From Anaerolinea sp. (GTDB taxonomy: Bacteria; Chloroflexota; Anaerolineae; Promineifilales; Promineifilaceae): DNA of 52,599 nucleotides. Both the position numbers and the translations under genes were made by a program. Below, piece after piece: positions 1 through 52,599 of the stretch (its first letter is position 1; every line of letters starts with the position of its first letter). Under the pieces are notes generated by a model. The model worked only from the letters and a program-made list of their open reading frames with translations, did not search any database and was not told the DNA's origin. The stretch covers positions 1-52,599 of the forward strand of contig JACSRF010000305.1 of assembly GCA_014879875.1 (NCBI GenBank), given 5' to 3'.

Positions 1-153
1 TAAAAACTCCCCAATCTCTCTGTGAATCTCCGTGTCTCCTCTGTGTTCTCTGTGTAACTGATGACTCAGCGTAACTGTGAAATCTGTGGATCATTATTTT
101 TCTGACTTGGCCTAACCGACAGTTGAAATCGGCATTGGCGATCATAAATTACG
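1..153. other. Non-coding left edge
   Basis: This stretch lies downstream of the Wzz/BY-kinase gene. It holds a low-complexity run of CTCTGTG/CTCCGTG-like words (about 15-60) and no open reading frame I would defend. I see no convincing hairpin followed by a T-run, so the end of the minus-strand transcript is not visible here. Confidence 0.5.
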
Positions 154-1824
154 CTATTTACCGGCCGGTTTTATGCTCCCCTTCTGCGCCAACCGCTGGC
201 GTAATTTGCTCTGTGGTTTTTCCTTAACCACAACGTCTTCTTGTGGCTCGTCACCATAAGTGTAGGGATCTTTGTAATAATAAAACGACCCATATCCGGT
301 ATGTCTGGATTTCAAGTCATTCAAGACAACGCCAATGAGATTGGCATTGACGTCGCGGAGTGTTTGTACCATCTGCTTTGTATAAGCGCGACGGCTTTTC
401 TCGGCGCGCAGCACCAGGATAACACCATCTACTTGCGTGCTGAGCACAACAGAATCTGTCACAGACAAAACGGGTGGACTGTCAAAAACAATGAAATCAA
501 ACCGCTGCGCCAACAAATCTATTAACCGGTGCAATTTAGCAGAACCCAATAATTCAGACGGGTTGGGCGGCACACGGCCGCTGGTTAATAACAACAATCC
601 CTCCACACGAGTCACCTGAGCAATATCATCCACAAGTAACCGCGCCTCTTCTTGTTGGCTGGTCATGTCGAATTCCACAAGCAAATCGGTAAGGCCCCGT
701 TTATTGGGTAAGTCGAATAGCTCATGCTGTGAAGGGCGTCGTAGATCAGCATCAATCAGTAAGACGCGATTTCCGGCCTGAGCAAGCACCACTGCCAGAT
801 TTGCCGAAATCGTACTTTTGCCGTCTAGAGGGGTAGAACTGGTTACCAGAAGCGAACGGCGTTGTTTATCAACAGAAGAGAACTGAATTCCCGTGCGTAA
901 AACACGAAACGCTTCGGCCCCCGGCGACCGGGACTGACTAATGGTAATTAAGTGATCCTCGTCCTTTATTTCGGCAATGCCCGTGAGGGTGGGTAAACCG
1001 GTTAGCCGGCTGGCCTCAGTGGGCAGCTTGATGGTGTCATCCAGATATTCTAACAAGTAAGCGGCTGACGCAGCCAAGACAAACCCCACCGCCGCGGCCG
1101 TCAGCACTGCGATCATGTTGTTACTATTGATCGGCCTTTGTGGTAAGCCAGCGCCTTCGATGACCCGGATGGTGTTGGTCGCGCCGCGTTGGGTGCTGCC
1201 CAACAGATTGCTGTAATCGCGCCGCAGGGTTTGTAAGGTGGTCTCCAGAGAGGAGATGTCATTTTGAGTCTGGCGTATTTCCCGAGCGCTAATCAATGTC
1301 GCCAGTGACGCCTGTTTGTCAGCAATTTGCTGCAATGTCTCTTCAATAGCTGTTTCATAACTATCAAGCTGCTTATTGATAAAGGCCAGACGTTCCAGGT
1401 CATCTTGTTGCGAGGCCGGGCTGCGCAAAATGATCTGCTGCGCAAGCTCGTTAGACACGGCCTGCGCGCGCGCCGGACTGGTATCGCGCACGGTTATATC
1501 AATCACGTTGGTATTGTTAATTTGTTGAACATAGATCTCAGACGGAAGTCCATTTAAGCCCAAAGCCTGGCGAACGTCGTTGCGCACGGAGGAACGATTG
1601 GCAAGATCAACGTAGAATGAAGCGAGCTGCTGCGTGATACTGAGGTCGGTGTTCGAGGGATTTAAGTTCTCAATAGCATTGCCCACCATAATGGTAGAGG
1701 TTGTGCTGTAGATGGGCGGCTGCTGACTTGCCACATAGAAACTCGTGGCGCCGGCGATCACGGTCGCCAGCATAATTAACCACCACCACTTTAAGATAGG
1801 AGAGATTATTTCTCTAATTTCCAT
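154..1824 (-). CDS. Polysaccharide co-polymerase fused to BY-kinase (Wzz/Wzc type)
   Basis: This is a bacterial tyrosine autokinase joined to a chain-length regulator, a family that controls polymerisation and export of capsule or exopolysaccharide at the inner membrane. The 556 residues hold a Wzz-like N-terminus with a membrane helix at about 16-33, a coiled-coil-rich extracytoplasmic part (about 140-205) and a second helix at about 237-258. The cytoplasmic kinase follows: Walker A STPLDGKST (about 330-338), Walker A' LLIDADLRRP (355-364) and Walker B FIVFDSPP (444-451). The C-terminus has a tyrosine cluster, YGSFYYYKDPYTYG (511-524), the expected autophosphorylation tail. Length and order fit single-chain Wzc-type proteins. 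It is the last gene of the minus-strand series, 74 bp after a LamG protein. The Shine-Dalgarno site is weak. Its substrate polysaccharide is inferred from the cluster. Confidence 0.93.
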   Translation of the reverse strand: MEIREIISPILKWWWLIMLATVIAGATSFYVASQQPPIYSTTSTIMVGNAIENLNPSNTDLSITQQLASFYVDLANRSSVRNDVRQALGLNGLPSEIYVQQINNTNVIDITVRDTSPARAQAVSNELAQQIILRSPASQQDDLERLAFINKQLDSYETAIEETLQQIADKQASLATLISAREIRQTQNDISSLETTLQTLRRDYSNLLGSTQRGATNTIRVIEGAGLPQRPINSNNMIAVLTAAAVGFVLAASAAYLLEYLDDTIKLPTEASRLTGLPTLTGIAEIKDEDHLITISQSRSPGAEAFRVLRTGIQFSSVDKQRRSLLVTSSTPLDGKSTISANLAVVLAQAGNRVLLIDADLRRPSQHELFDLPNKRGLTDLLVEFDMTSQQEEARLLVDDIAQVTRVEGLLLLTSGRVPPNPSELLGSAKLHRLIDLLAQRFDFIVFDSPPVLSVTDSVVLSTQVDGVILVLRAEKSRRAYTKQMVQTLRDVNANLIGVVLNDLKSRHTGYGSFYYYKDPYTYGDEPQEDVVVKEKPQSKLRQRLAQKGSIKPAGK

Positions 1825-1855
1825 AGAAAATTTACCCGATACGAAGACCTGGCCG

Positions 1856-1888
1856 AGACCTGACAGGTTTTCTTAATCTGTCAGGTCT
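1856..1888. repeat. Dispersed hairpin repeat, copy 1 (AGACCTGACAG)
   Basis: A perfect 11-bp inverted repeat, AGACCTGACAG (1856-1866) and CTGTCAGGTCT (1878-1888), encloses an 11-nt AT-rich loop. The same arm sequence recurs at 16248-16281. No T-run follows on either strand, so I read it as a REP-like mobile or structural repeat rather than an intrinsic terminator. Confidence 0.7.
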
Positions 1889-1898
1889 ACCGGCAAAT

Positions 1899-4178
1899 CT
1901 ACCCAGAGCGACGGCCGTAAACGGCAACGGCCGTCAGTAATATGAAGACGCTACCCACCAATAATAGCAGAGCGACGCCAGGCGTGGAAGCGGCGCTAAA
2001 GGTTTGCAAAGAAACGGCCGTTGGCAACAGCTCGCTGGTCAACATGAAAGGCGAAAAGTCGGTCACGTCCGTGACGCGCAGCGCGTAGGGTTCGGCGCTG
2101 CACTGACGGCCGTCTGTGCCAAAGCTGCTATCCCGCGTCAATTCATCCCAACCGCTGCCATTCCAGTGGAAGGCGTTGAGCGTATTGCAAGCATTGCTGC
2201 TTAGCTCACTGCCCAGGAAAGAGAAAGTCAGGATTGAGCCGGGGTCGCCGATAGTGGGCGAATTCGTCGGCGCGATGTCAATGCAGCGCTGCACCGTTTG
2301 CTCCGGGCCGGTAGTGCAGTTAGCCAGGGCGCGCACGGTTATGGTCGTTGCGCCTAAATTAAAACCGGCGCCGTCAATGGTGAAGGGGCCATAGTTGCCA
2401 TCGGCGAAGAACTGCACCGGAGCGATGCCATCAACGGCCTGCTCTTGTTGCAGCGTGCCGTTATTGTTGAGCGTCCCCAGGTTAAACCAAAGACCGTCGG
2501 CGCGCAAGCTGCCGCCAGTTTGCACAGTCAGGGTAGCGCCGCTGCCAATCAGCACACTGCGGGCGAAGCTGCTGCTGCTAATGGCGGGGGCGTTGCTGGC
2601 GGGGTAGTTGTACAGACCAGCGTTATCGGCGACGGTGGGCGCAATGTAGCGGCTCCAGTTGGACCCATCGGCCCAATCGCTGCTCTGGCTGCCGATCCAG
2701 GTGTTGAAGGCGGCCGAGGGAACCCAGGCGGTGGCGGGGTTCATGTTGGTCATCGTGCCATTGTGAGAGGAAACGGCCGTGTCGTAAACCGTCGTCACGC
2801 TGCCATCATTTTGCTGATCGAAGCGGTAGTAAGCGGCCAGGCCACTCTCATTGTGGGCGACGGTTCGGAACATATTTTCCTGGATGGCGCTGGCGCTGCG
2901 GGCGCTGTCCCATAGGCGCAGATCGTCCAGCCGCCCTTCATAGCCAGAGCCGATAAGCAGATCAGCGTCAGCGGTCGTAGCGCCGCTGGCAATGCTGCCC
3001 ACCAATACACCATTTTTGTAAGCGTTTAGATTGCCGCTCTCATGCGTCAGGACAATGTGCGTCCATTCACTGTTGGAGTAAGGGATACCAAGGCGATCTT
3101 CGTCACCATCATTGTTGTAGAGCCAGAGACGGTCTTCACCACCGATGTCGGCACGGGCGATGCCCCAATAGGCGTTACCAATGAGGATGTCGCCGGCGGC
3201 GGCGCTGACGGCCGTTGGCGCGGTTCCGGTGGGGTAGGCCCAGAGTTCGGACGTCTTGGCGCTGGCCCAACTGCTGCCTAAAATGGTTTCGGCATTGACA
3301 TTCAACGCCACATAATCATTCACGCCGTCAAAGGCCAGCGCATTGCGCGGCCCGGCAAATGCGCCAGAGGCTACCCATTGTGGGGGAATACCATCTGTCC
3401 CTGGATAGGGCGGGCTATTATTGGCCCCATCCAGCAGTGTGCCATGATGGCCATTACCAGAATTGTCTGTCAACGTTGTGCCACTGCCATTCGACATTTG
3501 GTAATAGGCTGCCAGGCCTGCTTGTGGGGATAATGTGCGGTGCATATCCTGACGAATCTGCGCGCCTGTGCGGGCAACGGTCCAGATTTGCACTTCATCA
3601 ATTTGCCCCTGGAAGGTGTAATTTCCTGTCGTTTGATCAATGATAGTCCCGCCAATTTGCAAAACAGGATTTGCCGGGGGTTGACCAGTAGCGCCACTAG
3701 GAACCTGACCAACTAAGACGCCATTCTTGTAAGCTGCAAGCTGTCCACCGCCATGCACCATACTGATATGCACCCACTCCCCAACCGTATAAGGAATTCC
3801 AACGACATCAAAATTGCCATCATAATTCCATATCCAGATACGGTCTTGCCCACCAATTAATCCACGCGAAATACCCCACCAACGTGGACGATCGCCAAAA
3901 ACATGGTCACAGCGAGCATAGTCCGCCGGAACATTGCAGTAAGCTGTACCGGTTGGCTTGACCCAAAGAGAAATTGTCTTGTTGTTTACCCAATCCGGGT
4001 TATTCATGACAACGTTGGTTTGAGGCAGGTTAACAAGATCGCTGTCGTTGAATTCCAGGGCGTAGTCGCCGGCAAAGGCGTGAACAGGTGGAGGAGTATG
4101 GGTCAGGAGGGTGACCAGAGCGACGAAGAGGCAGAGGGTAAGACTGAGGGTATATAGCAGACCTTTTTGTTTGTTCAT
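1899..4178 (-). CDS. Secreted double-LamG protein with C-terminal PTAVSLQ sorting tail
   Basis: A 759-residue exported protein. Residues 1-35 form a signal peptide with a long hydrophobic core ending near VHAFA. Two LamG/concanavalin-A-like jelly-roll domains follow (about 38-230 and 275-480), each with the LALEF/NALAFDG start, GQDRIWIWNYDG-type and ILIGSGYEG-type strands seen in this family. A short region then carries a WIGSQSSDWADGSNW motif and beta-repeats. The tail reads PTAVSLQ, a hydrophobic helix and GRRSG, a tripartite sorting or anchoring signal shared with two other proteins in the window. LamG domains usually bind glycans or proteins; no catalytic residues are evident. A GGGGAG sequence lies about 12 nt before the start. 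It follows a second, three-LamG protein, so the two probably arose by domain duplication. Confidence 0.85.
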   Translation of the reverse strand: MNKQKGLLYTLSLTLCLFVALVTLLTHTPPPVHAFAGDYALEFNDSDLVNLPQTNVVMNNPDWVNNKTISLWVKPTGTAYCNVPADYARCDHVFGDRPRWWGISRGLIGGQDRIWIWNYDGNFDVVGIPYTVGEWVHISMVHGGGQLAAYKNGVLVGQVPSGATGQPPANPVLQIGGTIIDQTTGNYTFQGQIDEVQIWTVARTGAQIRQDMHRTLSPQAGLAAYYQMSNGSGTTLTDNSGNGHHGTLLDGANNSPPYPGTDGIPPQWVASGAFAGPRNALAFDGVNDYVALNVNAETILGSSWASAKTSELWAYPTGTAPTAVSAAAGDILIGNAYWGIARADIGGEDRLWLYNNDGDEDRLGIPYSNSEWTHIVLTHESGNLNAYKNGVLVGSIASGATTADADLLIGSGYEGRLDDLRLWDSARSASAIQENMFRTVAHNESGLAAYYRFDQQNDGSVTTVYDTAVSSHNGTMTNMNPATAWVPSAAFNTWIGSQSSDWADGSNWSRYIAPTVADNAGLYNYPASNAPAISSSSFARSVLIGSGATLTVQTGGSLRADGLWFNLGTLNNNGTLQQEQAVDGIAPVQFFADGNYGPFTIDGAGFNLGATTITVRALANCTTGPEQTVQRCIDIAPTNSPTIGDPGSILTFSFLGSELSSNACNTLNAFHWNGSGWDELTRDSSFGTDGRQCSAEPYALRVTDVTDFSPFMLTSELLPTAVSLQTFSAASTPGVALLLLVGSVFILLTAVAVYGRRSG
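2004..2025 (-). repeat. 22-nt PTAVSLQ-coding word containing ACGGCCGT, copy 1
   Basis: TTGCAAAGAAACGGCCGTTGGC on the plus strand is, on the minus strand, the codons for PTAVSLQ at the head of the C-terminal sorting tail. It differs at two positions from the copies at 8509 and 10536. Confidence 0.8.
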
Positions 4179-4324
4179 GACGATATTTCTCCCCGGCAGT
4201 GTTGGTATCGGCGGCTGCCAGAAGGGTGTCCGTTACTGCTGCCGGGCAGGGGCAACATAAATAACGGCCGTTAAATTTCACTTAGTCTAAACACCTTTGG
4301 TTTCAAGCTGGCTTACGGGGGTTG

Positions 4325-4355
4325 AGGGCTGGAGAATGGAACACTCTCCAGCCCT
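4325..4355. terminator. Hairpin between the two LamG genes
   Basis: A perfect 11-bp inverted repeat, AGGGCTGGAGA (4325-4335) and TCTCCAGCCCT (4345-4355), has a 9-nt loop. It lies just after the stop of the three-LamG gene. The T-run (GTAGTTTTTA) is on the plus-strand side, so for the minus-strand gene this is a hairpin without a good U-tract; it may protect the mRNA end or attenuate. Confidence 0.45.
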
Positions 4356-4362
4356 GTAGTTT

Positions 4363-7080
4363 TTACTCTTGCGGCAGCGGTTGGTTGATAAAGACAATCA
4401 CTGGAAGTTGACGGCCGTTATTTAAGACGGAACTGTTGCTGCGTGGTAAAACAAAGGCGCCGGAAAGGACCCAATTGGCATCCCCCATGCCGCCGAGCAG
4501 TTGTCCGCCATGGCCATGGCCGGTATTATCGCTGAGGCCGGTTCCCAAGCCGTCGCTCATCTGGTAATAGGCGCTGAGGTCAGCCCAGGCAGGATGGCTG
4601 GCGTCTAACTCGCGGAAGGCCCAATCGAGGATAGTATTACCATCCAGGGCGGTATTCCAGAAGCGGACTTCATCTAATTGGCCGCTGAAATAAAAAGCGG
4701 GATTAGTCCGACCGCTGCCCCCCAGGTAAAGCTGCCCGTCGCCGGTGACGTGATCGGGCACGTAGGTGGGGCCGCTGGGTACGCTGCCAACAAACTGTCC
4801 ATTTTTATAGGCGGAGAGCAAACCATTCTCGTGGACCAGGGCAATGTGCAGCCATTCTCCTGGGGTAAACTCGATACCGACGCCATCAACGCCATCGGCA
4901 TCTACGTTCCAAACCCAGAGACGGTCGCCGCCTTCATAGACGGCGCGGGTAATGCCGAAGTTACGCGGCCGATCGCTCCCGACGATCAATTCGCCGCTGG
5001 CAGGATGGGTGACCGGCCCGACGGCGCCGGTAGGCTGCACCCACAGACTGACCACTTTGCGGTTGATCCAATCCGGGCTGCCGAAAAGGTCGCCCGTATC
5101 GCCCAATGTGCCGTAATCATCGAGGCCGTCAAATTGCAAGGCGTAATTCAATACACCGCCGGGCGTGGCGGTTGGCGTCGGTGGCTGCTCGGTGGGCGTG
5201 GGTGAAGGGGGCGCGCTCGTCGCGGTAGCCGTTGGGCTGGGTGGAACGGCCGTAGCTGTCGGTGTGGGCGTGGGCGGCTGCTCGGTGGGCGTAGGCGATG
5301 GCAGGACGCCGGTAGCTGTGGCTGTCGGGCTGGGCACAACAGCCGTGGCGGTGGGTGTTGCTGTAGCTGGCGGCATGGTGGGCGTCGCTGTTGGGTCAGG
5401 TACGCTCTGGGTAGCGGTTGGCGTGGGAGAAGCGGTCTGACCATCGCTAATTGCGCCGGGGGAAACCCAGAGCGGGGGTGAGCCATCGGGCGGCACACCG
5501 CGCGCGCCGTCAAACAAGACGCCATCCCAACCGTTGCCGCTGTCGTCGGTCAAGATCAGGCCGGAGCCATTAGACATGCGGTAGTAAGCGGCCAGGCCAG
5601 GTTCGTTGCCACTGAGGGGCTGGTTCATGCTGGCGCTGATTTCGACGGCGGTGCGGGCGACGTTCCAGAGGCGCACTTCATCAATTTGCCCGGTAAAATT
5701 CCAATGGACGGTGGCGGTGTTAATGATGCCACCGATATGTAGCACGGGCAGCGCGCCGGTGTTGGGCTGCATCGTGGCGCCGCTGGGGGTGCTGGCTACT
5801 TCCACGCCATTGACAATGGCCCGCATCACCCCACCATCGTGAACAAGGGCGATGTGCATCCATGTGTCCAGGGCGTAGGGAATGCCTATCTGGTCAAAAG
5901 AGCCATCGTAATTCCAGAGCCAGATGCGGTCCTGGCCGTTGATGTTGCCGCGAGAGATGCCCCACCAGCGGGCGCGGTCGCCAAAGATGGCGTCGCAGTG
6001 GGCGGGCGATGGTCTGGTGCAAGAGGCTGCGCCGGTGGGTTTGATCCACATGCTAACGGTTTTGGTATTCTCCCAGCCGACGGCCATTATGTGGGCGGTG
6101 GCGTGCAGTTCGACAAAATCGCTGTTGCCGTCGAATTGCAATGCGTAACCGTCGCCGTCTGGCGTGGGTGGCGGCGTATTGGTGGCTGTGGGGGAAGGCG
6201 GCAGCGGTGTATGGGTCGCCGTTGGCGTGGGGCCGGCCGGGGTACCAGTCGAAGCAGCGGTGGGGGTGAAGGTGGGGTTGATCTGGCCGAAGGCATCAGA
6301 GGGAACCCAGTTGGCATCCCCCATGCCGCCGCTGAGTTGGCCGGTGTGTCCGTGGCCGCTGTCGTCGCTGAGCAACAAGCCGGCGCCATTGGACATCTGG
6401 TAATAGGCGGCGAGTCCCGCCCAGTAGGGATGGACGGCGGTGAGGCTTTGGTAGCGCCAATCGGCGATGAGGTTGGCGGGGAGGGCGGCATTCCAGAGAC
6501 GGGCTTCGTCAATTTCGCCGCTGAAGTATTGGCTGCTGGTGTTGCCGCCGAGGTAGAGCGTGCCATTCAGGGGGGCGGACGTGGGACCGCTGGCGATACT
6601 GGCGACGAATTGACCATCTTGATAGGCGGAGAGCAGGCCGTCGGCGTGGACAAGGGCGATATGGGTCCATTGGCCTGGGGTGAAGTTCAGGCCAATGAAA
6701 TCCAGGCTGCCATCGGAGTTCCAGACCCACAGTTTGTCCTGACCATTGTAGTTGGCGCGGGTGATGCCAAAAGAGCGCGGAGCATGAGTGCCGATGATGA
6801 GTTCACCGGTGGTGGGGGAGGTGGCAGGGCTGGCAACGGCCGTTGGCTTTACCCACACACTCACGGTTTTGCTGCTGGCCCAAGCGGGGCCGCCCATGAG
6901 CGTACTCATGCTGCCCAGGTTGACGTAATTGCCGGCGCCATTGAAGGCCAGGGCCTGCCCGGCACTGTCGGAGGCGGCAGGGCGAACGGCCGTGACGATG
7001 AAGAAGGTGAGGAGAAGAAAAACGGCCGTTGGCCATTTCCCAGTTTTAAGTGAAGGTCGCGCTTGAGTTGTGCTGAGCAT
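4363..7080 (-). CDS. Secreted triple-LamG protein with Pro/Thr linkers
   Basis: A 905-residue exported protein. A signal peptide or N-terminal anchor (about 17-38, hydrophobic FLLLTFFIV) is followed by three LamG-type domains (about 40-265, 306-545 and 643-880). They are separated by two linkers rich in PTPTAT and PPSPTAT repeats (about 267-305 and 553-640), typical of extended, probably glycosylated spacers of surface proteins. The three lectin folds repeat the same phrases (GQDKLWVWN, GQDRIWLWN, GDRLWVWN; AYYQMSNG, AYYRMSNG, AYYQMSDG), which shows internal duplication. There is no PTAVSLQ tail; the protein ends QLPVIVFINQPLPQE. It may be released or held by another tail type. GCGAGG lies about 7 nt before the ATG. 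Likely glycan binding; the ligand is unknown. Confidence 0.85.
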   Translation of the reverse strand: MLSTTQARPSLKTGKWPTAVFLLLTFFIVTAVRPAASDSAGQALAFNGAGNYVNLGSMSTLMGGPAWASSKTVSVWVKPTAVASPATSPTTGELIIGTHAPRSFGITRANYNGQDKLWVWNSDGSLDFIGLNFTPGQWTHIALVHADGLLSAYQDGQFVASIASGPTSAPLNGTLYLGGNTSSQYFSGEIDEARLWNAALPANLIADWRYQSLTAVHPYWAGLAAYYQMSNGAGLLLSDDSGHGHTGQLSGGMGDANWVPSDAFGQINPTFTPTAASTGTPAGPTPTATHTPLPPSPTATNTPPPTPDGDGYALQFDGNSDFVELHATAHIMAVGWENTKTVSMWIKPTGAASCTRPSPAHCDAIFGDRARWWGISRGNINGQDRIWLWNYDGSFDQIGIPYALDTWMHIALVHDGGVMRAIVNGVEVASTPSGATMQPNTGALPVLHIGGIINTATVHWNFTGQIDEVRLWNVARTAVEISASMNQPLSGNEPGLAAYYRMSNGSGLILTDDSGNGWDGVLFDGARGVPPDGSPPLWVSPGAISDGQTASPTPTATQSVPDPTATPTMPPATATPTATAVVPSPTATATGVLPSPTPTEQPPTPTPTATAVPPSPTATATSAPPSPTPTEQPPTPTATPGGVLNYALQFDGLDDYGTLGDTGDLFGSPDWINRKVVSLWVQPTGAVGPVTHPASGELIVGSDRPRNFGITRAVYEGGDRLWVWNVDADGVDGVGIEFTPGEWLHIALVHENGLLSAYKNGQFVGSVPSGPTYVPDHVTGDGQLYLGGSGRTNPAFYFSGQLDEVRFWNTALDGNTILDWAFRELDASHPAWADLSAYYQMSDGLGTGLSDNTGHGHGGQLLGGMGDANWVLSGAFVLPRSNSSVLNNGRQLPVIVFINQPLPQE
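5160..5440 (-). repeat. Low-complexity Pro/Thr linker DNA
   Basis: This GC-rich segment is built from short units encoding PTAT, PSPT and PPTP, in the linker between LamG domains 2 and 3. Its periodicity produces long shadow reading frames on the plus strand. Confidence 0.7.
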
Positions 7081-7381
7081 ATGTCTGCCTCGCCGAAGAG
7101 GATTGTCGGTTGGTTATTGATTGGTTTGTTGGTTAAAAAGCGGTAATGCGCTGCCGCGGGGCATCCAGGTTCTGCGGCCACACCATACCAGGGTACTATA
7201 CAGAGGAATGGTTACAAAAAACCTTACGATACACGGCGAGAATAAAAAGAGCCTGTCCGCGGGCAGGCTCTTGGTTAGAGGTAAAAGGGTGGGCATGTTT
7301 TTGCGAGGATAGTGTATGCGCAAGTCAATCACCAGGCAAGTTCAGGGTATGGGGAATGGGTTGCAGATCACCTTGCGAGCT
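7081..7381. other. Intergenic region between methyltransferase and triple-LamG genes
   Basis: The 301-bp gap carries the terminator at 7243-7272. Close to the LamG start it has an AT-rich stretch of TTGGTT words (7105-7140). I see no gene. A promoter for the LamG pair is expected here because of the strong terminator upstream, but I cannot point to clear -35 and -10 boxes. Confidence 0.5.
7243..7272 (-). terminator. Rho-independent terminator after the methyltransferase gene
   Basis: AAGAGCCTGTCC (7247-7258) pairs with GGGCAGGCTCTT (7261-7272), with one G-U wobble. Read on the minus strand the GC-rich stem is followed by TCTTTTTATT, a good U-tract. It lies about 110 bp past the stop of the methyltransferase gene, so transcription from the right probably ends here and the LamG genes have their own promoter. 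Confidence 0.75.
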
Positions 7382-8233
7382 TTACGATTTTGTTCCTTCC
7401 ACGACCAAAGTTTCATATTGGTTCAGCGCCTCCCCCAGGCAACGGCCGTGAACCTCCACACCGCACAAACAAGGATCATAACTGACGCCAGGGGCAAAAC
7501 GGCCGATCTCTGTGAAGCCAGCCGCCATTAAGGTTGTGGCCAACGTATGGTAATCATACAAAAATCGGTGCCCAAAGCCCTGGAACAACAAGTTCACAAC
7601 AAAACAAGCGCTGTCGTCTGCTGTTACCGGAAAATAATGCTGCATATGGGTCGCCTCAATCGCCCAGGCTAATTCATGCTGCTGAAACCTGTTCCAACCC
7701 GGCGTGTACAGCCCCAGAATTTCATGCGTGTAAAAGGTAATATATTCTCGCGTCAAAGGATCATCTTGCGAGCGTGTGATTCCTGTAACTGCCATCAAAT
7801 CCGGGGTCGCCAGGCGCACTTTGCCATGCGGGAGAAGGACCCGGTAAAGTTCGGCCAACAACGCCTGACATTGTGGGTAGGTAATGTGTTCAATCATATG
7901 CTCCGAGCAGGCATAGGCAAATGTCTCGTCAGCAAAGGGTAATGGCTCTGTCGCGTCTAAAAAAATAATATCGGGCGAGGTCGGCTCTAAATCGGAGTTA
8001 AGCCATCCTTCTTGCGGATAAATGCCAACGCCAATTTGCAGTTTAGGGATGGGATGGGTATGCAGATAATCGGCAATGATCGGCAAGCGACGTTGGCGCA
8101 TCTGCTGTTCTGCCTGCTCTTGCGGCAACAAGTGCGGCGTCTCGCGCCAACTGACCCGTGCCTGCCGCAAGCTCCTGACCAGACGAACGAGAAATTGACT
8201 GCGCTTTAGCAACTGCTTCCACTGTTTCGTCAT
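7382..8233 (-). CDS. Class I SAM-dependent methyltransferase
   Basis: The protein resembles the small SAM-dependent methyltransferases that occur in polysaccharide clusters. Visible motifs are LQIGVGIYPQEGWLNSDLEP (a modified motif I with the acidic residue after the second strand), IIFLDATEPLPFADETFAYA (motif II region) and YRVLLPHGKVRLATPDL (motif III). EHMIEH after the FADETF loop is typical of this subgroup. The ORF track starts at 8314, but the ATG at 8233 (MTKQWKQLLKR) has GGGGGTGAC directly before it and is preferred, giving 283 aa. The substrate is not evident; an O-methyl group on a sugar of the cluster's glycan is plausible. A strong terminator follows. Confidence 0.8.
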   Translation of the reverse strand: MTKQWKQLLKRSQFLVRLVRSLRQARVSWRETPHLLPQEQAEQQMRQRRLPIIADYLHTHPIPKLQIGVGIYPQEGWLNSDLEPTSPDIIFLDATEPLPFADETFAYACSEHMIEHITYPQCQALLAELYRVLLPHGKVRLATPDLMAVTGITRSQDDPLTREYITFYTHEILGLYTPGWNRFQQHELAWAIEATHMQHYFPVTADDSACFVVNLLFQGFGHRFLYDYHTLATTLMAAGFTEIGRFAPGVSYDPCLCGVEVHGRCLGEALNQYETLVVEGTKS

Positions 8234-8403
8234 GTCACCCCCATTAATTAATAAGCTGAGCCATTTGCCATTCTCTGACATCTCAGCAACAAGCTCTACA
8301 CACGACAACGCCACTGTTCAACCAGTTAGATGAACGACAGCGCTGCCAGCTTAACAATTAGCCGGCAGCGCCACCAATAACAAAACAACAACTATCAGGG
8401 AAC

Positions 8404-10158
8404 TCAGCCCTGAACACGCCGCCGCAGGAAAAGGCTGGCAATGAAGGTGAGGATGAGGGCGCTGCCAAACAGCAGCAGCCCGGTGGCAGGGTTGGTAGCG
8501 CTGAATGATTGCAGGGAAACGGCCGTTGGCTCTGGCGGCCCACTGGCTAATGTCCAGCTACTCAGGGCGCTCACGTTGTTTTTCGTGGCGCAGTTATTTG
8601 TCGTGTCCAACGCATCTACACCCTGATCTTCCCAAACAGAAAGGGCGCTGTTCCAGCGGTAAAGAGTTAAACCACTCTCAACCACGCTCGTTGTATTATG
8701 CGTGAGTTCCCAATCTGTGTAGCAAAGAGTCAGGTCAATATCCAGGCCGGTGCTGGTAGCAGCAGTAATGTTAACATGGAACGGCATCTCGCCCGCATCA
8801 GGTGCGCCGCCGCCGGGCGGCTGATTGATGCGCGTGACCGTGACCTGACCGGGCGCGTTACCACCGGCAACGTCCACAATTGTCGTCAACGTTGCGCCAA
8901 AGGTAACTGTATCCCCATCGTTTACGGTAGCGGTAAAGGTTTCCCCCGCCTGCCGCTCAAACGCGCCAATATCGCAGGTCACAGTGCTGTTTAGGTCGTA
9001 ATCCACCGGGCGAGAGAGGCCGCGCTGGTCAACCGTAGCGCAAGTGGCATTGTTGCCCGCGTCTATCGCATTACTGCCAGGTAAAATCGCATGTGTCAAG
9101 GTCGGGCCGCCATTATCCCGCAGCGTCGTATCAAAGTTAGTAATGGTTGTAGATGTCCCAGTGCAGCTAGTATCATTGGCAAGAGAATTACTGGCCGTGA
9201 ACGAGCCACTGCAAAGACTTGCGGCAGCTGCTCCGCGTAACAAAAGCGTGTTATCCAGAATAGTGGGGTTACTACCAAGGTTACGAATTGCACGACCAGT
9301 GCCACTTGCGGGAGCGTTATTATAGAATGTACTATTGTTGATTGTGATTTGACCAGTAGAGCCAGATGGGACAAAAATAGCTCCCCCATTCGTAGTTATT
9401 GTATTTCCGTTGAAAGTGGCATTCACGACATTAACGGTATTGTTCACACTATAAATAGCGCCACCACCGCCGCCAGTAACTGCATTGCTTGAAAAAGTGC
9501 TGGTCTCTATATCAGCGCTGCCAACGGTAGTGTAAAGTCCCCCACCACTGGTTGCCGAGGTGTTATTTGCCAATGTACTATCCCGAATAACAAGTGTTCC
9601 GTTTGTGTGAGCGACCCCCCCACCAAAACCAGCAGAGCCTGTTTTTGAATTGGCGCTAACTATGCTGTTTTCAATAGTCAATGAGCCACCATTCTGCAAG
9701 ATACCCCCACCACTCACTTCATTAACCAAGCCACCAGTGATGGAGAGGTCTTGCAAGGCGACATTGCCAGAAAGAATGTGCAACACGCGATCAATACTGT
9801 TGGCGTTGATAGTCGTCTGCCCCGCGCCAGCGCCAATGACGGTGATGTTGCTGGCGATGTCCAGATCGCCGGTGGCATTGCTGTTCTCCCCTGAACCGGA
9901 AATGCTCAGGGTATATGTGCCGGCTGGCAGGTTAATGATATCATCGCCACTCCCGGCCGAACAACCGCCAAAAGCTGTATCCGTATTGGCCGCCTGGATG
10001 GCCTCACGCAAGGAACAATCTGTACCAGTACCAAACTCATCGGCCGTTGTGTTAACGTCAATGGTCGCCGCCAAAGCAGGTTGCACAGGCGAACTGCCCC
10101 ACAGGAATAGCAATGCAAGTAACACGAAAAATTTAGGAAGCCCGGGAACTGTTTTCAT
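8404..10158 (-). CDS. Secreted beta-helix protein, CSLREA and choice-of-anchor Q type, PTAVSLQ tail
   Basis: A 584-residue exported protein. A signal peptide (1-31, ending VQPALA) precedes the CSLREAIQAANTD motif (about residues 48-60), the hallmark of CSLREA-domain proteins. A right-handed parallel beta-helix region follows with repeats such as GGGILQNGGSLTIENSIV and GGGLYTTVGSADIETSTF. SNAIDAGNNATC ... CDIGAFER is the choice-of-anchor Q segment. The C-terminus is PTAVSLQSFSA, a hydrophobic helix and RRRVQG, the same tripartite tail as two neighbours. Such proteins are surface adhesins or carbohydrate-interacting proteins in related families; no catalytic site is visible. AAAGGAG sits 7 nt before the ATG. 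A 245-aa protein with the same tail is encoded upstream. Confidence 0.87.
   Translation of the reverse strand: MKTVPGLPKFFVLLALLFLWGSSPVQPALAATIDVNTTADEFGTGTDCSLREAIQAANTDTAFGGCSAGSGDDIINLPAGTYTLSISGSGENSNATGDLDIASNITVIGAGAGQTTINANSIDRVLHILSGNVALQDLSITGGLVNEVSGGGILQNGGSLTIENSIVSANSKTGSAGFGGGVAHTNGTLVIRDSTLANNTSATSGGGLYTTVGSADIETSTFSSNAVTGGGGGAIYSVNNTVNVVNATFNGNTITTNGGAIFVPSGSTGQITINNSTFYNNAPASGTGRAIRNLGSNPTILDNTLLLRGAAAASLCSGSFTASNSLANDTSCTGTSTTITNFDTTLRDNGGPTLTHAILPGSNAIDAGNNATCATVDQRGLSRPVDYDLNSTVTCDIGAFERQAGETFTATVNDGDTVTFGATLTTIVDVAGGNAPGQVTVTRINQPPGGGAPDAGEMPFHVNITAATSTGLDIDLTLCYTDWELTHNTTSVVESGLTLYRWNSALSVWEDQGVDALDTTNNCATKNNVSALSSWTLASGPPEPTAVSLQSFSATNPATGLLLFGSALILTFIASLFLRRRVQG
8509..8530 (-). 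repeat. 22-nt PTAVSLQ-coding word containing ACGGCCGT, copy 2
   Basis: TTGCAGGGAAACGGCCGTTGGC on the plus strand encodes PTAVSLQ on the minus strand and is identical to the copy at 10536-10557. Confidence 0.8.
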
Positions 10159-10196
10159 CTCTTAACTCCTTTACATACGTTTGTCTTTCACGTGAC

Positions 10197-10229
10197 GGCT
10201 GGACAAATTTCCGTATTTGTCCGGCAGCC
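10197..10229. repeat. Imperfect hairpin upstream of the CSLREA gene
   Basis: GGACAAAT (10201-10208) pairs with ATTTGTCC (10215-10222) around a 6-nt loop, and the outer GGCT and AGCC extend it past a 3-nt bulge. It sits about 40 bp upstream of the CSLREA-protein start, in its leader. Its function is unknown; it could be a regulatory or terminator remnant. Confidence 0.4.
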
Positions 10230-10337
10230 AGTGAATGTTCACACATCCAATAAAATAATTGTTAACTGAAGGGGAAAATGCCTCTTGCAGAGTCATAATG
10301 ACATGATCACTGACTTGCGGCTACTCCCCCAAAAGGG

Positions 10338-10372
10338 ATGACAAGCAGTAGAATTTCTTACCTGCTTGTCAT
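10338..10372 (-). terminator. Hairpin terminator after the 245-aa secreted protein gene
   Basis: ATGACAAGCAG (10338-10348) and CTGCTTGTCAT (10362-10372) form a perfect 11-bp stem with a 13-nt loop. On the minus strand the stem is followed by CCCTTTTGG, a modest U-tract. It lies 50 bp past the stop of the gene at 10422-11159. Confidence 0.55.
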
Positions 10373-10421
10373 TACTGGACAACAACGATAATTATATTAG
10401 GAACGCAGTACTATACACCGT

Positions 10422-11159
10422 TTAAGTTTGGTTAGAAAGTCGGCGACGATGGAACAACGCATAGAACACGACAAACGCTGTAGGGAGCAGGACAACCAAA
10501 GACGTCCAGGGAATTGGCTGATTAACATGGATAGTTTGCAGGGAAACGGCCGTTGGCGCCGCATCAGAAAACAAAACATCATCCCAGTACACCGTCATGG
10601 GATCGCTGTTTGTCTTGTGCGTATGCAAATACACAGCCGCAGAGACAGCATCAGCGACAGTTTGCGCACCGACTGTTTGTGTGAGTGGGATGACCATCTG
10701 CAACGTGTTCCAATCATCATACGTTACCGTTGCCGCCGTCACTTCCGGCGTGGATAAAAACCCCAAACTAGGCGCACACCCGGGACCGGTAAAAAACTGC
10801 ACCTGGATTAAAGCGCGGTTGAAGTTAGTCACACTGCTGGGCACGTATATGCGCCCACGAACGACAAAATGGTCGGCGACAGGGGAAGTCAGGTTCACGC
10901 ACTGCCCTACACGACCTAAGAAACCACCACCTGTCGAGGTGTTTTGTAGTTGCGCAGCGCCGGCGCTGCTGTCATAGGTTGGTGACGTTGTGTGGCTAAT
11001 AGTGGCTCCTTGCGGTGGAGGCGAAGACCCATCCCAACCAGTGACGTTACTCTCAAAACCACCATTTACGGTCCGCGTAGCGGCCCATACAACCGGTACG
11101 CTCAACAATAAAAACAATGTGACAACCCAGGTTAAGACCAGATGCTTTTTTTTGATCAT
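10422..11159 (-). CDS. Small secreted CBM-like protein with PTAVSLQ tail
   Basis: A 245-residue exported protein with a signal peptide (1-27, ending PVVWA) followed by TRTVNGGFESNVTGWDGSS, the usual opening of a jelly-roll carbohydrate-binding-like domain. VYWDDVLFSDAAP closes the domain, as in many CBM4/CBM22-like modules. The tail is PTAVSLQTIHVNQ, a hydrophobic helix and RRRLSNQT. There is one domain and one tail, so this is the minimal form of the surface proteins in this window. AAAGGAG lies 5 nt before the ATG. No enzyme motif is visible; glycan binding is an inference from the fold-like pattern. Confidence 0.75.
   Translation of the reverse strand: MIKKKHLVLTWVVTLFLLLSVPVVWAATRTVNGGFESNVTGWDGSSPPPQGATISHTTSPTYDSSAGAAQLQNTSTGGGFLGRVGQCVNLTSPVADHFVVRGRIYVPSSVTNFNRALIQVQFFTGPGCAPSLGFLSTPEVTAATVTYDDWNTLQMVIPLTQTVGAQTVADAVSAAVYLHTHKTNSDPMTVYWDDVLFSDAAPTAVSLQTIHVNQPIPWTSLVVLLPTAFVVFYALFHRRRLSNQT
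10536..10557 (-). repeat. 22-nt PTAVSLQ-coding word containing ACGGCCGT, copy 3
   Basis: TTGCAGGGAAACGGCCGTTGGC on the plus strand encodes PTAVSLQ on the minus strand, identical at all 22 positions to the copy at 8509 although the surrounding proteins are unrelated. Confidence 0.8.
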
Positions 11160-11234
11160 GTTGCTCCTTTGTTCGCCGCTTTACGGCCGTTCATGTTAAC
11201 CATCCATTATCCTCGTAAAAACTAACGAACAGGC

Positions 11235-12590
11235 TTACTGCGGCGCTACCTGGCGGGACCTGGCATGTCTCCGGTTGGCTATGAGAAGAAGGGAAAGCGC
11301 CGCAAATTGCACCAACAATGCATCTATCGGCAGGCGATAGCGTACCAATGTCCAGGTAAGGACGTGAATGGCGGTATAGACGATGGCAAAGAGATAAATA
11401 AGGGTGAAGGGGGAAGAGAGCCAGGCAGCCCAAGAGGGGAAACGATAACGCAAAGTGCGCCACAGGCCATACAGCATAAACGGCAAAAAGAGACCAAAAC
11501 TGCCCACGCGCGCGAGGTTACTCACCAGGCCAGAATCGGCCGTCGGCCAAAATTCAAAGTAGGGAGGAATGCGGCTGAGGGAAAGCAGCAAGTAACGGCC
11601 GGGATCAGCCATGATATTCTCCAGCGCGCGCCGCAACAGGGCAGAGTCGAGCGCCGCTTCGCTGAGGTTTTGCCGCAGCAAATCTTTTGGCAGCAAATCT
11701 ATGTAGCTGCCCATCTCCTCCGGCAAGATGGGGATGAATTTGGCGCCGTAAATGGGATGGTTGCCCCAGTAAAAGGCGTAGCCGGAATTGGTGTTGAGCA
11801 GCACAAATTGGTCAAACGCCAGATAGTTACGTACCATCCAGGGGAGCATGAACAACAAGAGGACGAGCAGGGGCAGCGCCAGTTTTAGGGGCGACGGCCG
11901 TTTTACCCACCACAACCAGGCCAGCAAGAACGGGATAAAGAGCAAGAACAACTGGCGCAGCAGCACCGTCACGCCGAGAGCCAACCCCAGCAGCAGCCAT
12001 TGGCGCAGGCGGGGGCGCTCCGTTTGGGCGATACCCAGGGCCAGGTCTATTGTCCAGAGAATGGCGACGATGTAAAAGCTCTCCGTCATCAGCGCCCCGG
12101 CGTAGTAGAAGAAGTAGATGTAAACGGCCGTGATCCCCGCCGCCGCCAACCCCAGCCACGGCCCCTGTTCCCGTTCCACCATCCGCTCATCTGTTATACT
12201 TGTCGGGGAAAAGAGCTTGTGGGCCAGGCGATACGCCAGCCAGGGCATGAGCAGCCCCACCGCCACCGCCTGAATCAGCCGCGCCGCCAGGGGATTGACG
12301 CCGAAGAGGAAGTAAACGGCCGTGACATACAACGTATACAGATAAGACCAATGCGCCGTCGGTTCACCCGCCTGCGTCACCGGCCACCAATTTTCGCCCA
12401 CCGTGAAGCCGTGCCCCCCCAGCAGCCGCTGCGCCAGGTGATGGTAAGATTCCTGGTCAGCCACGCCGGGCAGGGGTGTGACCTGATTGCCCATGTAGAG
12501 GGCCACCGCCACGCGCAGCGCCACGGAGAGGAGCAGGATGGCGACCATGATCTGGTCGGGGCGATTCTTAACTATGTGTAATCTGGTCAA
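11235..12590 (-). CDS. Multi-pass membrane glycosyltransferase (ArnT/GT39-GT83-like)
   Basis: A 451-residue protein with about ten hydrophobic segments, resembling the lipid-linked-sugar-using membrane glycosyltransferases. The N-terminal helix is followed by a large periplasmic loop with PGVADQESYHHLAQRLLGGHG; an acidic residue in this loop is the usual catalytic position of the family. YLYTLYVTAVYFLFG and RLIQAVAVGLLMPWLAY match the typical second and third helices. It would use a polyprenyl-phosphate sugar at the outer face of the membrane. It lies 15 bp after a GT2 gene, in the same operon, and is followed by the start of the secreted-protein block. Acceptor and sugar are unknown. Confidence 0.75.
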   Translation of the reverse strand: MTRLHIVKNRPDQIMVAILLLSVALRVAVALYMGNQVTPLPGVADQESYHHLAQRLLGGHGFTVGENWWPVTQAGEPTAHWSYLYTLYVTAVYFLFGVNPLAARLIQAVAVGLLMPWLAYRLAHKLFSPTSITDERMVEREQGPWLGLAAAGITAVYIYFFYYAGALMTESFYIVAILWTIDLALGIAQTERPRLRQWLLLGLALGVTVLLRQLFLLFIPFLLAWLWWVKRPSPLKLALPLLVLLLFMLPWMVRNYLAFDQFVLLNTNSGYAFYWGNHPIYGAKFIPILPEEMGSYIDLLPKDLLRQNLSEAALDSALLRRALENIMADPGRYLLLSLSRIPPYFEFWPTADSGLVSNLARVGSFGLFLPFMLYGLWRTLRYRFPSWAAWLSSPFTLIYLFAIVYTAIHVLTWTLVRYRLPIDALLVQFAALSLLLIANRRHARSRQVAPQ

Positions 12591-12605
12591 CGATGCTCCC
12601 TCATC

Positions 12606-13523
12606 TTAAAGTTTGGGTAATGCGCGCAGCAAACGGCCGTAATGCTTGCCCAGTCGCACACACGCCTTACCGCGCTCACCTGGCAGCAAGTGCCCCACCA
12701 CCAGCAAAGGCAGACGAGGCAGCGCCGCCAAAAAGAGAATAGCTTTGTAAACGGCCGCCACCACCGCTCCCTGATTTTTACGAAAATATTGCACCTTACC
12801 CCGGTACAGTTCCACAAACATTTGCGCCGCCGCCTGGCGCGTGCTTTGCCCGCCATAATGGATCACTTGCGACTCTGGAACCCAATACAACGGCCAACCG
12901 GCCCGCTTGATGCGATAGCACAAATCTACCTCTTCGGAGTACATAAAATAGCTATCATCTAACAAACCCACCTTTTCTAGCACGCTGCGACGCAGGATGA
13001 AGGAAGCGCCTTGCACAATGTCTACCTGACGCGGCACGGCCGTATCCCAGCGGTGCATTTTGTACACCCCATGCGGCAGCAGGAGATCGAGGTGCAGCAG
13101 CCGCCAAAACTCGCCGGTCAACGTGGGCAGCGGATGACACGAGGGCTGCAAGGTGTGATCAGGATTCAGCAGACGCGAGCCGGCCCCCCCCGCCTCAGCA
13201 TGGCGCTCCATGAAGGTCAGCAAAGCAGTGAGCGCGCCGGGCAGCAGTTCGGTGTCGGGGTTCAGCAGGAGCAGGTAACGGCCGTCGCTCTGCGCAATCG
13301 CCAGATTATTCCCCCCGGCAAAGCCCAAATTACCGCCACTTTCCAGCAGATGTACTTCGAGGAACTCCTGCCGCACCATCGCCGCGCTGCCATCACTAGA
13401 GGCGTTGTCCACCACCCACGTCTCATAGGTAAAGCCCTCTGGCGGATACGCCCGCAGCGAGGACAAACAGGCCGCCAACAGTTCCCGCGTATTCCAACTG
13501 ACGATGATAATAGATAAATCCAT
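12606..13523 (-). CDS. GT2 family glycosyltransferase (rhamnosyltransferase-like)
   Basis: A GT-A fold enzyme of about 305 residues. MDLSIIIVSWNTRELL opens the Rossmann-like half and VVDNASSDGS is the nucleotide-binding segment; LLLLNPDTELLPGAL contains the DxD-like motif. MYSEEVDLCYRIKRAGW is the ED-type catalytic segment common to GT2 rhamnosyl- and related transferases. The ORF track starts at a TTG (13538); the ATG at 13523 begins right at the conserved strand and is preferred, although its Shine-Dalgarno site is poor. The C-terminus (about 230-300) is hydrophobic and may associate with the membrane. It sits in an operon between a Wzy-type protein and a membrane glycosyltransferase. The sugar is unknown. 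Confidence 0.87.
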   Translation of the reverse strand: MDLSIIIVSWNTRELLAACLSSLRAYPPEGFTYETWVVDNASSDGSAAMVRQEFLEVHLLESGGNLGFAGGNNLAIAQSDGRYLLLLNPDTELLPGALTALLTFMERHAEAGGAGSRLLNPDHTLQPSCHPLPTLTGEFWRLLHLDLLLPHGVYKMHRWDTAVPRQVDIVQGASFILRRSVLEKVGLLDDSYFMYSEEVDLCYRIKRAGWPLYWVPESQVIHYGGQSTRQAAAQMFVELYRGKVQYFRKNQGAVVAAVYKAILFLAALPRLPLLVVGHLLPGERGKACVRLGKHYGRLLRALPKL

Positions 13524-13590
13524 ATACCCGGTGACCAACCTCTATCTGTTTTAATGTAGGGCGAACTGGAAAGGTTTGCGCTACAAATTT

Positions 13591-15057
13591 TCATGCACTT
13601 GATGGCGCGTCTCCTAACTGCTCCAGGTCAGCCTGTTCCAGACCGGTGCGCGTCAACAACATTTGCTCAACAGCCAGCAGCCCGCCCATAAACAACCAGG
13701 GCAGAATACTGGTGCGCAAGGAACGGATCGTCGCATTGTACACATAAGGCAAGAACCAATCGCCCAACAACCCAGAGACAAAGGTCGCCACAATCCCGCC
13801 AAAGGAGCCAATGACAAAAGCATACAAAAAGCCATCTTTAGGCGTTATCAGGTACAATCGCCAGGCCAGGTGGGTGATTTCCACAATAAACCACAGCATG
13901 AAGATCAGCCCCAGAATGCCGGTTTGGGCCACAATATCTACATAGTTATTATGGGAATTGAACTGAACGTACCAGCCCAGGATAGGAAAAAGGGGCGTAT
14001 AAAAACTGTAGTTGGCGGGGCCAAGTCCCAGGATTGGGCTGACTTTCACAATCTCACCAATAATACGCCACGCTTCCAGGCGCGTCATCTGACTATACTC
14101 ATTATCACCCACGTAAAGGAATTTAGCGGCGATGTTATCCAATTGGACGAGAAAACCAGCCGTACCTAATAAGGCAAGCAGTAGAGCCTGTCGGGGAGCG
14201 CCCAGCCAGAGAATCAAAAGCAGCGCGACGAGCGGTGGGAACCAGCCCGAAACCCAATCGCGCGCTTCGCCTAACGCCACGTAGAACGTCGCCATGAGCA
14301 GCGCGCCCAACAGCAGCCGCCAATTGCGCGTCAGTCGCCGATTAAAGAGCGCCTGGCTGGCCGTCATGGCCACAATCCAGGTCCAAAACATGCTGCCAGA
14401 AGCAATATAAAAATTAAAAATACGCCGCATCAGAGGCCCCGTGCCAGGCAGCACGCGCAAAAACATGAAGACCCCGCCAATACCCAACAGCAGGTAAACC
14501 ATCGCTTTCAGCCAACGTACGTCGCGCACGTGATTAGCGACCAGGAGATAAGCGCAAATCACCACCACCAAAATTAAGATGCCACCCACCTGTGCGTCTA
14601 GCGGGGCCGGCTGGACAGGGTACCAGGGAAACTGACCATTAAGAAAAGCGAGTATGGTACTCCCCAAAAAGAGCAGTAGTGGGGACAAGGTGCGCGATTG
14701 AACAAAAGTTAACTGGCGCTTGATGACCAACATGTCGAAAAACCACAAACCGGTCAAGCCCATCACGATGAGGGCCGTTACGCCGATATTGTGGATGATT
14801 TCTGAAGGAAAGAGCATTGCGATCGAGATCAACGCCAGCAAGCCAAGCGGCGGCCAGCGCAGCAACAGGCTGCTGCCAACCAGGATAACCGGCAAACCCA
14901 ACAGCAACGGCGCCAGGCGCGACGGCAGGCGCGCCCCCAGCGCCAGGCTGGCTAATAAGACAGCGATCACGATCACTGTTTGCTGCAAGATGACGCGATG
15001 GTCATTAAGCCAGTGGAGCGAGAAGCGCACCAGGGGACGTTCAATGAGGCGTATCAT
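13591..15057 (-). CDS. O-antigen ligase/polymerase family membrane protein (Wzy/WaaL type)
   Basis: A 488-residue protein with 10-12 predicted membrane segments and the Wzy_C/O-antigen-ligase signature: GLGPANYSFYTPL, then NSHNNYVDIVAQTGILGLIFM, the His-containing periplasmic motif before the late helices. Members polymerise or ligate polyprenyl-linked oligosaccharides at the outer face of the membrane. Its start overlaps the stop of the preceding GT4 gene by 17 nt, which suggests translational coupling. With the Wzz/BY-kinase at 154-1824 it gives the cluster a Wzy-dependent flavour, yet no Wzx flippase or initiating phosphoglycosyl transferase is encoded in the window. I cannot tell ligase from polymerase by sequence alone. 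Confidence 0.82.
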   Translation of the reverse strand: MIRLIERPLVRFSLHWLNDHRVILQQTVIVIAVLLASLALGARLPSRLAPLLLGLPVILVGSSLLLRWPPLGLLALISIAMLFPSEIIHNIGVTALIVMGLTGLWFFDMLVIKRQLTFVQSRTLSPLLLFLGSTILAFLNGQFPWYPVQPAPLDAQVGGILILVVVICAYLLVANHVRDVRWLKAMVYLLLGIGGVFMFLRVLPGTGPLMRRIFNFYIASGSMFWTWIVAMTASQALFNRRLTRNWRLLLGALLMATFYVALGEARDWVSGWFPPLVALLLILWLGAPRQALLLALLGTAGFLVQLDNIAAKFLYVGDNEYSQMTRLEAWRIIGEIVKVSPILGLGPANYSFYTPLFPILGWYVQFNSHNNYVDIVAQTGILGLIFMLWFIVEITHLAWRLYLITPKDGFLYAFVIGSFGGIVATFVSGLLGDWFLPYVYNATIRSLRTSILPWLFMGGLLAVEQMLLTRTGLEQADLEQLGDAPSSA

Positions 15058-16228
15058 GAAGAGAGTTTAGCAGATTCAAGAAGTGGGGGGTAACGGCCGT
15101 CCAATCATACCGTTCGCACACCAGTTGATACGCATTCTCGGCCAGGTGTTCGCGTAAAGCAGCGTCATGGAATAATCGCAGCACAGCGGCGGCAAACTCT
15201 TGGGGCGTGTCGGCGATGAGCAGATGCTGCCCGGGCACAGCTTCGATGCCCTCAGCCCCTTTGCTGGTAGCCACCACCGGCGTGCGCAAAGCCATCGCCT
15301 CCAAGATTTTCAGACGGGTTCCGCCGCCGGTCCAGATGGGCGCCAGGCTGATCCAGGAACCGGCCACATAAGGGCGCACATCATCCACAAAACCGACGTG
15401 CTGCACATGAGGAGAGGGGGGCAACGGCCGTCCGGCCCGATTACCCGTGATCGTCAGCTTCACCTCCGGGACCTCCGCCTGCACCAGCGGCAAGACCTGA
15501 TTAATAAACCAGACCATCGCCTCATGATTGGGAAAGTAACTAAAGGAACCGGTATAAACGAGCGTGCCCGGCTGCGGCTCGGTGAAAAATGGCCGGTAAG
15601 CGGTCACGTCCAGGCAGTTCGGGATCACCACCAACTGCGCCACATCATCCGCTACCTGCCGCCGAAACAATTCTCGTTCCGGCTCTGAAACGATCGTGCA
15701 GGCCCGGAAAAAGGACAGCAAACCGCGTAAATAATACCGGTGCTTCGCCCACGTCAGGCCATGCCGCAAACGCTGCGCCAACGAGCGCGCCTGTACGTAA
15801 TCCTCGTAAAGGATGCCGACCTCCACCTCCTCAAAAACGGCCGTCACACCCTCAAAGTAAGGCGCATATCCGGCCATCCGTGTCTGTGAGGCAATAATCA
15901 GGTCATAATCTCTGGCGCGTAGGGTCTTGGTAATGCAGGCAGCCATTTCTGCCGAAAAGGTATCAATAACCGAGCGGGGCTTGGGGCTAAAAAATCCAAG
16001 CCGCGCCCGCAAGCTGCGCGGATCAAAATAACGAACCGGGACCACTTCAACCTGCGCGCAAAGCTGGCGGATCTCCGGAACGTGAGGATTTATGTCTGGT
16101 TGGTCGGCAAAACTGAGCAGGGTGATGTCATGATGAGGCGCCAGGCCGCGCAGCAAATTGTAAATGCGCAGTTTTGACCCATTGTTAGCGGGGTAAGGGA
16201 ACCAGGCAGATAAAAATAATATTCGCAT
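15041..16228 (-). CDS. GT4 glycosyltransferase (TIGR03087/EpsH-associated-like)
   Basis: A 395-residue GT-B enzyme. MRILFLSAWFPYPANNGSKLR is the usual N-terminal glycine/asparagine-rich loop. The C-terminal half carries LVYTGSFSYFPNHEAMVWF, VGFVDDVRPYVAGSWISLAP and GGGTRLKILEAMALRTPVVAT, the donor-binding E(x7)E-like region. The combination recalls sugar transferases linked to PEP-CTERM/exosortase polysaccharide loci (TIGR03087). That is interesting because exosortase-like sorting tails occur nearby, but the assignment is from memory of the family. It is followed by an overlapping Wzy-type gene. Upstream lies the second copy of the AGACCTGACAGG hairpin. Confidence 0.87.
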   Translation of the reverse strand: MRILFLSAWFPYPANNGSKLRIYNLLRGLAPHHDITLLSFADQPDINPHVPEIRQLCAQVEVVPVRYFDPRSLRARLGFFSPKPRSVIDTFSAEMAACITKTLRARDYDLIIASQTRMAGYAPYFEGVTAVFEEVEVGILYEDYVQARSLAQRLRHGLTWAKHRYYLRGLLSFFRACTIVSEPERELFRRQVADDVAQLVVIPNCLDVTAYRPFFTEPQPGTLVYTGSFSYFPNHEAMVWFINQVLPLVQAEVPEVKLTITGNRAGRPLPPSPHVQHVGFVDDVRPYVAGSWISLAPIWTGGGTRLKILEAMALRTPVVATSKGAEGIEAVPGQHLLIADTPQEFAAAVLRLFHDAALREHLAENAYQLVCERYDWTAVTPHFLNLLNSLHDTPH

Positions 16229-16247
16229 AAAATCAGGCTGACCATAT

Positions 16248-16281
16248 AGACCTGACAGGTTTCTGAAAACCTGTCAGGTCT
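16248..16281. repeat. Dispersed hairpin repeat, copy 2 (AGACCTGACAGGTTT)
   Basis: A perfect 15-bp inverted repeat, AGACCTGACAGGTTT (16248-16262) and AAACCTGTCAGGTCT (16267-16281), has a CTGA loop. The right arm runs into the end of the GT2 gene and supplies its last codons and stop (CAG ACC TGA on the minus strand). The shorter copy is at 1856-1888. Confidence 0.75.
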
Positions 16282-17167
16282 GGCGTATACCCCAACGCTG
16301 CCGACGATAATCTTGTAATCCTTGCCACAGCGCGTCACGATGCGCGCGCATGTGTCGCCAGCGGGGCTTGATGCTCCAACTGCTGAACGTGCGCGCCAGT
16401 TGGAACCAGGTATATACCCACACCAGGGGCGGTGCGTGATGCTTTTGCAAGGCCAGCAGCCGGTTGCGTGTTTGGTAATAGGTCACATTGGGCGAGGGGG
16501 CATAATCCCGCTGCACCCCTTTGTGCCACAGCAACGCCTGGGGTACGTGCAGCACACGCCAACCGGCGCGCCGGGCGCGCAGACACCACTCCGTCTCTTC
16601 CCAATAGTAAAAAAAGCGTTCATCCAGCGCGCCCAATTGCGCAATCACCTCGCGCTTTACCAGGATGGCGCAGCCAGAAATCCAATCCACCTGGCGCGGG
16701 CTGCTGAACTGCCCGTTGTCCGTTTCATTTTCGCCAATGTGCGTTGATTGCCAGAAGCGGTCTAGCCGTCCCCCGGCCGACTGGATGGCTTTGGGTTCGT
16801 TATAGTGATAGACCATCGGGCCAACCACACCAATTTGCGGGTCTTGCACCGCTGCCTGTACCATCAAGCTCAGACAGTCAGGGTGTAAAACAGTATCCTC
16901 ATTGAGCACAAAGACCCACTCCGCCCCTTGCTCCATAGCTAACTGAATGCCCACATTGTTATTGCCAGCGTATCCTTTGTTTTCGCGCAGCGCCACCACC
17001 TGCACTTCTGGGAATTGGTGACGAATAGCTTCCACAGAGCCATCCGTGGAGGCGTTGTCCAGCACGATGATCTGCTGATCTGGATAACTGCTTTCGCTGA
17101 GGGACGCGAGGCAGGCCAGGGTATCCTGGCGGCGGTTGGTGTTGAGAATGATGGTAATGACTTTCAT
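16274..17167 (-). CDS. GT2 family glycosyltransferase
   Basis: A 297-residue GT-A enzyme. MKVITIILNTNRRQDTLACL begins the fold, IIVLDNASTDGSVEAI is the nucleotide site, WVFVLNEDTVLHPDCL holds the acidic metal-binding motif (NED in place of DxD) and FYYWEETEWCLRARRAGW is the catalytic ED segment. It is of rhamnosyltransferase/WcaE-like type and paralogous to the GT2 at 12606-13523. The stop codon lies inside a 15-bp inverted repeat, so the repeat may have changed the original C-terminus. It follows the SDR epimerase by 62 bp in the operon. Sugar unknown. Confidence 0.87.
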   Translation of the reverse strand: MKVITIILNTNRRQDTLACLASLSESSYPDQQIIVLDNASTDGSVEAIRHQFPEVQVVALRENKGYAGNNNVGIQLAMEQGAEWVFVLNEDTVLHPDCLSLMVQAAVQDPQIGVVGPMVYHYNEPKAIQSAGGRLDRFWQSTHIGENETDNGQFSSPRQVDWISGCAILVKREVIAQLGALDERFFYYWEETEWCLRARRAGWRVLHVPQALLWHKGVQRDYAPSPNVTYYQTRNRLLALQKHHAPPLVWVYTWFQLARTFSSWSIKPRWRHMRAHRDALWQGLQDYRRQRWGIRQT

Positions 17168-17182
17168 AGGTTGGGAAGATAG

Positions 17183-17229
17183 AGTGTAGAGATAGTAGAG
17201 TAGAGTAGAAGCTTTCTACACGCTACACT
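17183..17229. repeat. Nested simple-sequence hairpins in the spacer
   Basis: AGTGTAG (17183-17189) and CTACACT (17223-17229) enclose TAGAG repeats and an inner GTAGAA-GCT-TTCTAC hairpin. The arms use short words found only in this spacer. Similar self-made hairpins occur in other gaps of the cluster. Confidence 0.5.
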
Positions 17230-18228
17230 TTAGCTTTTCAGCCACGCTTTGGGGAAGTTTTTGGTGATTTCGATGTGACGGAATTCGCTGCTGGAACGGG
17301 CGCCATGCTGTCTGACCCAGGCGGACATTCTGGCTAATCCTTCTTCCAGGCTGGTTAACGGCCGTTCGCCAAACACCTGCGTCACCTTATCGTGAGAGGC
17401 ATAAGCGTGCCACACCTCATTACGCGCCGGTACGTGAACGACGTTGTTGGGCGCGCCCATCGCCTGGGCAATGGCCGCCGCCAGATCGGTGACGTTATAT
17501 GGCTGGTCCGCGCCGATGTTAAACACCTGGTTGTAAGCGTCCGGTGTCTGAATGGCGTCGGCCATAATCGGCGTCATGTCGCCAATGTAGCTAAACGCGC
17601 GGCTTTGCGTGCCATCGCCAAACACAGTCATCGGCTTGCCTTGCAAAATCTGGTTCATGAAAATGCCCACCACGTTGCGGTACTTATCGCCAATATTTTG
17701 CCGTTCACCATAGACATTGTGGGGACGGAAAACAATGTAATCCAGGTCAAACATATGCTTGCTGGCAGCCAACTCATGCTCGACAGCCAGCTTAGCCACG
17801 CCATAAGAATCCTCTGGATGAGGGGCGGTTTTCTCGGTCATGGGCAGTTCGGCGCTGGTTCCGTACACCGCAATGGAAGAGGTAAAGACAAAGCATTTAA
17901 CGCCGGTGTTCACGGACGCATTGATTAAATTAACGCTGCCCATCAGGTTGTTGTTGTAATTGAAGCGCTTGATGAAGTGGCTCAACCCTTCGGCGGCATA
18001 GGCCGCCAGATGATAAACGTGCTCAAACTGTTCGACGGCAAACAGCCGATTTATTGTCTCGACATCATTGATGCTGGCTTCCATGAAGCGCGCCCCATCA
18101 ACAACGTTGTCCACGAAACCGCCGCTCAGGTCATCCAGCGCCACCACCTCATGGCCGCGATTAACCAGTTCTTCCACCAGGTGCGAACCAATAAAGCCCG
18201 CGCCTCCTGTTACTAGAATTTTGCTCAT
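17230..18228 (-). CDS. NAD-dependent epimerase/dehydratase (extended SDR, nucleotide-sugar type)
   Basis: An extended SDR of about 332 residues. MSKILVTGGAGFIGSHLVEEL gives the GxxGxxG cofactor motif, VYHLAAYAAEGLSHF the active-site loop, FTSSIAVYG the Ser position and EDSYGVAKLAVEHEL the YxxxK catalytic pair. YIVFRPHNVYGERQN resembles the substrate loop of UDP-glucose 4-epimerase relatives. Exact specificity (4-epimerase, 4,6-dehydratase or other) cannot be fixed from motifs. The track starts at 18243, but the ATG at 18228 has GAGGAGTT directly before it and is preferred. It lies 7 bp after the second acyltransferase and probably supplies an activated sugar for this glycan. Confidence 0.88.
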   Translation of the reverse strand: MSKILVTGGAGFIGSHLVEELVNRGHEVVALDDLSGGFVDNVVDGARFMEASINDVETINRLFAVEQFEHVYHLAAYAAEGLSHFIKRFNYNNNLMGSVNLINASVNTGVKCFVFTSSIAVYGTSAELPMTEKTAPHPEDSYGVAKLAVEHELAASKHMFDLDYIVFRPHNVYGERQNIGDKYRNVVGIFMNQILQGKPMTVFGDGTQSRAFSYIGDMTPIMADAIQTPDAYNQVFNIGADQPYNVTDLAAAIAQAMGAPNNVVHVPARNEVWHAYASHDKVTQVFGERPLTSLEEGLARMSAWVRQHGARSSSEFRHIEITKNFPKAWLKS

Positions 18229-18235
18229 AACTCCT

Positions 18236-19348
18236 CTATCCAAATAAATATTGGTAATATGGCCGTAACGCCGTCCGATTCACCACAGCCATCAACAACA
18301 AGGGCACAGCCAACCCGGTGATAACCAGCAACGGCATAAAAACCATCTGGTACGGCAGCAAGTTGGGCGCTGCGTGATATACGCCCCGCGCCACAATCTC
18401 TTGCACGGGGGCATGGATAAGATACACGCCAAAGGATTTTGTGCCCAGGTCACTCCACTGTTTTGCATAAGGGATGGGCGCTTTCTCGAAAGCCATATAG
18501 GCGAGGATGAAGCAACCCGCGTAGAGGCTGTCAAGCAAGGTGACGCCGGGCGCGAGCCATTCCACGCCGGACGCGCGAAAAAGCAGTTCCCATTCGACAA
18601 AAGCAAGCAGCCAGAAAACGGCCGTCCCCCCCAGCAGCACCCATTTCCAGCGCGCCAGCCAACCCTTAAACAAGGGCAGGTGGAAACCCGCCACCATGCC
18701 GAAAGCAAACCAAAAAATCGTCTGCGGTACAAACCAACCCGGCGACAGGCGCGCCACCCATTGCGCCGGGGCAAAGTCCCAGCCCAGCATGAGCGGATAC
18801 TGCGCCAGATGCACCAAAAGCTGCACAATCCCGGTCAGCAGCAGCAGCAATTTCCAGCGTTTTCTGGCTAACGGCACAAACAACAGTGGCGAGAGCAGGA
18901 AAAATTGGGTGAGGAGGGGCACGTAATAGTAGGGAGCGGCTGCGCGCCCAAACAACAGGCTGCGCACGTAGGCGTACCAGGGCAGCAGCCCATCTTGCAA
19001 TGCCCACAAGCCAAAAATTGCCGCTGACCAGATGACGTAAGGAATGAGCAAACTTTTAATGCGGTTGCCGATAACCGACCACCCCACGTTCTCTCGCTGC
19101 CGGCCGGTGGCAAAGGCCACAAAAAAGCCGGAGACAAACAAAAAAGCAGGGATGCTGAACATGATGAGCTGCTCGATGGCGCGCAGGGCATAATAGGCAG
19201 CATCGCCTATCCGCGCATAATGGGGGACGGCAACGGCCGTGTACCGGTCTGTCCACCAATACATGGCCGTAAACCCCCAGCCCGTCGCGTGGTTCAACAC
19301 CGCACCCAATACAGCAAACCCGTTCAAAAGCAATAAGCGTCTAATCAT
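18236..19348 (-). CDS. Acyltransferase family 3 membrane protein (second of two)
   Basis: A 370-residue protein with about ten hydrophobic helices, of the acyltransferase-3 (OafA/WecH-like) family that acylates extracytoplasmic sugars. RRLLLLNGFAVLGAVLNHATGWG is helix 1 with the conserved His (as in LRGxAxLxVxxxH). SIPAFLFVSGFFVAFATGR is helix 2 and its loop, and RIKSLLIPYVIWSA the RxxRLxPxY-like motif. GVYLIHAPVQEIVARG is the C-terminal helix. It is a clear paralog of the next gene upstream, 60 bp away. Both directly follow a carrier-protein/adenylation/dehydrogenase module, which suggests that the acyl group made there is one substrate; most characterised members use acyl-CoA, so carrier-protein use is inferred. 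Confidence 0.85.
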   Translation of the reverse strand: MIRRLLLLNGFAVLGAVLNHATGWGFTAMYWWTDRYTAVAVPHYARIGDAAYYALRAIEQLIMFSIPAFLFVSGFFVAFATGRQRENVGWSVIGNRIKSLLIPYVIWSAAIFGLWALQDGLLPWYAYVRSLLFGRAAAPYYYVPLLTQFFLLSPLLFVPLARKRWKLLLLLTGIVQLLVHLAQYPLMLGWDFAPAQWVARLSPGWFVPQTIFWFAFGMVAGFHLPLFKGWLARWKWVLLGGTAVFWLLAFVEWELLFRASGVEWLAPGVTLLDSLYAGCFILAYMAFEKAPIPYAKQWSDLGTKSFGVYLIHAPVQEIVARGVYHAAPNLLPYQMVFMPLLVITGLAVPLLLMAVVNRTALRPYYQYLFG

Positions 19349-19408
19349 GAGTCAGGGAACGTGAAACGTGATGCGTGGCATAAGACGGTGACGCATGACG
19401 CACAAAGA

Positions 19409-20518
19409 TTAACCAAACACATAGTTGTAATAGCGCCGAATCGGCGGCAGCATATCCATCAACCGCATCAGCAGCAAAGGGACAGCCAGGCCAACCAGCG
19501 CCACCAGCAGGGCAAAAAGAACTTGATAAGCCAACAGCCCCGGCGCGACGTGATACGTACCCCGCGCCACCACTTCCATGACGGGAATATGCGCCAGGTA
19601 GATGCCAAAGGCTTTGCTGCCCAAATCGCCTACGGTTTTTGCACTGGGCAATTTGGCCTGATCGAAACCGAAAAAGGTGAAGATCAGGGCAATGGCATAC
19701 ACGCTGTCTAAAACCGTTTCGCGGTGATCCACCCACGGCCGCCCAGACTGCCGCACCAGCCACTCCCACTCCAGGATACCAAGTGGCAGCAGCAGCACAG
19801 CCAATCCCAACAACGCCCACTTCCAGCGCGCCAGCGTCTCCTTAAAGCTGCTCAAGTGAAACCCCACAATCATGCCCAACACAAACCAGAGAATGCGCAC
19901 CGGGAAGAACCATTTCGGAAAAGCGGCAATGCTGCCTACAATGGTCGGTATCTCCATGCCCATAATCACGGCCATCTGCGCCAGTTGTACCGTAAGCTGT
20001 ACAAGCACCGCCGCCAACAACAGCGGCCGCCAATGGTTTTTCGCCAGTGGCGCGAGGAAGGGAGCAATGACGTAGAACTGGATGATGAGGGGAATGTAAT
20101 AGTAGGCAGGCGTCATGTTTCCCGTCAGGAAGCTGACAACATACCCCAACGGGGTAAAGATGACGCCTTGAGCGGCCAACATACCCAGCGCAATGATCCC
20201 CCAAAACAGGTAAGGTGGCACAAATTTTTTGACACGCGCCCACACGGTAGGCCAGCTAATGCTCCCGCTGCGTCCGGCCGTAAAGGCGGCAAAGTAACCG
20301 GAGACAAATAGGAAGGCGGGAATCGTGGCAACGACAAGTTGTTCCACGCTCCGCAGGACATAGTAGGCGGGAGTGTTGAGCTGGCTGAAGGGTACGGCCG
20401 TTGCTCCCTGGTAACGTTCTACCCACGAAAACATCGCCACAAAGCCCCACCCGGCCCCATGAAACAACATCACGCCTAAAACAGCCAGTCCATTAAGATA
20501 CAGCAGTCGTCTTACCAT
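19409..20518 (-). CDS. Acyltransferase family 3 membrane protein (first of two)
   Basis: A 369-residue multi-pass protein. RRLLYLNGLAVLGVMLFHGAGWG carries the conserved helix-1 His, TIPAFLFVSGYFAAFTAGR the second conserved block and VKKFVPPYLFWG the arginine/proline motif in lysine form. FGIYLAHIPVMEVVARG is the penultimate helix. It aligns along its whole length with the following gene (same loops and insertions), so the pair is a tandem duplication that may act on different sugar positions, or as two parts of one machine. The spacer before it (20519-20661) contains TTAGTTAGTTGGTTGG and AACCAACT words able to fold back. No clear Shine-Dalgarno site. Confidence 0.85.
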   Translation of the reverse strand: MVRRLLYLNGLAVLGVMLFHGAGWGFVAMFSWVERYQGATAVPFSQLNTPAYYVLRSVEQLVVATIPAFLFVSGYFAAFTAGRSGSISWPTVWARVKKFVPPYLFWGIIALGMLAAQGVIFTPLGYVVSFLTGNMTPAYYYIPLIIQFYVIAPFLAPLAKNHWRPLLLAAVLVQLTVQLAQMAVIMGMEIPTIVGSIAAFPKWFFPVRILWFVLGMIVGFHLSSFKETLARWKWALLGLAVLLLPLGILEWEWLVRQSGRPWVDHRETVLDSVYAIALIFTFFGFDQAKLPSAKTVGDLGSKAFGIYLAHIPVMEVVARGTYHVAPGLLAYQVLFALLVALVGLAVPLLLMRLMDMLPPIRRYYNYVFG

Positions 20519-20661
20519 GTGGTTAGTTATCGGAATCGTTAGTTAGTTGGTTGGTTGGTCAGGCGTAATGACAGAAGCTAACCAATCAACACAACCAACT
20601 TTCTTATAGCTTGCCAGGGGCAGGCCAATCGTAAATCGCAAATCGTTAATCGTAAATCCTA

Positions 20662-20898
20662 TCAGTATTGCGCCAGATAATCTGACAGCACCTTCACACT
20701 TTGGAAATTCTCAAAGACCACATCCTCATCTGGCACCTGAATGTGGAACCGTTCCTCAATGAACGCCACCATCTGCAAAATGCCCAACGAGTCAATGATA
20801 CCGTTGCTCAGCAAATCATCCTCAACCTTCAGATCGCCTTTGCGCCCACGCAGCAGTTCCTGTTTAATGTACTCTAGCAAGATATTTTCCCGATCCAT
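20662..20898 (-). CDS. Free-standing acyl/peptidyl carrier protein
   Basis: A 78-residue acidic four-helix carrier protein. The phosphopantetheine serine is S37 in GIIDSLGILQMV, the DSL motif. The rest, VAFIEERFHIQVPDEDVVFENFQSV, matches helices 2 and 3. Length and motif fit a discrete ACP/PCP of the kind loaded by separate adenylation enzymes (DltC, or the PCPs of pyrrole cassettes). GGAGG lies about 10 nt before the ATG. It follows the adenylation gene by 201 bp, the gap being filled by REP-like hairpins, and precedes two acyltransferases. I infer that it carries a prolyl, then pyrrolyl-2-carboxyl, group; a general acyl chain is the alternative. A phosphopantetheinyl transferase is not in the window. 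Confidence 0.93.
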   Translation of the reverse strand: MDRENILLEYIKQELLRGRKGDLKVEDDLLSNGIIDSLGILQMVAFIEERFHIQVPDEDVVFENFQSVKVLSDYLAQY

Positions 20899-20982
20899 GA
20901 TTTTTTGACCTCCAAATTGATTGTTAGATCAGTTCTATCTCCAAGATTGAACTGATCTGGAATCTAACGGAACTTCAGGGCG

Positions 20983-21072
20983 TCATGCCCCCACCTACGC
21001 GGGGGTAGGCTCTGCGAAGGCAGGCATCCACTCCTGCAAAAACATGGATTCCCGCCTTCGCGGGAATGACGA
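20983..21072. repeat. REP/BIME-like palindromic repeat cluster
   Basis: On the minus strand this reads GTCATTCCCGCGAAGGCGGG followed by related units ending in CCCCCGCGTAGGTGGGGG. ATTCCCGC (21048-21055) and GCGGGAAT (21060-21067) form one stem; CCCCC and CGGGGG form another further left. This sequence type is a very common dispersed bacterial intergenic palindrome. The first stem is followed by a T5 on the minus strand (CCATGTTTTTGC), so it could reduce read-through from the adenylation gene into the carrier gene. Confidence 0.7.
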
Positions 21073-21099
21073 GTCCCGCACTTAATTGAATTTTCGTTC

Positions 21100-22692
21100 C
21101 TAAGCGGCCGCCTTGGCCTCAGCTTCTTCCGCAGCCTGTGCTTGCAATTCACGACGGTTAATTTTACCCGTAGACGTGCGCGGGAACATCTCCAACACGC
21201 GCACTTTAACGGGCACGGCATAGATGGGCAGTCGCGCCGCCACGTGGTTGATCAGTAGTTCTTCCGTCAATGGCGCGCCATCTTTGGCCGTCACGGCCGC
21301 TTCAATCAAATTACTCCCCTGTCCATCCGGTATGGGGAATACGGCCGCTTCCTCCACATCCTCATGAGACAACAGCGCCACCTCAATTTCGTCCAACTCC
21401 ACCCGGTAGCCCCGCGTCTTAATCTGGCGATCTTTGCGCCCCAAATATTTCAGGTTCCCATCCGGCAGCTGCTCAACCAGGTCACCGGTACGGTAAAACA
21501 GATGCTCATAATGGCCGCCAAACACCTTGCGCCGGAAAAAGCCGCGCTCGTTCAGGTCAGGACGCCCCCAATAACCCAACATCACCACGCCACCGCGCAT
21601 CAGTAGTTCCCCTACCTGACCCGGCGCAACCGGAGCGCCATCCGCGCCCACAATCAGCGCCTCCAGGTTGGCGCATGGGATGCCGATGGGGATCGTCTCA
21701 TCGGACTCTTCCGGCAGCGATTCGACGTGATAATAGGTGCAAACGTTCGTCTCGGTAGGGCCATACAGGTTGCTAAACTGCGCGTGAGGCAGCAGCGCCA
21801 GCAAATTGCGCAAATGCTTGGTCGGGAACACCTCCCCGGCAAACAACACCCAACGCAGGGCGCTCAGGTCGCGCTTTTCCAGGGACCCCCGTTCCATCAG
21901 TTGGATCAGGGCAAAGGGCACAGAGTACCACACACTGATCCGCTCATCCTGCATCAGTTTAGCCAGGCTCGCCGGAAATTTGGTGATGGCTTCGGGAATG
22001 ATGACGGTGGTGGCCGCGGCAACGGCCGTTGCAAAAAAGTCCAACGTCGAAAGGTCAAAATGCAGCGGGGCGTGGTTGCTCACCCGGTCATCTGGCGTCA
22101 ACCCATACGTCTCCGCCGCCCAAATGGCAAAACTCAGCCCACTGCGATGCGTGTGCATAATGCCTTTCGGCGTGCCGGTAGAACCAGACGTATACAAAAT
22201 ATAAGCCAGGTCTTGCTCCGTCAACGCCACCTCCGGCGCCGTGTCGGCCGCCGCTGCATACACTTCGTCCCAGGAAATGCAAACCAACCCTTCCCGCTCC
22301 GTCGCCCCAATCAGGCAGCGCAGCTCTCCCGTATCCTCAGCCAACAAGCCCGTCTGATCCAATTTCAGATCCGTTGTGATGATGTGGCGAATCCCGCAAT
22401 CACGCATCACATAGGCAATGCGCGACACCGGCGCGAACGGGTCTAGCGGCACATAAGCGCAGCCCGCCTTCATAATGCCATGCAGAGCAACGGCCGTATC
22501 CAGGCTCTTATTCATGAAAATGCCAACCCGGTCGCCGCGGCGCGCGCCCTGCTCGTGCAGAATGCGCGCCAACCCGTTGGCGCGGCGCGCCATCTCGCCA
22601 TAAGTCAACCCTTGCCCGGCAAAGCGCACCGCTTCTCGCTCTGGGGAGTTCTCTGCCGCATTATCAACCGCTTGTGGCAACAAAAACAACAT
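21100..22692 (-). CDS. Free-standing amino-acid adenylation enzyme, probable prolyl-AMP ligase
   Basis: A 530-residue ANL-superfamily enzyme that would load an amino acid onto the carrier protein. Core motifs: A3 YTSGSTGTPKG (167-177), A5 NLYGPTETN (308-316), A7 YRTGD (400-404), A8 GRKDRQIKTRGYRVE (418-432) and A10 TSTGKINRREL (506-516). Aligning it by hand to the GrsA A-domain gives specificity residues D213, L214, L217, Y256, L283, A285, L309, V317, C318 and K510, i.e. DLLYLALVCK. As I recall, this is the code of the proline-activating enzymes of pyrrole pathways (CloN4/PltF/RedM type). D-alanine ligase DltA is the main alternative by architecture. GGAGG is 8 nt before the ATG. The dehydrogenase gene is 90 bp upstream and the carrier gene is downstream. 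Confidence 0.88.
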   Translation of the reverse strand: MLFLLPQAVDNAAENSPEREAVRFAGQGLTYGEMARRANGLARILHEQGARRGDRVGIFMNKSLDTAVALHGIMKAGCAYVPLDPFAPVSRIAYVMRDCGIRHIITTDLKLDQTGLLAEDTGELRCLIGATEREGLVCISWDEVYAAAADTAPEVALTEQDLAYILYTSGSTGTPKGIMHTHRSGLSFAIWAAETYGLTPDDRVSNHAPLHFDLSTLDFFATAVAAATTVIIPEAITKFPASLAKLMQDERISVWYSVPFALIQLMERGSLEKRDLSALRWVLFAGEVFPTKHLRNLLALLPHAQFSNLYGPTETNVCTYYHVESLPEESDETIPIGIPCANLEALIVGADGAPVAPGQVGELLMRGGVVMLGYWGRPDLNERGFFRRKVFGGHYEHLFYRTGDLVEQLPDGNLKYLGRKDRQIKTRGYRVELDEIEVALLSHEDVEEAAVFPIPDGQGSNLIEAAVTAKDGAPLTEELLINHVAARLPIYAVPVKVRVLEMFPRTSTGKINRRELQAQAAEEAEAKAAA

Positions 22693-22782
22693 TCTAACGA
22701 CCTCCGGTAACGATTAGCAATTGGCAGTTAGCCATTCCCAATAAACCTTTGTGAGTGTAATCCTGCTTTCTTTCTGGCTGGC

Positions 22783-23928
22783 TTACAAGCCTAAATAACG
22801 GGCAATAATATTACGCTGAATGTCCGACGTACCAGAGTAAAGAACGCCACCGAGCGCGTCGCGCAGATCTCTTTCCACCTCAAACTCGGTCATATATCCC
22901 CACCCGCCAAAGGTGCGAATGGCATCCAGCCCAGACTGCACAAACGCTTCGCCCAGGTATAATTTCGCCATCGCCGCTTCCATAACGGCCGATTTACCCT
23001 CACTTTTCAGCCACGCCACCTTATACAGCAGCAGCCGCGCCGTCTCCAGCCGCACCTTCATATCCACAATGCGGTTCGCCACCGTCTGGAACTTGCCAAT
23101 CGGCTGCCCAAACTGCTCGCGTTCGCGCGCATAGGCGATGCTTTTTTCAAGCTGCAGCTCCATGGCGCCAATGTGGCTGCCCAAAATACAGGCGCGCTCC
23201 CACTCCATCGAATCCTTAAAGATATTCGCCCCAGCGCCCACCGGCCCCAGGCGATTTTCTTCCGGCAAAAAACAATCCTCAAAAATCAACTCCCCCATCG
23301 GCGAGGTGCGCAGCCCCATCTTGTCAATGTGACGGCTAACGGTAAACCCCGGCGTGCCCATATCCACCACAAAACCCGTGACGCCCCACATACCCCGTTT
23401 CGGGTCTACCGTCGCAAAAACAACGGCCATATCCGCCACAGGCGCATTGGTGACAAAGGTCTTGCTGCCATTGAGCACATAGCCCCCCTCAACCTTCTCA
23501 GCGCGGGTACGCATACTATAAGCGTCCGAACCAGAATCCGGTTCGCTCATGCCATGCGCGCCAATCATCTCACCGCGAATCATGGGAGGCAGGTACTTTT
23601 GCTTCTGCGCTTCTGTGCCAAACTTCAAGATGGGCATTTGCACGCTCCACATCTGGGCATTGATGGCAAAAATCAGGCCATTGTCGGCGCTGCCATACCC
23701 TAACCCTTCCATAGTTAGCATGGTGGTAAGGATATCAGTGTCCGCGCCGCCATACGCTTCAGGAAAAGGCAGCCCTTGAATGCCAAATTGGGCGCACTTG
23801 TTCCAGTTCTCGCGGGAAAATTCCGCCTTCTGATCCCGTTCCATTAACCCATCGCGCAGCTCTTTTTTGGCAAAGTCAATCACGGCGCGCTTGTATTCCA
23901 GTTGTTCATCAGACCATGAAAAATCCAT
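22783..23928 (-). CDS. Acyl-CoA-dehydrogenase-like flavoprotein, probable prolyl-carrier dehydrogenase
   Basis: A 381-residue member of the acyl-CoA dehydrogenase family. It has the FAD-binding blocks MIGAHGMSEPDSGSDAYSM (about 121-139) and NGSKTFVTNAP, and RTFGGWGYMTEFEVERDLRD in the C-terminal helical domain. The MCAD catalytic glutamate position is serine here (LYSGTSDIQ, S365). Instead a glutamate sits in helix G (MEWERACIL, E244), where isovaleryl-CoA dehydrogenase and, as I recall, PltE-type prolyl-PCP dehydrogenases place the base. Length and segments such as NGLIFAINAQMWSVQMPI also recall PltE/PigA. I therefore infer a two-step oxidation of carrier-bound proline to pyrrole-2-carboxyl. 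GAGGAG lies 8 nt before the ATG, and this is the first gene of the module after a 204-bp gap. Confidence 0.87.
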   Translation of the reverse strand: MDFSWSDEQLEYKRAVIDFAKKELRDGLMERDQKAEFSRENWNKCAQFGIQGLPFPEAYGGADTDILTTMLTMEGLGYGSADNGLIFAINAQMWSVQMPILKFGTEAQKQKYLPPMIRGEMIGAHGMSEPDSGSDAYSMRTRAEKVEGGYVLNGSKTFVTNAPVADMAVVFATVDPKRGMWGVTGFVVDMGTPGFTVSRHIDKMGLRTSPMGELIFEDCFLPEENRLGPVGAGANIFKDSMEWERACILGSHIGAMELQLEKSIAYAREREQFGQPIGKFQTVANRIVDMKVRLETARLLLYKVAWLKSEGKSAVMEAAMAKLYLGEAFVQSGLDAIRTFGGWGYMTEFEVERDLRDALGGVLYSGTSDIQRNIIARYLGL

Positions 23929-24132
23929 TGGCTTGTCTCCTCACAAGTTTAGAGCGCAGGCGCTTATCACAGCGACATAAAGGGGTCAATCTTGTAAACA
24001 CGGATAGGGAAAACGCAGTTCTTTTGGCTTTATCCGTGTTCTCCCTAAGCTGTGTTTACACCTTTTTACCAGTGTCGTTTGGTAAAAGACGCAGAACCTA
24101 ACGCTTCTCTCTATCTCTTTCTTTACACTCCA
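23929..24132. other. Spacer with alternative inverted repeats upstream of the dehydrogenase gene
   Basis: ACACGGATA (23998-24006) can pair with TATCCGTGT (24031-24039). TGTAAACA (23993-24000) can pair with TGTTTACA (24053-24060). The two stems share bases, so only one forms fully unless they nest. The sequence resembles the ACACGGATA/ATCCGTGT dispersed intergenic repeats common in several phyla. A promoter for the 23928-18236 module would be expected here, but I cannot define it. Confidence 0.45.
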
Positions 24133-24957
24133 TCATTCTATAAAAAACGACTCCCAGGGGGAACCGGCAAATTGCGCTTTCAGTTCGGCGTAGTTAGCGA
24201 TAGCCTGCGAAAGGGGTTTGTGCGCTTGTTTGAAAATGCTGGGTTTGACGGGTTGATAAGGCAGATGCAGAAACTGCTGAATGCGCTGCATCTCGGCTTC
24301 GTTATCGCGCGCCAACGCTTCGTAAACCAGCTCAATTTTAGGATGATGGGCAAAGCGTTGGTCGAATTCTGTTTCGTAGGCGCGTGTACGTTCAAAATCA
24401 GCCAGGCACTCCTGATAGTCAAGCGTGACAGTGGGGACCCGCTCTTTTTCACCGGTAGTGTTGACCCAACTATCGGTTAGCTCCGCCCGTTTGCGCGAAA
24501 GGTGCGTTTCCAGGATATTGTGCCGCTTCATATGGATGATGTGCAGGTCGGTTTGCGCTTGCAGATAGGGCCAGATGGGCTGCCAGTTGGGCTGCTGCGC
24601 GTGATAATAGAAGATTTTGAAGCCAACAGCGGCCGTTTCCTTGGGGTAACGACGGAAAATGCGCTCGCCGACGAATTTGATCGGGTCCTGTAACAACAAG
24701 TGTTGCATTTTGCCATTTTGCAGGTAGCCAATGTGGTCCCAATCCATCGAGTCCTGACTGCGGAAAACTTCGCCATACGCTTCTACCTGGTTGTGATCGT
24801 TGAGCAGGCTGCGCAGTAAATTAGAGCCGGTGCGCGAACGGCCAAGTACAACGAATTTAGTATAGGCGGCGTTACCCGCCAGTAAGCGGAGATCAAGGGC
24901 GAGATTACGCATGGTGGTTCGTCCTGTAAGTAGTCGTTGGCGCATACTTGCCACCAT
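24133..24957 (-). CDS. Sulfotransferase family protein
   Basis: A 274-residue PAPS-dependent sulfotransferase-like enzyme. The 5'-phosphosulfate loop is FVVLGRSRTGSNLLRSLL (about 35-52) and the 3'-phosphate-binding segment is IIHMKRHNILETHLSRKRA (about 138-156). The C-terminal FAGSPWESFF recurs as FAGTPYFDMF in the second sulfotransferase of this window, suggesting common ancestry. It would transfer sulfate to a sugar hydroxyl of the glycan or a precursor. The start is ambiguous: the track ATG (24957) is 5 bp after the preceding stop, while ATG 24912 (MRNLALDLR) has AGGACG upstream. It is translationally close to UDP-GlcNAc 2-epimerase. No PAPS-synthesis genes are in the window. Confidence 0.8.
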   Translation of the reverse strand: MVASMRQRLLTGRTTMRNLALDLRLLAGNAAYTKFVVLGRSRTGSNLLRSLLNDHNQVEAYGEVFRSQDSMDWDHIGYLQNGKMQHLLLQDPIKFVGERIFRRYPKETAAVGFKIFYYHAQQPNWQPIWPYLQAQTDLHIIHMKRHNILETHLSRKRAELTDSWVNTTGEKERVPTVTLDYQECLADFERTRAYETEFDQRFAHHPKIELVYEALARDNEAEMQRIQQFLHLPYQPVKPSIFKQAHKPLSQAIANYAELKAQFAGSPWESFFIE

Positions 24958-24962
24958 TCACT

Positions 24963-26141
24963 TTAAGTCAGCGGAGGTGACTGAAATTCGTCACACGCGC
25001 CTTCTAGCAGTAGTTGCGTGATGCGTGCGCTCGCCTGGCCATCCCCATATGGGTTAACAGCGCGTGACATTTGTTGATAAACGGCCGTATCATCCAATAA
25101 CAGCATCGTTTCCTGCACAATCCGCTGCGGGTCTGTGCCTACTACCCTGGCCGCACCGGCGGCGACCGCTTCCGGCCGTTCCGTTGTCTCGCGCAGCACC
25201 AACACCGGCGCCCCCAGGCTAGGCGCTTCCTCTTGAATACCGCCAGAATCGGTCAGCACCAGTTTACTGCGCTTCATCAGATGAACCAACGTCAGGTAAT
25301 CCACCGGTGGCGTCAGTGTCACATTCACCAACCCTTGCAATAATTCATGCACCGGGTTCCAGATGTTAGGGTTACGGTGTACGGGGTAGACAAACTGCAA
25401 CTCGGGTCTGGTTTGCGCCAGGTGGCGTATGGCCTGGCAAATGTGACGAATGGGCTGGCCGTGATTTTCGCGGCGGTGGGCGGTCACGGTGATAAGGGTA
25501 CGGTCGGTTGAAGGATTGTTTTGAAAGAAGAGGGACAACCCTTGTGCCTCTGCCCATTCATAGAGAGAGGGTGGTATTGGGCGCGCGGCCGTTTCCAGCA
25601 GCGCATCAATCACACTATTGCCGGTGACAAAAATTTTCGCGTCGGCAATCCCTTCCCGCCGCAAATTATCCCGTGAAGCGGCCGTGGGCGCAAAGCAAAG
25701 ATCACTCACATGATCCGCCACCACCCGATTCATCTCTTCCGGGAAAGGATTCTGGCGATCATAAGTACGCAGGCCTGCCTCTACATGCCCCACCCGCACC
25801 TGCTGATAATGAGCGGCAATGGCGGCAGCCATCACGGTAGTCGTATCCCCCTGCACCAGCATCCAATCTGGTTTTAGCTCCGCCAGCAGCGGCTCCAGGG
25901 TAGACATGACTCGCGCCGCAACCTGTGTTGGCGTCTGGTTATGCGCCATCAGGTTCAGGTCATAGTCAGGCTGAATGTCGAAAAGCGTAAGAACCTGGTC
26001 TAGCATCTCCCGATGTTGGGCAGTAACACAGACATATGATTGCACACGCTCTGGCTGCTGCGCCAGCTTTTTCACAATAGGGGCCATTTTAATCGCTTCT
26101 GGCCGCGTGCCGAAGACGGATAGAATTTTTAACCGGTTCAT
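24963..26141 (-). CDS. wecB: UDP-N-acetylglucosamine 2-epimerase, non-hydrolysing
   Basis: A 392-residue GT-B-fold epimerase interconverting UDP-GlcNAc and UDP-ManNAc in the cytoplasm. Diagnostic segments are SVFGTRPEAIKMAPIVKKL at the N-terminus, VEAGLRTYDRQNPFPEEMNR, VTAHRRENHGQP and LTDSGGIQEEAPSLGAPVLVLR. Length is normal for WecB/MnaA. GGAG lies about 9 nt before the ATG. No UDP-ManNAc dehydrogenase (WecC) is seen in the window, so the glycan probably contains ManNAc itself, or WecC lies elsewhere. It is one of only two nucleotide-sugar enzymes in the whole cluster. Confidence 0.95.
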   Translation of the reverse strand: MNRLKILSVFGTRPEAIKMAPIVKKLAQQPERVQSYVCVTAQHREMLDQVLTLFDIQPDYDLNLMAHNQTPTQVAARVMSTLEPLLAELKPDWMLVQGDTTTVMAAAIAAHYQQVRVGHVEAGLRTYDRQNPFPEEMNRVVADHVSDLCFAPTAASRDNLRREGIADAKIFVTGNSVIDALLETAARPIPPSLYEWAEAQGLSLFFQNNPSTDRTLITVTAHRRENHGQPIRHICQAIRHLAQTRPELQFVYPVHRNPNIWNPVHELLQGLVNVTLTPPVDYLTLVHLMKRSKLVLTDSGGIQEEAPSLGAPVLVLRETTERPEAVAAGAARVVGTDPQRIVQETMLLLDDTAVYQQMSRAVNPYGDGQASARITQLLLEGACDEFQSPPLT

Positions 26142-26215
26142 GAATTTTTCTCCGTGAAAAGGAACGATAGCGAGATCAAGAAGCGCTTTCCTGCTCTCAA
26201 TCTAGCTCTCACTCC

Positions 26216-27325
26216 TTATTGTAAGGTTTGCCGGTAAGCGCCCAGAGTAGCGACAGCGGCCTGCTCCCAGGTATACTGCTGTAACACCCGCTGCCGCAGC
26301 AGTGGAGAGGGCGGCGCTTCCAGGGCGGCGGCTACTGCGCGACGAATAGACGCGGGATCACCGGGGTGACAGTACCAGGCCAGATCGCCAAAATAATCGG
26401 CGGTGGAGCCTATGGCGGTGGTAACAATTTTACACCCGGCAGCGGCGGCCTCCAGACTAACCAACCCAGGCGTTTCGCGCCAACTGGGCAAAACGTGTAC
26501 GGCCGCTAACGCATAAATAGCGGGTAACTCTTCATACGCCACACGGTCTAGAAAGAGAACATTGCCGCGTTCTGCGCCACGCACCTGGCAGGCAGTGTAA
26601 TAATCCATGCGTTCGGTAAGCGGTTTGCCAATGAAGACCAGGGGAATCGGCAGGTCATCGAGCGCCTCGATGAGACCCAATTGGTTTTTCGTTGGGTTAA
26701 CGCTGCCCACTTGCAGCACAAAGTCGCGCACACCATACTTTTCATAAAAGGCGGCGCTGGGGGTGGGGAGTTCCCGGTACAGCGTAGGCTCAATGCCATT
26801 CGGCACAACCGTGACGCGCTGCATGAAGGTTTTACCCAGCATAAAAGCCTCTTGCAGCAGATCGGCCTCCGCCTGCGAGTTCGGCAAAACACGATCGGCC
26901 TGCTGCAACAGGCGGCGCTGGTAACGCCACCGACGAAACAACGGTTCTTTCAACCGCTGCCATTGGATGTATAACGTTTGCATGCGCACTTTACCCAGCC
27001 TGCGCGCCAGGGCGCTCCAACGAGGATGGGTGTTTACGGCCGTATCCGCCCAATGCTCCAGCATATCCCAGTAAATAGAAGAGAGCAGGATCGGCTTACC
27101 TAACGGTCGCAGCGCCGCAAACACCCGCGCCGTAGACTCCGGCGTCTGCATGTTAAACAGGTGCGCCAGATCAAACGGGGGCAGCTTGTCTAACTCAGCA
27201 AGGGAACGCACAAACCCTTCAACCCCCAACGCCTCTAAGGCGCTTTGAGTTTTCTGCATTTGCACATTATCACCACCAGGGTGCTGCTCAGCATCTTCGC
27301 GGGTGTTGACAAAAAGAACACGCAT
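26216..27325 (-). CDS. GT4 family glycosyltransferase
   Basis: A GT-B enzyme of about 369 residues. MRVLFVNTREDAEQHPGGDN is the N-terminal loop with the GGD-type glycine motif. The donor half includes DFVLQVGSVNPTKNQLGLIEAL, VLFLDRVAYEELPAIYALAAV and RETPGLVSLEAAAAGCKIVTT, the E(x7)E donor-binding segment. The track's start (27442) would overlap the preceding gene by 100 bp; the ATG at 27325 leaves a 17-bp gap and begins at the conserved first strand, so I prefer it. The sugar is unknown. It is followed by wecB after 74 bp. Confidence 0.87.
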   Translation of the reverse strand: MRVLFVNTREDAEQHPGGDNVQMQKTQSALEALGVEGFVRSLAELDKLPPFDLAHLFNMQTPESTARVFAALRPLGKPILLSSIYWDMLEHWADTAVNTHPRWSALARRLGKVRMQTLYIQWQRLKEPLFRRWRYQRRLLQQADRVLPNSQAEADLLQEAFMLGKTFMQRVTVVPNGIEPTLYRELPTPSAAFYEKYGVRDFVLQVGSVNPTKNQLGLIEALDDLPIPLVFIGKPLTERMDYYTACQVRGAERGNVLFLDRVAYEELPAIYALAAVHVLPSWRETPGLVSLEAAAAGCKIVTTAIGSTADYFGDLAWYCHPGDPASIRRAVAAALEAPPSPLLRQRVLQQYTWEQAAVATLGAYRQTLQ

Positions 27326-27342
27326 AATGAGTTGCCGCAGGG

Positions 27343-28584
27343 TCAACGACCAGTCACGCCTATCGTCGTGCTGCCAGGTGCGGATGTCTCGGCCACGCTT
27401 TGCGCCAGAAGCAGGCTGTCGGCAAAAAACTTGGCCGCCCAATTGAGATAGCGATATGGCTCATACCCGCCATAAATGGGCGCAGAACCGGCTATGCCGC
27501 CGCGCACACCGATGTTCGCTGAATGGCGGTTCTGGTGGCGTTTGAGGGAGTGGTTGGCGTGATGAGCGGCCATGACATAAGCAGCGTCACCGGTTAATGT
27601 ATACAGCTTCAACCAGACAATGGACGCCTGGGCATTGCCGGTCAGGCAGCTCCAGGCCAGGTCAGAGCGCCAACCACGTCCGTAACGAGCGCGTAGGGAA
27701 CCGTCTCTGGTCTGTGTCTGCATAAGAGCATCGGCTGCGCGGCGCGCCGCATCCAGATAAACTGCTTCATCGAGCAGCAGGGCCGACTCTAGCAAGCCGC
27801 GAATGGTGTAGACAATGGTATGCGTCAGGGGGTCTTCGCCCAGAGTGAAGCCGGCGTTGGCAAACCAGCCATCGCCGTCTTGTTGGCTGAGCGTCCATTG
27901 CAGGTTGCGCACGGCCGTTTGCCGGTAACAGCCATCTGGCGCATGAACAGCCAGCCAAAGCAGCGACCAGGCGACGCGCACATTGTACGTATGCAGATGA
28001 CCGACTGGCCGGGGCGTATGGCGACGCCAGCAGCCATCCTCATCCTGGATGGCGCACAACCAGTCACCTGCGCGCCGCGCGGCGGTCAGGTAACGGCCGT
28101 CGCCACTCTCCTCAAAGAGGCGCAATAGCCCTTGCATAATTTGACCGGTATCAAAAACGATAGGGTCACGGGGCCAATCAGGCCAGAGGGGGCCAATGGG
28201 AAACGCGCCGCTGTCAAGCTGTAGAGTAAGCAGCCATTCGCCCATGCGTCGCGCGCGCTGCCGGTAACTGTCATCGTTAACGGCCGCCGCATAATCAAAA
28301 AAGGTGGGGATAATGTAGCCGGTCGTTTCAGGGTAAGCGGGCGACCAACTACCCATCCGTAAATCATAAAAAGCAGCCACGCCATCGTTACCGGTGGCGT
28401 CTTGGGCGGCGCACAGCCAGTCCATCGTCGCTTGCAGGTGGTCACGATCAGCCGCTGCCGGATAAGGCCAGCGTAGCATGTCATGCAAAACGGCCGTTAA
28501 CACAGTACGGTCGCCACGCGAACGCCAGGCCCACAAGCCATCGCGTATTCGCTCATCAATCACCTTGCGCAGAATTTGCTTCAT
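27343..28584 (-). CDS. Alpha/alpha-toroid (six-hairpin-like) protein
   Basis: A 413-residue soluble protein with repeated helical hairpins such as YLTAARRAGDWLCAIQDEDG, YLDAARRAADALMQTQTRDG and MGEWLLTLQLDSGAF, the pattern of (alpha/alpha)6 or prenyltransferase-like toroids. Such folds occur in glucuronyl C5-epimerases, polysaccharide lyases, unsaturated glycosidases and terpene cyclases. There is no DxDD or QW set that would make it a cyclase. There is no signal peptide, so it acts in the cytoplasm unless exported by another route. The position among glycosyltransferases suggests action on a sugar or lipid-linked intermediate. I cannot name the reaction. Confidence 0.6.
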   Translation of the reverse strand: MKQILRKVIDERIRDGLWAWRSRGDRTVLTAVLHDMLRWPYPAAADRDHLQATMDWLCAAQDATGNDGVAAFYDLRMGSWSPAYPETTGYIIPTFFDYAAAVNDDSYRQRARRMGEWLLTLQLDSGAFPIGPLWPDWPRDPIVFDTGQIMQGLLRLFEESGDGRYLTAARRAGDWLCAIQDEDGCWRRHTPRPVGHLHTYNVRVAWSLLWLAVHAPDGCYRQTAVRNLQWTLSQQDGDGWFANAGFTLGEDPLTHTIVYTIRGLLESALLLDEAVYLDAARRAADALMQTQTRDGSLRARYGRGWRSDLAWSCLTGNAQASIVWLKLYTLTGDAAYVMAAHHANHSLKRHQNRHSANIGVRGGIAGSAPIYGGYEPYRYLNWAAKFFADSLLLAQSVAETSAPGSTTIGVTGR

Positions 28585-28651
28585 CGTTGGTACTTTTAGT
28601 TGGCAGATTAGTTGTTGGGCCAGTTAATAGACCATCTGTCCCAACACAAAC

Positions 28652-28667
28652 CCTGGCTGCGGCCAGG
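28652..28667 (-). terminator. Small GC-rich hairpin after the flavoprotein gene
   Basis: CCTGGC-TGCG-GCCAGG forms a 6-bp GC-rich stem, 60 bp past the stop of the 519-aa flavoprotein gene. On the minus strand it is followed by GTTTGTGTT, a poor U-tract. At best a weak terminator. Confidence 0.3.
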
Positions 28668-28727
28668 CAAACACCAGGCCACAACCAGGTCCAATCAATT
28701 GGAAAAACATGATGAGGTCAAGATAGT

Positions 28728-30287
28728 TCAGGCAAACGTCATCTCCGGCGTGGTCTCCGTTTGTAGCTGTTCACAGAACCAGGCCTGGGTTGGCTCAATG
28801 TATTCTGGTTTGTGCCATTCGCTTTCCAGGTCATCGTTGATATGATGTTCGGCGATCAACCGACCATGCGCGTAACGGCGAATAACAGGATGCAGGTAGG
28901 CGGCTTCATTGGCGGCTTCGGGGTCTGGGTCGCGTTCCACGCTGAAGGGGTCGCCAGCAAAATGGCCGTATTCCAGGCTGAGGGTGTAGTAGTGAGGATG
29001 GTCAATGAAGTAGCCACGCCGCACATGGTCCTGGCGCACGTCGGGGTAGTACACGGCCGTTTCCGCATCTTCCACCGCCAACACATCACACAAAAAGCCA
29101 GGCTGCAAGAAGATAGCAGGGGCGTTGTTCGCGCGGTCAATCAACTTGTTTGTAATGGCCTCAGCCGTCGCCGGTAATTCTTCACTCGACCACTCGCCAC
29201 CATGGTACTTGATCTCAAAAATATTGGCTAACGCCTGCACATTATGGCGGAAACCATGAATAAAGCCCGACATGGTGCGCTTAAAGTCGCACGCCTGCAT
29301 CAGCGTTCCGGCAAAGAACATATCCGGCACATTTAACGATTCCCATTCCGTTGTCTGCGCCGGCAATTTGTCCATGTACATCAGTTCCGGTTTGCAGCTT
29401 TCGTCAAAGATGGAAGCGTCCATGCGGAAGCCGGTGCAGAAGATTACCTTGTCATATTCCACTGTAACCGTTTGCCCTTTGGCGTGGGCATAGGTGAGGT
29501 TGACCTGATACGTGTCGTTTTCTTTGGTGACCCAGTTAATGTCCGCATCAATGACCGTGTTTTGCGATTTTAGCTGGTAGGTATCGAGGAAGTTATTGTT
29601 GACAGCGCGCAAGTTGCCCACGTAGTGGGTAGCCCACGCGAATTTCACCGATTCCGGGCTGCACATGTGAATGGCAGCGGCCGTTTCAGTCAGGTTATCG
29701 GCCGTTTCAAAGGCGGAGTTACCTTTGCCCACAATCATCACGCGCTTATTGATGTAATCTTCGGGGTTGATAGAGTGGTTGATATAGGTGTCACACAGCT
29801 CAATGCCGGGGATATCAGGCAGGTATGGTTTAGCCAGACCCGTTGCTATGACCAATCGTTTACCCGTGTAGGTATGGCCCTGGCTGTCGGTAACAACAAA
29901 CAGCCCGTCTTGCTTGCCCACCTGCGCCACTTTGGTGCTGTAGCGCACGTTGAGTTGGTAGTGGGCGGCGAAATCATTGAGATAACGCACCAGATCATCG
30001 GGATGCGGGAAATATTTTTTGCTGTAATGCTTGAACGTCAGACGGTCATCATCGGCAAGCAGGGAGTTCCAATCCCAACGCAGATTGGTGACGGGATCAT
30101 CTTTGCCGGTATACACCTTATTGATCGAAATGAGCATACGATGGCGGGGCATTTTGGCGAAAAAAGCGCCTGCCTGGTTGGCTCGTTCGAGAATAAGATA
30201 GTCACGGCCGTTTTTTGCTAAAAAGTAACCCAATTGTAAACCTGCCGGGCCGGCGCCAATGATCAAATAATCGGTGTGCATCTCCAT
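28728..30287 (-). CDS. FAD/NAD(P)-dependent oxidoreductase resembling FOXRED2/ERFAD
   Basis: A 519-residue two-dinucleotide-domain flavoprotein. GAGPAG (11-16) binds FAD, VIATGLAKP (146-154) is the ATG motif of flavin monooxygenase-like enzymes and IVGKGNSAFETADN (about 185-198) is the NAD(P)H-binding Rossmann. The phrases PRHRMLISINKVYTG, NLRWDWNSLL and WATHYVGNLRAVNNNFLDTY closely recall, from memory, animal FOXRED2 (ERFAD), an ER oxidoreductase. There is no signal peptide, no WxWxIP flavin-halogenase motif and no clear FMO fingerprint. AAGGAG lies 11 nt before the ATG, supporting this start. It could hydroxylate or oxidise a small molecule or a sugar in this pathway; the reaction is unknown. 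Confidence 0.75.
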   Translation of the reverse strand: MEMHTDYLIIGAGPAGLQLGYFLAKNGRDYLILERANQAGAFFAKMPRHRMLISINKVYTGKDDPVTNLRWDWNSLLADDDRLTFKHYSKKYFPHPDDLVRYLNDFAAHYQLNVRYSTKVAQVGKQDGLFVVTDSQGHTYTGKRLVIATGLAKPYLPDIPGIELCDTYINHSINPEDYINKRVMIVGKGNSAFETADNLTETAAAIHMCSPESVKFAWATHYVGNLRAVNNNFLDTYQLKSQNTVIDADINWVTKENDTYQVNLTYAHAKGQTVTVEYDKVIFCTGFRMDASIFDESCKPELMYMDKLPAQTTEWESLNVPDMFFAGTLMQACDFKRTMSGFIHGFRHNVQALANIFEIKYHGGEWSSEELPATAEAITNKLIDRANNAPAIFLQPGFLCDVLAVEDAETAVYYPDVRQDHVRRGYFIDHPHYYTLSLEYGHFAGDPFSVERDPDPEAANEAAYLHPVIRRYAHGRLIAEHHINDDLESEWHKPEYIEPTQAWFCEQLQTETTPEMTFA

Positions 30288-30447
30288 GGGGTGTCTACTC
30301 CTTCAATAAAAGCAAGTCTCTATAATCTTTGAGGCTTTCACGCTGCATATTGTTCAGAACCACGTGTATTCTATTTTTCCCAACTTACGACAGGACTTAC
30401 ATCATTTGCACGGGTGATTGATCGATACAACTTCGTTCATAGAATGG

Positions 30448-31548
30448 TCACGCAAACAGGTCAGCAAAAGGGGAATCTGGCTGCCCGCCTGTTTGTTTCG
30501 CAGTGCGCCAGCGCAGCAGGTGGCGGCAAAGGGCAGGGTTAAGGCGGTAAAGCAGAATGACCAGCTGCGCCACACGATCAGTAGGGGCCAGAGCGCGCGC
30601 CTGGTGCAGCCATTGGGCAATATGGGGGGCATCAGCATACTCGATGAGAGATTTGCTGGCCATCAGTCGCAATAAACGCCCCTGTTCGTATGGCGGCAGT
30701 GCTTGAAATTGCGGCCACTGCAAAATAGCTTGCTGTTTTTCGATCTGTCCAGCGGTCAGGTTAATGAGCAGGTCGTAAAAAACGGCCGTCTGCACCTCCA
30801 CCGCCAGCTCGATAAAGCGGGGTATCTGGATGACATTTTCACGGCACTGTGCCAGGTAGCTCAAGCGGCGCTGCCGCGCTACCTGCACGGTAATGTTGGT
30901 CTGATGCACGCGGTAGAGGCAGGTCTGTTCCGGTAGATAGCCAAAGTTGGCCGCAGCGGCAAAGCGGGTGAAAAACTCCCAATCTGGGCCAATGACAATG
31001 CGCGTGTCATAACGCAAGCGGCGCTCGGCTAGCGGCGCGTGGCGCAGCAGCACGCAAATGGGCGGCCCAAACACATCCGAAGCGCGCGCCAATTCGGGGA
31101 AAATGTCGCCCTCGAACGGACCTCGCCGCCGCGCGGCCAATGATTTCAGGCGACGGCCGTCGGCCGTATAATGCCAGCCATCGGTATACACCCCATCCTT
31201 TTCCGGGTATGTCTGCAAATGAGCCACCGTTATCTGTAAGTGGTGTGGCAGCCAGGCATCATCGGCGTCCAAATAGGCTATAAATTCTCCCTGGCTGTTT
31301 TCCAGCGCCACATTGCGCGCCGACGCTTCGCCGCCATTTTCCTTGTTAATCAGGCGCACGCGGGCGTCGTCGGTGTAACGCGCAGTAATCTCGGCCGTCG
31401 CATCGCGCGAACCGTCATTCACCACCAACAATTCCCATTGCGGGTATGTTTGCGCCAGCACGCTCTCAATCGCTTCGGCAATGAACCGCTCCGCATTATA
31501 GGCGGGCATCATCACACTCACTAATCCTGGGGTCATCTGTTTATCCAT
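30448..31548 (-). CDS. GT2 family glycosyltransferase
   Basis: A GT-A enzyme of about 366 residues. PGLVSVMMPAYNAERFIAEA begins the fold, LLVVNDGSRDATAEI binds nucleotide and FIAYLDADDAWLPHHL carries the DxD motif; IGPDWEFFTRFAAAANF is the catalytic ED-like segment. The C-terminal 120 residues are helical and resemble the tails of the GT2 genes at 36612 and 40074, so the three are paralogs. The track starts at a TTG (31551) immediately before an ATG (31548), which I use; ATG 31536 is also possible. Downstream, 160 bp without a gene precede the flavoprotein. Confidence 0.87.
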   Translation of the reverse strand: MDKQMTPGLVSVMMPAYNAERFIAEAIESVLAQTYPQWELLVVNDGSRDATAEITARYTDDARVRLINKENGGEASARNVALENSQGEFIAYLDADDAWLPHHLQITVAHLQTYPEKDGVYTDGWHYTADGRRLKSLAARRRGPFEGDIFPELARASDVFGPPICVLLRHAPLAERRLRYDTRIVIGPDWEFFTRFAAAANFGYLPEQTCLYRVHQTNITVQVARQRRLSYLAQCRENVIQIPRFIELAVEVQTAVFYDLLINLTAGQIEKQQAILQWPQFQALPPYEQGRLLRLMASKSLIEYADAPHIAQWLHQARALAPTDRVAQLVILLYRLNPALCRHLLRWRTAKQTGGQPDSPFADLFA

Positions 31549-31555
31549 CAATGTC

Positions 31556-31587
31556 GAGATAGAGCCACAAAGAGAACGCTCTATCTC
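31556..31587. repeat. Simple-sequence hairpin in the spacer (GAGATAGAG)
   Basis: GAGATAGAG (31556-31564) and CTCTATCTC (31579-31587) form a 9-bp stem touching the stop codon of the GT4 gene. Further degenerate CTCTATACGCTATC words follow inside the gene end. Confidence 0.5.
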
Positions 31588-32810
31588 TATACGCTATCTC
31601 TACACGCTATCTTTTGCACAACCTCAGCGATGCGCGCGGCCGTATGCTCCCAGCCGTGCATCGTCTCCGCCTCCAGCCGCGCCTGCTGTCCCATGCGCCG
31701 CCGTAAGTCGGCGTCGTCGCTCAGGCGCAGCAGGGCATGGGAGAGGGCATCTTCGTCACAGGGGGGCACAATCAGGCCGGTCTGCTCGTGACGCAGCGTG
31801 GGCGGCATCCCATCTAGCCCAGAGGCAATGGTCGGTAAACCGGCCGCCTTATAGTCCAAAATTTTCAAGCCAGAGTATTCCGGCCAGCCACAGTATGGAG
31901 AAACACCGATGTCAGCCTGGGCGAGAATGGGGGCGTAGGCGGTGGGGTTGAGGTGACCGAGGAAGGAAACGGCCGTTTCCAGCCCCAACTCCCGCACCAT
32001 CTCCTGCGCCTGCGCCAGCCCATCGCCAGAACCAATCAGCAGCAGGCGCAGCGGTCGCCCGGCAGCAATGGCCCGCGCCAACACCGGCAGCAGCGCCGGC
32101 AGCCCGTGCCAGGCATAAAAGCCGCCTACGTAGGCCAGCGTCACCACCTCGCGCGGCGCGCCACCTTCCTGAAAATGGTAAAGCTGTGCCCGCGTCAGCA
32201 TGTTTACCAGTTCTGTGCCATTCTCTATCGTCGTCACACGCTGCGGATCGTACCCCCAGCGCGCAATGAAAAGGCGACGCCACCCCTCGCCGCTGGCAAT
32301 GACATGAGCGGCGCGGTGCATGGCGCGGCGCATCAGCCAGAGGGAGAGGTGTAACTGCAAGCCGGTGGGGGCAATGCCTTTGGCGGCCAAATCGGCTAAT
32401 GAGTCACCATTTTCTTCCAGGATGAGCGGGATGCCCAGGCGCTGCGCAGCATAGCCGCCGCCATAGCCAATCCAGCTTTTGCGCTCGTAAAACAGGTCAA
32501 AGCCTGTCAACACAGTCTGGCAGGCAGCGGCAAAGCGTTGGCTCTCAAAGTAGTTGACGTAGGGCAAGCGCAGCAGGGATTGAGCGCGGCGCGTGGCGCG
32601 CTCGAAGGGGGAACGGGGAGGTAAGGAAACGGCCGTGTACGTTTCCAAATCATCTGACTGCCAGATTTGCTCATTCAACCCATTCAACAGCCGCACCTGA
32701 TGCCCCTGGCGCTGTAACTCCAGGAAGACATGGCGCACGTGATTGGACGGGCCGGTAAACGGCCGTTGGCGCGTATCAATCCCCTGCTGCAACAAATAGC
32801 CGATTTTCAT
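31587..32810 (-). CDS. GT4 family glycosyltransferase
   Basis: A 407-residue GT-B enzyme. MKIGYLLQQGIDTRQRPFTG with GPSNHVRHVFLELQRQGH is the N-terminal acceptor half; TTIENGTELVNM begins the donor half; LLLIGSGDGLAQAQEMVREL, VSFLGHLNPTAYAPILAQAD and YSGLKILDYKAAGLPTIAS form the nucleotide-sugar site. The start codon overlaps the stop of the preceding GT4 gene by 4 nt (ATGA type), indicating translational coupling. The C-terminal codons extend into a CTATCTC simple-sequence stretch that also makes a hairpin. Sugar unknown. Confidence 0.88.
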   Translation of the reverse strand: MKIGYLLQQGIDTRQRPFTGPSNHVRHVFLELQRQGHQVRLLNGLNEQIWQSDDLETYTAVSLPPRSPFERATRRAQSLLRLPYVNYFESQRFAAACQTVLTGFDLFYERKSWIGYGGGYAAQRLGIPLILEENGDSLADLAAKGIAPTGLQLHLSLWLMRRAMHRAAHVIASGEGWRRLFIARWGYDPQRVTTIENGTELVNMLTRAQLYHFQEGGAPREVVTLAYVGGFYAWHGLPALLPVLARAIAAGRPLRLLLIGSGDGLAQAQEMVRELGLETAVSFLGHLNPTAYAPILAQADIGVSPYCGWPEYSGLKILDYKAAGLPTIASGLDGMPPTLRHEQTGLIVPPCDEDALSHALLRLSDDADLRRRMGQQARLEAETMHGWEHTAARIAEVVQKIACRDSV

Positions 32811-33793
32811 CGTCCTGCCGCCTCAATCACCTGGCGAACGGCCGTGCTGATGGCTGCCATGTTAAACTGGTTCTCCACCCGCTGCCGCAGCGCCGCTATC
32901 TTCGCCTGCTTCTCCGCCTCCGGCAAGGCCGCATAGTCCAGGATCAGCTCTCCCATCTGCCGTTCCGTGTAATAGAGGTGCGATTCCGGCAGCAGTTCAT
33001 CGGCGCCGTCCCACCAATGCGAAATGCAGTACGTCCCCGCCGCCATCGCCTCCATCGGGGACACTTGCAACCCTTCGGAATACCCATTGGCAATAAACAA
33101 GTCAAGTTTATGATACCAATTCTCTGGATCGGGCACATTACCGTAGAACGTCACCTTCTCCTGTAAATTCAGTTTCTCTACCAGGTGGTACAGGGCGATG
33201 GGGTATTCGTGGAACCCTTCTGCGCCACCACCGCCAATGTGCAGGTGAAAATCATCGCGCGTCTGGCACAATTCATAAAAACCTAGAATCGTCTCGTAAA
33301 CGCGCTTCCGTGGACGCAAATGGCACATCGTACCCAGGTCGCCGCGCCACGTTTTGGGCTGGAAAGTGAATTTTTCCACCGAGACCGCTTCCGGGATGAC
33401 CACGATTTTATGCGCCTGCTGGGGAAAGCGCGCCGTAAATTCCACGCGCTTCGCTTCACTGACCAAAATGATGGCGTCCACGTTGTCCCAGTTAATTTTG
33501 TCAACCCATTGGTACATCTCATACCGGTGCAGGCGGGTGACGATGGCGCACGTTTTGGGTAAATGAGTAGCAGCCGCCAACAGCCCACTGGCCCATTCAA
33601 AAAACACCACGTCGTTTTGCTGCAAAAAGACGCGCAAATCCCACGTGAAGAGCCACTCATTCAGCCGTTGGTTAAACATAGGCAGCCCCACCGCCCGTCG
33701 CTTAAACAGGCTAACCGTGTGATGCGCCTGCAACTCGGCATAAATTTCGTGCAGAAACGACCATGTTTCTTCGATAGCGATTCCGATTTTCAT
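32807..33793 (-). CDS. GT4 family glycosyltransferase
   Basis: A GT-B enzyme of about 328 residues. MKIGIAIEETWSFLHEIYAE starts the fold; VVFFEWASGLLAAATHL and IVTRLHRYEMYQW are acceptor-side segments. MCHLRPRKRVYETILGFYEL, VTFYGNVPDPENWYHKLDLFI and SEGLQVSPMEAMAAGTYCIS, with the ExxxxxxxE-like spacing, form the donor site. The track start (33847) overlaps the AsnB-like gene; the ATG at 33793 leaves an 8-bp gap and begins at the conserved strand, so I prefer it. It is coupled to the next GT4 by a 4-nt overlap. The N-terminal half is unusually short compared with other GT4 members here. Confidence 0.85.
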   Translation of the reverse strand: MKIGIAIEETWSFLHEIYAELQAHHTVSLFKRRAVGLPMFNQRLNEWLFTWDLRVFLQQNDVVFFEWASGLLAAATHLPKTCAIVTRLHRYEMYQWVDKINWDNVDAIILVSEAKRVEFTARFPQQAHKIVVIPEAVSVEKFTFQPKTWRGDLGTMCHLRPRKRVYETILGFYELCQTRDDFHLHIGGGGAEGFHEYPIALYHLVEKLNLQEKVTFYGNVPDPENWYHKLDLFIANGYSEGLQVSPMEAMAAGTYCISHWWDGADELLPESHLYYTERQMGELILDYAALPEAEKQAKIAALRQRVENQFNMAAISTAVRQVIEAAGR

Positions 33794-33801
33794 AGTGACG
33801 A

Positions 33802-35673
33802 TTAACGATTGACGATTGGCGATGCGTCTATGAACTGCCGATGCCACAACTCAATCGCCATGAGCGCGCCCAGGCGCACGGTCTGGTTGTTGCCGGCCAT
33901 GTGATCGGCCACCACGCGGCGGATGGCGTCTGGATTGTAGCAGCCGCGCTGCAAATGGCGCGGACTGAGCAGGATGTCTTCGACCCAACTGCGCAGCACA
34001 GTGCGGAACCAGCCGTTGTAATCTTTATACGGCTTGCGCAAACTGTCTGGGTGAGGGCCGAGGCCGCGATTGTACAACTGCCAGCGCGCCAGGCGGCTGG
34101 CGCGAATTTGCACCTCGCGCAGGCAGGCGACCAGGGGCAAACCGGTGTCTGTGAGGGGGATTTGCGCCAGTGCGGGGAAGGCGTTGACGAATGATTTACG
34201 GGCAACGCGCCGCTCGTATTGCAGGCCGGGGGGGATTTGGGTGGATAACTGCACCAAGTCATTGTCGGCGAAGGGCAGGCGCACCAGGGCGCGATGGCGG
34301 GCGACTTCGACGCCGTTGAGGGTCATGCGCGGTACGCGCTGCGTCAGATCGAAGTAGAGACGCTGCAGGGCGAGGCTGCGGTTGCCACTGGCGGCCATGC
34401 CGTCGGCCAAACTATCGAGTACGGCCGTGCCCACCTTTGCCTTAAACTCCGCGCTAAACAGATCGTCATGCTCCGTGAATGGGTCAAAGGTAATGACCCC
34501 TTGCCCATGATACACCGCCAGGTGCGCTTTGAGGCGCGTCGGCTCATCATAGTCTGCCCAGAAGGGGGGCTGGAGAGCAAAACCCATCATGGCGTCGCCC
34601 AGGAACCCTTTATAGATGATTTGCGCGTGCTGCGCCTCCTCTTCCAGGGTAGCCAGGGCGTGCAGGTTGACAATGTTGCCCTGCCCGTCGGTGATACGCA
34701 CAGCGTTGTCGGCCATGTCCAAGAGGAAGTCGGGGCGCAGTTCAAAGAAATGGTGCTGGGAACCGATGTGGCGGGCCATTTCGCGGGCGTAACGGCCGTC
34801 GTCGCAACCAGGAATGCCCCAGGTAAAGGTGTGCAAAGGGTGGGGCACAATCTGCGCCAGTTCTGCCAAAATCATGCGCGAGTCTAGTCCGCCGCTTAGC
34901 AGCACGCCTAAAGGCGCGCCCCCCGCCTGTCGCCGCACGGCCTGGCGGAAAAGCTGGGTGAACGTCTCAATGTAGTGCGTTTCCGGCAACAGGTCAATTT
35001 GTTCCGGGTAACGCAGCGTCCAATAACGGTGAATGCGCTTTTCGCCCCCTTCGACAATGAGCAGCGACGCCTGGGGCAGCAGGCGGGCCGCTTGCAGCAG
35101 GGTGCGGTCATCTAGCAAATGGTCAAAGGTGAGAAACTGCGCCATGGCCACGCGGTCCACGTCGCGGGGCACGTCTGGGTCGGCGAGGATGGCGCGCACG
35201 CCGGAGGCAAAAAGCAGGCGCGCCCCCTGTTGGGCGTAATAGACGGGGTACTGCCCCATGCGGTCGTTAGCGACGATGAGCTTTTGCCGGAGCCTGTCCC
35301 AAATGGCGATGAGGAAACTGCCGTTGAGCTTTTCGGCAAAAGCCTCGCCATACGCCTCGTAACGACGCAGGATGAGTTCCGTATCGTGGGGAACGCGCAG
35401 GGTGTGGCCTTTTTGTTCAAGCTGTTGGCGGAGAACGGCCGTATCATACAATTCGCCTTCAAGCAAAACACAAATGGTCTGCGCCTCATTCCAGTGGGGC
35501 TGGGGCGCGCCATTGGCGATACCCAACGTCACCCGCGCCAGTCCTACCCCATCTTCCTGGTGCGCTTCCACGCGAAAACGGGATTCTGACTCTAAAGCGC
35601 GGGCCATTTTTTGTAGAAACGGCCGTTCTTCACCCGACGCCACTGAGCCAACAAAGCCAACTAATCCAGGCAT
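33802..35673 (-). CDS. Asparagine-synthetase-like protein lacking the glutaminase cysteine
   Basis: A 623-residue AsnB-family protein. The N-terminal Ntn-hydrolase-like half is present (GSFLIAIWDRLRQKLIVANDRMG), but the second residue, normally the catalytic Cys of MCGIxG, is Pro (MPGLVGFVG). AGGAGGG lies 4-5 nt before this ATG, so the start is secure. The synthetase half has the PP-loop LGVLLSGGLDSRMILAELAQ (ATP pyrophosphatase motif). It should therefore adenylate a carboxylate but not take ammonia from glutamine; it may use free ammonia or another amine, as beta-lactam-synthetase-like relatives do. AsnB-like genes are recurrent in polysaccharide clusters, where they can amidate uronic acids or amino-acid substituents. 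That role is inferred. Confidence 0.85.
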   Translation of the reverse strand: MPGLVGFVGSVASGEERPFLQKMARALESESRFRVEAHQEDGVGLARVTLGIANGAPQPHWNEAQTICVLLEGELYDTAVLRQQLEQKGHTLRVPHDTELILRRYEAYGEAFAEKLNGSFLIAIWDRLRQKLIVANDRMGQYPVYYAQQGARLLFASGVRAILADPDVPRDVDRVAMAQFLTFDHLLDDRTLLQAARLLPQASLLIVEGGEKRIHRYWTLRYPEQIDLLPETHYIETFTQLFRQAVRRQAGGAPLGVLLSGGLDSRMILAELAQIVPHPLHTFTWGIPGCDDGRYAREMARHIGSQHHFFELRPDFLLDMADNAVRITDGQGNIVNLHALATLEEEAQHAQIIYKGFLGDAMMGFALQPPFWADYDEPTRLKAHLAVYHGQGVITFDPFTEHDDLFSAEFKAKVGTAVLDSLADGMAASGNRSLALQRLYFDLTQRVPRMTLNGVEVARHRALVRLPFADNDLVQLSTQIPPGLQYERRVARKSFVNAFPALAQIPLTDTGLPLVACLREVQIRASRLARWQLYNRGLGPHPDSLRKPYKDYNGWFRTVLRSWVEDILLSPRHLQRGCYNPDAIRRVVADHMAGNNQTVRLGALMAIELWHRQFIDASPIVNR

Positions 35674-35770
35674 ATCGCCCTCCTAAGCACATACAATCCA
35701 GGTTGCTCACCTGGGGCGCAACTTTTCATACATCATTCATCGGGTTACGGATACGCGATCATCCCAATGG

Positions 35771-36538
35771 TTATTCGTCATTCTCATTCTCAATCTCGCC
35801 GTCATCGCTCTCTACAACCTCATCAAACATATCAAAGTATGGCGTACCGGCAAAACTGGCTTTTAGTTCATCAAAGTTCACAACAACTTCACGGAGATCA
35901 TCTTTGGTGTGTTTCTTCGTCTTGCCCTGCACTGTGGCAGCCTGTACACCCAAGAACGCAAAGACCTGTTTCAGTACGCTGTCTTTATCCATCTGCAAAT
36001 CTTCATATTGAATGCGCATATGGGGCAGTTGCAAGCTCTCTACATAAGCAGCCAGGGCGTTATCAGCATCCTCCCGTTCCTGAACAAATTGATGGAACTC
36101 GGCAATGTCCACCGTCATCGGTGGCTGACGGTCCGACTCTTTGTACAGGTTCCAGTTGCCGGTAGCCTCATGCAGCCGTTTGGCGTTAATGCGCGAGACG
36201 ACAGCCTTGATGCGGTTGCGACGATACATGTAAAGGATTTTGACCTTTTTCCCATGCAACAGCCGGGTAAACCCATCTAAATCCAGCACATCTACTAACT
36301 TTGTTTTGAAGCCAATAGCGCCTACTTTGCTCACCAGCGCCGGCGTCCAATGATCGTTGACCCAGGCTAACTGCTCCTGAGCGCTTTGTCCTTTTTGTCT
36401 CATCACGGCAAAACGCTCGAAAATAATTTCAATGCCAGGATGCTCTTGTAAAAGGGTGGTCATGTAGGTACTGCCATCCCGCTCAACGAAGAGGATAACA
36501 AAGGGAGTAACTTGAGGTCGCAAGAAGATTGAAGCCAT
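35771..36538 (-). CDS. Sulfotransferase family protein
   Basis: A 255-residue sulfotransferase-like enzyme. FVILFVERDGSTYMTTLL (about 13-30) is the 5'-PSB loop, in which RDGST replaces the common RSGST. YMYRRNRIKAVVSRINAKR (about 104-122) is the 3'-phosphate-binding segment. The end, ELKASFAGTPYFDMFDEV, matches the C-terminal region of the sulfotransferase at 24133; a short acidic tail, SDDGEIENENDE, is unusual. AAGGAG sits about 12 nt before the ATG. Two such enzymes suggest two sulfation sites, or sulfation of the glycan plus a lipid. PAPS is the assumed donor. Confidence 0.8.
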   Translation of the reverse strand: MASIFLRPQVTPFVILFVERDGSTYMTTLLQEHPGIEIIFERFAVMRQKGQSAQEQLAWVNDHWTPALVSKVGAIGFKTKLVDVLDLDGFTRLLHGKKVKILYMYRRNRIKAVVSRINAKRLHEATGNWNLYKESDRQPPMTVDIAEFHQFVQEREDADNALAAYVESLQLPHMRIQYEDLQMDKDSVLKQVFAFLGVQAATVQGKTKKHTKDDLREVVVNFDELKASFAGTPYFDMFDEVVESDDGEIENENDE

Positions 36539-36568
36539 ATATTTTTAGGTCTCCTTATGCAGCTAGAA

Positions 36569-36615
36569 CTAGAGCAAGTACAAGAAGCGTTTTCTAGCTC
36601 CAACTCTTGCTCTAG
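36569..36615. repeat. Simple-sequence hairpin in the spacer (CTAGAGCAAG)
   Basis: CTAGAGCAAG (36569-36578) and CTTGCTCTAG (36606-36615) are a perfect 10-bp inverted repeat that covers the TAG stop of the GT2 gene at 36612. It is possibly an mRNA-processing or attenuation structure between the GT2 and sulfotransferase genes. Confidence 0.5.
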
Positions 36616-37748
36616 CTTCTAAAAATGGCGCGCAGCAGAATGGAGAGCGCGCCACGGTTGAGTAACCAGCGAGGCTGGTAAAAAATAGCGCGGGACACGG
36701 CCGTTTTAGCCCGTTGCATCTCCCCCGCCGCGTATGCCTGGAACGCCTGCCGCATGGCAATCTGCCCCAGGTCGCGGGCGCGCCGCTGCGTCAGAAGCGC
36801 CAGTTCGCCTGGCAAATGGGTATAGATGTGCTCCAGATAACGCAGCGGGTCAGCGATTTTGGGTAAATCGGTCCAGCCAGACAGAATTTGCGCCAATGGT
36901 TCAGCCTCATCGGCTAATAAGGCAGCGTCGTGCTGCACAGCCTGGAGCATATGCTGTTTTGCCTCGGCGGTCGCTTCCGGCACGCGGTACGCCTGGGCGG
37001 CGGCGCGCAGATGGGCGCGGCTGTAAGCGCGCGCCCTCATCCCTTGCCATGCCGGGGGCAGTTCGGGGCGGGCAAAGAAGTTGTCCAATACGGCAAAGGT
37101 AGCGGTCGTCATCTGACGGCCGTCGCGGGTCATTTGGTCGCGGTGAAAGCGATAAAGTGAAACGGGCTGCGCCACATAGCCCATCTCACAACCGGCCAAC
37201 GCCAGCCGCAACCACATATCCCAATCCTCATAGGAGCGCAGCGTCTCATCAAAAAAGCCTACCCGCTCCTGCCACTCCCGCCGCAGCAGCACACTGCCAA
37301 CATGCAATGGGTTGCCCAACAACAACTGGGTGAGGTCCACCGGCAGCGGTTTGTCAAACAGCTTACCAATGGGTCGGCCGGCTTCGTCTACAGGCATCGC
37401 TTGCCCGGCGGCAAAGCCGAGGCGCGGGCGGGACTGGAACTCATGCAGCAAAATTGCCAATTTGTCCGGCAGGAAGAGATCGTCAGAGTCCAGATAGGCG
37501 AGGAAGTCGCCCGTTGCGTGGCGAATGCCAGTGTTACGCGCCCCAGAAAGACCACGATTCTCCTGGTAGATGTAACGCACACGGGGATCGGTAAACTGCT
37601 GCGCCACCTGTGCCGTGTCGTCGGTAGAGCCATCATCCACAACCAGCACTTCCACATCGGCGTGGGTCTGGTTGAGGGCGCTTTGCACGGCTGCTGCCAG
37701 ATAGTGTCCCTGGTTATAAGCAGGGATGATGACGCTTACTTGATTCAT
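36612..37748 (-). CDS. GT2 family glycosyltransferase
   Basis: A 378-residue GT-A enzyme. NQVSVIIPAYNQGHYLAAAV, LVVDDGSTDDTAQVAQQF and DFLAYLDSDDLFLPDKLAIL (DxD) are the fold, nucleotide and metal motifs; RSYEDWDMWLRLALAGCEMG is the catalytic ED segment. The C-terminal 120 residues are helical and end ALSILLRAIFRS, a tail nearly repeated by the GT2 at 40074 (RGILSLLLRRTFS), so these are recent paralogs. It lies 5 bp after the membrane glycosyltransferase gene. The stop codon sits inside a 10-bp inverted repeat. Confidence 0.9.
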   Translation of the reverse strand: MNQVSVIIPAYNQGHYLAAAVQSALNQTHADVEVLVVDDGSTDDTAQVAQQFTDPRVRYIYQENRGLSGARNTGIRHATGDFLAYLDSDDLFLPDKLAILLHEFQSRPRLGFAAGQAMPVDEAGRPIGKLFDKPLPVDLTQLLLGNPLHVGSVLLRREWQERVGFFDETLRSYEDWDMWLRLALAGCEMGYVAQPVSLYRFHRDQMTRDGRQMTTATFAVLDNFFARPELPPAWQGMRARAYSRAHLRAAAQAYRVPEATAEAKQHMLQAVQHDAALLADEAEPLAQILSGWTDLPKIADPLRYLEHIYTHLPGELALLTQRRARDLGQIAMRQAFQAYAAGEMQRAKTAVSRAIFYQPRWLLNRGALSILLRAIFRS

Positions 37749-37753
37749 ACCGG

Positions 37754-39337
37754 TTATCTTGGTGGCCCATACAGCAGGCCATCCTCTGCCTCAACCCAAA
37801 TGGTGAGGGACAACTCTTGGATGATTTCTGCCGGAGTGGGTAGGGTAGAAATGGGCAGCGTCGTGAAGTAGACCACAACACCTGCTTCCTGGGCAAGCTG
37901 CGTTTTTAGAGCAGCCATTTCGGCCGGGTATTGATTATTGGCCTGCTGTGTCACGCTCTCAAATTTACGCGGTAGACGCAGCACCGGTCGCCCGGTGTGC
38001 AGGTTGACTAACTCTGGCGCATTGGCATAAAGGGGCGTCCCGACATCTAATTGACGCACAGCTTGTAGCAGCGGGGAAAGATGCCAGGCCACGTTGTTAA
38101 AGCCAATGCCCTGTTGGTAGCCATCGCGCAGCCAGAGAGCGCTTTGTCTCACTTGCCCCAGCGCCAGGATGCAGGCCAGAACGAGCAGCGGGGCAAGTTG
38201 GCGCCAGGGACGGTGGGCGGCGCACCAGACCAGGGCAACGGCATATACCAGTAAAACGAGGAAGGTAACATACAAGGGTGACAGAATGCGGTTATCTAGC
38301 GGGGTGTTGGCGTCAAAGAAGGAGATGGAAAGGAGCAAGAAGGCGGGATAGATGAAGGCAAACAGGAACAAGAGAAGCAGCAGAGGAGGGAAGAGTTGGC
38401 GCAACGGCCGTTGCCCTCTTTGCCCGCGGTAATGAATCGTCAGAGCCGCGCCAAATGCCAGCAACAGCAAGCTGAGCAGCGCCAATTTCAACAGGGTGGG
38501 CAGCGTGTCGGGGATGAGAAACCAACCAACGATGGTGTTCAACCCTTGTTGGATCTGTGCCCGGCTGGCGGGGTGAAAGCTGAAGGCGCGGATGCTGTCA
38601 CCACCGCTGCGGCTGCGCAGCAGCCACAAGAGGAAGGGCAGTGTGGCAACCAGAGCGAAGAGAAAGGCGTGGCTAAAGCGGGCGCGCCAGGGATGGGTGG
38701 GGAGAAAAAGGAGGGCGGCAACAGCCGTGCCCACCAGCGCCACGCCGGCATAACGGGTCAATAAAGCCAATCCCAGGCTAACTGCGGCCAACAACAGCAG
38801 CGACCAGGTCGCGCGCTGTAAAAAGGCAGACAAGAAAGCGAATCCGGCAAAGCCCAAGAACAAAAAGAGCGCCTCTGTCCAGGCCATGCTGTGTAAGGCA
38901 AAGAGCGGCGGGGCGATCAGGGTAAAAAATGCCGCTGCTAATCCCCAACCTTTTTGCTCCGGCAGCAGACGCCAAAGCAGCGCACCTACCAGCGCGATGT
39001 TGACGGCAAAAAGCAGCGTTTGCCCCCAGCGCGCCCCAAGCATCGGGTCTACGCCGATCCAACCCCACAGGGCGAGCAACATGGGGTAAAAGGGGGCATG
39101 GTGCGCCAATGGGGCATTGATTTCGCTGCCGAAGGGAACGGTCAGCCCTGCGCCCTGGCTGAGGTTGCGCGCGGCGGCCACGTACACGGCCGAATCAGGC
39201 GAAAGTCCCACTCCCCAGCGCGTGACCGTCAACAACAGCAAAGCCCCTGTCAGGGCAAGCAGGAGGAGGGCGAAGAGGAAACGGCCGTATCCGGCGCGCA
39301 ACCCTGGTTGTGGAAGCGGGAAATCGGGCATAGACAT
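37754..39337 (-). CDS. Multi-pass membrane glycosyltransferase (ArnT/GT39-like)
   Basis: A 527-residue protein with about 11 hydrophobic helices. The first periplasmic loop contains GLSPDSAVYVAAARNLSQGAG, the acidic loop expected of the GT-C superfamily, and HHAPFYPMLLALWGWIG is the conserved helix after it. The C-terminal 130 residues form a soluble domain (PLYANAPELVNLHTGRPVLRLP), as in many of these proteins. It would use a polyprenyl-phosphate-linked sugar. The preceding gene, a DPM1/GtrB-like GT2, is 1 bp away and is probably the enzyme that makes this lipid donor; this pairing is typical of GtrB plus membrane transferase systems. Confidence 0.8.
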   Translation of the reverse strand: MSMPDFPLPQPGLRAGYGRFLFALLLLALTGALLLLTVTRWGVGLSPDSAVYVAAARNLSQGAGLTVPFGSEINAPLAHHAPFYPMLLALWGWIGVDPMLGARWGQTLLFAVNIALVGALLWRLLPEQKGWGLAAAFFTLIAPPLFALHSMAWTEALFLFLGFAGFAFLSAFLQRATWSLLLLAAVSLGLALLTRYAGVALVGTAVAALLFLPTHPWRARFSHAFLFALVATLPFLLWLLRSRSGGDSIRAFSFHPASRAQIQQGLNTIVGWFLIPDTLPTLLKLALLSLLLLAFGAALTIHYRGQRGQRPLRQLFPPLLLLLFLFAFIYPAFLLLSISFFDANTPLDNRILSPLYVTFLVLLVYAVALVWCAAHRPWRQLAPLLVLACILALGQVRQSALWLRDGYQQGIGFNNVAWHLSPLLQAVRQLDVGTPLYANAPELVNLHTGRPVLRLPRKFESVTQQANNQYPAEMAALKTQLAQEAGVVVYFTTLPISTLPTPAEIIQELSLTIWVEAEDGLLYGPPR

Positions 39338-39338
39338 A

Positions 39339-40034
39339 TCAGGAGCGGCGGAAGCCGTACTTCAGGATGACATAAATGGCGCGCACGCCATCTTTCCAGT
39401 TGATTTTTTTACCTTCGGCGTAGGTACGGCCGTAATAGGAAATACCCACTTCATAGATCACAAAGTCGCGGCTGGCGATCTTCGCCGTAAACTCCGGCTC
39501 AAAGCCAAAGCGGTTCTCTTTCAGGGTAATTGCCTCCACCACTTCCCGCTTGAACACCTTATAGCACACCTCCATATCGGTTAGGTTGAGGTTAGTGAAC
39601 ATATTGGAAAGCATCGTCAGAAATCTGTTGCCCAAGGAGTGCCAGTAGTACAATACACGATGCGATTCTCCCCCGGCAAAGCGCGAGCCATACACCACAT
39701 CTGCCTTGCCATTTAAAATAGGGTCGAGCAGCTTCGGGTACTCCTGCGGCTCATACTCCAGGTCGGCGTCTTGAATGATGATGATATCGCCGGTGGCGTG
39801 CTGGAAGCCGGTGCGTAGGGCTGCGCCTTTACCCTGGTTTTGCTCATGCAGGATAATGGTCACGTTGTCCGCGCCGTTCATTTTCGCCAAAAAATCGCGT
39901 GTGCCATCGGATGAGCCATCGTCAACGATGACGATCTCTTTGGGAAGGTCCAGTTCTACCGCCTGTATCTTTTCCAAGATTTGGGCGATGGTTTTTATTT
40001 CGTTAAAGCAAGGGATCACAATAGATAACTTCAT
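39339..40034 (-). CDS. DPM1/GtrB-like GT2 polyprenyl-phosphate glycosyltransferase
   Basis: A 231-residue enzyme of the dolichyl/undecaprenyl-phosphate sugar synthase type. [60 protein letters not shown] and [19 protein letters not shown], with its DAD metal motif, are all characteristic. [20 protein letters not shown] is the acceptor loop. It lacks the C-terminal membrane helices of GtrB, so it is of the short DPM1 form. AAAGAGCATC precedes the ATG. It is tightly coupled to the membrane glycosyltransferase downstream and probably makes that enzyme's donor. Confidence 0.9.
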
Positions 40035-40073
40035 GATGCTCTTTTTAACCCGATAATTTGTAGAAGCAGTGGG

Positions 40074-41309
40074 TCAGCTTCTGGATGAACGTCTGAAAGA
40101 AAATGTGCGGCGCAGCAGTAAGCTAAGGATGCCACGATTGCGCAGCCAGCGAGGATTATAGCGGATACCGGGCCATAAGTGGGCGTCTATTTGCGCATTC
40201 TGTTGGGCGCTTTGGGCGGCAAATACGGCCTCCATGTGCAGTTCAGAAAGTAGCTGAGCCTTGATGTGGGTGAGAGGTGGCGTCAGCGGCAGCAGTTCAC
40301 CAAAAAGGGTCTCGGTCAGGGGAATCGCTTTTTCTACCGGTTCGCGGGTGAGATAGCGATGGGTGATGGTGGCAAGTTGATCGTGACGTTCCAGTAAACG
40401 GCCGTCGGCCGTTTGGGCGCGCATCAGAGCCTCTTGGGCCGCAGCGTGATTGCCATCTATCCAGGCCAGCACGGCGGCGCGCAAAAAATCGCGCCCCACC
40501 AGCACCCACTTATCTGCTGCGGGCGCAGTAGCAAAGCGGCGCTGCACTGCCTGCTCCAAAGCAACTGCTTTGTGGTACATCTGGCGAAAGCGCCGCTTGC
40601 TGCTTTCTGAGGCCATATGCTCCCGATACAGGTAGAGCGGCTCAGGTAAGTTCGCCAGCTCTGTCACTTCTGCCAGACGCAGCCACAAGTCATAATCTTC
40701 TGAAGGCTCAAGGTCAGCATTGTATACACCAACCATATCCAGGCAGGTGCGACGCATAATAATGGAACCATGACGAAAACAATTAGAGTTATACAACTCT
40801 TCTTGAATGCTTTTGTTATCCGTGAGAAGGGCATACCTGGCAATGGGCAATACGGCGTCATTGGCATCAATGAATTGCGGCAGCGTGCCCAGCAAGCCAA
40901 CCTGGGGATGATCTATCAGAAAGGCAATTTGGCGCGCCAGTCGTTCGCAGTGGGAGATGTCATCAGCATCCTGACGGGCAACAAATTCGCCCTGCGCCTG
41001 AGCAATACCTTTGTTGAGGGAACGGGTATAGCCCATATTGTGTTCATTGCGAATGAGCACAACTCTGGAATCAGCCTGCGCATAGTGTGTCAAGATTTGC
41101 CAGGTGTTGTCGGTGGAGCCGTCGTCAATAATAATGAACTCGAAGTATGGGTAGGTTTGGTTGAGGATACTGTCTACGGCGCGGGTGAGATAAGGTTCTC
41201 CGTTGAGCACACTCATGATGACGCTAACGAGCGCAGGACGTTCGACGCTGGCAGAAAGGTTGGGTGAAACGGCCGTTGACGGCCACGTAGCATCAGGCAG
41301 TTCCACCAT
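40074..41309 (-). CDS. GT2 family glycosyltransferase
   Basis: A 411-residue GT-A enzyme. A 25-residue leader precedes PALVSVIMSVLNGEPYLTRA; then come FIIIDDGSTDNTWQILTHY and GEFVARQDADDISHCERLAR (DADD metal site). PSEDYDLWLRLAEVTELANL is the catalytic ED segment. The C-terminal region, YNPRWLRNRGILSLLLRRTF, matches the GT2 at 36612. Its start codon directly abuts the stop of wzt (TAG ATG), so translation is coupled to the exporter. The 25-residue leader contains PSTAV, encoded by one copy of the ACGGCCGT palindrome; the next Met lies beyond the first strand, so this start is retained. Confidence 0.88.
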   Translation of the reverse strand: MVELPDATWPSTAVSPNLSASVERPALVSVIMSVLNGEPYLTRAVDSILNQTYPYFEFIIIDDGSTDNTWQILTHYAQADSRVVLIRNEHNMGYTRSLNKGIAQAQGEFVARQDADDISHCERLARQIAFLIDHPQVGLLGTLPQFIDANDAVLPIARYALLTDNKSIQEELYNSNCFRHGSIIMRRTCLDMVGVYNADLEPSEDYDLWLRLAEVTELANLPEPLYLYREHMASESSKRRFRQMYHKAVALEQAVQRRFATAPAADKWVLVGRDFLRAAVLAWIDGNHAAAQEALMRAQTADGRLLERHDQLATITHRYLTREPVEKAIPLTETLFGELLPLTPPLTHIKAQLLSELHMEAVFAAQSAQQNAQIDAHLWPGIRYNPRWLRNRGILSLLLRRTFSFRRSSRS

Positions 41310-42602
41310 CTACACACCCTCAACGGCCGTCTCTGCCACGAACTGCGTCGTCCAATCCAGGAGCGGCCGTACGGCTCCCGGCTCCTTGCCATACCAGGCG
41401 CCAGGGCGTTCTTCTAATTCCAACACCTCAAACTGTAACGCTTCGTCATAGCGAAAGATAATGCGCAGCCCATTCTCAAGGATCAACAAGACAATCCGGT
41501 GTGTGCCAGAGTTCAAAAAATTGGCCGGAATATGGCACACGCTGCGCAAAAGGCCCTCTGGCAGCGGATTATCTCGTGTCATCAAATCCGTTTCATTGGA
41601 ACTGGTGGTAAAAGCAATAATCTGCTGCTCATTGTACACATGCAAGCAGACATGCAAGCGCGCCTCAGGAATCAGGTTCCAATACTCTACCTCCACCAGC
41701 AGCGGCATAGACATACTTATCGGATCAGTTGGCGCCCCGCCTGCTGGGCGAATGGCTACCCGATGCAGCCGTACTTTCTCATTCCCCGGCGCACTGTCCG
41801 GGTCATGCCACACCTGTTCTGACACAGCAGCAAACGTCACAGACAAATACTTACCCAGCACTTCGGCCGTTGTCCCTTGCGCCCGCAGCTGCCCATTGTC
41901 GAGCCAGATGACGCGCTGGCACAAATTTTGCACAGCTATCATATTGTGACTGACGAATAGAACGGTGCGCCCTTCTGAGGCGACATCCTCCATTTTGCCC
42001 AAACACTTTTTCTGAAAGGCAGCATCCCCCACTGCCAGCACTTCATCCACCAGCAACACTTCCGGTTCCAGGTGGGCGGCTACGGCAAAGGCAAGACGCA
42101 CATACATGCCGCTAGAGTAACGCTTCACGGGGGTATCTAAAAATCGCGCTACCCCGGCAAAGGCAACAATCTCATCAAACTTGCGTTCAATTTCCACGCG
42201 CCGCATCCCCAGAATTGCGCCGCTGAGGTAAATATTCTCGCGCCCGGTAAGTTCCGGGTGGAAGCCTGTGCCTACTTCTAACAAAGAACCAACACGGCCG
42301 TTTACCACGGCCCGGCCTTCCGTAGGTTCCGTAATACGCGCAAGAATTTTCAGCAAGGTGCTTTTGCCAGCGCCATTGCGCCCAATAATGCCAATCACCT
42401 CTCCTCGCGCCACATCAAACGAAACCCCAGATAACGCCCACAAAATCTCGTCTGCCTCTGGTTTGCGCAGGGTGCTAAGAAGGTAATTAAAGGGGGAAAT
42501 CGCTTTTTGCAGCAGAGAGTCACGGCCAGTCGCTTTAGCCGGCGCGCGCCCAATCCGGTAACGCTTGCCAAGATTTTCAACCTGTATTGCGTGATGAGTC
42601 AT
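41310..42602 (-). CDS. wzt: Polysaccharide ABC exporter ATPase with C-terminal Wzt-type domain
   Basis: A 430-residue ATPase of the O-antigen/teichoic-acid export group. GIIGRNGAGKSTLLKILARI is Walker A, YSSGMYVRLAFAVAAHL the ABC signature, VLLVDEVLAVGDAAFQKK Walker B with its D-loop, and VLFVSHNM the H-loop. Residues from about 260 form a beta-sandwich of the Wzt_C type (KVRLHRVAIRPAGG ... LLVEVEYWNLI ... GTHRIVLLILENGLRI). In characterised systems that domain recognises a terminal modification of the finished glycan before export. The gene overlaps wzm by 4 nt. The methyltransferase, sulfotransferase or acyl group made elsewhere in the cluster are candidates for the modification it reads. 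Confidence 0.93.
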   Translation of the reverse strand: MTHHAIQVENLGKRYRIGRAPAKATGRDSLLQKAISPFNYLLSTLRKPEADEILWALSGVSFDVARGEVIGIIGRNGAGKSTLLKILARITEPTEGRAVVNGRVGSLLEVGTGFHPELTGRENIYLSGAILGMRRVEIERKFDEIVAFAGVARFLDTPVKRYSSGMYVRLAFAVAAHLEPEVLLVDEVLAVGDAAFQKKCLGKMEDVASEGRTVLFVSHNMIAVQNLCQRVIWLDNGQLRAQGTTAEVLGKYLSVTFAAVSEQVWHDPDSAPGNEKVRLHRVAIRPAGGAPTDPISMSMPLLVEVEYWNLIPEARLHVCLHVYNEQQIIAFTTSSNETDLMTRDNPLPEGLLRSVCHIPANFLNSGTHRIVLLILENGLRIIFRYDEALQFEVLELEERPGAWYGKEPGAVRPLLDWTTQFVAETAVEGV

Positions 42603-43459
42603 AATATATCCACAACGGTGCGCTCGGTACGACGGAAAATGAACGCGCCACTTACTAAACCAATAATGACCATAAGGACTGAAAGTGAAAACAGGAGGAG
42701 TGGAGGGCCTTCGCCACCGAGCAGTGCCCAGCGAAAGCCCTGGATGACGCCGGTCATCGGGTTGAGATAATAGAATACCTGCAACGGCTCAGGGATCATG
42801 CTCACAGGGTAGATGACCGGGGAAGCGTACATCAGCGCCTGCAAAAGAAAGGTAATGGCAAAGGAAACGTCGCGGTATTTAACGGAAAGTGTGGCTAACC
42901 ACAAGCCAACAGCCAGCGCAAAGGCAACGGTGATGAGCAAGAGCAGTGGCAGCCAGAGAATCTCCAGGCGCAAGGGCATACGATAAATGAGCATAGCCAC
43001 AAACAGCACCAGCAAGGCCGCGCCAAAGTCTACCAGCCCGGAGATGGTTCCGGCTATGGGAATGACCATGCGCGGGAAGTAGACTTTGGAGATGACGTGC
43101 ATATTATCTACCAGGCTGCGCGAGGCGCGGGTAACAGCGTTGGAGAAGTAGCTCCAGGGCAGTAACGCAGCCAGAGAGAAGATGGGGTAGGGAATACCGT
43201 CAGAAGGCACCTGGATAATACGGCCAAACACAATTGAAAGTACCAGCATGTTAAGGACTGGTCGTAGGAAAATCCAGGAAATACCAAGAGCGGTCTGGCG
43301 ATAAACGCCTTGCACTTCGCGCCAGACAAGGAATACAAGCAGTTCGCGGTATTCCCACAGGTCACGCAGGCCAAGGTTCGACCAACCGTGCGAGCTCTCA
43401 ATAATCAGGCGAGGCGTATGGAGTTTGTCCGTCTCTGGGATGGTAGTAGATGGTGACAT
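42599..43459 (-). CDS. wzm: Polysaccharide ABC exporter permease (Wzm/TagG type)
   Basis: A permease of about 286 residues, of the ABC-2 polysaccharide-export family, with six hydrophobic helices. DLWEYRELLVFLVWREVQGV, then TALGISWIFLRPVLNMLVLS, are the conserved amphipathic N-terminus and first helix; SPVIYPVSMIPEPLQVFYYLNPMTG is the signature loop before the last two helices. The track starts at a TTG (43477); I prefer the ATG at 43459 (MSPSTTIPETD). It forms the export pore with the Wzt ATPase, whose start overlaps this stop by 4 nt. Two BNR proteins are encoded just upstream, 26 bp away. Confidence 0.93.
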   Translation of the reverse strand: MSPSTTIPETDKLHTPRLIIESSHGWSNLGLRDLWEYRELLVFLVWREVQGVYRQTALGISWIFLRPVLNMLVLSIVFGRIIQVPSDGIPYPIFSLAALLPWSYFSNAVTRASRSLVDNMHVISKVYFPRMVIPIAGTISGLVDFGAALLVLFVAMLIYRMPLRLEILWLPLLLLITVAFALAVGLWLATLSVKYRDVSFAITFLLQALMYASPVIYPVSMIPEPLQVFYYLNPMTGVIQGFRWALLGGEGPPLLLFSLSVLMVIIGLVSGAFIFRRTERTVVDIL

Positions 43460-43485
43460 AAGCTGATGGTCTCTCAATGGGATGT

Positions 43486-45078
43486 CTATTTATATTTGTT
43501 TTTTGGGTTGCGCCCATTACGATGGGACTGACTATACCTGATGAGGAGAAATACGCCGAGTAAGGTGACAACGGGCATCATGCTGACCCAAATGGCAGAG
43601 CCAAGAGAGCTCGGCGCTAAAAAGGGTATGGTCGCAAGATCGAGGGAGGGATCCGATTCGACTAAATTTGGCGCATCAGTCAGGGTGGCCGAAGGTGAAG
43701 ATGTCGTGGTTTCGTTGGGGGTAACGGCCGTTTCCTTTTCTATCCAGGTTTGTGGTGGTATAGCTGACACACCTCGCAAGCGTCCTGTTAAGACAATAAT
43801 TTCACCCACCGCGCTATTGTACCAGGTAGCAACCAGGTTGTTCCCACCGGCTACAGCCACACGCGGGTTTACCATGCCATTAGGACCGCCGACCAACTGT
43901 GTGTCCGACCATTCCCGTTCCCCCTGCCAGGTGCTATGCCAGAGGCCCTCGCCCCCCGTGCGCCCGATTGTCCCTTCACGAATACGTTGGGCAATGAAGA
44001 AGTGTAAGTTATCGGCGCTGTCGCGAGCAAATTCCACAAAGCCGTTTTCGCCAATCAACCAGTAAAAGGTGTCCAACGGCTCACTCCAGGTTTGCCCGGC
44101 GTCGTCAGAGTACATGAAGTGACGGTACGCTCTAAAGCCACCTTCCCAGGTGGCAAGCAGTTGATCGCCACCCAGCCAGGTCAGTTTAGTCCAGTCGCGC
44201 TCGTACTCGCCCTCCAACCTTTGCGCTAATTTCACAGGGGCATCCCAGGTACGGCCGTTATCCAACGAACGCACCACCCATACCGCCTGCCCGTTACCCG
44301 TCTGGTCCCATTCCGTCCAGGAGGCAAACAAACGATCCTCTGGCACAGCCAGCAGGCGCACATTACTATAACCCCGTTCTGGGTCTGGCGTAAAAGCGAT
44401 GTCCACCGGATCTGACCAGGTTTTACCCCCGTCCGTTGAAAAGAGGTGCGTAATCGCGCGTGGGTCTTCTCCCGCATACTGTTCTTCCCAGTGCCCCCGC
44501 GCATAGACAATATGCACAGTCTGGGTAGCGGAAAGGTACTCAATATCTATTGAATATTGTGTGCCGGTAGAGTCATTCGTCAGGGCAAATGGCACGGACC
44601 ACGCTTGCGCCTGATCCGCTTCGGCTGCCAGGGCGCTGCTGTAATACAGTTTATCCGGGTACTGCCCCAACCAGATCAGGTGGATGGCTCCATAATCATC
44701 AATGATCGCTTCCGGCTGCCACGCCTTAGGATCTTCAAAAGCGGTAGGATCCAATGGCGTCAGCAAAATGTCGTTAGCCTGCGACCAACTTACACCATCC
44801 CAACGGGCATACATAATGGTGTTACCGGCCGCTGTGCCGCCCATCACCACCCGTCCCCCTACATCCTCGCTCCAAAACAGGTGCGCCACGCCCGTGCGGT
44901 CCGCAATCAGAAAGGGGTCTACGGAGCTTGTCGGCGTGTTGGAAAGGTTCATAATGGTAATGTCCTCAACTGCGGTAGGTTGTGCCCGATTGGCCTGCAC
45001 GGCTTGAGCAGAAACAAGCAGCAAGGCAAACAGCAGAGGCAAGAGAAGACGATTTAAGTGAATGACAAACTTGACCAT
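43486..45078 (-). CDS. Secreted BNR/Asp-box beta-propeller protein with C-terminal membrane anchor
   Basis: A 530-residue exported protein. A signal peptide (1-29, ending AQAVQA) is followed by a sialidase-like propeller with Asp boxes STDGGKTWSDP, SLDNGRTWDAP and SDDAGQTWSEP. A Thr/Ser-rich linker (about 440-475) leads to a membrane helix (SMMPVVTLLGVFLLI) and a basic tail, RYSQSHRNGRNPKNKYK, so the propeller would stand outside, tethered to the membrane. The catalytic arginine/FRIP pattern of sialidases is not evident, so I call the fold but not the enzyme. Its start overlaps the stop of its 916-aa paralog by 1 nt (TAATG) and the exporter genes follow, which points to a role at the export site. 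Confidence 0.8.
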   Translation of the reverse strand: MVKFVIHLNRLLLPLLFALLLVSAQAVQANRAQPTAVEDITIMNLSNTPTSSVDPFLIADRTGVAHLFWSEDVGGRVVMGGTAAGNTIMYARWDGVSWSQANDILLTPLDPTAFEDPKAWQPEAIIDDYGAIHLIWLGQYPDKLYYSSALAAEADQAQAWSVPFALTNDSTGTQYSIDIEYLSATQTVHIVYARGHWEEQYAGEDPRAITHLFSTDGGKTWSDPVDIAFTPDPERGYSNVRLLAVPEDRLFASWTEWDQTGNGQAVWVVRSLDNGRTWDAPVKLAQRLEGEYERDWTKLTWLGGDQLLATWEGGFRAYRHFMYSDDAGQTWSEPLDTFYWLIGENGFVEFARDSADNLHFFIAQRIREGTIGRTGGEGLWHSTWQGEREWSDTQLVGGPNGMVNPRVAVAGGNNLVATWYNSAVGEIIVLTGRLRGVSAIPPQTWIEKETAVTPNETTTSSPSATLTDAPNLVESDPSLDLATIPFLAPSSLGSAIWVSMMPVVTLLGVFLLIRYSQSHRNGRNPKNKYK

Positions 45079-47828
45079 TATTTCTTGACCATTCTAAAGG
45101 CCACAAAGCCAAAGACTAGCGCCACAACAAGCAGCGCGGGGGCAACGGATAAGAGCGTTTGCAGAATCGGGTTATTGGCAACAAAAGGAACAGAGCCAGG
45201 CTGATCTAAGCTGTTCTCGAAAAGAATCGGGGGCGTAAGGGTAGGTGATAAGACAAGCGGAGCGGCGTCCGTTGGCGAGGGTGAAGGAGTGGGTAAAGAA
45301 AGGGGCGTGGGTGTCTGCATATTGGCGGGTAGCTCAAGCTGCTGCTGTACCAGGTAGATATTGTCTTGTATAGGGGCAACGGGCAAAGTATTGCTGCTGC
45401 CTGGCACAATATTGGCGGCAGCAGAGGTTTCGTCTACAGGGTTGGTCATGCGGCTGACATAGATAACATCCAGATCGCGGCCGTTAGACAGCGTGTAAAG
45501 TTGGGTAACAGCCTCATTCGCGGTTATAGTCAGATTGAGAGACTCCAGGCTCAGCCAACGCGTACCGTCCCACCTACGGGCAAGCAGAAAATCATCTTGC
45601 ACCTGTAGCAAATAGGGGCTACCGGCAGCGTCTTGCGTCAGGGCGATGTTGTGGTGGGCGCCGACCAGATCGGTAATAGGCACAGCAGCCTGCCACACAC
45701 TGCCGTTATCCTTAGAAACGGTGTGCCAGGTGGTGGTACGGCCGTTTTCCTCCACTGCCCATAATAAATGAACCACTCCTGACGGTTCTACAGCCAGTTG
45801 GTTCCACACCACATTCCCCTCAAATCGCTCCTCCGGCGCTGACCAGGTACGGCCGTCGAGCGAAAAAGCATAATACAGACCCACTTTGTCAAAGCTAAAC
45901 TGCCGTATCAGCGCCAGATGAAAACGGTTGTCGGGGCCTAACTGCAACTGCGGCGCGTCTACGCCAAACCAGCCGGCCTCCACGGCGTCGAACAACAGCA
46001 GCGGCGGCGACCAACTTGCCCCACCATCCGCCGACTGTATCAGATAAACCCCACGACCTTCGTTAACGGGTATGGAATAGGCCACGTAGAGCACGCCAGC
46101 CGCGTCAACGACAACAGTTTCCGCTTCGACCTCGCCTCTAACCAGCGCCTGGGGAGCGGACCAGTCTGTCGCTAATAATGCTGCATCCACTTCAGCCTGA
46201 CTAAGCAGCAGCTCCTGCGCCGCCGGATCGTGCCAGAGCGCCAGAAGACGCTGCCGCCCAGGGTCGAGCGCCACGTTGTAACGACCGGTCACCTCCGCGG
46301 ACAGCTCCAAGACAGGTAACGGCCGTGACCATTCCTGCTGATTCCAGATTGTATAATAGATGGCCTTGCCCAGGCCATCGTCTCCCTCCCCCTGCCAAAA
46401 CAAGTGCCGGTTCTCCTGCGAATCACGCAGCATAACAGGCGCATTCACAACTGACGGGCTGTTGGTCGCCAACGTCGGCCCGCTCCAGATTGAGGGGGGA
46501 GTAAAACGCTCTGACCAATCATTCAATTCACCTAACGGCCGTTCCAACACCCACACATCACGCAACGAACGGGTAGAGCCACAGGTGACCAGGAGCAAAT
46601 GATTTGCTTGCGTGACATCCCCTTGTAAACAATCAAACGACACCTTACGGTAAGTTTCTTGATCCTGATAGTCGGTCAGCGCCTCTTGTAGCTCCGGCAT
46701 ACTCCACTGCGTTCCATCCCACGCCTGTAGAAATATCTCCGTGCGCTCCGTGGCGCGCAGTACCCGCTTTACCAGCAAAAAAAGCAAATCGTTATTGTCC
46801 AGCAGCAACAGGCTCTCTTCCGGACACTCCAACCCTAAATCAATCACTGACTCATAGGGCAGCCAGCTCTCACCCCCGTCTGCAGAAATCTGATGATAGA
46901 TGGTGCAGGTGCGCGGTTTATGACCCGCATACCAGACCAAATGCACTGTCGCGCCATCCACCAACGCGCTAATGTCCGAAGCCCCAGGTGATTCTAACGC
47001 ATCACCTTCCATTCGCCGGTCCACGACCATAGGCGCCTCCCAACTGACGCCAAAGTTAACCGAACGAGCCAGAAAAACTGTCTCCAGTAACGGGTTATCC
47101 CAAACAAGGAAAACCTGCCTGGCCGCGGTCTGCGCCAATTGCAAATTAGCCGCGCCCGCAGCCACCGGCCGTAAATAGTTCGACTCATAAATTAGCGTCG
47201 GGTCGGACCAACTTGCACCCCCATCTTCGCTCTGGCGATAGTAAACGCCGGGAAGAACCTGCGCTGAAGGCGTCGCCTGTATGTAGGCCATGTGCAAGCG
47301 GCCGTTCTCCCCCGCCACCAGGTCAAACCCACGTGCGGCCGGCGCCACTACCACAGCCACCGACCAACTCTCAGGTTCACCCAGCTGCGCCAACGGCGCG
47401 TAGCTGTAACTTAGCATGCCCTCATCATCCAACCATAACGCATGAAGCACATTATCCCCATCCACCCGCAACAACGGCTTATAAAAACCGCCAAAATCTT
47501 CAGTATCCACCACAGGGCTAAAAGGAGGGTTCGTAAAAGGAACCAAGACGCGCTGCGGTTCTCGCCAATCACTGCCCTGTTGGCGCATCAACATATAACC
47601 ACCCAGTCTGTCTTGCCAGAAGATGTGAAACACACCGGTTGCAGAAACCGCAATAATCGGCTCAGTCGCCGTACCAGAAACAGAAACATTCCATGGGGAC
47701 TCCCATCCATTACTTTCAGATTGCGCCACAACAAGCCCATTAACACTCCCCCAAGCCACCAGGCACAATGAAAGAAATAAAAAGAGCTTCCTAGGGAAAT
47801 GACAACCTATCGCTAAATGACAATTCAT
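45078..47828 (-). CDS. Large secreted BNR/Asp-box protein with C-terminal membrane anchor
   Basis: A 916-residue exported protein heading the minus-strand cluster. The signal peptide (about 12-36, LFLFLSLCLVAWGSVNGLVVA) is followed by many propeller repeats with Asp boxes: SEDGGASWSDP, VNFGVSWEAP, SADGGESWLPY, SADGGASWSPP, SLDGRTWSAP and SKDNGSVWQAA. Two propellers are likely given the length. A Thr/Pro/Ser linker (TPTPLSLPTPSPSPTDA) precedes the last helix, LLVVALVFGFVAF, and the short basic tail RMVKK. It is the paralog of the next gene. No sialidase catalytic set is visible. No Shine-Dalgarno site is apparent before the ATG. Together with its partner it may bind or edit the exported glycan. 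Confidence 0.8.
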   Translation of the reverse strand: MNCHLAIGCHFPRKLFLFLSLCLVAWGSVNGLVVAQSESNGWESPWNVSVSGTATEPIIAVSATGVFHIFWQDRLGGYMLMRQQGSDWREPQRVLVPFTNPPFSPVVDTEDFGGFYKPLLRVDGDNVLHALWLDDEGMLSYSYAPLAQLGEPESWSVAVVVAPAARGFDLVAGENGRLHMAYIQATPSAQVLPGVYYRQSEDGGASWSDPTLIYESNYLRPVAAGAANLQLAQTAARQVFLVWDNPLLETVFLARSVNFGVSWEAPMVVDRRMEGDALESPGASDISALVDGATVHLVWYAGHKPRTCTIYHQISADGGESWLPYESVIDLGLECPEESLLLLDNNDLLFLLVKRVLRATERTEIFLQAWDGTQWSMPELQEALTDYQDQETYRKVSFDCLQGDVTQANHLLLVTCGSTRSLRDVWVLERPLGELNDWSERFTPPSIWSGPTLATNSPSVVNAPVMLRDSQENRHLFWQGEGDDGLGKAIYYTIWNQQEWSRPLPVLELSAEVTGRYNVALDPGRQRLLALWHDPAAQELLLSQAEVDAALLATDWSAPQALVRGEVEAETVVVDAAGVLYVAYSIPVNEGRGVYLIQSADGGASWSPPLLLFDAVEAGWFGVDAPQLQLGPDNRFHLALIRQFSFDKVGLYYAFSLDGRTWSAPEERFEGNVVWNQLAVEPSGVVHLLWAVEENGRTTTWHTVSKDNGSVWQAAVPITDLVGAHHNIALTQDAAGSPYLLQVQDDFLLARRWDGTRWLSLESLNLTITANEAVTQLYTLSNGRDLDVIYVSRMTNPVDETSAAANIVPGSSNTLPVAPIQDNIYLVQQQLELPANMQTPTPLSLPTPSPSPTDAAPLVLSPTLTPPILFENSLDQPGSVPFVANNPILQTLLSVAPALLVVALVFGFVAFRMVKK

Positions 47829-48273
47829 ATATATCTACATCCAACAAAAGCGCCATACTACTCTAAAACAAGAATTAAGCACAGCACTTCCGTCACAATT
47901 TATGTCAGCATTTAATTATTGACACCACAACTTACGATAACACTTTCGTCAAACCCGTGACCAAAGTACTTTGCAAACCAGACACAAAGTCGTGTATTTT
48001 TGTTACCAATATAACATTGTGCATGTCAATCACGCTATAGTCATTAGAACTGGTACAACCTTCCCAACTCTCCTCATTCCATTACCCCAACTTCCCAGCA
48101 TCTCAGTTCTACTTTCCGTTACAAGCCCCAAAACGGGGCAAATTATTAATTTTTTGTTAGCGGACAAGCTTCAATTCCAGAGGCTCCAGGCGCTTAAAAC
48201 AGACAGTTCTTGCGCGACTAACTCTGGTATAAAACACCTGACGCCTGAAGATTAAGGAAGGATACGGTCAACT
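47829..48273. promoter_or_regulatory. Divergent intergenic control region
   Basis: This 445-bp AT-rich gap separates the leftward glycan cluster from the rightward PQQ-propeller gene, so both promoters must lie here or further upstream. There is a consensus-like TTGACA at 47919-47924 (plus strand) and a TATAGT at 48036-48041, but neither has a well-placed partner box, so I do not claim exact promoters. The strong ribosome site AAGGAAGG lies 11-18 nt before 48274. No gene is supported; the 94-aa TTG-started ORF in the track is rejected. Confidence 0.5.
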
Positions 48274-51078
48274 ATGAAAACAAACACGTTACTTTTTACC
48301 ATTTTAATAATCTCTATAATTTTCTTCTCAGCCACAGCTCAATTAGCCAGTACTGCCGCTTATGGCGTAACCCCAGCAGATCTTGATAATACCCATCCCA
48401 TTTATCTACCTGTTATCAACCAGATCAGCAATGGGTACATTCCCGGAGAAGGCGGCTGGCCCACAGTTGCCGGAAACCACGAAAGAACCTCTTCCACAAC
48501 CGACGAAACAGCCAGCTCATTGAACTTGCGCTGGTATCGTCCCATCGAGGCTTATATCCCCCAAAACGTGCAAGTTATTGCCAGCAACGGCTTTCTCTTT
48601 CTCTCAACGGCCCGGGGGCTTTACACTCTAAATGCTGAAAACGGCGACGTTGTCTGGCGATTTGATACAGAATTACCGCTAGGCAACTCTCCCACCGTCG
48701 CCGATGGTGTTGTTTACGTTGGCGGTTACGACCGCAAGCTGCACGCCCTGGACGCCGCCTCCGGCGCCCACCTCTGGTCATTCAACGGAGCAAAAGCTGG
48801 CTATAGCGCAAACCCCCTGGTGGTCAACGGCGTTATTTACATCGGCAACCGCGATGGCAGCATGTACGCTATCGGCGCGCACGGCACGGCTAATCAGGGT
48901 CAGATCATCTGGCGCTACACCACAGGCGACGCCATTCATCTCTCCGCCGCCTATAAAAATGGCGTCATCTACTTTGCCTCCAACGATATGCATGCGTATG
49001 CGCTAAATGCGCAAACCGGCGCCCTGGTATGGAAATCAGACAAGCTGCCGGGGATACAGTTTCAATCCTACTGGCCCGTCATTTATCGCGATAAAGTTAT
49101 CTTCTCTGCCGCCCCTGGGTACCGTGATGATAGAGTCCCCGGCACAAGAAATGTGCCCAAACCAGGAGATGGAATATACGGCTCTTTTAGAGACATGCAA
49201 CTCGCCGATGTTTTTTCCGGTGGAAGTGAAGGGCAAATCATTGGCCCACAAGTCTCCGGGCAAACCTGGGCGCACGACTTTCCCGTTATTGATGCCCATA
49301 CCATTACCCAATACCTGGAAAACAACCCGCAGCAAAATACATACAAGCACAAACCATGGCGACGTATGTATGTGGTGCTTAACTTATCCGATGGGCATGA
49401 ATTCACTTTCGATTCCGACCAGGACGGGTATCCAGAATTTATTCCAGCCGCTTACTGGGGCACCGGTTCTGGCAATCGTTATCCGCCAGTTGTAGGGGCT
49501 GATAACAACCTCTATTTCAGTAATCTGTATCGTTGCTGCTCAGACGCCAAAGGGCGCATCGTGGGTTGGAATCAGGATTATCCCGGCTACCTCAGTTTTT
49601 TGGGCGGCATCAATACACCCACTGGTGGTTTTGCGGCCGTCGCCGAACCACAAGCCATCTCCATTGGTGGAAATACAATCTATCGTAATCTGTGCTGCGA
49701 CCGCATAGGCGATTGGCTTAATTACACAATACCTGGGCAGCCCATGAGACAGATCTGGTCTTATAACCTTAGCCAACTAGCCCCTGGGTATGATTCTATG
49801 TGGTTTGTTGACCCTGGAGCTATATCGCGCCATCTTGGTTGGTATACCGGTAATACTAATAGCATGATTGCCGCTTATCATAATCATGGGGACCAAAATC
49901 CCATCGTTCCTTATCAAGGTTCTGTTTTTGTCCATCGCAGTAACGCCCTGTTTGCTTTCGGACCAGGCAATGGCCCAGGCGCACTGCCGCTGCTGACAAT
50001 TAATCCAGGACAAAGCACCTCGACTCCGCTTACTGCGCAAGAAATCAGAACCAGGTTAGAGAATGAAGTGGCAAACATGATCGACGCCGGCGATTTGCGA
50101 CCCGGCTATTACAACGCCAACACGATTGTACGCGGCATAGAGGAGTATTTTGATAATCCTGGGGAAACGCTTCTTGCCCTTTCTCTGGCCTATCCCCATT
50201 TGTCCACAGGATTGCAGGCACAGGTGCGCGCGTATTTAGAAAACGAGTTTTCCACTTATTTTCAAACTCAGATGTATGCACGCCGGGGCTGGTCGGGCGC
50301 GCCGCGCGAGTCTATGGAAATGCCGCCGGAAATCGCCGCAGCTATTGCCGCCGGTAATTACCCACCTTCTGTCAACGCCGGTTCTGGCTTTTTGTGGCAG
50401 TATCCACAGCACAATTTTTATGCCATGTGGAAGTATGCGCAAAATGTGCCCGGCGTGAATGCCCTGACCGTTTACAACCTGGCAAAAAGCAAGTTGGTGG
50501 TTTCGCCACCGAACCCGCCCAACATGAATCAGGTTGAATATTTTCGGCAGCAGCCATATGAGTTGAATGCGTGGATTGCCGGGTATATAGGTTTCTTAGA
50601 ATTACAAACGCTGGCAGGCATGACCGGGACTGATGCTGCCTTGCGCAGTCAGGTGAACAATACGCTAAACGTGCTGTTACAACTGCGGGTCAATGACTTT
50701 ACGAAAGAATCCTATTGGTCAGACCCAAGTTCGCCAAATTACCGTTACTACAAAAAACACTTCGATATTGTGGGCAATTTCCTTTACATCGTGCCTGAAT
50801 TGGGCGACTATTTGCGCGCGAACATTCCTAACCAGGTGCAAGAGGCGGTGACTGAGTACGATTATCTTGCTCCTTATTGGTTCGTCTCCCGTTACGAAGC
50901 GGCTATTGGCGAGGGGGGGATGTCGCTGCTATACAACTATTACGCCTTGTTCCAGGCAAAAGCCCTTGTCTTGCAAGAATCCAGACAAGAGTTGAGCAAA
51001 TATTTGGATGTGCCAGCTTTTACCGTTGGAGATTTGTTTTACATTCAAAATCTGGTGGCGCTGCTGGAAACCCCTTAG
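48274..51078 (+). CDS. Secreted PQQ-type beta-propeller protein with helical C-terminal region
   Basis: A 934-residue exported protein. The signal peptide (1-29) is followed by IYLPVINQ and then PQQ/BamB-like propeller blades, AENGDVVWRFDTELPLGNSPTV, VYVGGYDRKLHALDAASGAHLW, VIYIGNRDGSMYAIG and HAYALNAQTGALVWKSD (about 70-260). The middle part (300-560) has two CC pairs (LYRCCSDAKG, NLCCDRIGD) and further blade-like strands. Residues 600-934 are helical and repetitive (ETLLALSLAYPHL ... NNTLNVLLQLRVNDF), like an alpha/alpha-toroid that could act on glycans. AAGGAAGG precedes the ATG. No catalytic motif is visible. It contains no copy of the ACGGCCGT palindrome, unlike most genes here. Confidence 0.75.
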   Translation: MKTNTLLFTILIISIIFFSATAQLASTAAYGVTPADLDNTHPIYLPVINQISNGYIPGEGGWPTVAGNHERTSSTTDETASSLNLRWYRPIEAYIPQNVQVIASNGFLFLSTARGLYTLNAENGDVVWRFDTELPLGNSPTVADGVVYVGGYDRKLHALDAASGAHLWSFNGAKAGYSANPLVVNGVIYIGNRDGSMYAIGAHGTANQGQIIWRYTTGDAIHLSAAYKNGVIYFASNDMHAYALNAQTGALVWKSDKLPGIQFQSYWPVIYRDKVIFSAAPGYRDDRVPGTRNVPKPGDGIYGSFRDMQLADVFSGGSEGQIIGPQVSGQTWAHDFPVIDAHTITQYLENNPQQNTYKHKPWRRMYVVLNLSDGHEFTFDSDQDGYPEFIPAAYWGTGSGNRYPPVVGADNNLYFSNLYRCCSDAKGRIVGWNQDYPGYLSFLGGINTPTGGFAAVAEPQAISIGGNTIYRNLCCDRIGDWLNYTIPGQPMRQIWSYNLSQLAPGYDSMWFVDPGAISRHLGWYTGNTNSMIAAYHNHGDQNPIVPYQGSVFVHRSNALFAFGPGNGPGALPLLTINPGQSTSTPLTAQEIRTRLENEVANMIDAGDLRPGYYNANTIVRGIEEYFDNPGETLLALSLAYPHLSTGLQAQVRAYLENEFSTYFQTQMYARRGWSGAPRESMEMPPEIAAAIAAGNYPPSVNAGSGFLWQYPQHNFYAMWKYAQNVPGVNALTVYNLAKSKLVVSPPNPPNMNQVEYFRQQPYELNAWIAGYIGFLELQTLAGMTGTDAALRSQVNNTLNVLLQLRVNDFTKESYWSDPSSPNYRYYKKHFDIVGNFLYIVPELGDYLRANIPNQVQEAVTEYDYLAPYWFVSRYEAAIGEGGMSLLYNYYALFQAKALVLQESRQELSKYLDVPAFTVGDLFYIQNLVALLETP

Positions 51079-51106
51079 GCAATGATGAGAATGGAATAAT
51101 TTATTA

Positions 51107-51144
51107 CCAGGAACCGCTTCCCTTTAGAGGAAAGCGGTTCCTGG
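51107..51144 (+). terminator. Strong hairpin after the PQQ-propeller gene
   Basis: CCAGGAACCGCTT (51107-51119) pairs perfectly with AAGCGGTTCCTGG (51132-51144), and the loop can extend the stem. It lies 29 bp after the stop codon. A T-run is lacking on the plus strand, so it may end or protect the transcript without being a textbook intrinsic terminator. Confidence 0.6.
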
Positions 51145-51237
51145 CGAGTTCATATCTCATCAACCTTTCATCATAGGGTTCTTCTCTGAAAAAAGATGTT
51201 TTACAAGCCGGACGCAGTTTTTTGGACACGGTTGCGA

Positions 51238-51265
51238 TTGATTTTTCAAACAGCTTCGGTATGCT
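51238..51265 (+). promoter_or_regulatory. Possible sigma-70-like promoter of the lipoprotein gene
   Basis: TTGATT (51238-51243), a 16-nt spacer and TATGCT (51260-51265) lie 45 bp upstream of the lipoprotein start. Overlapping TATGGT and TATAGA boxes just downstream give alternatives. The hairpin after the preceding gene makes an independent promoter likely, but these exact boxes are a weak call. Confidence 0.3.
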
Positions 51266-51309
51266 ATGGTATAGAGTCAGGAGTAAAATAACAGAACTAC
51301 AAGGATGAT

Positions 51310-52548
51310 ATGGGTAAATATAGTTTTTTTATCGTATTAAGCAGCGTGATATTGGCGTTCCTGCTGCTTACGGCTTGTGGGCCGGAAGCAGCGCCCGTTG
51401 TTGTGGGGCAGACGGCCGTTCCCTCGCCAGGCGCCACATCTCCCGCAGCAGAGCCAACCGTAACGCTGGTTGATATGGATCCTGAAGAAACGGCCGTCAC
51501 GCCAACCCCGCCTGTCACAAACACGCCGGAACCAATAGCGACCGATACGGCCGTGCCCGATGCTCCCCCTATCACTCCTACAGAAGATATTCCTGATCCT
51601 GGGTTAACCTTAACAGAAACAATCGTTTCCTTGCCTGTCTCTACGGACACAATCATCGTTAATCACGCCTCTATACCCCTTTTTGAGCAAATCCCTGAAG
51701 AATACTTGCAAGCAGCCGCAGCTCTAAACATGGCATTCATTGACCGTTCTGTAGGATTTAACATTCATCAGGGGTTAGATTGCTTAACGCACGAGACAAA
51801 CGCCACAGCCCCCAACTATTGCAAACGCTGGCAGCACCTGCCCAACTACCCCGAATTTAGCGTAGACCCCGGCGAGGTGAACTGGTATCACCCTGGCGGG
51901 CATGATCGTTCCAATTGGGATTACTTTACCTGGCCTGGCGCGGGTGATCCTGCCATGCAAATGAGCTGTGCCGCCAGTACTGGCGAGTGGTTTGGTGTTG
52001 CAGAATGTTTCGAACAGTGGGCGACAGGTGCATTAAACAATTACCAGGTTTTATCGTTTCAATTCGGCTACCTGGAAGTAGACCACAACGTTTCCATTGC
52101 CGACCAGCCCGGCGGGTTCTTCTGGGATAACGATAACCGCTACGATGTCTATGATCTACAAGCCTTTACCGCACAACATCCCGATCACGTATTCATTTAC
52201 TGGACCACCAGCCTGGCGCGCGGTATCGGTTCCTCTGTTTCCGAGAGCTTTAACGAGCAAATGCGCCAATATGCCATCGCCAACGACCTCCCTCTGTTCG
52301 ACGTCGCCGACATTCTCTCCCACGCACCGGATGGAACCCCTTGTTATGATAATCGCGATGGTATATCCTATGACAACGGCAACCAATTCGAGAACTATCC
52401 CGATGATGGGCTGGACGTCCCCGCCATTTGCCCTCATTACACTACCGAGACGGATGGGGGACACTTGGGCAGTGTTTCCGCAGGCATGATCCGCGCGGCC
52501 AAGGGCTTTTGGGTCCTTATGGCGCAAATCGCCGGCTGGCAACCATAA
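51310..52548 (+). CDS. Lipoprotein with Pro/Thr/Glu linker and SGNH-hydrolase-like domain
   Basis: A 412-residue lipoprotein. LLLTACG gives a lipobox with C23 as the lipidation site. A linker rich in T, P, E and A (about 24-105) holds the next part away from the membrane. The C-terminal domain (about 115-412) has an SGNH/GDSL-like layout: NMAFIDRSVGFN in place of block I, then HVFIYWTTSLA and FNEQMRQYAIANDLPLFDVADIL, the recognisable blade before the catalytic end, and ETDGGHLGSVSAG with the expected D-x-x-H pair. The nucleophile is not certain, so the activity is tentative; an esterase or acyl-handling enzyme outside the cell would fit a cluster with acyltransferases. AAGGA lies 5 nt before the ATG. 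Three ACGGCCGT copies lie in the linker, each encoding TAV. Confidence 0.7.
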   Translation: MGKYSFFIVLSSVILAFLLLTACGPEAAPVVVGQTAVPSPGATSPAAEPTVTLVDMDPEETAVTPTPPVTNTPEPIATDTAVPDAPPITPTEDIPDPGLTLTETIVSLPVSTDTIIVNHASIPLFEQIPEEYLQAAAALNMAFIDRSVGFNIHQGLDCLTHETNATAPNYCKRWQHLPNYPEFSVDPGEVNWYHPGGHDRSNWDYFTWPGAGDPAMQMSCAASTGEWFGVAECFEQWATGALNNYQVLSFQFGYLEVDHNVSIADQPGGFFWDNDNRYDVYDLQAFTAQHPDHVFIYWTTSLARGIGSSVSESFNEQMRQYAIANDLPLFDVADILSHAPDGTPCYDNRDGISYDNGNQFENYPDDGLDVPAICPHYTTETDGGHLGSVSAGMIRAAKGFWVLMAQIAGWQP

Positions 52549-52599
52549 GCTGTCGCCACTTACATTTAGTAACTGTCCGTTTTTAACTTAGCGGTTTTG

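Follow-up and report, generated by a model that had tools for sequence, protein, structure and literature searches.

Organization of the locus

The window analysed here is the whole 52,599-nucleotide stretch of Anaerolinea sp. (positions 1 to 52,599 of contig JACSRF010000305.1), and the genes examined in it, from 154 to 47828, were all found on the minus strand. Positions 28728-30287 (-) are occupied by a single clean, ATG-started open reading frame (ORF) of 519 aa, and no open frame was found on the plus strand of that interval. The gene is not an accident of assembly, since a second species of the genus carries it at 90% identity in a syntenic cluster. The ORF and its neighbours are as follows:

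18236..19348, minus strand: second membrane acyltransferase (Acyl_transf_3; Pfam)
19409..20518, minus strand: membrane acyltransferase (Acyl_transf_3; Pfam), a candidate for acyl transfer onto a sugar
20662..20898, minus strand: peptidyl carrier protein, 78 aa, with a DSL serine motif (sequence; PDB carrier-protein matches including 2my5, 6cxt_A and PltL)
21100..22692, minus strand: stand-alone adenylation domain, predicted to be L-proline specific (Pfam; best pocket matches 6o6e and 7thn)
22783..23928, minus strand: prolyl-carrier-protein dehydrogenase of the acyl-CoA-dehydrogenase fold, AnaB/Bmp3/PltE type (PDB 4irn, 449 bits; 6cxt, 340; 5zw0, 338)
24133..24957, minus strand: sulfotransferase (Pfam)
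24963..26141, minus strand: UDP-GlcNAc 2-epimerase WecB (NCBIfam TIGR00236, 477 bits)
26216..27442, minus strand: GT4 glycosyltransferase (Pfam)
27343..28584, minus strand: alpha/alpha-toroid protein with weak C5-epimerase/pectate-lyase-like matches (Pfam), adjoining the FOXRED2-like gene here and, by synteny, in the related loci L034 and L035
28728..30287, minus strand: FOXRED2/ERFAD-like NAD(P)H-FAD flavoprotein, 519 aa (Pfam Pyr_redox_3, 1.1e-50; 43-member alignment; model pLDDT 90.8)
30448..31551, minus strand: GT2 glycosyltransferase, immediately upstream of the FOXRED2-like gene (Pfam)

Downstream of the FOXRED2-like gene, the order runs from the alpha/alpha-toroid protein through GT4, WecB, the sulfotransferase, the dehydrogenase, the adenylation domain and the carrier to the two acyltransferases. 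An initial annotation had set the flavoprotein among glycosyltransferases, and the Pfam assignments of GT4 (26216..27442) and GT2 (30448..31551) bear this out. The adenylation domain, with its PltF/PigI-like pocket, the carrier and the dehydrogenase together constitute a thiotemplated proline cassette. When read by alignment at the classical positions, the pocket residues of the adenylation domain are DLLYLALVC, identical in the L-proline ligase 6o6e. The dehydrogenase is nearest to AnaB (449 bits), above 6cxt and PltE (340 and 338 bits, respectively), and its MEWER stretch, aligned with all three, keeps the Glu; 6cxt, which was solved with a carrier protein, is presumably Bmp3. The product of AnaB is a pyrroline, not a pyrrole, and the dehydrogenase of the window may form either, a pyrrole being the presumed product here. 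No conventional halogenase was found among the window's scanned genes.

The stretch 18236-23928 (-), in which the proline cassette and the two membrane acyltransferases lie inside a glycosyltransferase cluster, is conserved in five Chloroflexota genomes and suggests a candidate pyrrole-decorated glycan, with the pyrrole derived from proline. We know of no description of such a glycan for Chloroflexota. Elsewhere in the cluster, an asparagine-synthase-like amidotransferase (33802-35673, minus strand) is kept in relatives, and its matches to XrtA-type amidotransferases fall below the cut-off.

Family assignment of the flavoprotein

The 519-aa protein carries an FAD motif, GAGPAG (GxGxxG), at residue 11 and an NAD(P) motif, GKGNSA, at residue 187, together with the signature blocks PRHR..ISINK (47-57), R.DWNS.L (70-77), WATHYVG.LRA.N (218-231) and DTYQLK (235-240), a C-terminal domain with HP..R (466-470), and the terminal residues PEMTFA. 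In the predicted model (pLDDT 90.8), the FAD fold opens with a beta strand at residue 3, and an additional region extends from about residue 365, beyond the FAD and NAD(P) domains. Because the FAD-binding strand begins so early, with GxGxxG already at residue 11, the protein has no signal peptide, just as had been claimed for it, and inspection of the N and C termini found neither an ER signal peptide nor a KEEL-type retrieval signal. Such signals are not expected in a bacterium, and OroF, a sponge relative, also lacks the retrieval signal (PMC12833800); their absence therefore bears on localisation, not on homology.

The three phrases quoted in the initial annotation, PRHRMLISINKVYTG, WDWNSLL and WATHYVGNLRAVNNNFLDTY, are all present in the minus-strand ORF, and the 43-member alignment of bacterial homologs revealed them to be the most conserved blocks of the family, beyond chance. 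The alignment has 58 invariant columns, including R48, H49, S54, N56, K57, D72, W73, N74 and S75 as well as W218, G224, R227, D235, Y237 and K240 (43/43 each). Two segments of human FOXRED2 align to the query with 41/61 and 21/33 identities and scores of 214 and 125, far above the shuffled maxima of 48 and 36, which makes a strong lead rather than a test. Judging from these motifs and the literature, the affinity to animal FOXRED2/ERFAD is likely, and the proposal that first raised it is likely right; the bacterial homologs form a clade of their own.

Pfam and NCBIfam returned generic FAD/NAD matches only. Sequence and profile matches in the PDB were remote, with YpdA/Bdr at the top of the profile (76 bits, over parts of the chain) and flavin monooxygenases also among the best; YpdA was closest in the fold search as well (TM 0.80 by target length), where it and related flavoenzymes cover the FAD/NAD domains only. 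Closest kinship to ordinary flavin monooxygenases (FMOs) or Baeyer-Villiger enzymes (BVMOs), against which the proposal had been set, was not found: besides the YpdA/Bdr match, the strict BVMO fingerprint FxGxxxHxxxW[P/D] occurs in 0/43 homologs and a relaxed FMO fingerprint in only 7/43, and a tree of bacterial sequences separates the homologs from a sister family of other Chloroflexota. Fingerprint and profile both speak against an ordinary FMO or BVMO, and this reading was rejected. The two-component halogenase motif WxWxI (PF04820) is absent from all 43 homologs, and the query has no Trp_halogenase match; PF04820 matches in the genome lie on other contigs only and carry little weight, given that five control genomes (e.g., E. 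coli) also match. AetF was absent from the listed PDB profile matches and from the best 50 fold matches, and an AetF-like fold is for that reason not claimed.

The sister family, found in other Chloroflexota families (loci L005-L029; 29–34% identity), keeps K57 and DWNS and lacks R48-H49, K240 and, in the aligned part, the C-terminal HP..R. K57 is therefore common to both families and R48 and H49 are specific to the FOXRED2-like one, while K240 is replaced by Gly or Ala in 25/25 sister sequences. Invariance in the one family and Gly or Ala in the other is what a catalytic Lys would show. K240 is located after strand two of the NAD(P) domain, which in AetF and Bmp5 has an insertion holding Lys258 and Lys277, respectively, and it is conceivable that K240 is equivalent to AetF Lys258.

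Distribution of homologs and linkage to the proline cassette

A scan of species-level genomes by two short peptide patterns recovered at least 35 true homologs, with identities of 44–64% outside the genus, from at least five phyla: Chloroflexota, Cyanobacteriota, Pseudomonadota, Bacteroidota and, with many members, Actinomycetota. Viral contigs held no relatives of the protein, and a viral origin was rejected. ORFs in high-GC loci were called with a codon-position filter, and some of their borders are approximate. No paper on bacterial ERFAD-like proteins was found in the open-access literature, a scope outside which most subscription journals fall.

Clustering with adenylation genes, raised as a check on the initial annotation, is evident among these homologs. 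An adenylating enzyme was found within the fetched stretch (up to 10 kb) in 28 of the 35 matches listed, compared with 1/14 control flavoprotein loci in the same scan (Fisher p 3e-6, an optimistic value, as the loci are related and the controls come from different taxa). Outside Chloroflexota, 26 of the 33 matches listed are near adenylating enzymes and 19 are near an aromatic ammonia-lyase, and activated or aromatic small molecules therefore recur as a theme. Among the 35 loci listed, an aromatic amino acid lyase, an FMN-dependent dehydrogenase and a P450 were each found in 19, and two FOXRED2-like copies in 15. On the ancestral role conjectured in the initial annotation, the analysis covered bacterial sequences, and these members of the family sit mainly in small-molecule biosynthetic loci.

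Several neighbourhoods deserve description in their own right. A recurrent layout is shared by the actinobacterial loci L039, L041, L043-L047, L049-L051, L053, L055, L057, L060-L063, L066 and L068, comprising FOXRED2-like genes (usually two), an aromatic amino acid lyase, an AMP ligase, an FMN-dependent dehydrogenase and a P450, often with a histidine kinase. A second copy in the Chloroflexota genome G450 (L114, on G450:C93) has an FMN-dehydrogenase, a P450 and an FAD-monooxygenase as neighbours, as in the actinobacterial loci, with a phage-integrase gene nearby, and it branches at the base of the actinobacterial clade in the tree of bacterial sequences. Copies in Fulvivirga and Kordia adjoin NRPS genes, and one from Pseudomonadota lies near a LanM-like lanthipeptide synthetase. 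In Tamaricihabitans halophyticus, a vanadium-chloroperoxidase-like gene (L056:12826-14322) occurs two genes downstream of the FOXRED2-like gene. Ahead of each of the cyanobacterial genes lies one for a related protein of ~240 aa (L036:8970-9752, L065:9218-9937 and L067:9135-9848), which in L067 shows a weak haem-oxygenase-like match (PF14518).

Within Chloroflexota, the FOXRED2-like gene lies upstream of the dehydrogenase, on the same strand, in five genomes of two genera, and the intervening genes differ. In the sister species a single glycosyltransferase separates the two, and in G450 (L034), G451 (L035) and G453, whose copies are 62–64% identical to the query, one to three genes do so. The five cassette-linked copies form one clade in the tree of bacterial sequences; the copy of a further genome, G025, instead adjoins multi-module NRPS genes. 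Across 56 genomes of the order, the dehydrogenase was found in 16 at the threshold used and the FOXRED2-like gene in six, all six of which also hold the dehydrogenase (naive p = 2.5e-4, a value that ignores shared ancestry). The other ten, several of them drafts, have the dehydrogenase (62–84% identity) and no FOXRED2-like gene that was found, as expected for an optional tailoring step. Between the two species of the genus, the FOXRED2-like and cassette genes are 87–94% identical and the cluster's glycosyltransferases 39–87%.

Candidate chemistry and comparison with known systems

Sponge OroF belongs to the ERFAD family and shares 43% identity with human ERFAD; supplied with FAD, NADPH and KBr, it adds one or two bromines to pyrrole-2-carboxylic acid and to pyrrole carboxamides (PMC12833800, January 2026). 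The free acid is brominated with or without added flavin reductase, pyrrolyl-CoA is not acted upon, and no chlorinated product is formed with chloride; its authors describe a halogenase whose mechanism is unknown and which resembles none of the known flavin halogenases, and in their tree it arises from a duplication within the sponges (PMC12833800). Because a sponge member of the family brominates the pyrrole that the cassette here would make from proline, the bacterial protein probably halogenates (or oxygenates) small molecules and does not handle protein disulfides. The presence of an apparent bacterial member beside a proline-to-pyrrole cassette points independently to the chemistry of OroF, and halogenation is favoured. 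We put at a little under one half the probability that this is an oxidative tailoring flavoenzyme (FAD/NAD(P)H, single chain) of the FOXRED2/ERFAD family which halogenates a proline-derived pyrrole destined for a glycan. Of all that the initial annotation offered, its side remark on pyrrole tailoring is the best supported, given the proline cassette, its conserved linkage and the published OroF activity; the glycosyltransferase setting also stood, the family is likely right, and the association with disulfide handling found no support.

For such a pathway, the adenylation domain would activate L-proline and the carrier protein would be loaded, whereupon the dehydrogenase would oxidise the prolyl-carrier to a pyrrole-2-carboxyl group. 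The FOXRED2-like enzyme, its FAD reduced by NAD(P)H and then reacting with O2 and halide, could halogenate the electron-rich pyrrole in carrier-bound or free form or when already joined to a sugar, and the membrane acyltransferases would place the acyl group on the glycan. As OroF refuses the thioester, the bacterial enzyme might take its substrate once this has left the carrier. The case for halogenation is weakened by the dehydrogenase being nearest to AnaB, a pyrroline maker, by the inactivity of OroF on pyrrolyl-CoA and with chloride, and by the absence of AetF from the best 50 fold matches. In addition, the position of the OroF halogenase as a duplication within sponges means that other members of the family need not halogenate, and that sponges and bacteria may have arrived convergently at similar uses of one scaffold. 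To our knowledge, no bacterial family member has been found to halogenate.

Other activities can be envisaged for the same protein. A class-B-like flavin monooxygenase that would hydroxylate a carbon or the nitrogen of the pyrrole or pyrroline, or else a sugar amine, with no halogen involved, is possible if somewhat unlikely: flavin monooxygenases are among the profile's best PDB matches, the chalkophomycin pathway makes N-hydroxypyrroles with two flavoenzymes, and the actinobacterial cassettes, with their P450, FMN-dehydrogenase and aromatic lyase, need no halogenation, but the known N-oxygenase ChmG belongs to the acyl-CoA-dehydrogenase superfamily rather than to the FOXRED2-like family, the one reaction reported for any ERFAD-family member is the bromination of pyrroles, and the fingerprint counts given above speak against this class. 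It is improbable that the enzyme completes or assists prolyl oxidation by taking a pyrroline from the AnaB-like dehydrogenase on to a pyrrole. The resemblance to AnaB and the gene order in the five genomes would suit such a role, yet ten genomes of the order, drafts among them, have the dehydrogenase with no FOXRED2-like gene found, and most homologs elsewhere, among the matches listed, lack such a dehydrogenase in the fetched stretch. Less probable still is that the protein is an oxidoreductase tailoring sugars for the glycan cluster and lies near the proline cassette by coincidence; the glycosyltransferases, epimerase and sulfotransferases around the gene are what this would predict, whereas outside Chloroflexota the neighbours of its relatives are NRPS, aromatic lyases and adenylating enzymes, and it is conserved between species to the same degree as the cassette genes rather than as the glycosyltransferases.

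The disulfide-handling role suggested from the animal protein found no support in the alignment, and a reductase of disulfides or low-molecular-weight thiols is disfavoured because redox cysteines are absent. CxxC occurs in 0/43 homologs, no Cys is invariant (the best kept are present in 35/43 and 34/43), and the position of the cysteine in YpdA GGGPCG is Ala in 42 homologs and Gly in one. The fold match to YpdA/Bdr and the binding of ER redox partners by ERFAD in human cells bring such an activity to mind, but a C-terminal domain of ~150 residues extends past the YpdA match and the genomic context is biosynthetic, so that we regard it as the least probable of the activities considered.

The family is of wider interest, as ERFAD is a conserved animal protein without an assigned enzymatic reaction, and the bacterial members, with their clear biosynthetic neighbours and no signal peptide, provide concrete candidate substrates and could show the family's basic chemistry. 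It is tempting to go further, at rather long odds, and suggest that at its root FOXRED2/ERFAD comprised bacterial single-chain halogenases of electron-rich aromatics (pyrroles in Chloroflexota and other rings beside aromatic lyases or NRPS), which animals inherited; halogenation would then have been kept or regained in sponges, the chemistry of mammalian ERFAD would be derived, and the locus described here would yield a surface glycan decorated with halogenated pyrrole.

Among known systems, OroF shares with the bacterial protein probable membership of the ERFAD/FOXRED2 family, an architecture in which one chain carries FAD, NAD(P) and C-terminal domains, and, presumably, a pathway with a proline-derived pyrrole-2-carboxyl group. 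OroF, however, is an animal protein with an ER signal peptide whose pathway proceeds by CoA ligation to an alkaloid, whereas the bacterial enzyme lacks the signal peptide and is set in a glycan cluster with a carrier-protein-based proline route. Animal FOXRED2/ERFAD appears to have the blocks PRHR.LISINK..TG, DWNSLL and WATHYVG.LRA.NN..LDTYQLKS in common with the query, which differs in its biosynthetic setting and in having no signal peptide, retrieval signal, or PDI or ERAD partners. The bacillithiol disulfide reductase YpdA/Bdr, the best fold match, corresponds to the query over the FAD and NAD(P) domains, but identity is just 18–20%, and the query lacks the catalytic Cys and possesses the extra C-terminal domain. 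The single-component flavin halogenases AetF and Bmp5 likewise combine an NADPH-reducible, FMO-like fold in one chain with a Lys that is invariant and falls in the region of the NAD(P) domain; the Lys equivalence is putative, and the listed PDB and fold matches of the query do not include AetF. Finally, the proline-to-pyrrole cassettes PltF/PltE/PltL, PigI and Bmp1/Bmp3/Bmp4, and the related AnaB/C/D, resemble the window in the types of adenylation domain, carrier protein and dehydrogenase that one gene run brings together, but in the window the neighbours of the cassette are glycosyltransferases and membrane acyltransferases rather than PKS/NRPS.
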